Below, piece after piece: positions 1-64,000 of a DNA stretch of 64,000 nucleotides. The stretch lies in NCBI RefSeq assembly GCF_025766255.1, contig NW_026516755.1:1-64000 (forward strand). The letters run 5' to 3'. The notes beneath the pieces are model-generated. The model worked only from the letters and a program-made list of their open reading frames with translations. It was not told where the DNA came from and made no database searches. Positions within the stretch are counted from its first letter, which is position 1; each line of letters opens with the position of its first letter. This stretch comes from Zychaea mexicana (Eukaryota > Mucoromycota > Mucoromycetes > Mucorales > Lichtheimiaceae). Made by a program: the position numbers and the translations under genes.

Positions 1-981
1 CGCCACAACAGCTCAGGTGATATTGGTGAAATGTACATAGCACGAACTCTTGTTCTCTCAGATAATATGTGCACAATAGCACGATTATCGACCGTGTTTA
101 TCAGTAAATGAATGCTGACGACAATGGTACAATGGCTGTGTACTTTTTTTTCAGTGACAATCAGTTGGGTTCGATTAATCTGCAAACGGTCATCGCTTCA
201 CAAGAGCTACGCGAGCAAAGGCGCTTGTACTATGCGCGCCAGTAAGTTGCTTCTTCATTAATATGAGTACGAAAATGGTCTATATGCGCAGCAGTGATAG
301 TACGATGATGAATTAAGCCTTTTTGCACCTTCTTTTTATAGCGCAGAGATCCCGAATGCCATCAGTAATTTTCAGCAAGAAATTAGAGACTTTCTGAATG
401 AAGTGGTCAGCACCTTTCCAGTCAATGAGGACAAAGCTGAAAAGAGTAAGAAACCATTTTCAATGTTGAAAAAGGCATTACGGATAGTGAGAGGGACTAA
501 CACAAATTATATAACTTGCTATAGTTCTGTGGCTCATCGACGACGGTGCTTACAAACTCATGGAGTATTTGCGTTGCATCGATCAAAATATGTAAGCCAC
601 GTTTCTTTCTTCTTTTCCTTCAGGCTAATCAATCTTAATTACAAAGAACGATATTATTTTGAGTTGGTATAAACTAGTAACCATCACATCTATTTTCTTA
701 ACAAAAAGCATGGATATAGGAGGCGATGAAAAGACTTCTTTGGAAGAAGAAAGCGAGGCCGGAGTCATGAGGTACGATGTATGGTAAAAAAAAAGTTGGG
801 ATGATTCTTCTTTTTTTACTAAATTGTATAAACCAGTGAAGCAAACACTTTGCTAAAGGTGATTCAGTACGAGATTGACACCCTCTATCTTCGTTTGCAA
901 AGGCTCAAATCTCAAAAGCAAGAATTGGAACGATTGACTGCTGAACAAACAGCTACAGAACAACCTACTACTGATCAATAG
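1..981 (+). CDS. Small multi-exon protein of unknown function, 5' end just outside the window
   Basis: Six exons join in phase: <1-32, 155-241, 342-445, 525-591, 709-771 and 837-981, every intron GT..AG, ending in TAG. The visible product is about 165 residues. It has an N-terminal block around 'LREQRRLYYAR', a middle block with 'WLIDDG' and 'YLRCIDQN', an acidic stretch, and a C-terminal leucine-rich segment ('LLKVIQYEIDTLYLRLQRL') that should form a coiled coil. A paralogue at 42319 has the same first exons and phases. Matching its start suggests the ATG lies about 6 bases before the window. I do not recognise the family. A small coiled-coil subunit of a larger complex, for example at the kinetochore, would fit, but that is a guess. 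The exon chain is well supported and the function is not. Confidence 0.75.
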
Positions 982-2001
982 CCGTCAAGAATAATGAAGA
1001 GTGCACATAGTAGCTTTAAAACATGACTAGCTCATACTACATACTATCATCTATGATCACAGACAGCACCTCTACTACAGTACCCCAAAATTGTATATTG
1101 CTTTTACACATAAAATATTAAAGAGCTACTAAGTAAAATATCATATCAGCTAATAGCAACGAGCGATCTCCTAGTGATGGTGGCTGCTAGATTAAACTGA
1201 TGGTGTTTGGCTTGATAATTGAGACGGCACTACTTTACTACTACGTGATTTGAATGATTAGCAGTCTTGCTGCTGTTGTTTCCATACACATACCCTGTCA
1301 TCAATTACTGCCATATTATACAGCGAAAAGAAGAGGAACGGAAAAATGAAACAAAAACACATGTGCATACAAAAAGAGCCAGCTTTGTTATTATGTTAAA
1401 TATAAAGATATATCCACAGCATGTCCCGATGCTGTAGATAGTTATGATATACGACGGTGATAGCACTGCTAGTGTAATTAAGGATATTGATGTTTTCGTC
1501 GGGCTTGCTAAATATATACGTAAATACGAACATAGCGATTCCATTTGACTCGAAAACGTTTTTGGAGCGAACAGACTATATGTGCTATTCCTAATATCAT
1601 ATGACATGTTTCCAAATCGGTTCGAATGCAATGGACGGGATATGTGCTTTTCATTATGTAACAGCGCAGTTGATGTTAGGCCAGAATATTGGTGTTGACA
1701 TATGGCTTTATTGTCGTTGGCGTCGTCTTGGTTGATTAAAGTCATGAAACCCAAAGAAAGAACGGTGTTGCTGGAAACGTGATGCGGGTATGTGTATGAG
1801 AGTAGTGATCTTGGTCGATGCGTGATGGACTCCGTGTGTGTGCGTATGTCATATCAGAGTCCGTCCGTTCGTCAGTTGTTGGTTTTCGATATTTGGTGGG
1901 TAGAGGCCGGAAAGAGAGCTTGTTGATGGTGGAAGAGAACATTCGTTGTGTTATATTGTCGTCAAGAATTTCAAGATCGTGGAGCAGATTCAGAAGCAGC
2001 T
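982..2001. other. Intergenic stretch, no gene seen
   Basis: This is about 1 kb between two genes that converge on it. I see only short spurious frames with AT-rich composition. Polyadenylation-type AT-rich sequence follows both stop codons. No RNA gene or repeat was recognised. Confidence 0.6.
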
Positions 2002-3477
2002 TCAGTCGAAATTACTGTCGTCTGTCCAAAAAATATCGTCAAACTCTGTCAACAGTAAGCTGAAAACGCTGGTCGGGATGCTGAGTGTTGCTGAGAAAAC
2101 GATACCGACATTTCGTACGGTCATTTTATTTGCGCCGGCGTTTTGTACGACTCGGATAAGATGAGCGCATAGTAACCGAAGGAGTGTGTAGTTTGCCAAA
2201 GGAAGCAAGGATATAATCCTTCCCAATTCGGTGACGCGTTCACGGCGATCAGGAAGATTGTCAACGTTTTCCATAATCTTTTTAAGCAAATCCGTCGTTA
2301 AAATGTTATCAGGTAGTTCTCGAAACCACATTTTAAGCAAGCTGGATACAACATGAGCATCGTAGGTTTCTTCGCCGGCTAGCAGATCGACATCCCCCTC
2401 TGCTCATCACCGTTTAAATATAAAGCATTGAGCAAGCAAGGAACGTATATGAGCACGATATTATATAGAAGATGTACATGATAATAAACTCAGCGCTAGC
2501 ATGAATGAATGTTACCTTTGTTAAATTTGGCCTTGAGCGCTCGGATCTTGGCCGCACTTCCACTGCGACGGTAAATACCTTCTTCTTTGATCGAATCTTT
2601 GGCCTCTGAATAGTCGATGCAACGATAAACAATAGCGGGCAGCTCATATCTCTTTGAAATTTTGGCCACCTTGATCGCCTCTTCGAGTGGAGCGCCAAAC
2701 ACTTGATTGGGCTCTCGTGCATGATCCTCGGTCGGTGGCGCTGTATAAGAGACATCATTGTTTTTGTTTTTATCTTGTTGACTTTTAAGGCTGCTCGATG
2801 GTTTAAGACTGATTTCTTTTGTAACATTGCTGCTGGAACTTGAAAACACCTTTTTAAACCATGGTACGCGTTTACTACTTGGTGTCTTGCTGGAGGTGTC
2901 GTCTTCCTTACTGTTACTAGTAGTGAAAGGAGATGAAGGGCTGGCAGTACTGCTATTGGTCTTTTGTAATTTTTCAATGTAGCTCACGGAATGGCGTTTC
3001 AGCGTTGCTGCATGATTATTTGGCCCCGAAATGAACGTTGGAAGACTCGACCGTCGACGGTTTGCTCGTATGTTATCATTGTTGTTGTTGTTATTGTTGA
3101 TAATGATGTTGCCGATATCTGCCTTTGTTGGTGAAACTTTTCGGTTACTCTTTTTCCGCCTGATTATACCGTTTGTAATATACTTGGATGCTGCGCTGTG
3201 GTCAATATGCTGCATCAAAGCTTCAATCCATGCATCGCGATTCTCATCCGTGTCTGCACAAAGTACATGTCGGGCAATGCCCCCTGGAGCCGATCTCTTG
3301 GGCTCAAGGATCAACAGAGCGTGTTGGAAAAGTGGCGCGTCTTTGCTGGCTACTTCTGAAGAAGAGGGCGGCGGCGATATTTGTCTTGCGATTCGTGCCT
3401 CAGTTAGATGGATCTTGCCAAAGCACTCACGACAAAATAAGATACCATCGGTATAAAATATAATCTGAATAACGCCT
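2002..3477 (-). CDS. PH-RhoGAP protein, Bem3-like, N-terminal part not found
   Basis: A GTPase-activating protein for Rho/Cdc42-type GTPases. On the minus strand a long exon (about 3477 down to 2516) joins 2399-2002 across an intron at 2400-2515. The exon begins with the end of a PH domain (around 'RHVLCADTDENRDAWIEAL'). A Ser/Asn-rich linker of about 130 residues follows, then the RhoGAP domain. The catalytic arginine loop is visible in 'EGIYRRSGS', and the conserved asparagine region in 'RNVGIVFSATL'. The PH-RhoGAP order and the lead-in 'VFGAPLEEAIKVA' match fungal Bem3-type proteins, which act in polarity and septin control. Bem3 proteins normally carry a PX domain and a long N-terminus. 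Neither is recognisable upstream here, so the 5' exons are unresolved or lost. The frame before residue 'KKVGV' near 3477 may be partly intron. Confidence 0.8.
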
Positions 3478-3735
3478 ACCTTTTTATATCCAAGAGGGTG
3501 TTAAAGCATCTGTCCAATAATTGATTCCATATGCGAACAACAAAGTCAAGTTCTGATGATTCGTTGGCGATATGACTGGGGATTATCCACCGATACAAAG
3601 AACAAATTTCCTTAAACGTCGATACAAGGCAGTACTCATCAAACTGTCTGTAAGGATCATATGGTGCGAGTATTTCAAGAAAACTAGTAGGATTATCCAC
3701 AATTTCTTTGTCTTGATCCTTTTACTGGGTGGTTG
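3476..3735 (-). CDS. Unassigned ORF upstream of the RhoGAP, possible gene fragment
   Basis: An open frame of about 80 residues reads 5' of the RhoGAP exon on the same strand and in another frame. It contains 'DPYRQFDEYCLVSTFKEI' and 'SSELDFVVRIWNQLLDRCF', and stops at the point where the RhoGAP frame begins. Its composition is protein-like (evenly spaced aromatic and acidic residues) and it does not look like part of a PX or PH domain. It resembles, from general impression only, multicopy uncharacterised proteins of Mucorales with an acidic 'xELDFVxxxW' block. It could be a remnant of such a gene inserted in front of the RhoGAP, or an N-terminal exon of the same gene read through a missed splice. 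Confidence 0.35.
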
Positions 3736-4003
3736 CTGATGATCTTCTCAACAATAGTTTGGCATGAATTCAAAATATTATCAATAGTAGAAGGTAAAGA
3801 ATTAGTTAATCAATATACGTTGGAGTATCATATATGTGGATTTAAAATCAAAGAATGGTCGACGTCTACTTTAGAAAGAAGTACTCACTGTTCATGATCA
3901 CAATTTCTTGTTACTTGACACACACGTCTTCAATGAATGCTTGTTAACCGCCTCACAAGTATAGATCCTTTATTATATGCCACTGCGAAGATAGAGAGTC
4001 ACA

Positions 4004-4350
4004 ATGTCCGATGACCTCACAACATTGATAGAACGCCTTACAGCTAACTCTTCCCATATTTTAAACATCATTAATTGTCTTGGAAGCTGTGGCAGCATGT
4101 CTCTAGTAAGTTACTACTATTTCATTATACTCTAGTACTATTTTTAATCATTTTCTATTATGTGTTATGCTTATCCCTTTTGATTTATACTATAAAACGA
4201 TTTGTTCAATTTTGAATTTTTTTTCTATAGTATCATTCAATGAGAGCGGTTGAGTTTGACTGCAAAGGTTTTCTTTCGGTACCAGAGTTTGCGTTGAACG
4301 GTCAACACAAGGGACCTTGCAAGTGTGACAGCGTTGTTCTGGTCCTTTAA
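4004..4350 (+). CDS. Small two-exon ORF, 73 residues, unknown
   Basis: ATG at 4004 opens a 34-codon exon (to 4105) that ends at a GTAAGT donor. The acceptor at 4230 is preceded by a strong T-rich tract, and the second exon 4231-4350 continues in phase to TAA. The first exon encodes a helix-like segment ('DDLTTLIERLTANSSHILNI'). The second is cysteine-containing ('GPCKCDS'). The splice signals are good, but the second exon is also open on the opposite strand, where it encodes a plausible peptide, so the strand is not certain. No family recognised. Confidence 0.35.
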
Positions 4351-5942
4351 TAGGGGTTTGTGAGCGAGTGCGTCGAGTATGATTTGCAACACATGGTCTG
4401 CCCAACGTTCTACATACTAGTGCCCGTTATCTGATAAGGCTTTGTAGCAAGGCTTCGTTGGGGCTCTACGACAAATCCTTTCGCTTGTTAGATTTCAAGA
4501 GAATAAGATAAGTACTAATAAAAGTTTAATTTTGTTCTGTTGATTATTTGATTTTGTTTCTACGTGATGATTCTCTACGGGAACTTTCTTAACGACCATT
4601 CACCCAATGGTATGGCGTTAACTCACTTCTGCGTCTTTTACCTTTTTCTCTTTGAGGGCGATTTGAGTTTGCTCTCGTCCGAGTGGTCGCTGTCATCTAT
4701 ATAGCTGAAACAATCTGTGAAGAATATTACAACTACAATAGCAGCCAAACAATGGTAGTACTAGCATCATCATATTTGATACCTCATCGAAAAGAACGTG
4801 AACTACATCTGAACAAGACAGAACTCAAACTAGTTACTAGCTGAGTCATGTTATTACACATACGGATGTCGGTATCAATAAAAATAGACCACATCTTGGA
4901 AGAGACGAAGTATAAAATTCGTTGACCTGAAAAGCTCAGTATCACGTACACATTATGCAGCTTTATACGCGTTATTCATTAGTTCGTCGCTCTGCACATA
5001 ATAGAGTGCTCAACAGAACCGAGAACCAAGACTACTTTTTGATGTGCACAGTCCCTTTTGCTGATAGTAGTAGAATTAAGCAACTCAAATAGTAATATCT
5101 TGTATGCTGATTGTAGCTCAGAAATACGAAAACTTTGTACCACTGAATGTCTAGTCTTATGTTCATACAGTATGTGTTACAAAACAAACACATCCTTCGC
5201 TTTCTGTCAGAATTTTACATTGTTTAAAAAACCATCTGCATGAAGAATTTACCGAGTGCTATAGGGGCGGAGCATTGGAGAACCTGGATGATATTTCATC
5301 AAGTAACGATATACATGTCAATGCCGATGATTATGATCGGGATACAGAGATGGTACATTATAGGATCACTGATCGACTAGACAACTTGACTACAGCACAT
5401 TACACATTATGATACTATAACTCTTCCAATGTGGGAAGAAGATCACCAGTAATTTGAGTTTTATTCAATTTAAAGTACGAGCTACACGTTGTTGTCTTTC
5501 GTTGCTTTTGACTACTTCTCGATACTTCTTGAAGGGGGTTCAAGAAGAGAGGTTGCAGAATTCGTATTACAACGGGGCTTGTGGGATTTCAAAAGTAAGT
5601 GAACATCACCCTTCACATATTGTAAAAATCTCAGTTTTATTGCACCATTAAATCATATAATACACGCTTCTAGTAATATACGTCATGCCAACCACTGCTG
5701 TCTAGTTGATCGATGATGATTTCATTTTCATATAACCTCAAGTATGTAGCGGTGTATAAGTGGTACCAAGAGTAAGGAGCAGGAGCGACCAGTCATATAA
5801 ACAAAACTACCAACGTGCTTTACTATTGTAGTGACAATTCCCCGCTTACAATAAAGATTTCTTTCTTGCCACCATACTCGATTTCGTCCACATAAATTCG
5901 CGCACTCTTATTGGTTCCTTGCTAATGTCAACTTGGTATTTG

Positions 5943-6026
5943 CTTTTATCACATTAGCATTAGCTCTTATCACATTAGCATTAGCTTTTATCACATTAGC
6001 ATTAGCTTTTGTCGCATTAGCATTAG
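5943..6026. repeat. Tandem repeat, four copies of a 21 bp unit
   Basis: Units begin at 5943, 5964, 5985 and 6006. The consensus is CTTTTATCACATTAGCATTAG. Copy 2 has one change and copy 4 has two (TGTCG for TATCA). Each unit carries two ATTAGC-type cores. The array ends about 40 bases before a TATA box, so it sits where upstream activating sites would be. Confidence 0.9.
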
Positions 6027-6068
6027 CAAACCACGAATCACATAGCTAGAAACCGACACATCAATTAG

Positions 6069-6075
6069 TATAAAT
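6069..6075 (+). promoter_or_regulatory. TATA box of the epimerase gene
   Basis: TATAAAT at this position lies just after the tandem repeat and about 40-50 bases before a CT-rich stretch ('cagttcatctcttatctc') that looks like a transcription start region. The first ATG of the coding sequence is about 420 bases further on, which implies a long or spliced leader. Confidence 0.5.
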
Positions 6076-6494
6076 GGCCCCTTTCTTTCCATTCGATTTC
6101 AGTTCAGTTCATCTCTTATCTCTTTTTCTTAACTCTTCTTCTTAATAAAGAATCTCTTAAGTGGCTTTCGGACGTAAACATTCCCGAATCTTGAACTCCC
6201 ACTTCTTCTTTCTACTTCTCATCAGATCAGCTTTGATAGCTCATTTAAGGCCCATAAATTGCCTTTTTCCTTTATTCTCACTTCATTTCCATTGTATCCA
6301 GAGTATAGCCGACGCTCTGCGATACTACACTATGTAGCAGGAATGCCGTTCCCGTGGCAACCAGCGCTTTCCCAGTTGAGTTAAGCATGAATTTCACTCC
6401 GCACGCGCGATGAGACTTTTTTGAGTGGAATCGTGCCACCACAACTCACATAAACGCGCCTCTTTTTTCCTTTTTCTTTTTCCCTAAAGTCCTA

Positions 6495-7845
<1,351 letters not shown>

Positions 7846-8196
7846 AGAGAGAGACACACACACACACACTTGCTCAAAGGAAGAAGAGACACAATAAAAG
7901 TGGTGTGCTTCTTGCTTTCTTCTGCTTATTGCTTTGCGTCTGTTCTGTGTGTGTTGATGCGTGATTGGATATTTTACTCTTGATTAAAAGTACGAATATG
8001 CAGGCTATACTCTCTTTTGCTGCTGCTTCAACAACCCCCATCCCCCACCACCACCCCCCCTGAACGCACATACTCTCTCTCTTTCTCTCTCAACCACACA
8101 TAATGAAACGGCCTCTTTCTCTCTCTCTTTTCCTTCTTTTCTCCTTCTTTTTTCACTACTTTACACTACTTTTCTTTCTCTTTATAATATCACCAC
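7846..8196. other. Intergenic, untranslated regions and simple repeats
   Basis: A short CA repeat follows the epimerase stop (about 7854-7870). A C-rich patch lies near 8035-8060. CT-rich leader sequence of the next gene runs from about 8078 to 8190. No gene seen. Confidence 0.6.
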
Positions 8197-9182
8197 ATGT
8201 CTAATATCAAAGAACAGGTTGAAACATTCAGCTCACGCGCTGAAGATATCGTCGACAAGATTGGCCAACCGTTGAAACCATACATTCCGGCCATTGGCCG
8301 TTTCTTGATCGTTGCCACCTTTTTGGAAGATGCCTTGCGAATTATTACTCAGTGGGCCGATCAAATCTCGTTCATGCAAGACTACCGTCACTTCCCAAAA
8401 GGACTCAGTCACCTTTTCTTAGGATTAAATGTCGCGGTATGTATTTGTATCAAGAGGAAATTGGACGTTGGAAGTGCGTGTGTGTTACACCAACCCAAGT
8501 GTCACTGCCGGCGCGCATGACGTGCCATATGCACTTAGAATCAACCATGCAACTAAACACTTTACAACGAAATCAATGGTCGTAATGATACTAGGTCATG
8601 CTGGCAGGCTCAGGAATGGTGATTGGAAAACGGTACCAGGACTATGCAGTCTATGGATTGTTGGGTGTCGTGGTGGCGCAAGCGCTGGGTTACGGATTGA
8701 TCTTTGACCTCTCCTTTTTCTTGCGTAACCTATCTGTCATCGGTGGCCTTATCATGGTCTTGTCCGACTCGGTGGCCAAACAGCGACGCATGTTTGCTGC
8801 CCTGCCACAGCTTTCTGAGAGCAACCGTCGCACATATTTGCAACTGGCTGGACGTCTCCTGCTGATCTTTTTATTTATTGGATCCGCATTCCATGGCGAG
8901 TGGTCCCTTCCCCGCATCGCCACCTCGCTGTTTGGACTGACTGCGTGTGTCATGGTCGCTGTGGGATTCAAGGCCAAGTGGTCGGCCATGTTCTTGGTCC
9001 TGTTCTTGTCCGTCATGAACGTCCTGATCAACAACTTTTGGTCAGTCTCGCACAATCATTTCAAGCGCGACTTTCTCAAGTACGATTTCTTCCAGACATT
9101 ATCGATTGTGGGTGGATTCTTGTTGCTTGTCAGTATGGGTCCGGGTGGTTATTCGATCGACGAAAAGAAAAAGGAGTTTTAG
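8197..9182 (+). CDS. SURF4: SURF4/Erv29-type ER cargo receptor
   Basis: A multi-pass membrane protein of the early secretory pathway that loads soluble cargo into COPII vesicles and cycles back to the ER. Two exons, 8197-8436 and 8595-9182, join in phase to 275 residues, the usual family length. Visible family blocks are the amphipathic start ('EQVETFSSRAEDIVDKIG'), the 'FLIVATFLEDALRI' segment, 'GLSHLFLGLNVAVMLAGSG', and 'FFQTLSIVGGFLLLVSMGPG' near the end. Several hydrophobic spans are evident. The last residues are KKEF, a KKXX di-lysine signal for COPI retrieval to the ER, as expected for this family. In yeast nomenclature this would be ERV29. Confidence 0.95.
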
Positions 9183-10397
9183 ATGATCATCCGTTTGCTT
9201 TATTGATTTCTTTCCCCCTCCTTCACCTTATCCCGCATCCCATTGTTGTTGTTGTTTTATAATAGCTTTCATTAAATACACTACATATCTCATCACTAGC
9301 TGTTCCTTTTGCTAATATGTTTAGTTTGCATTTTGAGTGTGGATATGGTGAAATCACAATGGTATTTATTGTGTGACAGTAGAAGATACAGGCGATACAC
9401 TGGAATATAGACTGAATATGTACGTGTAATTTTATCACAAGACTTGGGGAATACGTACCTCTCTAGACTGCAGATCATATATACAAACAATTACTACATA
9501 AATTAATATGAATAGTCATTCTCCAGACTACAGATCATACAAACGATTATACATAAATTAATATGGAAAGTGATTTTCCAAGATCGTTCTATGCGAGAAC
9601 CGGTATGTCTGGGTAACCCAATTTGGTTCCAATGAATCGATGATTCTGCGCTACATGCTTGTTTCGATAATGAAGCTGGTCTATTATCTACGTCGGCTCT
9701 TCTGTATGATACGAACGGCATGCTAAGGTTGAAAATGGGCGGGTTGTTTTATTTTGGAATCAGGAGAAGTTGTATGTGCTTTATGAAACTTAAATTCGAG
9801 TATAGTGGTCCCCCGCTTTTTTCAACCCTACCCTACTTTTCCTTTCAAGACAAGCTATAGGGCTAAATTCTATACAAAGTGAGGAATGGCTGTGTTCTTT
9901 TTTTTTTTTTGCTGTATTATCAAAAAAAAGGCAACAATAGAAAAGCACAAGTCAACGAGACATGGGTCAAGTGTTTTAATACAATAATGCGAATCGCTTT
10001 TATTTATTAGAAAATGGCTTACCCTTTGGCATAGCCTGCATACACAGTTGGAAAATGTATGTTGAGTATGGCCTTGTGCGCGTGTCTGACGGAAAGCTTG
10101 TTATTAAGCAACCTTCTATCTGCGTCGTCTCAAACATGGCTGATATAAAACACTAAAAGCTCAGAGAGCTGCTGGAACTTTACTGCTACTCATATTATCT
10201 TTCCTAGCAATTGCATAAGTGCTGAAAAGTTGTATTAATCCATCTAATAAATTCTGGCTGGACCTGCAACATTGGATTTTGGCTTTGACCATATATGTAA
10301 GACCACACGAATCTCAGCCACCACAATTCAAGCGGCATTTGCCCAACTTCAAAAATGATTTTTTTATTGCTTGACAACCGCCAACACACAGAACACC
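9183..10397. other. Intergenic region with a local duplication
   Basis: No gene seen. It contains a two-copy direct duplication at 9465-9579, a possible transposon end near 9803, and homopolymer T around 9899-9911. The last few hundred bases form the RPF2 promoter. Confidence 0.6.
9465..9579. repeat. Imperfect direct duplication, two copies of about 55-60 bp
   Basis: Copy 1 (9465-9524) and copy 2 (9525-9579) both start AGACT-CAGATCATA, share ACATAAATTAATATG in the middle and end in a TCC motif. Copy 2 lacks a few bases. This is a simple local duplication with no coding content. Confidence 0.75.
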
Positions 10398-11628
10398 ATG
10401 CTTCGCACAGTGTAAGGCTTTGATCTCGGTTCGTTTTACTATCACTTGCGTACACTTAAGTAACTCATATATCCCTTTGGTATTTACAGAAAAGCAAAAA
10501 ATGCACGCACAAAGCGTTTCCTGAAGAATCGCGAAGCGAAAGTCACCGAGAATCCTAAAACCGCCTTGATTGTGAAAGGATCTACAACGAGTCAGATCAT
10601 TAACGATGCCCTGAAAGATCTCGTAAGAAATTAACCTTGCTCTTTCTCTATACTTTTTTTGTTACAAGCAATGCAAAGATTGGCAAGAAGAAAGGTAGCG
10701 ATCTAAACTAATTGCTTTATTTTTACTTCTGCTTGTAGTACTCGTTGAAGCGTGCCAACGCTGTCTTGTTTGGCAAAAAGAATGAGTTGAAGCCATTTGA
10801 AGACGATTCGAAACTCGAATTCTTCTCACGTAAAAACGACGCTTCGCTCTTGGTGGTCGGCAGTCATTCGAAAAAGCGACCACACAATTTGACGTTTATC
10901 CGGATGTTTGATCACCAAATCTTGGACATGTATGAATTGGGCGTTGAACACTTGACGCCTCTCAGTGAAATCAAGGGACCCAAGTGCTCGCTTGGTTTGA
11001 AGCCATTGATGGTGTTTAACGGCGATAAATTCGAGTCGAACGAGACGTTCAAGAGCTTAAAGAACTATTTCTTGGATTTCTTCAATGGTGAACTCGTGGA
11101 TGCGGTTGATTTGCAAGGTCTTGAGTATGTCATGAGCTTCACGGCTGCTCCCGAAACCGATAACAACAAAATCTTCGTACGGTCGTATCTGGTACAAATG
11201 AAAAAGAGCGGCACTCGGACGCCGCGTGTCGAGTTGGAAGAGATGGGTCCCATGATGGATTTGGTTGTAAGACGTACAGAGTTGCCCAAGAGTGATATTT
11301 GGAAGAAGGCTGTACGAGTACCCAAGGAATTGAAGGTAAAACAAAAGTTCAGGAATCTGGGGGAAACAGTGAGTAAAGTGTGTCGTGTAGAAGACTGACT
11401 CATAGTAATGCTATCTAGACAAAGAAGGAGAAGAACAAGGCCGTGGATGATATGGGTGATCAGTATGGCCGTGTCCATGTTGGCAAACAGAGCTTCGACA
11501 AGATTCAGACTCGTAAGATGAAGGGTCTGAAGCGACGACGAGATGACGATGAACAGGATGAACAGGGTGAACAGGGTGAAGAAGGTGGTGATGCTGTTGA
11601 GGATGAACCTATGGCAGAAGAAGCATAA
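10398..11628 (+). CDS. RPF2: Ribosome production factor 2 (Brix domain)
   Basis: A nucleolar assembly factor that, with Rrs1, brings 5S rRNA, uL5 and uL18 into the pre-60S particle. Four exons, 10398-10411, 10490-10622, 10739-11335 and 11419-11628, join in phase to 317 residues, within the normal range. The 14-base first exon is confirmed by the conserved start 'MLRTVKAKNARTKRFLKNRE', seen only after splicing. The Brix domain covers about residues 25-240, with 'NAVLFGKKNELKPFED', 'LLVVGSHSKKRPHNLTFIRM' and 'GPKCSLGLKPLMVFNGDKFE'. The C-terminal exon has the family tail 'DQYGRVHVGKQSFDKIQTRK', then a basic run and an acidic, glutamine-rich end. No lesions. Confidence 0.95.
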
Positions 11629-12244
11629 AAAAAGAACTCTTGTTTTGCTGTTGTTTATCACTCTTTACGTTTACTTTTACTCACAATTTTCCTTTTATAC
11701 ATACGCACACGCTCCACTCACCCCTTGCTTACACATAGTTTATCTCGCATTTCATTCATCACAAAATTTGTATCATTTCCCAAGAAATCGTTACCATAAT
11801 AGTCTTGCTTTTTTATTCTTCTATAAGCTTTTTTTTAAATCAATTGTTGTTTCTGGGTCCATTTGGTGGATTTGGTTGTGGTGATTATGGTGCTATGTAC
11901 CCATGGAAGAAGTTAGTTATAATCAGCTCAAAGACATGTACTAGGCGTACTCCTGTTTTGTTTTCAGTTCTCGTGCCACAACAATGCCAAACATTATACG
12001 CAGTGCAATAAATAGATTCAGTCAGATCAAACATAATAATGTTTATAGGGGATATATATAGTATTTATTGCAGTGAAAAATATAGCCATTACAAAGAGAG
12101 AGAGAGAGAGAGTGAGTGACGAGATTAAGAGGAAGAAGGATTTGTATAAGAGATAATGATTCGTGTTATGTATGTGTATCAAGATATGATCAAGCTCGTA
12201 TTATCGTTATTGCTGCTATGCGGTATCTGCGCTTACTCCTTCTA
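11629..12244. other. Intergenic region between convergent genes, no gene seen
   Basis: Shared 3' region of RPF2 and the minus-strand surface protein. It is AT-rich, with a GA repeat at about 12092-12111. No further gene recognised. Confidence 0.6.
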
Positions 12245-12777
12245 TTACAAGTAGAAACTGGCCATCATGATCACAGTAAGCGTGAGTGCAGCTGACATGG
12301 TATTACCGGCCATTGTGATGCTAGGAGCAGAGCTTTGTGGTGTCTGGATGGCATTTTGTGTTTGGGAAGCGACATGGGAGGAAGCGCTACCACTAACGCT
12401 AGCAGTGGCGCTGGCAGTAGCACTGGCAGTGGCCGGCATTGACGTTGACATGACCGAAGAGTTGGCAGGACTCACACTGGTCGGCCAGTATTGTTCCACG
12501 CAGCCGGTGTAGCAGTCATCAGAGCCTTGGCAGTTTTGGATGCAGTTGTTGGCATCAGAAACTACATAAACAAGAGTCTCTTAATATATATCACTTATAC
12601 AACCATCACCACTGCCCGAACCTCGATTGACTGACAACACTACCACCACTCGTTCATATTCTTACCACACTTTTGCAAACAAGTCGTATCGGCTTCACTG
12701 CAACTACAGGCGGCATTGGCCACAGTAGAAAGGAACGCTAGAAGCGACATGACGACAACGAGAAACATGGATTTCAT
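12245..12777 (-). CDS. Small secreted cysteine-rich protein, probable GPI anchor
   Basis: Two exons on the minus strand, 12777-12666 and 12561-12245, join in phase to 142 residues. Residues 1-22 form a clear signal peptide ending 'STVANA'. The mature start has eight cysteines in about 45 residues ('CSCSEADTTCLQKC', then 'CIQNCQGSDDCYTGC'). A long Ser/Thr/Ala-rich region follows (about 60-120), including a short Ala-Ser-Ala-Thr repeat of the kind that is heavily O-glycosylated. A hydrophobic tail after a small-residue site ('SITMAGNTMSAALTL') is typical of GPI attachment. The pattern suggests a cell-wall or plasma-membrane surface protein. I do not recognise a named family. The cysteine spacing resembles small fungal surface proteins in general rather than CFEM or hydrophobins. 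Confidence 0.8.
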
Positions 12778-13369
12778 CTTGGAGGACAGCAGTAATTGAG
12801 GAAAAGAGTAAATGTAAGAAAGAAGAAGAAAAGGTAAAGAATCGGATGGAAACTTGAATCTCTTTGTTTATATATCTTCTTCTTTTCTTTCTTTCATCAC
12901 TTGCCTTTTCGGTCACTCGTACGAATATGTACGGCAAATAAACCCCCCCCCCCATGCCATCCGGACCTATGACGACGTCCATGGAGGATGACTATGACCA
13001 CAAAGAACACATATATACGAGACTGGAAAAGAAGCAGTGCGGGCTATACGGAAAGAAAGTGAAATTTTGAGCACCTTTACATATACACCGCAACACGCGT
13101 GCGTTGCTTCTCCATTCTTGCATATGCATGATACTATCTATACAGCCCCTTTCTGTCCAGCGGTAGTGTACAACACATGGTGGTGGCAGCGGTCAATGTA
13201 CCGATTTTCCTGAGCTGTCCATAGTACGCCACTATTTGAGCTGGCAACACGATACAGCGATTGGTCCTAGCTGCGTATAACCAAATAATGATAAATGAGG
13301 AGGTTCCCCGATCTTAGTTGCTATTACTATTGCTGATGTTCACAGCTAAGGTAAACAAATCTATCGACG
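12778..13369. other. Intergenic region, promoter of the surface protein
   Basis: Contains a TATA-type sequence (TATATA) near 12870 read on the minus strand and a C homopolymer near 12942-12952. No gene seen. Confidence 0.5.
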
Positions 13370-13567
13370 ATGACCGTTCGCGTGCGTAATTGTTTTGTAT
13401 TCCTCGCTCTTCTAATCTTTTCCGCTGGTGTGTGCATACAGAAATCGATACTCAGCAGCATAAATCACCACTTGAAAGTACCTAAAAACAGTAGCATGTA
13501 CAACATTCAAATCGCACTGCAGATGAGCCAGAGTGAAGGAGAGGAGTGGATGCATGAAGGTACGTGA
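13370..13567 (+). CDS. Weak ORF with signal-peptide-like start
   Basis: ATG at 13370 begins a 65-codon frame whose first 22 residues ('FVFLALLIFSAGVC') look like a signal peptide. The rest is a short polar peptide with no recognised motif. A GTACGT donor lies at the very end of the frame, so this may be the first exon of a longer gene, but no convincing second exon was found. Treat as hypothetical. Confidence 0.3.
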   Translation: MTVRVRNCFVFLALLIFSAGVCIQKSILSSINHHLKVPKNSSMYNIQIALQMSQSEGEEWMHEGT

Positions 13568-15519
13568 CTACGATATGTTACCATCCTTTTTCGAATTTCC
13601 TGATAGTAAGTGATAGCAGACGCAGTCATTGTTTCCTTCACCGTTTTCTCTTTCAACAAAATTCATGGATAAAAAAAATGGTGACGTTAGTAACAAATAC
13701 AGCGATACTTCACATAGCATTACAGAGAAACTCATGGCCTCCTTAAGCATATCACATTCGAAAGTAGTGTGTAACAGATATACGCTAGTGTGCTGATATA
13801 ATAAACGATGCATGACCCTTGGAAACGAAATTGAATTTTTGTCTTCCAAACATGGGTGGTGGAGTGTGTGTCTGGATAGGTGCTGCACCATGTTTATTAG
13901 TTTATATTTGCTTTCACACGTACATGATGCACCTCATCGTCGGCTTCATACTCGTCGAACGCTCTATCGGTATATGTGACACGCTTTCTCGGCGCCGTCT
14001 TCAGGACAAACATAATGAATACAAAACTAAAAATATAACAGCCACGTTTATTAAAATAAACAACAACTGTTCTCTTTGTATTGGGAGCATGTCGATGAAA
14101 GAGAGCATAAAAGTTTATATTTATACTTCATCCCATAATCAGCAGAGAAAAAGCATGACTACATATACGATTATACATAAATTCTCATCCTTTATCAACG
14201 CAACGCACGGTTTTCCATACGATTTATCGCTTTGTCAACGTTGACATGGGTACACGCAAATACATTCTTATAAATTCTTCATGTTTGACCTTCTCAATCT
14301 CTCTCATACTACGTAGTATGAGCGTAATTCACTACTGTAACGTCACAGTGGAAAAAAGGGGACGCACCTGCGAGGATAACAATGAAAAACGCGAAATGGA
14401 GAATAATGTACATGATTGGCGCGCTTGATTTCTCCGTTATTCATATTGCTAGTGTCAAGTTGTATGCTAAATAGACAGATTCGCATGCACTCGTTATATG
14501 GTAAGCTCCAGGGTAATCATTGCTACATATGATACATAGAAAACAGAATGACGTGGAGCGCGGTCAACTAAGGAGTCGCTGCATAGATTCTCAGTGAGTG
14601 ACAAGATCCATGATGCTCAGAGTTGAAGTGACCGCCGTTACCACCACTACCACCTTGATGAACGAATGCAGAAATCCATGTACAGTGTTTTCTATAAGAA
14701 AAGTTTTCTACCACCCCCTTTCTGAAGAATACCGTTCCGCTGCTCACTTTTGATCTGTCTTTTTTTTAGTGGTGCCTGTGCTTCGGCTGGTTCTACAAAA
14801 ACGGAAAGTTGAAGGTAGTGTAGCGTCAGCATTATCAAATATTTATAAACAAGAGTAGCACAATCCGACGTTGTGTTGGTCGCTAATTTTAACGGCTATG
14901 ATCATTTTTCAATGATGATTTTATTTAAAAAAAGAAACGCCAAAGAAGAGACTTTGGTGGCGTGTACTGTACGAGTAAAGTTCGTGACGCACTGAGAGAA
15001 TTTCAACGGTCGTCACTATATTCTAGAGGAAGTTTTTAGCCACACTCCAATCACAGATTTTGAGACATGTCCACTTCGTTCGACTGAAGTACATATTCAT
15101 TCCATTACCCTAAAGCAAAGTGGTGACAGGTATAAAGTCGCTGGTGCTCTGGAGTAAATGCCATCCGACCACAGATGTGGGACGTTTCCAGCAACATATA
15201 CCGATTACTGGGACACTGTCATTTCTTCGCGTATCCATGCGCGTATATAGCCCATTCTGCATAAACGACAGCGTCAGTTTCGGCTCGGTAGATGTATCTT
15301 CCATCGCTGTCTTTATCCTTGCTACGAGTAGCAAGTACTTTAGGGACCACTTGGATGCTAAAAAAGCGAGTTGCTAAAGACGCAGTGTATCTCTCGCTCT
15401 TTCTATTCAGGATAATCTTGAGCGATGCACAGCTAATCATGCCAATATTCTTTTTGCGAGGAGGGTCTGTCCCTGATCGCATAATTATCAACCGTAATCG
15501 CGTTGAAGGTCATGATAGG
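13568..15519. other. Gene-poor stretch before the transposon relics
   Basis: No gene that I can support. A 141-codon plus-strand frame at 13819-14244 has no protein-like pattern. Minus-strand frames near 15110-15490 have some coding character but match nothing I recognise, and may be the 5' edge of the transposon relic. A perfect 20 bp palindrome lies at 14303-14322. Confidence 0.5.
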
Positions 15520-16665
15520 CTTTATGCTGACTAACCCAGTGTATCCTGAGAGTTTATTTAGACATCGTTTTCGCATGTCTAGGAAGCTATTTGATAACAT
15601 ACTCGAGGGAATAGTAGAAATGCATTGGTACTTTTCTCAAAAATACGATGCCGCGTTATAACCTGGTTTGACACCTGAACAAGAGGCAACTGCAGCAATT
15701 CGACAGCTTGCTTATCGTGTTTCGGCTGATGCAGTGGATGAGTATGTACAGTACGCTGCGGCGAAAGTAAGTACTGCTCTGAAATGCCTAGAGTATTTTT
15801 GTGAGGGCGTCATCGAGAACTACGGTGAAGAATACTTTCGAACTCCAACAAAAGAAGACTTCCAATCGTACTTTAAAGAATTGTGAAGGGCGCGCATTTC
15901 CCAGTATGATTGGGTCTCTCAACGGCTTGCACTGGGAATGGAAGAACTGTCCCTTTGGCTAAAAGGGACAATATCAAGGTCGCAATGATCATTTTGGAAA
16001 TCGTGACCGATTATGAAACATGAATATGGCATGCACATTTTGGCCTTCCTGGATCCTTGTACGACATCAATGTTCTTCACCCTTCCCTTTATTCACGTAC
16101 ACTGCCTTTGATCTTACGCCCCCAATTGAGTTCACTGTGAATGGTCATGAATATGATAAAGAGTGGTCTTTGGTTGATTGCATTTATCCACCACGGGCAA
16201 TGTACATCAATACAGTTCCATACCCGGTCGAGCAAAAGAAGAAGGTAACGATGAACCGTTAAACTGGATTTACTTTTTACTCATCTTATATACAGCTTTT
16301 TGCTAGAATGCAAGAAGCTTGGCGTAAGGATGTTGAACGTTCGTATAAAATTTTACAAGCAAGATTTGCAGTGATTTGACATCCAGCAAAGCTTTGGGAT
16401 CTCAACACGCTGGCCATTATGCTGAAGGCATGTATGTATTATCATGCGTTATACGATACTTGAGAGTAACCGCGAAGACCCAGATGAAGATGAAAGACAT
16501 GAGAAAGTGAGATGTGAAGGGCCTGTACCACCATTAGTAGTTGAGAGAAGCCTCAAAACGATGAGGAAATTCTTCAACGCTACAGTGAGATCAGTGATGG
16601 AAACTGTTCACCATCGATTGAAAAAGATCTCATTGAGCATTTATGGGCTCATCGTGGCAACAGTG
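15520..16665 (+). pseudogene. PIF/Harbinger transposase, decayed
   Basis: A DDE nuclease of the PIF/Harbinger (HARBI1/ALP1-like) class, broken by stops and frameshifts. Family blocks appear in order but in different frames. The N-terminal helical region is followed by 'LTPEQEATAAIRQLAYRVSA' and 'DAVDEYVQY' near 15670-15760, then 'FCEGVIENYGEEYFRTP'. 'GSLNGLHWEWKNCP' follows near 15915, where the family normally has an aspartate after the serine-leucine; here it is asparagine. Then come an 'IWHAHFGLPGS..DINVL' equivalent near 16020-16080, 'TVNGHEYDKEW..DCIYPP' near 16135, 'MQEAWRKDVERS' near 16310, and the tail 'DLIEHLWAHRGN' near 16640. At least four lesions are visible, including a TAA before the first block, a TGA after 15884 and a TGA near 16378. 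It cannot encode an active enzyme. Confidence 0.85.
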
Positions 16666-16767
16666 TTTAACAAAGTCTTTTTCTTTCTATAAATAACATT
16701 ATGAAGAAACCGTAATTAGACTTTAAGCAAATGACTTTTTTTATAGAATAAACGTTTATTAGATAGC

Positions 16768-17626
16768 TTACGCTTCTGCTTTTTCCAGTCTCTCAAGTGC
16801 CTGTCTCTTGCGTTTCATAAAATAAGCACGAGAGAGCTCATCCATGCCGTCCAAACTCATACTCATCAATTGATAGTCGGCGAGCTCTCGTTCTAACTCG
16901 AATCTTTCTCTGTCGATTCGGCATTGCTCTCGTTGGATAGCCAAGGCTTCGGCGTAGCTTTCTTGGCGTTTACGTTTGAAAGAAGCCTCTTGCTCTTGCT
17001 TCTTGGCTTGCTTGCGACCAATTGGACGGGCTTGACCGCCTTCGGCAGGGACACTGTTACCAGTAGACTTCTCTACGTGCCGGACCAGGAACTTTGGTTG
17101 ATTACGAAGGAGCTTGTAGCAATGGTCAAGCTTGAAGCGATCCTTCTTCGTTGGCGATGTTTGCATAAATAGGTCATTTGCAAGGTCGAGCTATCACAAT
17201 GTCAATCAATGTAAATATTTGTAATTGTGGTGGTGCTGTGTAGGATAATTGTTTATTTACCAGTGACAATTCATTCTGACCATTTCCGTGTCGTGCTGTG
17301 ACCTGCGCTAAACAGCCATCCAAGCGAGTTACTTCTCTTTGAATGTCATCCCATCTGCACGACATAGAACCAGGGGTACTTCGGCGGGTTATGTCGCCTC
17401 CTTTCGATATGAACTCATCATAAACGTCCTTCCAGAAACCTGGGTCATGGGATTCGGGACCGCTACGCGGATCCGTGCCTTGTGCACTGTTTATAGTCTT
17501 ATCAACCCAAGCCTTGCACAACAACGTATCTTCTTCAATAGTCCAACCAAGGCCTCTAGTAGAGTAAGTAGTGGGAGTGTCAACGGTAGTACTGTCATCG
17601 GTAATGGGATTGTTGATGTCAGACAT
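16768..17626 (-). CDS. PIF/Harbinger SANT/Myb-like accessory protein, intact
   Basis: The second protein of PIF/Harbinger elements: a DNA-binding partner that recruits the transposase to the element ends and the nucleus. Two exons, 17626-17261 and 17190-16768, join in phase to 262 residues with no lesion. The N-terminal half is a trihelix/SANT-like domain ('GLGWTIEEDTLLCKAWVD', 'FWKDVYDEFISKG', 'RRSTPGSMSCRWDDIQREV'). The second half has a basic 'KQAKKQEQEASFKRKRQE' stretch and a long charged coiled coil ('LAIQREQCRIDRERFELERE'), as in these proteins. It lies tail to tail with the dead transposase about 100 bases away, so both probably came from one element. Its survival could mean recent insertion, use in trans by other copies, or a host role. 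Confidence 0.8.
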
Positions 17627-18050
17627 TTTGTTCAAGATTTCGTTTTAGTTTTTATAGGAAGAAAAACTTTGAAACGCGATCAGCATTGGGGAATAGAGTT
17701 TTCAAATTCGGAATTTGGGCACAACCGCCGGAGAGGCTCTTTACTACTGCATTTTCGAAGTACGCTGGATGTTACAATTGTAAAAGGAATCGATTTCGTG
17801 ATCGTTTGTCATATTTTTCTTTTCATGAACAAGCCATAAGAGTAGCAGCGAGGCATCAAATAATCGTTTCCTCATTGCTGTGTACTGTATCAGTAAGAAC
17901 GAGGTATCCGAAGGGTGATTCCTCGTTGATACCAACATGAAATGATGCTGAATTCTCGTTTACGTGGGAGCCGATCAATTTGCCGTGCCAGTATGTGAGA
18001 TTAACGCAAATAACAGCACTTTTCTTATCGTGCACAGCATAAAACTAGCC
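17627..18050. other. Stretch between two transposon relics
   Basis: No gene seen. This should contain one end of the Harbinger element, but I could not identify a matching pair of terminal inverted repeats or a 3 bp target duplication by eye. Confidence 0.4.
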
Positions 18051-18059
18051 AGAAACCTC

Positions 18060-19520
18060 AGGTTTATTATCATATTGCTTTGTATACTGATAAATAAACC
18101 ATAATCGATCAAGCGACGATAAAACGACATGTTCCCAGTGTACTGAATTTCGACAAGGACAGGCGGCAGAGAGCTTGTGTTTTTTGCTTTGGATGCCGTG
18201 TACAGAACATCTGACTTGGTGGAATTTATCCACTCCGTGGGACAATGTATACTTCAAGAACCCACTGTTCGCCTGGCGTATTCATCATTATGCCTACCGG
18301 ATATTCATGCCCACAAGTACACGCAAATGATCCTGATTGGTCTAGATGCGCTGTAATCCCTCTCTTCTTCGATTTGAGGGCTTGCCAAGTTTCACCTTCG
18401 TCAAATTTCCTGGTAGTAATAGAAAAGTAGTATAGACGCAATGCACGCTTCTCTTGCATGTCCTAAAAGATCATTTACCGAGCCCTCATAGTTTATGACT
18501 TACTCAGGCTTGACCCACGGACGGTCGACTTCCTCTTGGCCTTCATAGGCGACTTCTTTTGGGTCCTTTGTCTTCGCAAAACGACGTAGTGACAAATTTT
18601 CATCCAGCTATGATCTTGGGACCAGACTAAAACAAATGCTCGACATGTTTAACTCCTTAATATAGATAAGTGTTTTACAGCACATAACTAGAAACATACC
18701 GCATATATGCACGCAGGACACGCGTCATCTAGGTCACACAGATCTCGATGCTTTTCAAGATTGATCATTAATCTCCCAATCTATGGGAGAGCTTCAGTCA
18801 GTCGTTGCTTGAAGGATGCAGGTATTGGAAGCTAAAGGATTAAGAATGTAATCATAGTTAATGCATTTTGTATTTTATCTTTCCATCTATTAAGCCGTTT
18901 ATACCTTGAAGTGGTATTCTGCTCGAGCCAATTCAGCGATTGCGTGGATTGAGGTACGGCAAATAAAGTGCATGTTATGGAAGCTTCGCGTTTGCTCAGT
19001 ACGGATAGCGTGCTGCGGATCGGATGATGTTGAAGGGAAAAGGTGACGACGCATCATGACAAGTGGCAGCGAATGTTCGGGGCACTTTTTGCACTAAGTG
19101 ATCTTGTCAGGCGAATCTTTATTACATATGTTGATGATGTGTCGGTCAGCTTGCTTAGACCTTTCTTTCTTCGTTTTTCTTCTTTAAACTGGCGAACTGC
19201 TTTTCTTCGTACCCCACTTGTAAACAGTGGTGATATAGGTCGTCTTCTTTTCTTTGCACCCGCAGGTCAACAAAACATCGTCAGTAGCCTCAAGTGACTG
19301 AGGTACAGGGACCTGGACACCATAGCCCTGAATGTATGCCTTAGTGAGAAAAGGCAAAAGATCGGCCTATTTTTTGGCACGTTCGTCTGTTCTCTTCCTT
19401 ATACGCACGACGAAAGGATTCTCATCGACATTGACCCATTCCTTTTGCTGTGATGTCGGATGGTGTAACCTGAGCCCGCGAATTGGAAGCATTACGTTCA
19501 ATCAAAGAGGTCGTGTGTGT
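18060..19520 (-). pseudogene. KDZ-type transposase, decayed N-terminal half
   Basis: Minus-strand remains of a Kyakuja-Dileera-Zisupton transposase. In order from 19520 downwards: 'RTDERAKK(stop)ADLLPFLTKAY', with a TAG where a tryptophan is expected; 'LLTCGCKEKKTTYITT'; 'CKKCPEHSLPLVMMRRHLFP' followed by 'SIHAIAELARAEYHFK' (near 19080-18910); then 'LCDLDDACPACIYA' near 18730; 'IIALDENLSLRRFAKTKDP' near 18600-18560, which corresponds to the family's core aspartate block; and 'HLDQSGSFACTCGHEYPVG' with 'MMNTPGEQW' near 18360-18270. The cysteine clusters and the aspartate-containing block are typical of KDZ proteins. The frame changes several times and has stops. The C-terminal half is not found, so this is a truncated relic. 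Confidence 0.75.
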
Positions 19521-20532
19521 GTAAGCTTCGTCTTTTCATAGTTGTAGACTACTCCAAAAGTTCTTTTGCGTTGTTCACCGAGTTCAGCACTTGTTTGATA
19601 AAGCAGATGGGTAATGAACTACTGGTGGTAAAAGCTACAAATAGCAAGCGTGCACAGGTGCACAATGTAAATCCCGCACGGTGGCGGTGGCGGTTGCGGT
19701 TGCGGTTGCTTGTCGAGCTGTTCCTCGACTATCAAAGCCGGCAGCTGGGTATGACTAGGGCCATACGCGTATAAATAGAAAAACACCAAAATCTCTGGTG
19801 GTCGGGTATGTTGCTAATAGACAAGAAACGCATCCAATCACAATTTGACGTTTATTGTTTGCCCTCCTTTAGATTTTTTATTGTCAGCTACACGGACAAT
19901 GGGAGGTCGGGGAACACAAGACCAAACGATAGACATGGTGCCTGTGCTTATTGGGTTAGAGTGTTACAAAGTAGCAAAACTGACAGGTATGATAGTGCGC
20001 TAGTAACATCATCGAAAGCCCATAGAAAGAATAGTATGCTCGATCGTTGCATTGGTCCGCTATTGCTGAACAAGAACAACAGCTCTTTTTTAGCGATCCA
20101 AGAAGATCACCAAGAGGACCTAAAACCTGTCACGGTCCGCAACAACAGCAACGACTATCATAGTATCGTTTACTCCATACCCTCTCTCTCTCTCTCTCTT
20201 TTCTCCATCTACCTTTCACACTCGTTTCTCTTCTATCAACATATAGTCTCGCCTTCCTTTGCGAACACTTTACGAATCAAAGCAATATCGACCACCGCCT
20301 GTATATATAACCCAACCGTGTCACTCATCCACGCCCACCGCTCGTTTTTGCTTTTTTTTCTTGGGTTTTTAAGATCTCAAGACAATATATACACCTCTCG
20401 AATTCTGAATGGCAAGTGCATATACGCAAAAGAAGTGTTCTTCATTTTCATGCGTACGCGACTAATTGTCGATTAGATCGACATTGACCATTACAAAAAC
20501 TAATCTGTTTGCGTTGACATTACAATAAACAG
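19521..20532. other. Intergenic region, promoter of the potassium-channel gene
   Basis: Has a short GGCGGT/TGCGGT repeat at about 19680-19712 and a CT repeat near 20186-20200. The first coding exon of the downstream gene may lie near 20410-20460 but could not be fixed. The 222-codon frame at 19808-20476 lacks a protein-like pattern. Confidence 0.45.
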
Positions 20533-21725
20533 TGCTGGAGCTGCTGTTCTTCTTCTGGTCCCAAATGGAAACGAGAAATTGTTCGAGACCACAAGTTCGA
20601 TTATGTCGACTTGGACGAATTTTATGATCGGTCCTGTTTTGCACGTCTAGGCTATCTATGGGTGTATATCATGATACTCAAGTCCACAGCCGTCTACCTG
20701 GCCGATTTATGGACTGCAAGTAAGGAAATGGCTATACGTCATGTTCATATGCCACAAAACACAGACTGATAAGAAGAAACTCATCTAAATCGACGTTAGT
20801 CTCACTTTTGGCGCTGGACAACCAAATGTATGCCGAGCCTGTCATTCCGACCGAAACGTCGAAATGGATCTTTTTAGCCTCGATCATTGTCTCGTATCTG
20901 CTATTGTTCTGGGACATGGTCAAAACCCGCAAAATCATCCGATCGCGCAACATATCCTTTGCATTCACATCGATCATTGCAAGTCGATACTACAGTATTC
21001 GAAAGGGATACAAATACTACTGCCTCTTCCGTAAGATCGACAAACAGCTCGACCCAATCCCCTTTTTCGTGTTTTTCACACTGAAAGGCTGGAAACGTTT
21101 GTTTTTGACAGAATCGCCACGTCAGGTGATCAACATTGTCACATTGGTCGCGCTGGTACCAAAATGGATCCAGATTGAAAAGGGTGGCCAAGTCTTGCTG
21201 GATAATGAAGCGCTGGGCAAAGACTTGGTGCAGAAAATCATGACGGGGACCATGGCATTTTCGGTCGTTATCTTTGGCATTTCGTTCTTGTTGGTGTGTC
21301 TCGCGTTCATCATGTATGTTCCGCTCCTGTGCCATATTCAGGGCAACTTGAAAGAATATTGCTGTCATAAAGTAGACAAGAGGTAATTAGCGAACACCCG
21401 GACTTGTAGGAACGAAGAGAAAAATATGCGCTGACGAATAGGAACTAGGATTGCCGAGTTGCTTCGCCGACAAGCTCGTAAACGCACTGCAAAGAATCAA
21501 CAACAGCAGGCTGGAAGATGGGACGCTCATCACCAACCGCCAACAATAACGTCAAACGCAGTAGAAGCGAAAAACATGATTTATAGCCAACCTGAATACG
21601 CCCAATCCGATCAGCTGGGACTGATTGCGCATGCCCAGGTCCAACCCTACTCGCCAACTCCATCGTCAACCTATTCTTCACCCTACTATTATCACCATAA
21701 CAACAACAACAACAACTATTTCTGA
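20533..21725 (+). CDS. Kch1/Prm6-family low-affinity potassium channel
   Basis: A plasma-membrane potassium channel family of fungi that lets potassium in during mating or stress and thereby promotes calcium influx. Three exons, 20533-20719, 20800-21382 and 21449-21725, join in phase to 348 residues; the initiating exon was not identified. Family blocks are 'KWKREIVRDHKFDYVDLDEF' near the start, 'LGYLWVYIMILKSTAVYLAD' (membrane span 1), 'TSKWIFLASIIVSYLLLFW' (span 2), 'IRSRNISFAFTSIIASRYYS', 'FFVFFTLKGWKRLFLTESPR', and two further spans ending at 'CLAFIMYVPLLCHIQG'. The C-terminal cytosolic tail is basic, then rich in Gln, Pro, Ser and Tyr, with a short His-Asn run. No lesions. In yeast the paralogues are KCH1 and PRM6. 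Confidence 0.88.
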
Positions 21726-22317
21726 TAATCAATGTAAATTATAGCATATCTCTTTTCCCTTTCCTCCCTTCCTCGCTCTTGCCTCTGTTGATTGCTGGTT
21801 ACCAAAACGCAGGGCAACTTTTTACTAACAACAACTCCATCACCACCATCATCAATTTGTTCATTTCCACCCTTGATGTTATGATAAACGATCTTGCTTT
21901 ACTGTTCTGATATGTATATCCCAATATTATGCATGCATTATACACTGATGGACCAATTAACGCGTATAACCAGTTTTATACGGGTTCGATATATAATGTA
22001 CACACACACGTACGACCGCTGCTGCTATTCTTACATATGACAGCTATGATACACTATAAGCTCAGCCTCGTGTCTGTCCTTTACTTCTGCTTATTATCTG
22101 CGCATACGATAGTGTTTTATCACTCAGCCTTGTCAATTTTTGTACATGGCTGATGCAGTAGGTATATGTACATAGTACATAGTATGCAGGACACGAGGTG
22201 CCGAAACCATAATTCAGTACATACAGAAAAGTAATAACACGGAGCGGACGCCGGTGGTCGGGGGGTTTGAAATGAATCCAACAGAATCGAAAATGTAAGA
22301 TAATCATTGGGTCGTTT
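21726..22317. other. Intergenic region, no gene seen
   Basis: Presumed 3' region of the channel gene, followed by AT-rich sequence. Nothing recognised. Confidence 0.5.
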
Positions 22318-22512
22318 TCATGTGTGCTCCAGCTTTCTTTCCCCAGCCTCTTCACGAACCTCACTATCTTCCTTGGCGATAATATACAAGACGGATCTTT
22401 CCATCATGTATGTTACAAAATGATGAGCTTGAGTAAGAATAGTAACAATAAGGAAGCAGTAGAAACAATACTGCTGAGCAGATGAACGGGCTTGGCGAAA
22501 ACAAGTATTCAT
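22318..22512 (-). CDS. Small single-span membrane protein, hypothetical
   Basis: ATG at 22512 opens a 64-residue frame. It has a short basic, cysteine-containing start ('MNTCFRQARSSAQ'), a hydrophobic segment ('CFYCFLIVTILTQAHHFV') and an acidic, charged C-terminus ('KEDSEVREEAGERKLE'). The orderly layout and codon use resemble a genuine small membrane protein. No family recognised. A CT-rich leader lies just upstream. An in-frame upstream TTG or ATG could extend it, but the added residues look like untranslated leader. Confidence 0.4.
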   Translation of the reverse strand: MNTCFRQARSSAQQYCFYCFLIVTILTQAHHFVTYMMERSVLYIIAKEDSEVREEAGERKLEHT

Positions 22513-23195
22513 GGTATCATAATGAATGAGAGAGAGAGAGTAAATTGTAAGCGATGGAGTAGGGGAGGAGAAGAGGAAGCGGGTCATTATGATATCATTC
22601 CCTCAGTTCAATCCTAGTGAATGCTATGTACTATGTACTATATCATCACTGCTGCTACCCCATGCCATCTTCTCGCTATGATATCCATCCATCCAAAAGA
22701 ATGACAACTAGATAAACTCTCCCCATTTATTATTCTAAACAGCCTATTTTCTGTAGCTAGAGCTATCTATTATCCCTAATAGCAATATAGGCTCGTGTCT
22801 TTCTTTTTAAATGGATTTGATAAAAATTATAAAGTTTGTTCTGAATTACATCATTGCAACTAGATCGAGCGTGCAACAACAATTATCACGGCACGTTTTC
22901 ATGTAAGGATGGTCGTTTTCTACAGCACACTACAGTTCCCTGGCTCCGTGAACAACTTTTTCCTTTGAATTTTGACCACTTTAAGCAACTTGACACGATT
23001 TTTACAGGACGTGTTGATGCTTTGATTGTATATATCGAGATTGGCTAGCGTACAGATAAGACGCACAGGGTCTAGAGCAGCAACAGCTTCGCTTAATAAT
23101 CAGGATCTCACTGTGGAGCAGTAATGACTAGTACATATAGTATCTTGTACACTTGTTGTACAACAAAAAGAAACATATCATAGTATAACGGTCGA

Positions 23196-23231
<36 letters not shown>

Positions 23232-26200
23232 CTTCTCAGTTTCTAAATGCTACTGCTATGATATTTTGTACATCTTTTCCCCTGCTCCTGCTTCTCGTAA
23301 TGTTCTTTAATATTCCAGATCTTGAATAAACCTGCTGTCACGTATATATTTCTTCCGGATTGAATACTTGCTCTAGGAGTAACAATGCGACTACACCCTA
23401 TTGTTACTTGAACGCGTCGGTACGCTCTTTTGAAGTTGTAAATGGCTTACTTAAATTGTATAACAAAGAAACGGATATCGGTTAGAAATGACTCATACGC
23501 TCATCCAGTGGAGCTTTTGAAAAAGAAAACATTATTGAGCATCGGCTAATATCGGCCCGAAAGTCTCGACGCATCCACGTGCAATGCATGTATAGGAAAG
23601 GGGAAATGACGTCTTTAACTGGCTCTAGGTTCCTTACCGATGAACATGAATAATGCAACCACTGCGTGCCCTTGGTAATGATAATGGTCTTTTTGTTTCA
23701 GGAGTTGCTGCTCTTCTTAAAGGCCTCCCACGGACTGTAATCGCGCGAACATAGTTTGTGATCAGACCTGAAAAAGACAACCACCACCTTATCACTACAA
23801 ATGAAGAATAAATTCTTTCCTCCCCGTTCTCCCTCCCTTCTACATACCGTGCTCCTTCTCCATACACCCCCTGTGATTTCTGTCTTCCCTAAAAAAACAC
23901 ACATACACATATTTTCGCACACGAAAACCATATCGGGTGTTTCCTAGTTTCCGGTCCTTCTGATCACAAATGAAAAAGGAGAAGCCCTAATTCTTCTACT
24001 CTGTCACTACAAAGATGCAAAGGGCGTGGGTGATGGGAATTCTAGCTGTGTTACCAACAACATTGCCAAACAATATGGAAACATTGTACACTTTCTATTT
24101 CAAAACATTAAAGAAAAAGCATAACAGAATATCATAATAATAGAATGGCAATTTCACTAACCGGTCTCAATTACAGCCCTAATAAAAGAACCCACAACAT
24201 TGGTAAGTTTTTGGAAGTAAAAAAATAAACTTTTAAAAAACAAAGTTCATGTGACCAGATTGAGCTGCAGCAGCACTTGTCGTTTTTGGGCAAAAGCTTG
24301 CGTGTATACTATATAGAGGATGATTATGGCACACATTGGCGTCAAGGGGAACCACTTTACACATACATTCACAGTGAGAATGGAAGGGGTTGCTGTGATA
24401 CGTAAATCGGCGGATATGGTGGGAAAAAACTAATTTACGATGATAACCAGGACGTATCATCATCAATGACAAGCAACCGTTAATCTACAGAAAACAAAAA
24501 TGCTTTGTTCTTACAAACCTTGTTGCTGTAGAGACACTGTGTGTGTTACATGTTCCCGGAACCCTCGCCTGCTGCAAGTTCCCGGTTTAATAAAACGTGT
24601 CGTCATAAACAATCATGCACTTTATGCTGTATGTCTTCCTTGGCAACAGGCCACCTTGTTGTTTCCTTTTCGAAAAAAAGGCGATGTGGGTATCCCAAGG
24701 TGCTATTACTAATGTAATGTGTGCTCTAGATGCTCTTTACTGGAAATACCATCCTTGCTAAACTCTAAAATATATTTGATCCAGGAGAAACAGTGAGAGA
24801 AAGAGAGAGACTGCTTAACTTTGGTCATCTTCGCGCTAAACAGTGTTATAAATCAGGCTGGGGTACCGAACAAAGGGGGGGAGGGGTGGACAGAAGACAC
24901 AGTAGTGGTAGTAGCAATAGTAAGAATGACAAAAACAGTGATGGATGCACCTAAATTGCGATCAACATCATTTAAAGATGAGACAAGAAAGTTTCGTAGA
25001 ATATGCACATGTAATGATACGACGGTCGCGCAATAGTAGTACGAATAGAACACTAGGTACACCCGCTAAAACTGTAAGAGATAAAACAGCCTGATACACG
25101 GTCTTATTGCTTACTAACTGCTGTCGTTTATTAGTCCTTTATTTATAAGCAACAACGTGGCAACACAACGACTACGAACAGATACTTCTGCTGCAGCATA
25201 ATAGATGCACGTACGTATGTATGTATGTATGTACGTCCGTACGTACGCACACGTAACATTATTCCCTTTTGGAAACACATATTTGCATATCATTTTGTAT
25301 CGCGATAAAGTTTCTCAAACTTAAGGGACGCGCGAGTCCTAACAAAAATAATAGGGTGTGGCAATATTAACCAGCAGATTGCTCCTTTCAAAGAGCAAAA
25401 AAAGTGTGATGAAAGAGTAAATTGAAAGAGCAGAAGCACTCCTAACCAGAAAGGCAAGGGATTCGTTTTTTTGACTCGCATCATCAGAAGCACCTTGTCA
25501 AAAAAAAAATTCTAGAGCTGTTGCTGCTACACTACCACTGAGAGTTAATGTATGACGAAGGGCCAAGAAGTGTACCAAATCTTTTTTTTTCGGAAAGGGC
25601 AGTGATTCGCCGAGCCGACACACAGGCACACAACAGCAACAACAGTTGTGTGTCGTACTTTTAAATAAATAAAAAGAAGATCGCCTAAATTTAAACCATG
25701 CAAAAGATCATTGTGCATATAAGAAAATGTATTTTTGGATTGAAGGTGGGAAGCAGAGGGTGGGGTTGGTGGGTGGGGGGGAGGAAGGACGACTGTGGTT
25801 TATCCAAACATGCAGGTCAGTGCATCTTTTCAAACTATTCGGAAACCTAAAATAAGAAAACTCGGTTACAGGCAACATTTACTTCTTGGCGAAGAACGGA
25901 CACATTTGTTTGACAAGCCCTTCATTGTACATTTACGGTAAATGGCTGAAAACGACTGATTGTGTACCGGCCAAGCAGTAGAACGTTTCACCATTCGCCA
26001 CATGCAACGTATGACAAAAAGAGCGAGAAAAAGAGACACCCGCCGAGGCTTGCTTCAGCCAATGTGATGCCTTTGGTCGCTGCTGACTTGTATGCAAGCA
26101 ACTATCAATAACTGGACGTCCGCTTGGCAATAAAGAAGCGCAGCAGTAAGTGAATCAAACAATAACAATAGCAATGGTAGTGGTAGCAGCATTGCTATTG

Positions 26201-26891
26201 ACATTTTTGCATTGCTTAGATACTTGCATCATAGAACCGTTATATTTTTAGAAAAGCTTAGACGTCGCGCAGAAATATCCTGCCCGTCATCTTTTCAGTC
26301 TTTAAACACACTCACTTTTTGTTCAATTGTTAAAACTACTGGTAGTGACGCCAATAAGAGATCCATGTCTCTGTTTTTCTGTGAGTTTATCTTTTGTCTG
26401 TTCCCCATATTTTTTTCTAGATACCAAAGGGAGCATAGGTACCGCCGGGTGTCCAGATAAGGAAAGTGAAGGGAGCTACAAGGGAATAATAGCAGGAGGC
26501 GTTCAGGTGTGGGGGGGGGACAGGGAGGAGAGAAAAGAGAGAGGAGAAAGCTTAGAAATAGAAGGAAGGAAGGTGGGGGATGATGATGATGATGTGGGGC
26601 GCTTCTACTTGTGTCACATGAGGCAATGCGCGGTGTAATACTCTCTACCCAAACTGCTGCTACATAAACTCACGCACATAGTACATGCTGCACTAACACA
26701 CATCTACAAAACACACACACACACACATCATACCCTAAAAATAAATCCAGTTGCATATTGCACTGCTGGCCCAAAAATGCATATAAAAGAAGCTCAATTT
26801 CCTTTGTCTTTCGTCGATCTTGGCCCCTTCTATTTTACGCGCTTTTTCGGCTTTATTTTTATTACTTGTTCTTCTTCTTTCTACATTTGAC
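22513..26891. other. Long gene-free block with simple repeats
   Basis: About 4.4 kb in which I can support no gene. It contains a CT microsatellite (23199-23232), a GTAT repeat with GTACG flanks (about 25210-25250), G-rich patches (about 24873-24885, 25766-25785 and 26511-26519) and a CA repeat near 26710-26726. A TATA box at 26782-26788 serves the next gene. Frames in this block are short and of low complexity. Confidence 0.55.
26782..26788 (+). promoter_or_regulatory. TATA box of the C2H2 factor gene
   Basis: TATAAAA lies about 105 bases before the chosen ATG at 26892, with a CT-rich leader in between. This supports that start rather than any upstream in-frame alternative. Confidence 0.5.
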
Positions 26892-28163
26892 ATGCAAACC
26901 TACTACGAAGTATCAGATTACCCTTTCTACCCTACTCCTGCTGACGATGAAAACAACATGCTTATGCAGCAGCTACAACAGCAGCAATCATTCATATTGC
27001 CCGATCAGGCAATCGATTACTTTTCATCACCGCCAGCGATAGTGACATCCCCGGTCGTCGTCGATGATGACACCATCACCACTTGTTCTTCTTCTTTTAT
27101 GCAGCAGCAGCAACAACAACAACAACAACAATGCTATTATCCAAGCCCCACTTATTCCGTTTCTCCAACTGATTCCACCTTTATGTCAGCATCTTCCAGC
27201 GATGGCACCTTTGGTTTCCTGGAAGATCCCTTGTATATGCCCACAACTACTACTGCAGCAATGGCTGATCACCACAGCAGCAATATGACTACTACATCGT
27301 CTATTACCTCTTCTACTACGACCCCTATCGACGATTTTTCATTTACATTTGAAGATATCACTACTACTATTACTGCTGCTACACCAGCCGCAACAGCAGC
27401 AGTACCAGCAGCCAATGTACCATTGCTCCAAACGCCGCCCCCAGCGCCAGCATGCTATCAGCAGCAGCCATCACCACGACAACAACGAACACGGAAACCT
27501 AGCAACAAGGTTACCAAGAAACAACGCAGCAGCAAAAAGACTACCACTGCCACAAAAGTTTCACAACAACAACAACAACAACAAAGCAAGACTGCCTTGT
27601 CCAAAACTTGCTCAGTATCATCATCATCATCATCATGTAGTAACATGTACAACTGCCAATTTCCTGGCTGTGGCAAGTCCTTCACTCGTCCATACAACCT
27701 TACATCACATATGCGCACCCACACATCTGAACGGCCTTATGCGTGTCAACATTGCGGTCGACGATTTGCACGACAACACGATCGAAACCGCCACGAGAAA
27801 CTGCATTGGAACATCAAACCTTATGTCTGCTCCAACTGTAGCAAACCTTTTGCTCGCATGGATGCATTGAATCGCCATCTCAAGGTTGAAAATGGCTGCG
27901 GCTCAATTGTGGCGGCCATTGCTGCGGCAGCTGCAGCTGCAGCCCGTGCTAGTAGTAGTAGTAGTAGTAATACTACTAGTGCCACCACCACAAACAACAC
28001 GGCATCGCCATCATCATCATCTTTGGCAACACCACCTTCTTCATACTCTACAACATGGACTTTACAACATGACGAACAACAGCAACACTATTTCCCTCCT
28101 CATCTTTCTCATTATCAACATCAACATTACCATCCTACTACTACTACAGCTCTTCTCCTTTAA
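26892..28163 (+). CDS. C2H2 zinc-finger transcription factor, Crz1-like
   Basis: A probable sequence-specific activator, 423 residues from one exon. The N-terminal 250 residues are low complexity: acidic start, poly-Gln (about residues 75-85), Ser/Thr and Ala/Pro-rich blocks, then a basic, Gln-rich segment. Three fingers lie at about residues 253-337: 'CQFPGCGKSFTRPYNLTSHM', then 'CQHCGRRFARQHDRNRHEK', then an atypical third finger 'CSNCSKPFARMDALNRH', whose last zinc ligand appears to be a distal Cys rather than His. The helices 'RPYNLTSHMRTHTSERPY' and 'FARQHDRNRHEKLH' are those of Crz1-type factors, which act downstream of calcineurin. A PxIxIT docking motif was not identified, so orthology is tentative. 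The C-terminus has poly-Ala, poly-Ser and His/Tyr-rich runs. Confidence 0.82.
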   Translation: MQTYYEVSDYPFYPTPADDENNMLMQQLQQQQSFILPDQAIDYFSSPPAIVTSPVVVDDDTITTCSSSFMQQQQQQQQQQCYYPSPTYSVSPTDSTFMSASSSDGTFGFLEDPLYMPTTTTAAMADHHSSNMTTTSSITSSTTTPIDDFSFTFEDITTTITAATPAATAAVPAANVPLLQTPPPAPACYQQQPSPRQQRTRKPSNKVTKKQRSSKKTTTATKVSQQQQQQQSKTALSKTCSVSSSSSSCSNMYNCQFPGCGKSFTRPYNLTSHMRTHTSERPYACQHCGRRFARQHDRNRHEKLHWNIKPYVCSNCSKPFARMDALNRHLKVENGCGSIVAAIAAAAAAAARASSSSSSNTTSATTTNNTASPSSSSLATPPSSYSTTWTLQHDEQQQHYFPPHLSHYQHQHYHPTTTTALLL

Positions 28164-28437
28164 CGGATGATATTCCTTAAGATTATACATTTCAACAGCG
28201 AAACAAAGAAGCTGCCTATTTCTTCTTTTGCTTATATACTCTTCTTCTTTCTTCCTCTATAACATATTTTCAACCGCTCCTTTACTATCTTTTTTTTGTA
28301 GCTGTATATTCTTTCGTCTTCTTCTTTACTAGTGTACATATTATCATTTTATTCCTTCTTCTTTTACCTTACGTATGAAAAAAACCAACAGTTCTCTCTT
28401 AAAAATCGCACAACACACATGAAAAAAAAACAAGTTG

Positions 28438-28443
<6 letters not shown>

Positions 28444-28479
<36 letters not shown>
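28444..28479. repeat. CT microsatellite
   Basis: About 17-18 uninterrupted CT units, downstream of the C2H2 factor gene. Confidence 0.9.
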
Positions 28480-28483
<4 letters not shown>

Positions 28484-28855
28484 TTATTTCTTTCTTATAA
28501 CCCTCTTTTATACATATACAAATCAAAATTGCTTTTTCTTTGAAGTGTAAAACAATTCCATGGCTTCTTGAACAATAAAAAAAAGAATAAACATATTCTC
28601 AAAGCACGAGCAACATTGCAATTCTATACGTTTATTATATATTACAAGGCATATTTCCTAAATGTTCTTTACTATTTTCGCCAAGCCGGGGCATGCTTTT
28701 CCTATCTAATGTGTAAGTACAAGTTTCGATCTGCATGGTTCGGAAATGTTAATAGCGCGCACCAGCACACAGCTCATCAGCAGGACTCACTCGTTGTTCT
28801 TTTCATCTTCCTTACATCATACTACAGCTCTAGCCTGTAGAAGAAAATAACCATG

Positions 28856-28964
28856 CATTAGAGTGGGACCCGCTCAAATTATTTCCCACTCACTAGAGGT
28901 TGAGCCGTCTTTCCTTGGTGCATTTATATATGTACATGCTCGGTGACACCAAAGACGGCTAATG
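28856..28964. repeat. Compact element with several inverted repeats
   Basis: The ends are CATTAG (28856) and CTAATG (28959-28964). Inside are GAGTGGGA/TCCCACTC (28861 and 28884), GCTCAA/TTGAGC (28872 and 28900), and a long arm AGCCGTCTTT..GGTG pairing with CACCAAAGACGGCT (28903-28920 with 28947-28960). The pieces can form two alternative folds. It may be a small inverted-repeat element or an RNA structure. No target-site duplication is evident. Confidence 0.55.
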
Positions 28965-29976
28965 TGATATACCATCGACTCTATGTTCTGGAGGATATGT
29001 CAATATAGTAGGCAAACTTATTGATCAGAAAGCAAGTGGATTTACATTTTCCAGATACAGTAATCAAAGCATAAGAACAATAAACCCATTGAAACAAACG
29101 TGCTGCTGCGGTCGAAATCGATCTGATACAGCGGGAGTGCTTGTCATTGGCTGATTTTCCCTTTCCCTTTGAAATTTATAAAAGCTTTCTCTTGGGCCGA
29201 AACCATACATGAGTATCACTTTTGATTCGCTGTGTATGCTATTGGTACAAATGAAATTCGGCAGGAAGTTACCGTAAAATACAGCCAATGAGATTCATTC
29301 TGCTTGAACCAATCTGCATGGCAACCCCCCTCCTCCTCCGTGCTTGTCGGAGACAAAATAAATTTAGTGGCTTGGGGATAATGAATTTGTGTGTGTGTGT
29401 GTGTGTATGTTGTATGTGGGGAGTCAGTAATTTCGGCTGGGGGCAAAGCCAGGTTTTAGTGCGTGGCCTTTCTCTCTCTGTCCTCTTGTCTTTCTTCTTT
29501 TTGTTTCCAACAACTGCCCACTATAACTCGTTGAAAACTCTGAACATGTTCCTATAATCTCTTCCTAATTCCATCTTGACCATTTTGCCTGTGCTTTCTC
29601 TCTCTCTCTCTCTCTCTCTTTCTTCTTCTTTTTTCTCTTGCCCATTCCACGTTCTGCATTTGCAACACTCAGCGTCACTGTTCCCCAACCTCCCCCACAA
29701 CTGTACATAACTCCATTTATTTCTTCCTTCTTTATATTAGCACATTGCACCCTCCACTCCTATACACAACCACACACAGCTCTCTCATATATATATATAC
29801 ACATACACCACATTATAAAAACGCACTTCAAAAAAAACCGCCCTTTAACAACTGCAATTAGCAACCTACATTTTAACATAAATACCTTTCTATATAAAGC
29901 CCTTCTACCCCGCACTTTATAATTTGCCACAAACAACGACCAAAGAACAAAAAAAAAAAATCAAGAACAAACAAAC

Positions 29977-31071
29977 ATGGCCCAAACTTTGCAGAACAAG
30001 CAGCAGCAACAGCAACTCCCATCATCAAAAACATCAACAACAACAACAATTGAAAGACCACGACAGCTAAAAAAACCATTGACTTTACCAACGCTGGACG
30101 ATATGGAAGAAGAACAGCAAAAGAGACAGCAGCGCTGGTCTAGAAAGGGAATAGCGTCCCCACCATTGCTGACGCCCGAGAGCAACCGTGACGATGATCC
30201 ATTCGCAGGAATGACTACGGGCGTCAACTATCAGCAAGAAATCGAACGACTCAAGTCGCTGGTGCCCAAAGTCGATGGAAAGAAAGGGGGACGTCGGCCA
30301 AGATCGGTGGGTGCCATCGAGCGCAAACTGAAGCCTATCGTGTCACCAACAGGAGGGGCTATCACCACAGCCTTGGCAGCAGTAGCCGCTGCAGCTGCTG
30401 CTTCGAACAATAGTAATACAAACAACAGTAGCAGCAACAGTGGCAGTAGTAACAGACGTGCATCGCCACCAGCACATCATCAGCGACCATCGACGACTGA
30501 AACAACGCCTTCTTCGTCGCCATACTACGATGCAAACTCGCGCGTCACAAGCCCCTCGCTGTCGACCCCGCGGTCTCTTTCGCCTGTGCAATCCGACTAT
30601 ACTTCAATGACGATTCCTCCGGTGCCCGAGGAAGATGAGGAGCAGCAGCAACAGCAGCATCAGCAGCCGCCGCAACAACAGTCGTCGGTGATCACCGAAG
30701 AGGAAAAGACGCGGTTTTTGCAGTTCATGCGTAGCTGGACAGGTGGCTGGAAGGGGTGGGAACGCAATGACGAGGAGGACGAGGAGGACCAAGTGGACGG
30801 ACATTATAGCGGAATGGAGTCTGTGCGGAGTGGCGGGTCGCTTTGGGCGGAACAGCTGCCTTGGACAAAGCAGAACAACCATTCAAGTCGTCTTCGCCGT
30901 TGTTCTTGGCAAGAAGGCCCTCGTTCTCGCACCCATCATCATCATCATCATCAACTTCATCATCAGTACCACCACACGGATCATCGTCCATTGGCCGTGA
31001 CTCTTCCCGACCGCAAGTTCGACATATCGATGCGGTCTGAACCGTGCACGCCGTTGCTTGCGCCGAGGTAA
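29977..31071 (+). CDS. Low-complexity protein of unknown function, 364 residues
   Basis: A single exon opens at ATG 29977 after an A-rich leader and a TATA-type sequence at 29891, and ends at TAA. Most of the protein is low complexity: poly-Gln at the start, an Ala run near residue 135, Asn/Ser-rich and Ser/Pro-rich middle sections, and a His run near residue 320. Some short parts look ordered and probably carry the function: 'TGVNYQQEIERLKSLVPKVD' (about 88-107), 'RRPRSVGAIERKLKPIVSP', 'EEEKTRFLQFMRSWTGGWKG' (about 241-260, probably a helix) and the C-terminal 'LPDRKFDISMRSEPCTPLL'. Ser-Pro sites suggest phosphorylation. No family recognised. A regulatory or scaffold role is only a guess. 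Confidence 0.7.
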   Translation: MAQTLQNKQQQQQLPSSKTSTTTTIERPRQLKKPLTLPTLDDMEEEQQKRQQRWSRKGIASPPLLTPESNRDDDPFAGMTTGVNYQQEIERLKSLVPKVDGKKGGRRPRSVGAIERKLKPIVSPTGGAITTALAAVAAAAAASNNSNTNNSSSNSGSSNRRASPPAHHQRPSTTETTPSSSPYYDANSRVTSPSLSTPRSLSPVQSDYTSMTIPPVPEEDEEQQQQQHQQPPQQQSSVITEEEKTRFLQFMRSWTGGWKGWERNDEEDEEDQVDGHYSGMESVRSGGSLWAEQLPWTKQNNHSSRLRRCSWQEGPRSRTHHHHHHQLHHQYHHTDHRPLAVTLPDRKFDISMRSEPCTPLLAPR

Positions 31072-32147
31072 AGAGGCGACCACCATCCCATCTATCCATC
31101 TACCCCATAACGAATCAAGAATCCCATCTTGTTCAACATCCACATATCTCGCACCTGCTCACATTTGTCACCATTAAATAACACACACACTACATCTTCG
31201 CTACTACATTTATTCTATATACACAACAATGCACACTACAAAAAAGGAATCCCCCTTTTATATCATCTTCTTCCTCTTTCCACATATAACAACAACAACA
31301 ACAACACTTGCATCCCTCCAGCTATAAACAACCCTTTCTCCTCCCTTGTCCCTGCTCAGCATTTCCCTATTGTCTACTCTTATTATTATTATTATTATTC
31401 CTAGTTCATTTCCATAAAACGTCTTTCTTCTTATACAAACAACAGAGCATGTTAATGACAGAATTGCATCGTTGCACAGAAAGAGAGAAAGAGAAAGAGA
31501 GAGAGCTATCACTAATTGTTGTGTCGTAAAACAGCCAGCTGTATAGTAGTAGTACATACCGATTGCCAAACAGGACTAACTCGACATGCTCGCTCTTTCC
31601 CGCGTATAAGCTGCAGTGAAACCAGCCAAAGAAGAGTTACACACACGTGTCTGTTCTTAATAAAATTCCAAAATAGGTAATCACCATGGGTGAAATGTGA
31701 AAAAACAATCTCATGTCTGTGTCTGCACATATCGAAAGGGGGGGGGGTTCCTGAGATAATTAACAGTCAAACACACGATCGGATCAAACATGTCATTTAT
31801 CAAGTCGCGAGCGACTACTTTTAAACTTCAGGCCAATCCCATTCATATCGTATCTTTTTTTTTTCAATATTATTAATGCAAAAAAGAACGACGAGTGCAA
31901 AAAAAAAGGAAGAAAAAAAAAAAAAAGATGGAAAAGAGACTTTTTTTTTTAAAAGCCCCATCTTGACTCTATTTGACTTTGATTTTTTCCTTCTTTCTCT
32001 CTCCCACTCTTTCTCCCACTCTTTGTCTCTCACCTTTTCCTTGCCTTCTTTCTTACACGCTGATATCTAATCTCTTCTGGACACCTAATCCTCCATCTCT
32101 TGTTTCCTTCTCTCCCTCTCCCCACCCCTCTCTCTCTCTAGGTCGCT
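31072..32147. other. Intergenic region, promoter of the velvet gene
   Basis: CT-rich and A-rich leaders, an ATT repeat near 31380-31400, a GA run near 31482-31506 and a G homopolymer at about 31738-31748. No gene seen. Confidence 0.55.
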
Positions 32148-33530
32148 ATGCTGCCTTTTGACCTGGGCGGTACCTCTTCCTCGAGTAACAACAACTATGA
32201 GGATCCGAACAATCAACAGCAGCAGCAACAGCAGCAGCAGCAACACATTGAGGATCCGTATGGATTCTTCATCAACCAATCCGTTCCTCTACCACTACCA
32301 TTCCTCGAAGACGATACGTTCATATCGCAATGGCCATTGTTGATGGATCTTCCGCCACCTGACAACCCAATGGGATGGTACTGTAAATATATGAAGAATA
32401 AAAGACACTATCGAGCCATCATCAAAGCCTGTTGCCCAACATGATTATCTCTATATGCCAACAACAGCGAACCTACCACTATTAGGAACTACGAACTGGT
32501 CGTTGCGCAGCAACCGGTGCTAGGGAGACGTTGTGGATTCGGCACAAAGGATCGACGACCCATTAGTCCACCACCGATCGTCGAACTGCTGATAACTACC
32601 TCCGACGGCATGCGAGTCAAAGCAGAGTAAGAAGGAAGCGAGAGAGAGAGAGTGTGTGTGTGTGTATGTGCATACGGTACACGATGAAGGAAGAACAAGA
32701 GCAACGATCATATACTTCTTCTTACAGTAATGCAACTTACAGAGACGTCGATATCTCGTTTTTTGTGGTCCTATGCGACAACTGGCAAGCGGACGGGATG
32801 ACCGAAGCGAATGTGATCGTCGAGCCTACGAAACGTAATCTTGTCGGTAGTCTCGTCGCGTCAGCCATCAAGCTGTATAATGTTCAGGGCCAGATGGGGA
32901 TTTACTTTATTTTTAGCGATATCAGCGTACGTCTTGAAGGGACATACAGGCTCGGGTTCTCATTAGTGGACGTGCGTTCGTAAGTACACTCTATATTTGG
33001 AGGGACCTGGGAAACATTCATCCTCCCCCTCCCCCCCCCCAAATTGCATGCCTGAAATAAGTGCTGAAGATTTGAAAACGATAAACACTAGACCATGCAT
33101 GTCACCGGATCAGTCGTCGAGCACACTATCGAAAATCTACACGGACGCTTTCACCATTTATCCTGCAAAGAGCTTTCCGGGCGTAGCACGTATGAGGGTT
33201 TTATATATATTATATAATACATCTGGCTCTTGGAAGTCGGGGACAATGGGGATGGAAGGGACATGATTACTCTTACCTTTCCATCCATCCGTACCAATCT
33301 CACCTACAGCAATTCACATGCCTTTTTTTCTTATTTCGTGCCGTTAAATGTTTTTTATTTTACACGGTTTTCGATCCATAGCACGGACGGAGCTTTCTCA
33401 ATGTTTTCTGCGACAAGGCGTGAAGATTCCTGTACGGAAGGAAGATGACAGCACAAGCGGCGGAATCAGCAGCTGCAGCAGTAAAAAGAAACGACCTGCA
33501 AGTCTCGACGAAGACGCAGAAACTGGCTAA
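32148..33530 (+). CDS. Velvet-domain regulator
   Basis: A fungal transcription regulator with an NF-kappaB-like DNA-binding fold that coordinates development and metabolism. Five exons, 32148-32377, 32486-32626, 32743-32979, 33122-33189 and 33382-33530, join in phase to 274 residues. A glutamine-rich N-terminus is followed by the velvet domain: 'YELVVAQQPVLGRRCGFGTK' and 'DRRPISPPPIVELLI' in exon 2, 'NLVGSLVASAIKLYNVQGQM' and 'GIYFIFSDISVRLEGTYRLG' in exon 3, then 'DAFTIYPAKSFPGV' joining 'TELSQCFLRQGVKIPVRK' across the last intron. A basic Ser/Lys-rich tail could be a nuclear signal. The compact, VosA/VelB-like size without a C-terminal PEST region argues against VeA, but the subfamily is not settled. 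The fourth exon's 5' border is the least certain. Confidence 0.88.
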
Positions 33531-36500
33531 CCAGCAGTATTCAACTTTTCGGATAAAATCAAAACACAAAGACATCAACGATAATCGTATACTAGACGCG
33601 AACGACGATGAATACTAGATGGGACATATCAGGACGCCGATTACTACTACTGCAACTCATTATTCTCACTGCTATGCTATGAGTACACAGTACATAGTAG
33701 AAGTAGTAGTAGTAGTAGTAATCAAACATGTTGTGGCAGAAACGGACAGGCAACAACATTATTTAACCCCCCCTCCCCCAATCCCGTATACACTTGACCC
33801 TTTTATTACAAATCACACATACGCATACATACATTATCACTATCATCATCACTGTTACTACTACAACGCATGCAACGCAATGTTTGTAAAGAAAAACTTG
33901 TTATTCCTCTGTTTTCACCTATTTTAAGATTACAAATAGAATGTTCGTCTTTTAGTTTAATATCTTTGTGGAATTTCGAAACCAGCAGCCCACACCCCAA
34001 CCCTCCGTGGTGACCCTTTCTTTTCCCTGAGGTTTCCCGCCCTCCGACCTATCTGACCGCAAAAGCGAGAGGGTGAGATGTGCATGTGGGTGTGTTTGAT
34101 ATTGCAAAGCTGTCAAAAATGAAACAAAAAAGCAGGTGGGGCTTGCACACGCATGTGCATAACTTTTCCCCGGGGTTGGAAACAGGAGAAGGAAGAAAAG
34201 CTGCTAACACAATAGAAGAAAGGGTGGGAATGCACGCACATCTTCTCGGCTCACTCATTGTGCTGTGTAGTACACACAGAGTTAACATACCTGCTATATA
34301 CGTATATCACATAAAAGAAAAACTGTCGACCGAAAGAATTTAGTTAGCCGGCCAGATTCTTGGGCCGATGGTCACACCATTGCACACTTTGCCGATTTTG
34401 CGCTTGTCAAGTTTTTTCGCTTTCGATTTCGTGTCACACGGATAAAGGCATAACGTTTTACCGCCCAATGCAGCACCATGGCAAAAGCAGCAGCATTATT
34501 ATCATTTGCTCTAATATGATTTTGCCATTTGAACCCCCTACCCGCTCATAGGACCCTTAATACTCAGAAGAAGAAAATTTTGACCCTTGAAAGTTTTAAT
34601 TAATAATGTTACAATGGGGAGTATGTAGTATACATCTTTCTTTACACGTGTGAGCCTTTAACGGCGACGATAACAACAAAAAGCAATTGGATACTGTTGG
34701 CGCTACTTGAAAAATAGCACTTGGGCTCCTGCAGCAACTGAAACAAAAAAGAAACGGGAACCGGCCTGTCTGTTCATTCATTGTAAATGCTCGAGGAACA
34801 CAGATCATGCGTCCTGTTTTCGTGGTGGAGTGATACAACGGCCCAAGAAGAGTGTTCTCGGTAGTGCGCAAGGGCATGAAAGCGTTTATAGACGTAGCAC
34901 CCTATTGAAGGTTATGCAAAGCTGAAAGTCGTACCATTACCTCCACTGTATATCATACGCTGTCAAAATCACTGAAAGAAAGGAAAGAAATGCTTCTTGA
35001 ACCTTTTGTATCTTTGATCGTCGCATGGATCAATCAAGCGTATCACTGTGAGCATGTTTAACGACGCAGAGCCAGAAGATGGCACATTCCCTCAGATCTG
35101 CGGGGTCAAGAGTTCGGCTCCATGACAGGATAGAGGGCCTTGATTCTTGTTATATATAGCTTAGTGGCGGCCCTTCCTCCGTTAGTGCGTATTCAACCTT
35201 GGTCTTCTCCATTACCCATGCTGTGTAGTGACATTCAGTTACATGATCATGCTACCGACTGCTTTCCCACTCTCACTTGACACTTTTGTTGTCTCAGTGC
35301 CTTTTATCCTTCAGCAACTAATTTTACGATCCATAACAACATCGCGCGACCAAGCACCATAAATGGAAGAAAAAGACAGAATTGGTAATACCTAAAATCT
35401 AATAAAGTTTAAACAACCATGGCAGACAGCAGCGTGTCTCTTGTGGCTTTTCTTATGTTTGGGAGCACACCATTGCTGGGAACGGAAGAACAGCCAGACA
35501 ACAATACAAACTTGGATCAATGTTTCACGTACAGCGATCGTCTTCAGATATACTTTTTGTGCTCCAGTATGAGTTTGCGCCAAGTCTGTATATATTACAA
35601 AATGTAACTATACGATAAATTGATCGGCTTCCTATTTATGCTGTTGACCACTCTCGTGCTCGATTCTGCTAGTAGTATAATAGATGCACTTAGCAGCAGT
35701 ACACAGTACATTCATCATCAAGAGCTCACATATGCAATCTGATGAACAGCAACAACAAAGTGTTCCTCTTGATCATTATTTCACATTCATCAATATTATC
35801 ATGAGAGGAATCTTCTTTTCTTTATTGCAACAGGCGAAGTAATGCTTACTCGAGTGTAAACCATTTCCATGATCTTGTCACGGGGATTGAGCCGCTGCTT
35901 GGTACGCATCATAAATGCCCGGACTTATCATATTGTAAGGTTAATGTGGTGGTAATACACGTGAAATATAATAAAAATGCAATGACGGTGTCTCTCGTTC
36001 TAAAGCTGATTTTTGAGTATTACTGCGAAACGCATCAGCTCTAACATCGTGACAAGGTATGTAATGGCTTGCGTTTTCAAACTTTGGTTTGCAAAGCTCC
36101 ATATTCCTTACTCCACCCGCCTAATTTACATGCGTGTTAACTTTAATTAAAAAGCACGTGCTAATTCGCCCCGCCTTTTCAACGAGCTGAATACAAATTT
36201 AATGTAATGCCAAAGCAGGCCAGAGGCCGTGGGAAAATTACTCAACCAACACCGTCCATTCAGTAAACGCCCAATGGACGACCATCGGTTATACATATCC
36301 TCGTTTGTTTATCGTATTCATGCATATCTGTTATTGTACAAAATCATGTTATCTCAAAGAGCTTTAAAATGATTTGTTTGACTAGGCTGTATACATGTTG
36401 CATTGATATTGGAAGAAAAGATAAACTCGAGAACTGAACGCCAAATCAAGCCTTTTTACTCATATCGATAAAAAACAAGCGAAAGCTATATTTAGCTGCA

Positions 36501-38395
36501 TAATTTTTATTCTTATCGTCGCATCTGTAATGGACCAATCTCACACATAAGTAGAAAATGTAACATTTTTCCAAAAATAAAAATAATGCAAGATCTATAT
36601 TTTGCTTCTTTCATTATAAACAAACATTAAAAATAATAGTATAAAATGGGTATGAGAGCCTGTAAAATTAGCATGTTTACAGTGAGGTGAATTGTACGCT
36701 TTTGCACGCATTTTTACGAAATCCAATAAACGCGAGAGAAAAATAAAATAAAATTAGACTAGTCTGATCTTTCATCTTAAAAAACAGACATATATTATCA
36801 CAACGTTGGCATTTTTCTTCTATTTATGTAATAACATTGAGACATTTTCAACAACTGCCACATCCCTATACTGCTTATGCCTATTGAACATCTTACGGTG
36901 AATCGAAAATAGACGGCTATCCATCCTGTCACCAGGAATTACATTTCACATAGTCCCAATTTCTATAACCTTCATCTCTTTACATTCTATGTTGTTAACT
37001 TCGTATGTCGTCCTCTCATTGAGTGGTAAGCGCAACAAGTGGTTCGATAAGCTTAGTTTATAACTACAGTAGTATAGGGAAATACTCGTTATAGATTTTA
37101 TACAACGCTTGAACGGCACACACGGATCGGATCGATACAAAACACTTTGGTTCCGACGCTTAATCACACGACAGAATCAACTTCTGGACACAGACTAAAC
37201 AGCAAGATATTACACGAACACAAGCTATGATATGATGACCGAGATAGACGCCAGCGTAAGAGTCAGAAAATTAAAACGCAACGAATTACATATACAAAGC
37301 AGGAACCATAAAAAAACCATAACAAACGTCCATCAGGTGAATGGCATAACAATGCTATATACAGTACCTTACTCGAACAAACCAAGATACCAAAGTTGCT
37401 TCTATATGTTCACAAAATCAAAAACAACTTTGTAACAAGCCATACAAATGCAGCATCCGTCAGATATGTGATACAGGGGTTTATACGATGCTCAATATCC
37501 CAACATACATTTCTAACTTTTAAACACGACAACTAATTGGTATATGATCGCTAGATCGGAGGAACTTGTCTCAGTGACGTTAGAAGCTCGCTATGATATA
37601 TTCAAACATCTCAGAAAAAATTACAACAACGGCTTCTTGCGTCAGAGGCGACGATGATATCAAGTCACTTCCAGAACAAGCTATAATTATGTACACAACT
37701 AGAGGATCAAATTGATGGTATACCTGGCACCTTACGCGATACAACTACATACCACATTTCAAATACTTTATGAGTGTTTTCCAAATCAGGGCTTCGACCG
37801 TGTGTGCTGTCTATTGTTATACCTGTTCATCGTATATCAGGGCACAGCCCTTTGGATTACAACCGCAGGCATGCATTAGCAAGAAGTACTTCCACTATAC
37901 CGACGACTCATACTACGTGTGATTGGCACGTACCTACAGCACTCAACATGTGCATCTACGGATACTAGTCACCTTGCTTTCAAAACATTATAATTGCTTC
38001 GTGACGAGTTCAGTTTCTGAAAAATTACATTTCGCTTCCAATAAAACGCGGCACATCCACCCATCGCACGTTCCCTTATTCTGCTTTCCGCACGTTGCCG
38101 ACATGTCGGGATAGGCACAGTGAGCTCAATGAAACGATTTATGACGCAGATCCGGAGAGTTCCCTGAAGCTAATAACTTGGCTATTGTCATTTACAAGCC
38201 AAATGTTGTATGTCCATTGATGCGATCAGTGCTGCAGAAATTGTATTTTTACAACTTGGTGGAATGGTCTGTTCTATGCGTATAAGTACACTTTGTGAAA
38301 TGACCTTGTATGCAGTATTACAAATCGCCATTAACACACGAATCAAGTTATAGCAAACTGAATATCTCGTTGCTTTATACATACATACAGGAAGT
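33531..38395. other. Long gene-free, AT-rich block
   Basis: About 4.9 kb without a gene that I can support. It starts with an AGT repeat (about 33697-33721) and a C-rich patch near 33767-33780. From about 36100 onwards the sequence is markedly AT-rich. Frames are short and lack protein-like patterns. No transposon protein was recognised. Confidence 0.5.
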
Positions 38396-38902
38396 TCATA
38401 CTGTACTATAGGCTGAAGAGAGATAACAAATCAGCTTTGTCTTCCTTTTTTCTCCTTCGTCCTTGTTCTGTTCGTTTTTCCTTTTTTCTTCCTCCTCCTT
38501 CTGCTTGTCTTTTCGACTAATCGGTTTTATGAATAGCCTCATAAAGTATATGGGCTTGCCGCCGTAATCCACGCCTCTTCCGTCTTTTGCTTGACGTCTG
38601 TTTAGCGCACAATGTAGGTCATCCTCAGTGGCTAAGTTGACCTTGCTTTTTTCATCGTCTTGATAATAAACAATGTACTCATTTTTCTTCAGTTTGTAAA
38701 TCTGCTCAAGCTTTATTATCACATATGAGAGAGCCATATATACTGAGTAGTATCAAGATACGCAATGAGATAGAAAGCTGCTACTAACCTTTGCAAACAG
38801 ATCTTTTATCGGTATATGCCGGGGAACAAAGAAGCGGTAAATCTCTTCGGACTTTAGGTGTAGAACCTTAACGGATACATCTTCCCATCGCGGGTATCCC
38901 AT
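38396..38902 (-). CDS. Stand-alone PB1-domain protein
   Basis: Two exons on the minus strand, 38902-38789 and 38710-38396, join in phase across a 78 bp intron to 142 residues. Nearly the whole product is one PB1 domain. It opens with 'WEDVSVKVLHLKSEEIYRFF', whose lysine in the first strand is the type-II feature. Then follow 'PIKDLFAKLEQIYKLKKNEY' spanning the splice, and 'VYYQDDEKSKVNLATEDDL', the acidic OPCA motif of type I domains. So it carries both faces and could form head-to-tail chains. A highly charged tail rich in Glu and Lys follows. PB1 domains usually sit in kinases, Cdc24/Scd1-type exchange factors, Nox regulators or autophagy receptors; no such partner domain is present. A free PB1 protein may act as an adaptor or competitor. 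Confidence 0.78.
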
Positions 38903-40799
38903 TTTGTGGTTGTTATCGATCTACGCTTGATGAAAGATGAAAAGGTAAAAGTAAGGTTGAAAAAGGCGTGTGAACGAAACTTTTTATTATTAAACCACGT
39001 TGTTCTTTCGTATTAAATACTTTAAAAATGTTCACCACAGGAAAGAAAAAACCTGAATTAACCATGATATACCTTAATATAACTGGTTTCTCTGACCGTA
39101 TGGATGATTGGGTAGATATCACGTCATTGTACGTGTGGATGTTTCCGTTTGCGAGCATCATGGGATATTTAATCAGCTATTCTCATTTATCCAATGGTGC
39201 TCTTACATGATATATGCAAGAAACTGGTTTGTATAGAAGACCATATTATTACCTATTCATTTTTTGATAAATCATGCATGCATTGACAACGTGTTAATAA
39301 CGTCCTCAGGTTTAATCAAACAAAAAAGACAGTGTCCGATATTTGGATGGACACTACAGTTTTAAATGTCTACGGGTGATATGTATGATAACCGCGAGAT
39401 AATTTGTTTTTTTCAGCTATACATATTGTGGACAGCATACATATAACGTAGGGAATTTACTGAGTTGCTGGCTTCCTAGAAATAAATACAGTACTAATGG
39501 TGGTTCATGCTGTTGTCAAATACCATCCGAGAACAGCTTCACATAAAAACCATGTTTTACAATTCATATAACATGTAGTCGATTAGATGTGCGATACAGT
39601 AAGCATGATTGGTATTTCGAAGAAAGTCAACGTATTGTACTAGATATTAGTCCAAAAAAGCTTGCACAGTCTTTCTTAAATGTTTTCTAAACTTTCACAG
39701 CATCTGTTAAAAAAGCTTTTGCCTTTGTATCATATATGGACATGGTATTACTATTTTATATCATGCGTGGGTTATTTTCATTGTCTCTCAATTAGTCATT
39801 AATATGAACATTGATTAAGCCCTGCATCCATGCTCCTTGGACTGCTGCCCACTTATTACATTATGATCATACAGTAACTGTGTCAGACACAGCAGCTGTA
39901 CATCTCTTTGTTAGCAATGTTAGAATATAAATGCTCAAAGTAAAGTAAACAACGGTCCCGGATAAACTACATATTGCACATCAAGTTATTCTTGTTTCTT
40001 AACGAAATATGTAAATTAACTTATGTATTCCTAGTCAAACATCCACTACTGTTACATATTACTTGCTGCTCTCGCATAATTTATGGCAGAAAGATAACGT
40101 TTGTTGTTAGACTTTTCCCATGTTCAAAGAAGCTATGCTGTTAACGGTGCGTGACTGCAAGCAGCTCTTGTACCGTAACTCTTCTCGTTCATCCATCATA
40201 TTGCGCATCAAGTCATTAATTGTATTCCACCAAAGCTTGTCATTGTATTAAATTATGTATGATACTTCTTTTATTTTGACACATTTTCTGCGATTTTTTT
40301 CTTTCATTCTGTCCATTTTTGATAAATGAAATAGAACAAGCAACTTAAACTTTTGTCGACACATCGCCGTCCTTAATTGTTATTTCGATCATTATTGGTG
40401 GAGCTCTCGTCTTCCTTTAAAGCATCGGTATGTTCAGCACACGGCTTGTTCGTTGATGCGCTTGGTAAGCTAAATGAAACTTTATGATGTCATACTACAA
40501 TGCAGAGTTGACGAATACATGAGCAGTACCCTAACGCCTAGCTATAACTTTCCCACTACAATGTTGAACAAAGACGGTGGATGACTCTTAGTAGCTGTAA
40601 ACTTATAAAAGCTACCTATTGACTTTCAATTGTCACATGCAAAATATTTTCTATGTGATTAGCGTATGTACTGTATTCAAGAGAATGACAGGGTTGAATC
40701 GTCACAAGTTGTAAGCCAATAGAAACAAAAGGCGGTAGCGGTAGCGCGGGAAAGAAGTGGTCGATTTTCTTCTTCTCCTTTTTCTTTATCGAGCAGAGG
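38903..40799. other. Gene-free stretch, no feature recognised
   Basis: AT-rich sequence with short frames only. I see no repeat, RNA gene or transposon protein here. The last 100 bases are CT-rich and form the leader of the next gene. Confidence 0.5.
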
Positions 40800-41879
40800 A
40801 TGAAGCGACCTCGTAGTATTGATACAACAGAAGAAGAAACGTATGATATGTACTAAGTTCTTTTTTTATATATCTATATTACCTCCAGCAGTAGTAGCTT
40901 TTTCACATAAACTTGTCAACCTCGAGATGATAACATATACACTATAGCACCGGTCGACTTCAAGAAACGAGGCGTGACACTGATAGCATGTCAGAACTCG
41001 CAGCATTGTCGTCACCACCACCATCGTCGTCGTCGGTTGCTCAAGATCAAGTAGAAGACACTGTGCAACAACAAAACGACGAAGTACAACAGCAACAGCA
41101 ACAACATTATAATCAACAGCAAGCCCAACAGCAGCAGCAACCGGTTCGTTTTGCGACCACCGCATTAATTCGACTTCACGCATGGTATGTATGAAGTATG
41201 GAAATGGTACTCTAAAAACACCTGTGAGCAATCTATGGCGTGCAAACTAAAGTCGATTTGTGTGTTTTCTTTTTTCTGAAACAAAAGCTACGAGAAAGCC
41301 AGTTATCACCACGTTCTACACAGACACTACGCTAAACAATGTTAGTATCATACTAAGGACAACGTATTTCTTCTCTTTTCGTAATAAGTACTAAATGAAA
41401 TTTGAAATATTGAACGGTAAATTGTACTCTACGTTATGTACTGTAGTCGATACAAGAATGGTCAGATTGTTGCACACAATCAATGAACTTGTTAATAGCT
41501 ATGCAGCGATGCGTACCCAACAACCTAACATGACGCAAACAAGCGATGCCCATCGATCTACTGCGCGGACAACAATGCAAGTATAGTACTTACAAAGTCT
41601 CTATGATTACGCGCAAAAAAAGAAACCTGTGAAAGCGCCTGGAATGCAAACGATACTTGTAAAGAAACAAACAGTACGTGTAATATCTTCACGGCTGACG
41701 AATACTCTTTATGCCGTAGTGACCAATTCGCTTCTCAAATTCCAATCGAAGCTACCTCGCTGATGAAGGATACAATTAAAGTTAAGCTTAATGAAGTGGA
41801 AATCTACAAGGAAATTTATGAGCTCATTGATGCCTTGGAAAAGGACGGATTGGCACCATCAACGCATCACAGGGTGTGA
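40800..41879 (+). CDS. Hypothetical multi-exon protein with polyglutamine
   Basis: Exons 40800-40840, 40948-41184, 41288-41340 and 41447-41580 join in phase from the ATG. A last exon 41720-41879 ends in TGA but needs a different phase, so one small exon or border between 41580 and 41720 is unresolved; a 51-base open segment near 41626-41676 is a candidate. The product has a basic N-terminus, a Ser/Pro run, two poly-Gln tracts, then ordered segments: 'FATTALIRLHACYEKASYHH', 'VRLLHTINELVNSYAAM' and a helical, charged C-terminus with 'LNEVEIYKEIYELIDALEKD'. No family recognised. The helical segments suggest a subunit of a larger complex. Confidence 0.55.
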
Positions 41880-42318
41880 AAAAGAAGAATCCTTACTGCT
41901 ACACATACACGCACAAACAGTATTTGCTTATAGTATCGATAGTACTTCTGTGTCCATGTAGTACATGCTATCGAACAATAAAACAGATAGCCATGATGGT
42001 CATCAGCAGCAACGATATCATCACTTTCAAAATGTACAATCATTGATTTGAGCTGCTAATCAACGTGATGCATGAGGGACAGCATCAACTGCAATGCAAA
42101 ATAATTATGCGGCGTGCATGACGTGTTTGTGCTCATCTGCCAAAACAAAGTGATCAAAACAGAAATGCAGATGTGCCAGACACGACCGTAGGTGATTGGG
42201 AGTCTTACTTTCCCTTCTCTCTTTTCCCCTTCCTCGAGTCCTACATGATATTTAATCAATCCTGAGTGATAAATTGTAAATCTGAACGACTACTATCAGA
42301 TAATTTATAAAAAAAAAT

Positions 42319-43397
42319 ATGGACCGTCAAAACAGTTCGAACGATATCAGTGATATGTAAGCGTCACGTTGAACCCTTTGTTCGCTACATGTTTTTTATG
42401 GACTCGTTTTTAATAATGAAGACTATTAACAACTCCTCCTCCATAAAACACTGATTGTGTATGTTTTATCAAGTGACAAGCAATCGAGCCTTCTTACTCT
42501 GCAAGCAGCCATCAGTTCACAAGAGTCGCACGAGCAAAGACGTTTGTATAGCGCACGTCAGTAAGTTGCTTTTTTCGCTTATCTTATTGAAAAGGCTGCA
42601 CGCATAACATGTGGAGCAACACTGAAGTTGAAGTTACTATAAAATCCAATCAAACTTTCAGAAGTATAATCATGCAGAAGAACGCCAGGAGAACCGATAA
42701 CATAAAAAATACTAGCGGAAGGTGGAAGTACTGTGCTAATACGATAAAGACAACTAATAACATGAGTACATATTGTAGTTGATCTAGGTCTTTCGCTCCT
42801 TATTGAAATTGTGCACTCATTGGCGGATTACTATCGGTGCATCAACCAAACCATCATGTAAGTAGCTTTCTTCCTCTTTTTTTTTTCAATGTTTTCAGGT
42901 TATCTTACCAAGGATGTTATCATAGATCTTACGATCTAATACAAGCTTCATCATTTTCTTCCTATAATTCCTACAACGAGCCGCCGAGCAGAAGCTCTGT
43001 GAGATTGACTTGTAGCGAAGGGAAGAGGCACAAGACCAAGGTGCGAAGGCGACAAAGGCCCGCCCCTATAATAAACTGGGACGTCGGAGGTGAAGAAAAG
43101 ACAGAAATCGAAGTTGTCAAGATGGGGTACGATATGGATTATACTTTAATAGGAGATGGAACAGGGAGAGTAGTACGTGTGATGCGAAAAGAAAATGGTC
43201 ATCGAATAACAAACACGAATGTATCTTACACATTTTGTATACAAAAATGAACAACATATTATGTTCGTAGTGTATTATGTATTCTTGGGTGAAATTATCA
43301 AGGCCAGGACTGACGTGCTCCGTGCCATGTCACTTTGCAGAGCCTCAAAGAGCAAGAGGAGAAGTGCGGAAGGTTGGCTGCTGATCATGATCTGTGA
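42319..43397 (+). CDS. Diverged paralogue of the gene at the window start
   Basis: Exons 42319-42356, 42474-42560, 42662-42765 and 42788-42857 join in phase. Their lengths (38, 87, 104 and 70 bases) and phases copy those of the gene at 1-981 (third exon 104, second exon 87). Shared residues are strong in exons 1-2 ('SSQESHEQRRLYSAR' against 'ASQELREQRRLYYAR') and 4 ('YYRCINQ' against 'YLRCIDQ'), but exon 3 is unlike in sequence despite identical length. Exon 5 aligns at 'WDVGGEEKTEIE' against 'MDIGGDEKTSLE' but has a longer open frame before it. The last exon near 43290-43397 matches the coiled coil ('LQSLKEQEEKCGRL') only if one frame change is allowed, so the 3' end is unresolved and the copy may be decaying. 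Confidence 0.55.
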
Positions 43398-43637
43398 ACA
43401 ATCTATAGTTAAACTCGCCATGCCCTTATTGCTTTTACCTATATGCGTTTGACTAGTAGTCGTCATTACACACACTACTCTTATATCGCAATAACATGTA
43501 TATATGCTTTCCATATACACAAAATACTACAGTCGGTCATACATGACGGTATCATAATGAAAAATTAAAAGCATCAGCGAATAAAAGCAGTTGTAGATAC
43601 TGTTGCAAAAGATAGTTGTAAATGCAAGACGTTATTA

Positions 43638-45902
43638 TTAAGAATCTTCTTTATTGTTCATAACAGACGATGAGAATTCCATTCTTTCCGTCTGCCTTCT
43701 ATCCAACTCTAATAATCTTTCAATATCCTGTTTGCGTTGTGCACGGATTTTCGAAAACGACTCGGCCAAACCAAGCTGTTCGCATGCATCCAGCGCAAGC
43801 GTGTAACTGGTATTATCAGGCAACACCTGGGCCGTCTTCATGTCGTGCCAGATATTCATGATTTGTGAAGTCTGCTTAGCCTTGTCGAGTGCGCTCATGA
43901 TTTCATTGTACACCGAAACCGGCAGCTTTACCCGCGTAGTTTTGGAGTCATCGTACACTTGCATGGCTTGTCGCAAATGGCCCGACGAGACCAATGTGTT
44001 GATGACAATGGTATGGGTAGCAAAATCCGGACGACAGTGGTTACGACGCATGGAGCGGTAGAGTTGGAGCATCTTTTGTACGGGCTGTGGTGTAGCTACG
44101 CCCGTTCTGCCATCGGTCTTCCACAAAATCTTGTCACCATCTTCCTCTTGAACCACAGCGGGACGAACCAGTTTCGACAGCAGAGTAAAATGTACATTAA
44201 AGCTTCGAGTATCCGGCCTGACCTTGAGTTCCGTCATCTTGTCCCACAAGTGTTCCGCCTGTTCCATATCTTCCGGTGCCAGCTGCTGTTTCCTTGACAA
44301 TAAGCCCAGAATCGAGTTGAATGTATAGACATTGGGTTGCACTCCAAACGATTCCATCTCCTTTAACAACGACATGGCCTTTTCCATGTCCTGGGTCTTG
44401 GCACACGCCGAAATCAACGATGTGTAAAGTACCACGTCTGGTTTAATACCTTGACTCTTGATCGTCTCATAAAAGTCAAAAGCAGCTTCCGCTGGTTGTG
44501 TTCGGTCTTTGACAAGCGTGTCCAAGATGATACCGTAGCTGTACACATCGGGTTCGACGCCGGCTTGAATCATTCTGTGGAAGATATCCAGGGCTTCTTT
44601 AAATCTGTTTTCCTTGACATAAGAGGCAATGAACGTGTTATAGTCGCGTGCGTTGCACTGCATTCCCAAGGCATGCATTTCGTCCAGCGTTTCTTCTGGG
44701 CTCCGTCCCATGGCCGTCAAGTGACTCCCATTGATCTCCACGTCTTTCGCAGCTTTCAAGTCGGCATACACCTTTTCCATTTGTTCCTTCATGCCATATT
44801 TGTGCAACATGCTGAGCATGACGTGGTAAGTACCCGGCGTAGGCGGTGGGTGGCCACGTTTGAGCATCGTACGGTATACGGCGAGTGCACCCTCTGGCTG
44901 ATTGACAGCACCATAGACTTGGATCATGGCATTGTACACCTCATCCCCTTCTTGATTGCTGTCTGCGGTTACTCCTTGTCCTCCTTCTTCGGCGGTAGTG
45001 GTGGTGGTGGTAGTGGTAATCAGATGCCGCTTTTTCAAATAGGCAGCATAAAAGACGCGAGCACCTTCGAGATCATCCCGATTCGCAAAAATCCAGATTA
45101 ATGCGCGGTACAATCCAGTCGTCTCGGGCCACATTTCACGTTCTTGAAGCGACTGGTAAAACTCGTGGATGTCGCCCAAAGATCCCAATCGTGTGATGCC
45201 GTTAATGACAGTGCTGACCGTGACTGGATCGGGTGGATAGTGTGATCGCATCATGCCGTCGATGACGAGTCTGGCCGATTTCAGGTCGCCGTGTGTGATG
45301 AACATATGGATCAACATATTGCAGCCACGTACAAACGTGTCACTGGCGAGTTGTCGTCGATGGATTTCTCTCAGGACGGTTTGCATTCGACGGATGGATT
45401 CTTGCGCACCGCCAAACCCTTCCTTTTTTATACGGCTGCATAACATGATAAAGTCACTGTCGTTCAGGGGGAGTTGCTTTTCGACGCGATCGGTAAATTC
45501 GGCCCATATAGCGTTCAAGTTTTGTGTAAAGTTCATTATGGTATGGTGCTTTTGTTCTTGTTGGTGTTCTTTTTGCTGAGACAGTTGTCGTACATGGTTA
45601 TTACCTTGTAGTTGTTGTTGCTGCTGCTGAGCCGGTTGTCCGGCATGGTTATGGCCTTCTTGTTGTTCTTGTTGTTCTTCGGTTTTTGTTGTACTTTTTG
45701 CCGCTGCTACTGTGCTATGTAACCGTCGTGGGTGTTGTGCCGACTTGACAAGCTGCTGCTGCTGTTGTTGATGAGCGGCGGTATTGTTGGTGGTAGTGGT
45801 GGTGGTGGTTCTGGTAAATTCTCGGCGTAAATGCAGTCGATTGAATCGAGTATTGCCAGCTGTCGCACGCCATGCCGAGCAACAACACTGTCGTATTGAC
45901 AT
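43638..45902 (-). CDS. Mitochondrial pentatricopeptide-repeat (PPR) protein
   Basis: A single-exon, 754-residue RNA-binding protein, probably acting in mitochondrial RNA processing, stability or translation. The N-terminus ('MSIRQCCCSAWRATAGNTRF', Arg-rich and free of acidic residues for about 30 residues) is a typical mitochondrial presequence. Thr, Gln and His-rich low complexity runs to about residue 115. From about residue 170 to 730 there are many 35-residue PPR units, for example 'EVYNAMIQVYGAVNQPEGAL', 'VYSYGIILDTLVKDRTQPAE' and 'VLYTSLISACAKTQDMEKAM'. A Thr run interrupts one unit near residue 300. Fungal PPR proteins diverge fast, so no symbol is given. No lesion seen, and the stop lies about 20 residues after the last unit. 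Confidence 0.92.
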   Translation of the reverse strand: MSIRQCCCSAWRATAGNTRFNRLHLRREFTRTTTTTTTNNTAAHQQQQQQLVKSAQHPRRLHSTVAAAKSTTKTEEQQEQQEGHNHAGQPAQQQQQQLQGNNHVRQLSQQKEHQQEQKHHTIMNFTQNLNAIWAEFTDRVEKQLPLNDSDFIMLCSRIKKEGFGGAQESIRRMQTVLREIHRRQLASDTFVRGCNMLIHMFITHGDLKSARLVIDGMMRSHYPPDPVTVSTVINGITRLGSLGDIHEFYQSLQEREMWPETTGLYRALIWIFANRDDLEGARVFYAAYLKKRHLITTTTTTTTAEEGGQGVTADSNQEGDEVYNAMIQVYGAVNQPEGALAVYRTMLKRGHPPPTPGTYHVMLSMLHKYGMKEQMEKVYADLKAAKDVEINGSHLTAMGRSPEETLDEMHALGMQCNARDYNTFIASYVKENRFKEALDIFHRMIQAGVEPDVYSYGIILDTLVKDRTQPAEAAFDFYETIKSQGIKPDVVLYTSLISACAKTQDMEKAMSLLKEMESFGVQPNVYTFNSILGLLSRKQQLAPEDMEQAEHLWDKMTELKVRPDTRSFNVHFTLLSKLVRPAVVQEEDGDKILWKTDGRTGVATPQPVQKMLQLYRSMRRNHCRPDFATHTIVINTLVSSGHLRQAMQVYDDSKTTRVKLPVSVYNEIMSALDKAKQTSQIMNIWHDMKTAQVLPDNTSYTLALDACEQLGLAESFSKIRAQRKQDIERLLELDRRQTERMEFSSSVMNNKEDS

Positions 45903-46223
45903 TTTGTAGATTGTTAATTTTTATGAGTGTGTGTGTGTGTAAACTGGAAATAAAAAAAAATGGTGTTCGGTTCGCTCGAGTGACTGTCATCGGAACATCG
46001 GGCCGACGTTCCGGGTGTCCTTTACTGTCAGACACAAAGCTTATTTTAGGCAAACAGCTCATACGCGTCTGTTGTGATGGATACTGGCATTTAAGAACCC
46101 ACGCATCTTTTGCGCTATCATACTGTTATTAAATACAACTAGCTAGCATGTAATTCAAGGCTAAGTTTCAATAGGAAGGGAAAAAGGATTAGCACAGAGC
46201 GGGTAGTAAGTAGTACATACATA
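45903..46223. other. Intergenic, upstream of the PPR gene
   Basis: Contains a GT run near 45928-45942. Nothing else recognised before the left transposon arm begins. Confidence 0.5.
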
Positions 46224-46440
46224 CAGTCATTTCAAGAAATAAAGTCGCTGATTTTGAGTTTGATGTCGTCCTTTACTGATGTCGATTGATCCAACAACGA
46301 TGGCGTTGGTGAAGCTTGTTTATTATTAGTTGTCGTTTAGTCATTTGACAAACTCTTGGCATCTCATCTTTATAAAGGAAACCTTGGCAATTTTCTTATT
46401 TTTCCTTTCTCTTTCTCAAATTTCATACTGATATTGAAAA

Positions 46441-47580
46441 ATGAGCATGAATTTTTTTTACAAAGATGGACAAGGGCATGTTGTTAATGATAATGGAGTT
46501 GACTCATTGGATCTCGTTATTGATGAGGACCTATTTGCTATTGAAACGATAAGTTCTCGTACTCAATTTTCAAGGAATAAACCTCCTGAAAGACCTTGTA
46601 ATCTCGTAATACACCCAGTTACGGGTAAGACACACACTGAAGATATTGATATGGAGTTATGCAGCAAGCGACGCTATACAGTTTACTCTAATGAATACAA
46701 GACTCGATTTTTTCATTTATTTTTTTAGCAAATGCTTGAATGCTTCTGCTACTGCGAGAATTAGGTATTCACATCCGAGCAGCTCACAGATGGGTCAAAC
46801 GTTATTATGAGGATCCTGGAAGCATCTTCGAAGAGGTCGACATCGTATTCTGGGGGAGGAGCATAGCAGCTTTTTTTAAATTATATTGATGAGTATCCTT
46901 CTGCTGTCGTACCAGAAGTAGCAGAGAGTTTAACGCAAAACTTTCAGAGCCTTAGTGTTTCTCGTAGCACTATTATAACTTCATGACAACTGAGTGCAAT
47001 CTATCTTTTAAGCAGGCACAATTCCAACCTGAAATAGCGAGGAAAGAATTTAACAAAGGTACGATTGGGTACAAAAGTGGCAGCAAACTGGTTTGGATTT
47101 CATAGTGTTCCACATCAATTTGAAACGGGGTATGGCTTGGTCAAAGAAGGAAACTCCTGCAATAGTTACAGTAACCACGACAAAAGCGAACAAAACATCG
47201 ATTCTGGTGGCCATATCTGCCACCGCCTCAATTAATGTTAGTTTGAGAGTTTCAAAGCATATTAAAAAGAGAAAGTCTGGACGCGAAACTGGCGGTTATA
47301 GCATGGGAACAGTGACGGGACATTATCTTTCTGAGCTTCTTAAAAGCTACTCTTGATGAAATGGACAAGTATCCAGAGATGAAGGGGCATTATTATCTTG
47401 TCATAGATAATGCCCCCATCCACAGTTTAGCTGATATGTATCATATAGAATAATATATTCACTCTCGAGGATATCGATGTGTGTATCTTCCTCCGTATTC
47501 TCCAGAGCTGAACCCTATTAAGCAATTCTGGTCAGTTGTCAAGAGTAAGCGAAATAAATTCCTGGAAAAAAAACACTAGT
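46441..47580 (+). pseudogene. Tc1/IS630-type DDE transposase, defective (left copy)
   Basis: Blocks in order: an N-terminal region of about 95 residues ('MSMNFFYKDGQGHVVNDNGV'), a helix-turn-helix remnant ('LGIHIRAAHRWVKRYYEDPG' near 46770), then 'VFHINLKRGMAWSKKETPA' near 47100, where the usual Asp-Glu-Ala-Ala lead-in with the first catalytic aspartate is missing. 'HYLVIDNAPIHSLAD' near 47390 carries the second aspartate, and 'YLPPYSPELNPIKQFW' near 47490 has lysine where the family has the catalytic glutamate. Several stops and frame changes break the reading frame, for example at 46726 and 47350. It cannot make an active enzyme. Confidence 0.85.
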
Positions 47581-47689
47581 GACTAGTAGGATTGCTGAAG
47601 CTTGCGATAGTTTATATTCAACTGACTTCAAAGGCTTTGTTTCTCATTCTGCCGAGTGTTTTTGAAGGTGTCTTGACAAAGAAAGGCTA

Positions 47690-47868
47690 CAGTGGATCCC
47701 TGTTTAATTTCACTCTCAATAAGATAAACCCTCAGTTATTTCAACTTTTTTCTATACCCCCTTTAAGCATAGAACACTGCTTGAATCACCCTCGTTTTGT
47801 GTCAACCCTCAGTAGTCTCAACACTTTATAGACCCCCTTTGAGGTTGAAATTAAACGGGGAACCACTG
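47690..47868. mobile_element. Nested 179 bp TIR element (pogo/mariner-type MITE) with TA target duplication
   Basis: The left end is CAGTGGATCCCTGTTTAATT. The right end, reverse-complemented, is CAGTGGTTCCCCGTTTAATT, so the termini are inverted repeats of at least 20 bases with two mismatches. TA lies on both sides (47688-47689 and 47869-47870). The homologous point of the right arm reads AGGCTATAAAG without the insertion, which gives the exact empty site. There is no coding capacity. Confidence 0.9.
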
Positions 47869-48000
47869 TATAAAGTAGCAAACCAGCTGAAGAAAAAAAG
47901 AAAAAGTAAAAGCGGGTGGGTCCACGCAGTCCAAAATGGCTGTGAGTCGGTGGATCCAGCACAAAAAAAGATACTGATTTGATTTTCCATTTCTTTTTAT

Positions 48001-48543
48001 TTAATTTTGATTGCCAAACAATGTCTGCAGTTTGGCCTCGACATGTGTCTTGATTTTCTGGTTGGCGGATGACAAGACACTGGCTGCAGATTTGACAATC
48101 GGTGACAGGAAAGGGGCAATATGGATGGGGTCCAGATCATGTCGCGACTACTGCAATTGCGCCAATAACGCGCGTGACATGGCATCTTCCCTTGAGCCAA
48201 TGATTTTCTCAATATCCTTGTTTTCAAGTGGGCGTTCCGTCATCACTGCTATTGCGATCGTTTGGAGGACCAGGCTTGCTGGTTTCGCCATTGACATGTC
48301 CGAAACCCCGTATCCCTGAATATTTGGGACGTCAGCGATGGTAAAGATTGTTGCTGGTTGTAGAAGATCATTATCAAGGCCGTCTAGTGTTGCTCGCCAC
48401 GTGGCATAGGTACGGGGGTGCTTGAAACCAGATGTATATTGGCGCAAGGATGACACTGATAATGAACACTTGTACATGAGTTGACGTTCAGTGATTTGGT
48501 TCTTCGAATATCGCCAGAAATTTATCTTGCTTTGTTTTGTCAT
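48001..48543 (-). pseudogene. ORF in the spacer with one internal stop, unknown protein
   Basis: From ATG at 48543 the minus-strand frame runs 131 codons to a TAG at 48150-48148. It then continues open in the same frame for 48 more codons to TAA at 48001. The text on both sides of the TAG looks like one protein: 'IFTIADVPNIQGYGVSDMSM' and 'LENKDIEKIIGSREDAMSRA' before it, and 'IAPFLSPIVKSAASVLSSAN' with 'KIKTHVEAKLQTLFGNQN' after it. The composition is that of a folded helical protein. No family recognised. The stop could be a real disabling mutation or a sequencing error. It lies between the two inverted Tc1 arms, so it may be cargo or a host gene fragment. Confidence 0.5.
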
Positions 48544-48546
48544 AAC

Positions 48547-48594
48547 TAGGGGTCGCAATTGGACGGGTCGGGTCAAAACTCGGGTTGACGGGTC
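48547..48594. mobile_element. Possible end of a hAT-type transposon
   Basis: The sequence starts TAGGGGTCGCAATTGGACGG and continues with GGGTCGGGTC and GGGTTGACGGGTC. TAGGGGT ends followed by GGGTC subterminal repeats are common in hAT elements. I found no second end or 8 bp target duplication nearby, so this may be a lone relic. Confidence 0.3.
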
Positions 48595-48663
48595 ACTACT
48601 GATTTTGATTTGGTGACAAAGGAGGTGTCAATCAACCTGAGCTTGAGCACTGGAAGTGCAAAA

Positions 48664-48936
48664 CTACATGTATACACAGGCGAATAATAGGAATCTACAG
48701 TTCTTACAATTGCCAAGTGTGACATTAACAACTGATAAATGTTTGCGACACTGGTGTTGTTTCCATTCCAACTTGTTGGTCAATACAGCAGGGCAAAAGG
48801 AACAACGAAATTCGTTGTCTTCAGTAGCTTCAGCTTCATCCTCAGACAGGTCGGATACAGATCTCTTTGATTTATTTTTACAACTTGTTTCAGGGGCGAC
48901 CACAGTTTCTTCATCACTTGTTGCCATGATTACCAC
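48664..48936 (-). CDS. Short zinc-finger ORF in the spacer
   Basis: ATG at 48936 (or the internal ATG four codons on) starts an acidic, Ser/Glu-rich N-terminus ('KRSVSDLSEDEAEATEDNEF'). One C2H2 or BED-like finger follows: 'FRCSFCPAVLTNKLEWKQHQ' followed by CRKH. A GTAAGA donor lies at about 48708, after 'VNVTLGN', with an acceptor near 48656, so the frame may be a first exon. The next exon soon meets a stop before the following ORF. A single finger with an acidic lead is common at the start of transposase genes and of small host factors. Which applies here is open. Confidence 0.5.
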   Translation of the reverse strand: MVIMATSDEETVVAPETSCKNKSKRSVSDLSEDEAEATEDNEFRCSFCPAVLTNKLEWKQHQCRKHLSVVNVTLGNCKNCRFLLFACVYM

Positions 48937-50267
48937 AAAAGTTATGAAATATGGTGCATCCTGTTTATAATTGCCAATGTTTCAATTGATGTTTTAAAGT
49001 CCGTCTTTATATTGTTATGCCTATGCGCCTATGCGACTTCATTTTTTTGGACCTCTTTATCCGTTTCTTCTCCAGACATATCGCGGCTGTATGTCTCCTC
49101 AATGTACACTATCTGCTTTACTGGTCACTTAGGTCACAAAATGCACAGCCAAATTTTCTGACAGAGTCATGGACTGGTCACAGAAAAATACCTGTGTATT
49201 ATTATTCTATTTTATAGAGGACCAAGGTCCAATTTTATTTAACTGCACGTTAAATACAAGAGCGGTGCTGTTAAGAAATGCAAACCTGTGTATTATTGAC
49301 CTTTACTAGCAAAGACATTAAATACGGCACGCAATTCTATTGGCTGAGAACGATCCTGGCTTCGAATCCGGCATAAACTTCAGTGTTTCAAATTTATACC
49401 ACCTCAGCCAAAAACTAGCAAAAGCAGCCAACTTTGATGGCTGATAACTTTTTTTTTACAAACAAAATAAGTAAACCCAAGTTCAATAACTATTCTAAAG
49501 ATGCTAGAGAAGATATTCAAACAACAAATAAGCAAAGCATTAACTTACTGATTGTGATAAACGTGGGTTGTGGATAAGTAACAAGAGTGAAAGATAAAAA
49601 TAAAAGACAATATGAAATACAGTGAGAGTCAAATATTAGATGATTTTCATTGAATGAATTCACAACCCTTTATATACTGTTGAAGATGGTGTCTAGACTT
49701 CCGTCTGGATGAATGATGAATAGATCGCGGACATGCCGGATTTCGGATGTTTCAAAGATGAAGAAGGATGGGAAGGTTGAGTTTGTCGGCTATGATAATG
49801 GACGTTGTCTTCCGATTGTAAAGAGTCATCTTTGCTATGATCAGTGTGTTCCTTGTTTGGCGAAGTCTCACCTTTGTCAGTGCTGGAATTGGTATCCGCT
49901 CTTTGACAGGTACACTTCGCTCAACTCAGATAAGCTAGATTCAAAGGAAGTGCTGACTAACTCGAGAATAGGACAATGTGTATACAATGGTTGGTCCTGA
50001 GTTATTCTCGATTGGTAATCCATGTTTGAGAGATTATCGATATGGTGCTAATTATGTAATAATTGATTCAACCGTGTGTGTGGTGTTCTCTCTACTGCGT
50101 TCTAATGGTTACGAAGACGGCGGAGTGGGTTGAGTTGTCCGGATCAATCTCAAAGTAGTGTGGTTTACCACACTGATCTTTGATGAGGGTTCACTTTTTT
50201 GCGATTATAAACGGGATGCACCATAAAAAGAAACTGTGGGAGTGAAATGAGACTTTCATTTGACATT
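48937..50267. other. Right part of the spacer, no gene supported
   Basis: Holds a 95-codon cysteine-containing frame at 49713-50000 with no recognised motif, and a tRNA-B-box-like GGCTTCGAATCC near 49359 that does not fold as a tRNA. The rest is AT-rich. Confidence 0.4.
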
Positions 50268-51872
50268 ATTTTTTGTGTGCTGGATGCACCGACTGGCAGC
50301 TATTTTGGCGTGCATGGATCCACCCGCTATAGGACACACCCGTTTTTACTTTTTCTTTTTTTCTTCAGCTGGTTTGCTACTTTATAGCCTTTCTTTGTCA
50401 AGACACCTGCAAAAACACTCGGCAGAATGAGAAACAAAGCCTTTGAAGTCAGTTGAATATAAACTATCGCAAGCTTCAGCAATCCTACTAGTTACTAGTG
50501 TTTTTTTTTCAGGGATTTATTTCGCTTAACTTTAATCTTGACAACTGACCAGAATTGCTCAATAAGGTTCAGCTCTGGAGAATACGGAGGAAGATACACA
50601 CATCGATATCCTCGAGAGTGAATATATTATTCTATATGATACATATCAGCTAAACTGTGGATGGGGGCATTATCTATGACAAGATAATAATGCCCCTTCA
50701 TCCCTGGATACTTGTCCATTTCATCAAGAGTAGCTTTTAAGAAGCTCAGAATAATGTCCCGTCACTGTTCCCATGCTATAACCGCCAGTTTCGCGTCCAG
50801 ACTTTCTCTTTTTAATACGCTTTGGAACTCTCAAACTAACATTAATTGAGGCGGTGGCAGATATGGCACCTAAAATCGATGTTGTGTTCGCTTTTGTCGT
50901 GGTTACTGTAACTATTGCAGGAGTTTCCTTCTTTGACCAAGCCATACCCCGTTTCAAATTGATGTGGAACACTATGAAATCCAAATCAGTTTGCTGCCAC
51001 TTTTGTACCCAATCGTACCTTTGTTGAATTCTTTCCTCGCTATTTCAGGTTGGAATTGTGCCTGCTTAAAAGATAGATTGCACTCAGTTGTCATGAAGTT
51101 ATAATAGTGCTACGAGAAACATCAAGGCCCTGAAAGTTTTGCATTAAACTCTCTGCTACTTCTGGTACGACAGCAGAAGGATACTCATCAATATAATTTA
51201 AAAGAAACTGCTTATGCTCCTCCCCAAAGATACGATGCCGACCTTTTCGAAGATGCTCTCCGCCAGATCCTCATAATAACGTTTGACCCATCTCTGAGCT
51301 GCTCGGATGTGAATACTTAATTCTCGCAGTAGCAGAAGCATTCAAGCATTTGCTGAAAAATAAATGAAAAATCTAGTCTTGTCTTCATTAGAGTAAACTG
51401 TATAGCGTCGCTTGCTGCATAACTCCATATCAATATCTTCAGTGTTTGTCTTATCCGTAACTGGGTGTATTACGAGATTACAAGGTCTTTCAGGAGGTTT
51501 ATTCCTTGAAAATTGAGTACGAGAACTTATCGTTTCAATAGCAAATAGGTCCTCATCAATAACGAGATCCAATGGGTCAACTCCATTCTCATTAACAACA
51601 TGCCCTTGTCCATCTTTGTAAAAAAAACTCATGCTCATTTTTCAATATCAGTATGAAATTTGAGAAAGAGAAAGGAAAAATAAGAAAATTGCCAAGGTTT
51701 CCTTTATAAAGATGAGATGCCAAGAGTTTGGCAAATGACTAAGCGACAACTAATAATAAACAAGCTTCACCAACGCCATCGTTGTTGGCTCAATCGACAT
51801 CATTGATGGACACGGGAATTTCTTGCACGACATCAAACTCTAAATCAGCGACTTCATTTCTTGAAATGACTG
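50268..51872 (-). mobile_element. Tc1/mariner-like element, right arm of the inverted pair
   Basis: An inverted copy of the element at 46224-47969. The outer end GAAATGACTG is followed by TA at 51873-51874, mirroring the left end. It lacks the nested 179 bp insertion. Relative to the left copy it has small extra segments, for example in 50322-50345 near the inner end and at about 51808-51833 near the outer end. Confidence 0.8.
50470..51638 (-). pseudogene. Tc1/IS630-type DDE transposase, defective (right copy)
   Basis: Same order of blocks as the left copy: 'MSMSFFYKDGQGHVVNENGV', 'IHIRAAQRWVKRYYED', 'VFHINLKRGMAWSKKETPA' with the same missing lead-in, and the aspartate block. Near 50545 it reads 'PELNLIEQFW', so the catalytic glutamate is kept here, while the left copy has lysine. 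Stops and frame changes also occur, some shared with the left copy and some private. Confidence 0.85.
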
Positions 51873-52516
51873 TACATGTACTGCTTTGATCTTGTTATGT
51901 AATCTCTGGCGTGGGAGAACCAACGCACATATCTTTCCCGATTCACAAAGATAGATGAAGATAAACTTTTATTAAATTTGCTTTTAGAAATGTAATATAT
52001 GCATCCCTCTCAATTCCCGCACCAAGTGGTGTACCTGAACCAGTTATCCTGCGGTTGATCGCCCTTTATGACCCAACAATGCAAACAACAATCTGATACT
52101 AGGGAGGGTTAGAAGGAAAGCAAACAATGAAGCATGATGTGATGATGATGATGATGATGACAAACAAAAAAAAAAGAAAAAAAAACATAATTACAGTTTT
52201 TTTATATTTGGAAAAAACCGTTTGTGAATGTGTTTGTTTGTTGGCGGGTGGATGTTATAGTAAGTGCGGGTTGAAGCGTGGGGAGGTAGGGGGAAAAACA
52301 AAAGAGTATATGATATATATCTGTGTATGTAAGTAAAAAGAAAGAGAGAGAGAGAGAGGGAAAAAGGTGCTTGTTTTCTTCTGTATGTAAGCGTTATTTG
52401 GGGGATGTTTTTGGGCGTTCGTATGGTATAAAGAAGATGTAACGAGAAAAGAAAAGAAGGCGTGCTTTTAGAGACCGTGAGTCGAACAACAACGCCTCCA
52501 GCATAAAAATCCAATT
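51873..52516. other. Intergenic, no gene seen
   Basis: Contains an ATG repeat near 52141-52160, A runs and a GA repeat near 52344-52360. This is the 3' region of the EXO1-like gene. Confidence 0.5.
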
Positions 52517-54839
52517 TTAAAACAAGTGGCGACGATTCGAGCTATCGGACAGACCAAAACGCGGCCGCAACGGCAACGATTGGGACCCGCGCTTCTTGTT
52601 ACTGACCGTGTCGTCACCGCGCGTGCCGGCAGGCGAGTTCTCATTGTCGATTCCGTCGAGGCTCTTGCGCTTTTTGTCCACCAGTTTCGGACGAAACGGC
52701 ATTGTCAATTGTGCCTTTGCCTTGGATGAACTATCCGCAAGCTTCCCGTGTCGCTGTTGTTGTTGTTGTTGTTGTTGGTGCAGACAATATTCAGCAGTGA
52801 TTTGGCTGTCTTTTTTAGCAGCCAAAGGTGCAGCAGCGGTTTTGATGATTTGCTCTGCAGCGATGACTTTTGGTGCCTGCTGGGGTGGTTCTGGATTGTC
52901 TCGATGGATTGCTTGGCTCGTGGCTTCTTGTGTTGTCCGATTTAGCCAGGGCTAATAATAATTAGGTCAACGTATACATGTGTGTTAGCAGATTTCAAAA
53001 GATGTTCCTCGAATTATATACGAATTGAAATACGTACGGGAATGTTTTCCTTGTTGTCCTGATGCAGTCGGATGGTCTTTACCGTCTTTTTGTCCGATGA
53101 TGGCGTGTTTGTGGATGCTGTTGCTGTCTTGTTGATGGTTTTGGTCTTGAGTGCAGGATCCTTGTGCCAAGACACGTTCCGACGCAACTTGTCGTCATAG
53201 ACCTTTTGTGACCAGCGATAAACCATGCGCTTGTAGATCGTTTCAACATCTTTTCTTTTGTCAACTGCTTCTTGAAGTGCCTAATTGAATATCCAGGTTA
53301 GCGTATTTCTCATGAGGGGATGTCTGTTGCTAAAGAGGTGTGGACGATTATAAACGGGAAAAGCAACAAGGAAGGAAGGAGTAGGAAAAGTGGTGGGGTA
53401 CCCTCACACACACATGTACGTAGGCGTGTGGTGCGTGTACGCTTTGTGCGAGGGTGGTAAAAAGAAAGAAAAAAGAAACGGATTGGAGTAAGCATACTAA
53501 ACGCATATTTTTCTTGTGCTTGACAAAAAGGGAGTGAGCACGTTCCACTTGGACATTTGCGCAGTCGCACATCAGACATAGCTCGCCAACCGATTTCAGA
53601 CTCCAATCGCGTAATTCAATTTCTTTGTTTGCACCGCCGCAGGTGAGATCTGAAAGCCGTACTCGCGTTGCACTGCCATCGCTTTGCAAGCCAAACAGCG
53701 TCACTTGACATCCGAACGCAATACCGTCTCCTGCTGATGATGATGCTTCATTTGTGTCGACAAACAGTGCCGCCTCGACACGCTTCGTTTCGATCAAGTA
53801 AGCTAGCTGTGCTCCGGACTCAAAGGGTGCTTGGATGTACTCGATCTTTTCTTTGTCCAGGTGCTATGATATGATCACACTGATATCAATAAAACAAGAA
53901 AGACGAGAGCGACGCGGGTGACAACTGTGCGTGTGTGTGTGTGTGTGTATGTGTGTGTGGGCGGGCGGGCGGGCGCGTGAGTGGGTGCCACAAGATGTAG
54001 AAGCAGAGATACGGGGGAAAGGGAAGGGGAGGACAGGTAGTTTATATATATATAGATTTACCTTCAAGAACGCATCCTTTTGTTCTTGCATGGTTTTTTC
54101 ATTGTCATTGCCACTGTCCATGTTCTCGTGATCGTCGCTTTTACCGCTGTGTTTCATGTATGTAAAGAAAAAGAGTGGGTGTATATGCGTGTGTGAAAGC
54201 AGCATCATTATCTATTAGCAAGATGTTGGGCTGCGTATACTTTCATGTATATGTTCATATATGTATGTAGTATGCGTGTGTACAAACACTAACCCCTTGG
54301 TTTTCTTTTTATCGCATGGCAATACGTTGCCTTCCACGACAACAAGAGGCGTCACATCGTATGACCGCAGAATGTCAAGTTGCTGTAGCAATGCGCCCTT
54401 TGCTGATCTGTTCAAAGTAGTTCAAGTTAAAACCGTAATTAGAATTTCATTCGTCAGTGCTGCGTAAAAACTAGAGCAAAAAAGACACGCACTCATTGTC
54501 ATTGAGAGTTTCGTCATTGTCATGGTTGTCATCGTCGTCGTCGTCGTCGTTCTTGTCGGTTTTATCGTTGTTGTTGTTATTATTGTTATCGTCGTTTTTA
54601 TCGCGGTCGTCGTCGTCGTTATTAGTAGAGTCAGTGGACAGTGGCGTAATAGTGCTGATATTCGTGTTCTTGTCGCCGCCATTGTCGACGACACCGTGAA
54701 CGGAATCACTAGAAACAAGGGAATGCCACACCACGCTGCCGCGACGACCATCTACCGCAACCGTCTTCCCGGCATATTCCTTAATGTGCACAGGCTGATG
54801 CACTGACTTGACAAGCTGGAGCAAGTCGGCAGAACCCAT
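52517..54839 (-). CDS. EXO1-like XPG-family protein with degenerate active site
   Basis: Six exons on the minus strand, 54839-54493, 54407-54294, 54146-54062, 53863-53498, 53280-53038 and 52951-52517, join in phase to 529 residues without a stop. The start 'MGSADLLQLVKSVHQPVHIK' with 'EYAGKTVAVDG' matches the EXO1 N-terminus, including the first metal-binding Asp. The next region is replaced by about 80 residues rich in Asp and Asn. 'DVTPLVVVEGNVLP' corresponds to the VFDG block with Asp changed to Glu. 'IQAPFESGAQLAYL' corresponds to APYEADAQLAYL with the second acid changed to Gly. 'ALFVDTNEA' replaces the TEDSD block, with the second Asp now Asn. 'LCLMCDCA' keeps the Asp of GCDY. The tail is Gln- and Lys-rich. 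Normal EXO1 is a 5'-3' exonuclease in mismatch repair and resection; this one is probably weak or inactive. Confidence 0.72.
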
Positions 54840-54945
54840 ATTGCACAGCAACAACTAGTACAAGATTATATACAAGTGGGATCGTAGATGGCCAAAAGAA
54901 ATAAAGTAAAGAGGGGAGCAGAGAGGAGAGAGAGAGAGAGAGAGA

Positions 54946-54977
<32 letters not shown>

Positions 54978-56276
54978 GAAAAGAGGGGTGGTAGGTTTCC
55001 AGCCAGACAAGAAAGATTGGTTACCGCAACAAAAATTTGTGTTGTGTGGGCTGTGTATATGTGTGTCCTTTTCCTTCCTTCCTTCTTTTGCTTTTCTTAG
55101 AGCCCAACATGAAGAACTGTATTACAAAGCAGTATCGATCTGTTATAATCGAGTTTAACATGATGGAGGTTACAACGGTGTGGTTCAATTCGCTGTGGAA
55201 GACACCAGAACGTGTCCTTGAGTTGGTGTCGTCGGGTATGATATGGTCGGTGCACTGGGCGGGCGGTACGTACTAATAATTGGTTCTTGCCATTTCCTTT
55301 TTCTGCATCTACATAGCCATCCGGACACGAAAAGTGTATTGAAGCCATGTACTACAGTCCACGAACGGATGCGTAAAACAAGATCCGCAACATGAGACTA
55401 GTGGGACGATATACATCGTTAGGGAGGTGGAGCAAGCAAGGCAAAGCACGCAAAGGATTCGTCGGTCCATCATGTCAGCCGGATACATGTTATTTATGTA
55501 TCAAACGCGATCTGCTGGCGTTATTGTTGTTGGTTGTCGTTCTTCATACATGTCACACTGCATTTGTTTTTTTTTTCCCTCCTTCCCCCCGGCCATTGCG
55601 AAACAAGGTTTTAGCACTACACACAATTTAGTATGTGCTTGGTAGTAGTAGTAGTAACGGTAGTAGTAGTACTGGTAGTGAAAATAATCTCGTAGAGCCT
55701 GTTGTGCGTCGTGATTTTCAAATCACAATACTAAACTACTCAATTGTCTCACATCATCACCACCAACGCAACAACCAATTTTTTTTTGGCCACAGCCCAC
55801 GTTTCCTTTTCAAGCTCTTTTCGTATTCCTTTCCCGTGCGATAAGGGTTGCGGATGCTACTGTTGACCCGTTAAGCGCTCTTTAGGGTTGTGTTTTTTTT
55901 AGTGTATGTCGAACGATCTGGTGGTTGTGACAGGAATGGAGTAACAGTAATAGTAGTGGTAGTTGTAGTAGCAGTAGTAGTTCAACAAAAAAAGATCTTG
56001 TCTGATTTGTATAATATATAAAAAGGTGCGATCGGTTGATACATGTACGTTGTAGATAGAAAGGAGAAGAGGCAAAAGAGGAAAGAACTATATAACGTGT
56101 GTGTGTATGTGTGTGTGCATGTTGAGGAGATAGGCTGTGGGGGATTCTCTATAATCTATATAGATTGACGATATAGCGTTGGCGGTCGTGGGTGGTGATG
56201 GGTGCGATTGCTGGTGTTTGCTGCTAGTGATGACGGATTATATTGTATTGACAGAAACGAGGGAAAAATCGCTCGC
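54840..56276. other. Intergenic region with GA microsatellite
   Basis: The EXO1-like promoter lies at its left end. It contains a GA-rich microsatellite (54921-54977), and a GT run near 56098-56118. A plus-strand frame at about 55109-55263 ('VTTVWFNSLWKTPERVLELV') has some coding look and is bounded by splice-like sites, but no gene could be built. Otherwise nothing recognised. Confidence 0.45.
54921..54977. repeat. GA microsatellite
   Basis: Two GA tracts separated by an A run, in the upstream region of the EXO1-like gene. Confidence 0.85.
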
Positions 56277-57098
56277 TTACTTGTTGTGCCATATTAAAGT
56301 ACGAAGGGAATCCCAGGAATCCGAGTCGCGGTAGATATATTGCATGGATGCACGAAGCGAGGGTTGGAGGGTGTCTTCGTCACGGTGGAACAGGTACATG
56401 ACCAGGCCCCAGCTTACTGCTGCAAAGACAGGGTATGTGTGTTGAGGTGCATCGATCACTTGTCGTTTGACAGGCACCTTGACGAGTGCAATCGCTACAC
56501 GGGCAAAGATGTACAAGACAATCTTGGGCCAATCACGTTTCCGTTTAGTCCACTTGTCTATAAATTCCCTCCCCGCATATAGCACACTATGCCGTCGTCA
56601 TATCCGTCATTCTGACCCACATAGCCCTACTCTTATCACATGCCAAGAGAAAGATAGCTCTGTGTTGTACCTGTTGGTTGATGGCATTATTCTCGCCGAA
56701 TACAAAATAGCCACCCAAGAGACCAGCAACAAATGTGTGTATATCCGCCTGCTTGTTTCCATTCAACTTTTTCTGCACAAACATGGCCACCTTGTAGATT
56801 GTCGCAAACGTACCCAGGTTCTGTGCGTGTTGCTTGGTTGCTCTAAAGACGTACCGGAACTTATCCATTGTACTAACAATACCCCCAGGGTTCTTTTCGT
56901 GAGTAAACCATCTATTCTTGTGGTGCGTATAACAGCTGCGACGGGTACTTACGTTCCAGACTTGAACAAAAAGGCCATGACAAGCGCATGTGGGAACCGG
57001 ATTCGAGTACCATAGACAATACCATTACGGAAACCTTTCAAGATGGTAAGGACATCGTGGTATTTGGGATTCAGGGCAATGGCTTCTAGTACGTCCAT
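56277..57098 (-). CDS. PMP4: Peroxisomal membrane protein 4 (PMP24, Tim17-like family)
   Basis: An integral peroxisomal membrane protein. Three exons on the minus strand, 57098-56953, 56872-56671 and 56522-56277, join in phase to 197 residues, close to the family length of about 200-212. Family blocks are 'LTILKGFRNGIVYGTRIRFP', then 'HALVMAFLFKSG' across to 'QHAQNLGTFATIYKVAMF', 'HTFVAGLLGGYFVFGENNAI', 'VLYIFARVAIALVKVPVKR' and 'YPVFAAVSWGLVMYLFHRDE' with 'TLQPSLRASMQYIY' near the end. The third exon starts at an AAG acceptor chosen because it restores the family spacing; a longer exon is open but adds unconserved residues. No lesions. The molecular function of the family is not settled. Confidence 0.9.
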
Positions 57099-58823
57099 TC
57101 TGTAAACTTTATTATCATTATTATTAAAGCGAGGTTATAGAGACACCATAGGAAAACTGTTCATCGTAGTAAGAACAAACCTCTAGAACCAAAAAAATCA
57201 AGAGGAAAAAAAAAAAGAAAAGAAAAGTGTGGAGCAAGAGGGGAAAGGGAGACAAGTGTCTCTCTTTACAACCTATTTTTCACATGAATCAGAAAGGTGA
57301 CTTGAAAATTTCGCAGGATAATGTTTTGGCATATGATTACCGTATTATGTACCCATCGGGCCATCGATTGGCTGGGCACTTGAAGCGGCTTTATGACGAT
57401 TACAACAGAACTAAAGTACTGCATATGGCAAGTCTCTCTTTCTAGCGCTTCTGTCAACAGGTGTCTTTTATTACTAATCATCACTGTGGCAGTTGCTCTT
57501 TTGCATCATGCTGGCATCACACAATGCTATGTCTGTACCAAGAAACGCTTGTTGCTGCTGCTGTATGTGTCAACCCACTGCTGCCCCGGCTATCCGAAAC
57601 CAAAATTGCTTGTATATTCGCACCGCCAGGGACAGATGAATATACTTTCTGTCTTGGAATAGGTGTGAAATTCCGCTGATCCCAAGCAGCCCGCTCCCCG
57701 CCACTCCCACGAACAGTCGTCATCTAAAGTACTCTCCGAACACACTCTTGTATAAATAACCTTCCTTGAGTACTGATCACGGCGCCGATTTAAATAATGT
57801 TCGTCTATTACCACCGCCTATTTGCTCGGCATGATCGGCCGCGTATATTGCCATTAGCTATTAGGTAACTGTTTTACATCTGGCGTCACTTATTTCTCTC
57901 TAAAGAACACGGCACAAAGCAGTGCGTACGAGTGCACATACGCGGGGTAAACTCGGATCACATATTACGTATGAGCAATGACCCGATGACTGAAAACAAC
58001 GCACGTGGTACACTAAATTTTGGAAAACAGAATTCAAGGCACAAGCAGGTTTATCGTAGATGATGCTGCCTGTGGAAGAGGATGGGTTAGATTATTAGCC
58101 AACAATGCCATATATGCTTATTGGCCTAGTACTATGTGCTAATTTAACACAACCATGGATTAATAGGGTTATTCATCTTAGCTTCTCCATCGGCAGTTCC
58201 CTCATTATCGCTTTGTTACCTTACCTGACCATTTACAGGAGATTTATATACTCTTCTGTATTACTGGCATATTATTACCAGCGGCTACTATGCATAGCTA
58301 CAGCAAATAGTCATTGTATCCTTACATACAGCGAGTAACCGAGATCTGAAGAGAAGTCCTACCTTTTCGATAAGCTTACGACTGCTTTACATAACATCGA
58401 ATAAAAGACAAATCTGCCATGCGTCGCTCCACGCCAAAAATGGCCTCCAATCAGAAATATTTGACATTGTTAGTAACACACAAGAGCACTAAACTAATAA
58501 TGAGCACAAAGGATTAACCTATCTGGCGGTGGATATTGCTCCGTCAGATGATGCATCTTCATCGATGGGTACATATTTGCTGCCCTGTCTACGTACGCGG
58601 CAGGACTAGCAGCAGGTAAAAAGTAGTTTCTTTTCTATCATCGTACAGTACTGAGTGTTTAGAAGTGGCAGACATGTACTGTATTCATCTTTCCAAACGA
58701 TTTGTACGGTTCCAATTCTTATGAAAAGAGTGCGTCGTTGTTTTTTTTTCTCTGAGAGTTAAATACCGAGAGTATAGAAACATCCAGGCATAGTGTTGTT
58801 AAACATGTTTCTAAATTGTCACA
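57099..58823. other. Intergenic region, no gene supported
   Basis: A plus-strand frame at 57227-57445 contains 'RIMYPSGHRLAGHLKRLYDD', which looks mildly coding but has no context. Other frames are short. No repeat or RNA gene recognised. Confidence 0.45.
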
Positions 58824-58871
58824 GTAGATTATACAACCCGTACCACTGATAATCCACTGTGTACAGCTGAT

Positions 58872-59402
58872 ATGATATATTCCAAGACAAAATGCTATTG
58901 TTATATACTACGTGACGAGGAAGGACAAGAAAACCAACTCGCAAGTAAACATCTTGTACATGTAATAGACCAACTTTGTAGGTTGGCCACTCTGACTGCA
59001 GTCATCGATCTCTCCAATGAAGATATCGAAATCGCTAACAAAAATCTATCAATGATCAGTGATCGCTACCAGTTTTTGGAAAACCTTTTTAATTTAACCA
59101 ATGATATGGACTTTATCCTGTATCACTCCCGGACGACCCCCCTTGCTGACTATCATATCTACACTCAGCGAAAGAACCAGCTTTTTGCCGAGGCTTCTGA
59201 ATACATACGGTTGATTCTACAAGGCGGAAGAAACACACCACCAGTAACAACATCCTCTTCGTCTGCGGCTTTGTCGTCGTCATCAGCTCAACTCACAACA
59301 ACAACAACAACAGCAACAGCAGCGTCATCAGCAGCATCGACCGCCGAGAAAGGGGATATCATACTGTACGAAGGAAAAAAAGAAGTAAGCGGTCGATCCT
59401 GA
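58872..59402 (+). CDS. Hypothetical protein, mostly helical
   Basis: A frame of 176 residues from ATG 58872 to TGA at 59402; the same frame is open back to about 58824, so a further 5' exon is possible. The middle part looks like a folded helical domain ('SNEDIEIANKNLSMISDRYQ', 'FLENLFNLTNDMDFILYHSR', 'KNQLFAEASEYIRLILQGG'). The C-terminal 60 residues are Ser/Thr/Ala-rich and end in a short charged segment. The first 30 residues are less convincing and may include an intron. No family recognised. It lies between two peroxisomal genes, but nothing in it suggests a peroxisomal role; no PTS1 tripeptide is present at the end. Confidence 0.5.
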   Translation: MIYSKTKCYCYILRDEEGQENQLASKHLVHVIDQLCRLATLTAVIDLSNEDIEIANKNLSMISDRYQFLENLFNLTNDMDFILYHSRTTPLADYHIYTQRKNQLFAEASEYIRLILQGGRNTPPVTTSSSSAALSSSSAQLTTTTTTATAASSAASTAEKGDIILYEGKKEVSGRS

Positions 59403-60440
59403 GGATTAAAAGAAAGACATGGGATAGAGAGGCTGTATTAACTCATAATGATGCTCAATATTTAAGTTATTCGTGTACAAGATTTTCAGTATGTACAAGT
59501 AGTCATAGCAATGAAGCAGTATATTTTTTTGCATACTAATAAAAGTGAGCTTGTCTTCAATTCTTATAAGTGTAATAACGGATATGGAAATGACATTCAT
59601 GCAACTTGTGCTGCAACAGTGATTCTAATGTTAAGCAAATAATTCCAGACTGTAAACTTGTTTTACATATAATTTGACAGGTTCTTCATAGTTTATTGCG
59701 GGGAGAATAGAAAAGCATGTGTACTTATCATAATGTGGTAGGATGTGCTTTTTGCAGTTCTTATATCACAGCAGTATCATATCGTTCTCAGCATGTTTGA
59801 GATGGATCAAAAAACATTATGTATCAGTCAAAGGATAAGTCATTAAAAACCGAATTACTGTAAATATCTTATATCATAGTACTCTCTATTTCACCAAGTT
59901 CGCATAAAATGGTGTATATCAATGGATCTTATTGACAATAAACCTGATCTGCTCCTCTACATGACATGTTAATATTACAATGGTAGCTTCAATTTTTAGA
60001 GATAAGCACTCCATCAAGAGCAAGAACCTGTAATCAAAATAGCGAGTACTGCGCAATAGCCAAGAGAGACGCTGTATATTTCCTTACTAAGTGGCTCGAT
60101 CATAAGTTGCAGTTTCGACCAGCTAGCTGGTGATTAGCATTGGTAGCGTCGAAAGAAGGTCCCTTTATCCAGCTTATCTCGCTGGATACTTTGATTCTGT
60201 TACCTAAAGAATCCCAAGTTCTGGTGTAGGATGTAAGATGTCAGTGACACGGCAAAATAGAAATATACCGCGCATCAGCAAAATTACCCCACACCCGGTG
60301 TTCTCACGCGGAGCACTGCCGCCCGGCAACGGAAGTCCGAAACGAATGACAAATGATGTTTCTTATAATGGACAAACTTATGCTTTTACCTTTGGTTCCT
60401 TTTTTTTTCTTCTGATACTACTATTACTACTCTAATTTAA
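59403..60440. other. Intergenic, upstream of PEX1
   Basis: AT-rich; a 65-codon frame at 60238-60435 is not convincing and ends just before the PEX1 start. No other feature seen. Confidence 0.5.

Positions 60441-64000
<3,560 letters not shown>

Follow-up and report, generated by a model that had tools for sequence, protein, structure and literature searches.

The window analyzed here, a 64,000-nucleotide stretch from the 50.3-Mb genome of Zychaea mexicana, carries on its minus strand a gene for an altered relative of the nuclease EXO1 (Table 1). Six exons and five GT-AG introns yield a single open frame of 529 codons and a stop, as the initial annotation had read it from clean splice sites; none of 2000 single-base shuffles of the coding sequence stayed open, the mean number of stops being 25.8. 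The gene is single copy in the assembly, the next-best places beyond its own exons being three copies of canonical EXO1. The deposited model, BDB00DRAFT_633080 (P0001, 412 aa), agrees with this frame as far as about residue 345, within exon 5, and beyond that point follows a different 3' end, lacking the conserved tail. Since it is the 3' end of the six-exon model, not that of P0001, that matches the orthologues across the tail, the exons first proposed look better than the deposited record. Neighboring open reading frames at 42-64 kb of the window, checked by eye, include nothing mobile; a long pentatricopeptide-type frame (43641-45920) and a PEX1-like AAA gene (61351-63829) suggest an ordinary host neighborhood.

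Table 1. Features of the altered EXO1 gene, with positions in the window.
Feature	Position	Strand	Basis
Coding sequence span including stop, 529 aa, six exons	52517..54839	-	gene model and orthologues
Exon 1: PIN N-terminal strand (MGSADLLQLVKSVHQPVHIKEYAGKTVAVDG) and species-specific insert	54493..54839	-	XPG_N match
Exon 2: second strand of the PIN fold, with VEG at the D78 position	54294..54407	-	alignment
Exon 3: acidic linker where EXO1 has the helical arch	54062..54146	-	alignment
Exon 4: XPG_I core, altered E150/D152, D171/D173 and D225 regions	53498..53863	-	Pfam, alignment
Exon 5: end of fold and DNKENIP	53038..53280	-	gene model
Exon 6: conserved tail (PWLN...HLF)	52517..52951	-	gene model
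Ligand position D30: kept, Asp30	54750..54752	-	alignment
Ligand position D78: changed, Glu141	54332..54334	-	alignment
Ligand position E150: kept, Glu197	53819..53821	-	alignment
Ligand position D152: changed, Gly199	53813..53815	-	alignment
Rebuilt D171/D173 loop FVDTNEASSSAGDGIAFG	53711..53764	-	alignment; single-residue assignment uncertain
D225/H2TH remnant CDCANV, hairpin loop missing	53552..53569	-	alignment
KEN-box block DNKENIPPW, interrupted by intron 5 (52952-53037)	52946..53058	-	motif, window conservation
Basic cluster KKRKS, putatively NLS-like	52661..52675	-	window conservation
Basic block KKRGSQ, conserved, putatively NLS-like	52580..52597	-	window conservation
D-box match RFGLSDSSN, ending 5 residues before the C-terminus	52535..52561	-	motif, window conservation

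Three protein searches, in the third of which the best 7997 candidates were scored and 120 of 263 matches listed, identified orthologues in Circinella umbellata, Circinella minor, Phascolomyces articulosus, Fennellomyces sp., Rhizomucor pusillus, and Lichtheimia hyalospora. The protein is full length in six of these seven species, counting five deposited models and the Zychaea product read from DNA; the C. minor member (P0005) is a 292-aa C-terminal part with the N-terminal half missing, and was included in tail counts and excluded from the tree, the ligand comparison, and the ranking of conserved windows. P0001, a model of the Zychaea gene that differs at its 3' end, was excluded from the tree and all counts. 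In a maximum likelihood tree of 24 proteins the six full-length paralogues form one clade (support 100/100) with long internal branches, and this clade is nested within EXO1 of the Mucorales (100/100 for the Mucorales enzymes together with the clade), identifying the paralogue as an EXO1 by descent. Its neighbors are the enzymes of Zychaea, Fennellomyces, and two Lichtheimia, with moderate support (93/87).

Gene structure points the same way. The intron at the start of exon 4 (FLK|HLDKEKI) interrupts the same residue in the same phase as one in canonical Zychaea EXO1 (VVK|ALNAKKI), and that within NKENIP|PW agrees with its canonical counterpart in residue, phase, and GTACGT donor. A third candidate (NMRL|ALQEA, against canonical TTDA|VLRHL) is near, but lies in gapped alignment and was not counted. 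Given the position of the clade and the two shared introns, a single duplication of EXO1 followed by divergence is the simplest account of its origin, with the duplication having occurred within the Mucorales and probably in the lineage of the Lichtheimiaceae, the family of Z. mexicana; the family placement of the member genera other than Zychaea, Rhizomucor, and Circinella is here presumed. A canonical EXO1 elsewhere in the genome, for which the initial annotation had advised a search, is present in three copies. Paralogue and canonical enzyme were both seen in two of the six genera, Zychaea and Fennellomyces; the 120 of 263 matches listed name no canonical EXO1 for Circinella, Phascolomyces, Rhizomucor, or L. 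hyalospora, which is no proof of its absence there.

The Zychaea protein matches Pfam XPG_N (over residues 1-31 only) and XPG_I, both barely over the cut-off; with its PIN fold these place it in the FEN1/XPG fold superfamily, and human EXO1 is its closest relative in the PDB. PF12813 (XPG_I_2) was reported neither for the window protein at E 1 nor for five members at 0.001. The seven metal ligands of EXO1 (D30, D78, E150, D152, D171, D173, and D225 in human numbering) were located in a MAFFT alignment read through Cheilinus EXO1, in which all seven residues are as expected. All seven are retained in 18 of 18 canonical controls, while only D30 and E150 are invariant among the six full paralogues, each of which keeps three or four of the seven. 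In the order Zychaea, C. umbellata, Phascolomyces, Fennellomyces, Rhizomucor, and L. hyalospora, the D78 column reads E, E, E, D, H, Q; D152 reads G, K, K, S, D, D; D171 reads N, K, D, gap, D, S; D173 reads D, D, E, D, E, D; and D225 reads A, A, A, A, R, Q. Single residues in the D171/D173 loop are uncertain because its length has changed in all six, and with that reservation an acid may well survive at position 173, the column being acidic throughout (four Asp, two Glu). The initial annotation, aligned by eye, had D30 and E150 kept, D78 replaced by Glu, and D152 by Gly, and these four calls agree with the alignment. It had also kept D171 and read Asn at 173 (in VDTN), whereas MAFFT aligns Asn to 171 and, beyond an insertion, the Asp of AGDGIAFG to 173, neither residue being certain. 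Its retention of D225 is doubtful, since the column holds Ala with a Cys-Asp beside it, and Arg and Gln in the two least degraded members; by this alignment four ligands, rather than three, are changed in Zychaea.

Parts of the domain that grip DNA have been altered as well. The WLH motif and the gateway or arch are replaced or deleted in Zychaea, C. umbellata, Phascolomyces, and Fennellomyces, while Rhizomucor and L. hyalospora have WLW and WLL at the WLH position and retain a near full-length domain. The Asp/Asn-rich insert first noted in Zychaea is real (about residues 32-115) and particular to that species, with shorter acidic stretches in Circinella and Phascolomyces; it is not what replaced the gateway across the family, given the plain deletion in Fennellomyces and the near full-length domains of Rhizomucor and L. 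hyalospora. Because ligands are changed in these last two and the arch is gone in the other four, alteration of the active site would appear to have accompanied or preceded loss of the DNA-gripping parts. The glycine that closes the H2TH loop is absent from all six full paralogues and present in all 18 controls, which makes EXO1-like DNA binding by the paralogue unlikely. Altered ligands in every full member, together with loss of this glycine, indicate that catalysis has very probably been lost throughout the clade.

What has been kept across the clade is the PIN core and a set of blocks in the tail, a region predicted to be disordered from its low pLDDT in the sole structure model that contains it. 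When non-overlapping 9-residue windows were ranked by conservation over the six full members, DNKENIPPW came first, HIKEYAGKT second, and RFGLSDSSN third; HIKEYAGKT, DKKRKSLDG, and KEIELRDWS are conserved windows lying outside degron-like motifs. The first contains a KEN box, and the third fits the D-box pattern R..L....N. The part of PMC12401543 consulted names R1, L4, and N9 as its key residues and the Hsl1 peptide GRAALSDITN as one strong case; the same pattern is given in PMC3458821. KEN and a strict D-box occur together in seven of seven paralogue tails, and the two blocks are near-invariant despite a tail identity of 0.29-0.36 among Lichtheimia, Rhizomucor, and Zychaea. Shuffled paralogue tails contain a strict D-box in 0.1 to 0.6% of cases and KEN in 2 to 10%. 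The C-terminal block with the D-box match is the paralogue's own and is found in every member. Canonical EXO1 of Mucorales has KEN in 11 of 11 tails and a strict D-box in three of 11. Neither motif is rare by itself, since among the matches listed other EXO1s of at least 450 aa (15 of 115 proteins were shorter and were dropped) have KEN in 34 and a strict D-box in 11 of 100 tails, a comparison that leans to KEN because all four rows of the search profile carry NKEN, and in which tails were cut from residue 310, against 40 residues before NKEN in the paralogues. The portion of PMC12401543 consulted describes a preference for an aliphatic residue (commonly Val, Leu, or Ile) at D-box position 7; all seven paralogues have Ser, Gly, or Asn there, which stands against a reading in terms of the anaphase-promoting complex (APC/C).

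Zychaea and Fennellomyces form the sole species pair with both genes, and between them canonical EXO1 is more similar in the domain (77%) than in the tail (63%), while the paralogue is more similar in the tail (72%) than in the domain (64%). The Circinella-Phascolomyces paralogue pair also shows a slight excess in the tail (68% vs 65%). In the other four of six paralogue pairs the tail lies 4 to 10 points below the domain, and it is below the domain in the two other EXO1 pairs too. The tail motifs stand out, but with tail above domain in just two of six pairs, the data do not show that conservation has moved to the tail in general.

Our preferred reading, held with moderate confidence, is that the gene encodes a catalytically dead paralogue that arose by duplication of Mucorales EXO1 and has since been retained as a non-enzymatic protein, protein conservation suggesting that it is under selection. 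The pseudo-nuclease proposed in the initial annotation is supported in that canonical EXO1 is present and the altered paralogue, found in six genera, forms one clade with conserved blocks of its own. As to the scaffolding, DNA-binding, or regulatory role envisaged for it, the conserved tail motifs point to regulation and loss of the H2TH glycine tells against EXO1-like DNA binding; the protein is probably a regulator rather than a nuclease. Pseudo-enzymes often regulate their active siblings. The sequence itself shows the altered active site and the APC/C-type motifs; loss of catalysis, retention by selection, binding to APC/C, and an effect on EXO1 are inferences drawn from it. There is an even chance that the disordered tail binds an APC/C coactivator, with the KEN box and C-terminal D-box engaging Cdh1 or Cdc20 so that the level of the paralogue would rise and fall with the cell cycle. 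Through the fold and tail that it has in common with EXO1, the paralogue might further compete for EXO1 partners or for the degradation machinery, and so tune the amount or placement of the active nuclease, a suggestion we make only tentatively. The outcome could be a plain APC/C substrate, a decoy sparing EXO1, or an inhibitor resembling yeast Acm1. We consider it rather improbable, and offer as speculation, that fungal EXO1 is itself an APC/C client through a KEN and D-box tail and that the dead duplicate of Lichtheimiaceae is a degron decoy that buffers or blocks its destruction and thereby times end resection.

The strongest alternative, plausible though doubtful, is that the tail blocks are binding sites for a repair partner (MutL, MSH2, or PCNA) or an importin, the KEN and D-box matches being incidental and the protein serving as a scaffold in mismatch repair or resection. 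The tails of yeast and human EXO1 bind partners such as MutL, MSH2, and PCNA, and the conserved KKRKS and KKRGSQ blocks are NLS-like; set against this, the windows ranked first and third are precisely the two APC/C-like motifs. Less likely is a pseudosubstrate inhibitor of APC/C in the style of Acm1, in which KEN and D-box would hold Cdh1 or Cdc20 and by slow turnover spare EXO1 and other substrates. The presence of both motifs in all seven tails of a protein whose enzymatic function is probably gone would suit such an inhibitor, but inspection by eye revealed no ABBA/A motif, the D-box lacks an aliphatic residue at position 7, and the occurrence of KEN in canonical Mucorales EXO1 suggests an ordinary substrate motif.

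That the protein is an active nuclease with a rearranged active site seems very improbable. In its favor, all six full members keep Asp30 and Glu150 and have an acid in the D173 column, Asp to Glu at 78 is conservative, and Fennellomyces retains Asp there; against it, four members combine changes at D152 and D225 with changes in the D171/D173 loop, the arch, and the H2TH glycine, and His, Gln, Arg, or Ala stands at positions 78 and 225 in some. Still less probable is a pseudogene drifting since the duplication and open by chance, for although altered ligands, a low-complexity insert, and long branches would all be expected of one, full-length proteins in six of seven species, an orderly gene tree, the near-invariance of the KEN and D-box blocks at low tail identity, and the complete failure of shuffled sequences to stay open argue otherwise, as does the single clade from six genera with its own conserved blocks. 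An artefact of the gene model, with other splicing restoring the ligands, is the least credible, as the different 3' end of P0001 is its one support, the changed codons lie in exons common to the deposited model and the orthologues, and none of the GT-AG introns of at least 42 nt listed inside exon 1 (from base 60 onward, exon 2 fixed) restores WLH or the gateway.

The dead paralogue proposed here resembles canonical Mucorales EXO1 (Zychaea P0019, Fennellomyces P0007) in its PIN/XPG fold, the N-terminal SVHxPxHIKEYAGK, the NKENIPPW tail block, and, in Zychaea, two introns at the same residue, and differs in the loss or alteration of metal ligands, WLH, arch, and H2TH loop and in possessing its own C-terminal block. 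Mkt1 and other non-nuclease proteins of the XPG family likewise present an XPG/PIN fold in proteins known for other roles, but the paralogue clade lies inside Mucorales EXO1 (in a tree without Mkt1 proteins), and PF12813 was not reported for the window protein or the five members scanned. Inhibitors of the Acm1 type share the KEN and D-box within a disordered region and differ in that the paralogue has a nuclease-derived PIN fold and no A motif noticed by eye. CtIP, a resection factor destroyed by APC/C-Cdh1 according to the part of PMC4993767 consulted, is a parallel insofar as the paralogue is proposed to be an APC/C-controlled, resection-related factor, but is an unrelated protein; EXO1 is listed there under SCF-Cyclin F and SUMO. 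A term search of the main text of a yeast APC/C substrate screen (PMC3458821) did not return Exo1. Open-licence literature, taken mostly at abstract level, yielded neither a dead EXO1 paralogue nor EXO1 as an APC/C client, which is weak evidence of novelty; EXO1, the anaphase-promoting complex, and the KEN box co-occur in three papers, and an Arabidopsis paper (PMC4191939) contains the words 'EXO1 paralog'.

The clade offers a graded series, from altered ligands in a near-full domain (Rhizomucor and L. hyalospora) to loss of the arch as well (Zychaea, Circinella, Phascolomyces, and Fennellomyces), and so shows what remains once catalysis is no longer selected, including two motifs resembling APC/C degrons. 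That the KEN-type motif is common to canonical Mucorales EXO1 raises the question of whether EXO1 is destroyed by APC/C. Among plants, nine EXO1s (P0009, P0059, P0060, P0063, P0068, P0069, P0076, P0113, and P0117) share a strict tail D-box, RAPLKDIKN or a close variant, whose position 7 is Ile or Val; it is missing from other plant EXO1s, the Arabidopsis hybrid P0122 among them.

The canonical EXO1 copies of Zychaea, on contigs C15 (L011), C263 (L012), and C305 (L014), are near-identical: over about 1.8 kb the C15 copy matches the other two at 98-99%. In the C305 copy the sequence is ITENSDLL, with D171 replaced by Asn, and this copy may be weakened or dead. It also contains a 343-bp tandem repeat of 3.7 units (L014 622-1892), with KEN-box exon ends recurring every 343 bp, and the same repeat piece occurs twice in the C263 copy (L012 about 2619-3140), where the tandem-repeat program did not report it; KEN boxes seem to have been multiplied. 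Contig C13 (L013 about 3040-3980) holds a further EXO1-like locus with LAGNSYTRSLPG, in which D225 is replaced by Asn and the N-terminal part is, by eye, out of frame in a plain reading, making it a candidate second decayed or intron-rich copy of the XPG family. On contig C31 (101154-101408, L025) a 704-aa open frame matches PF12813 and is perhaps of the Mkt1 type.
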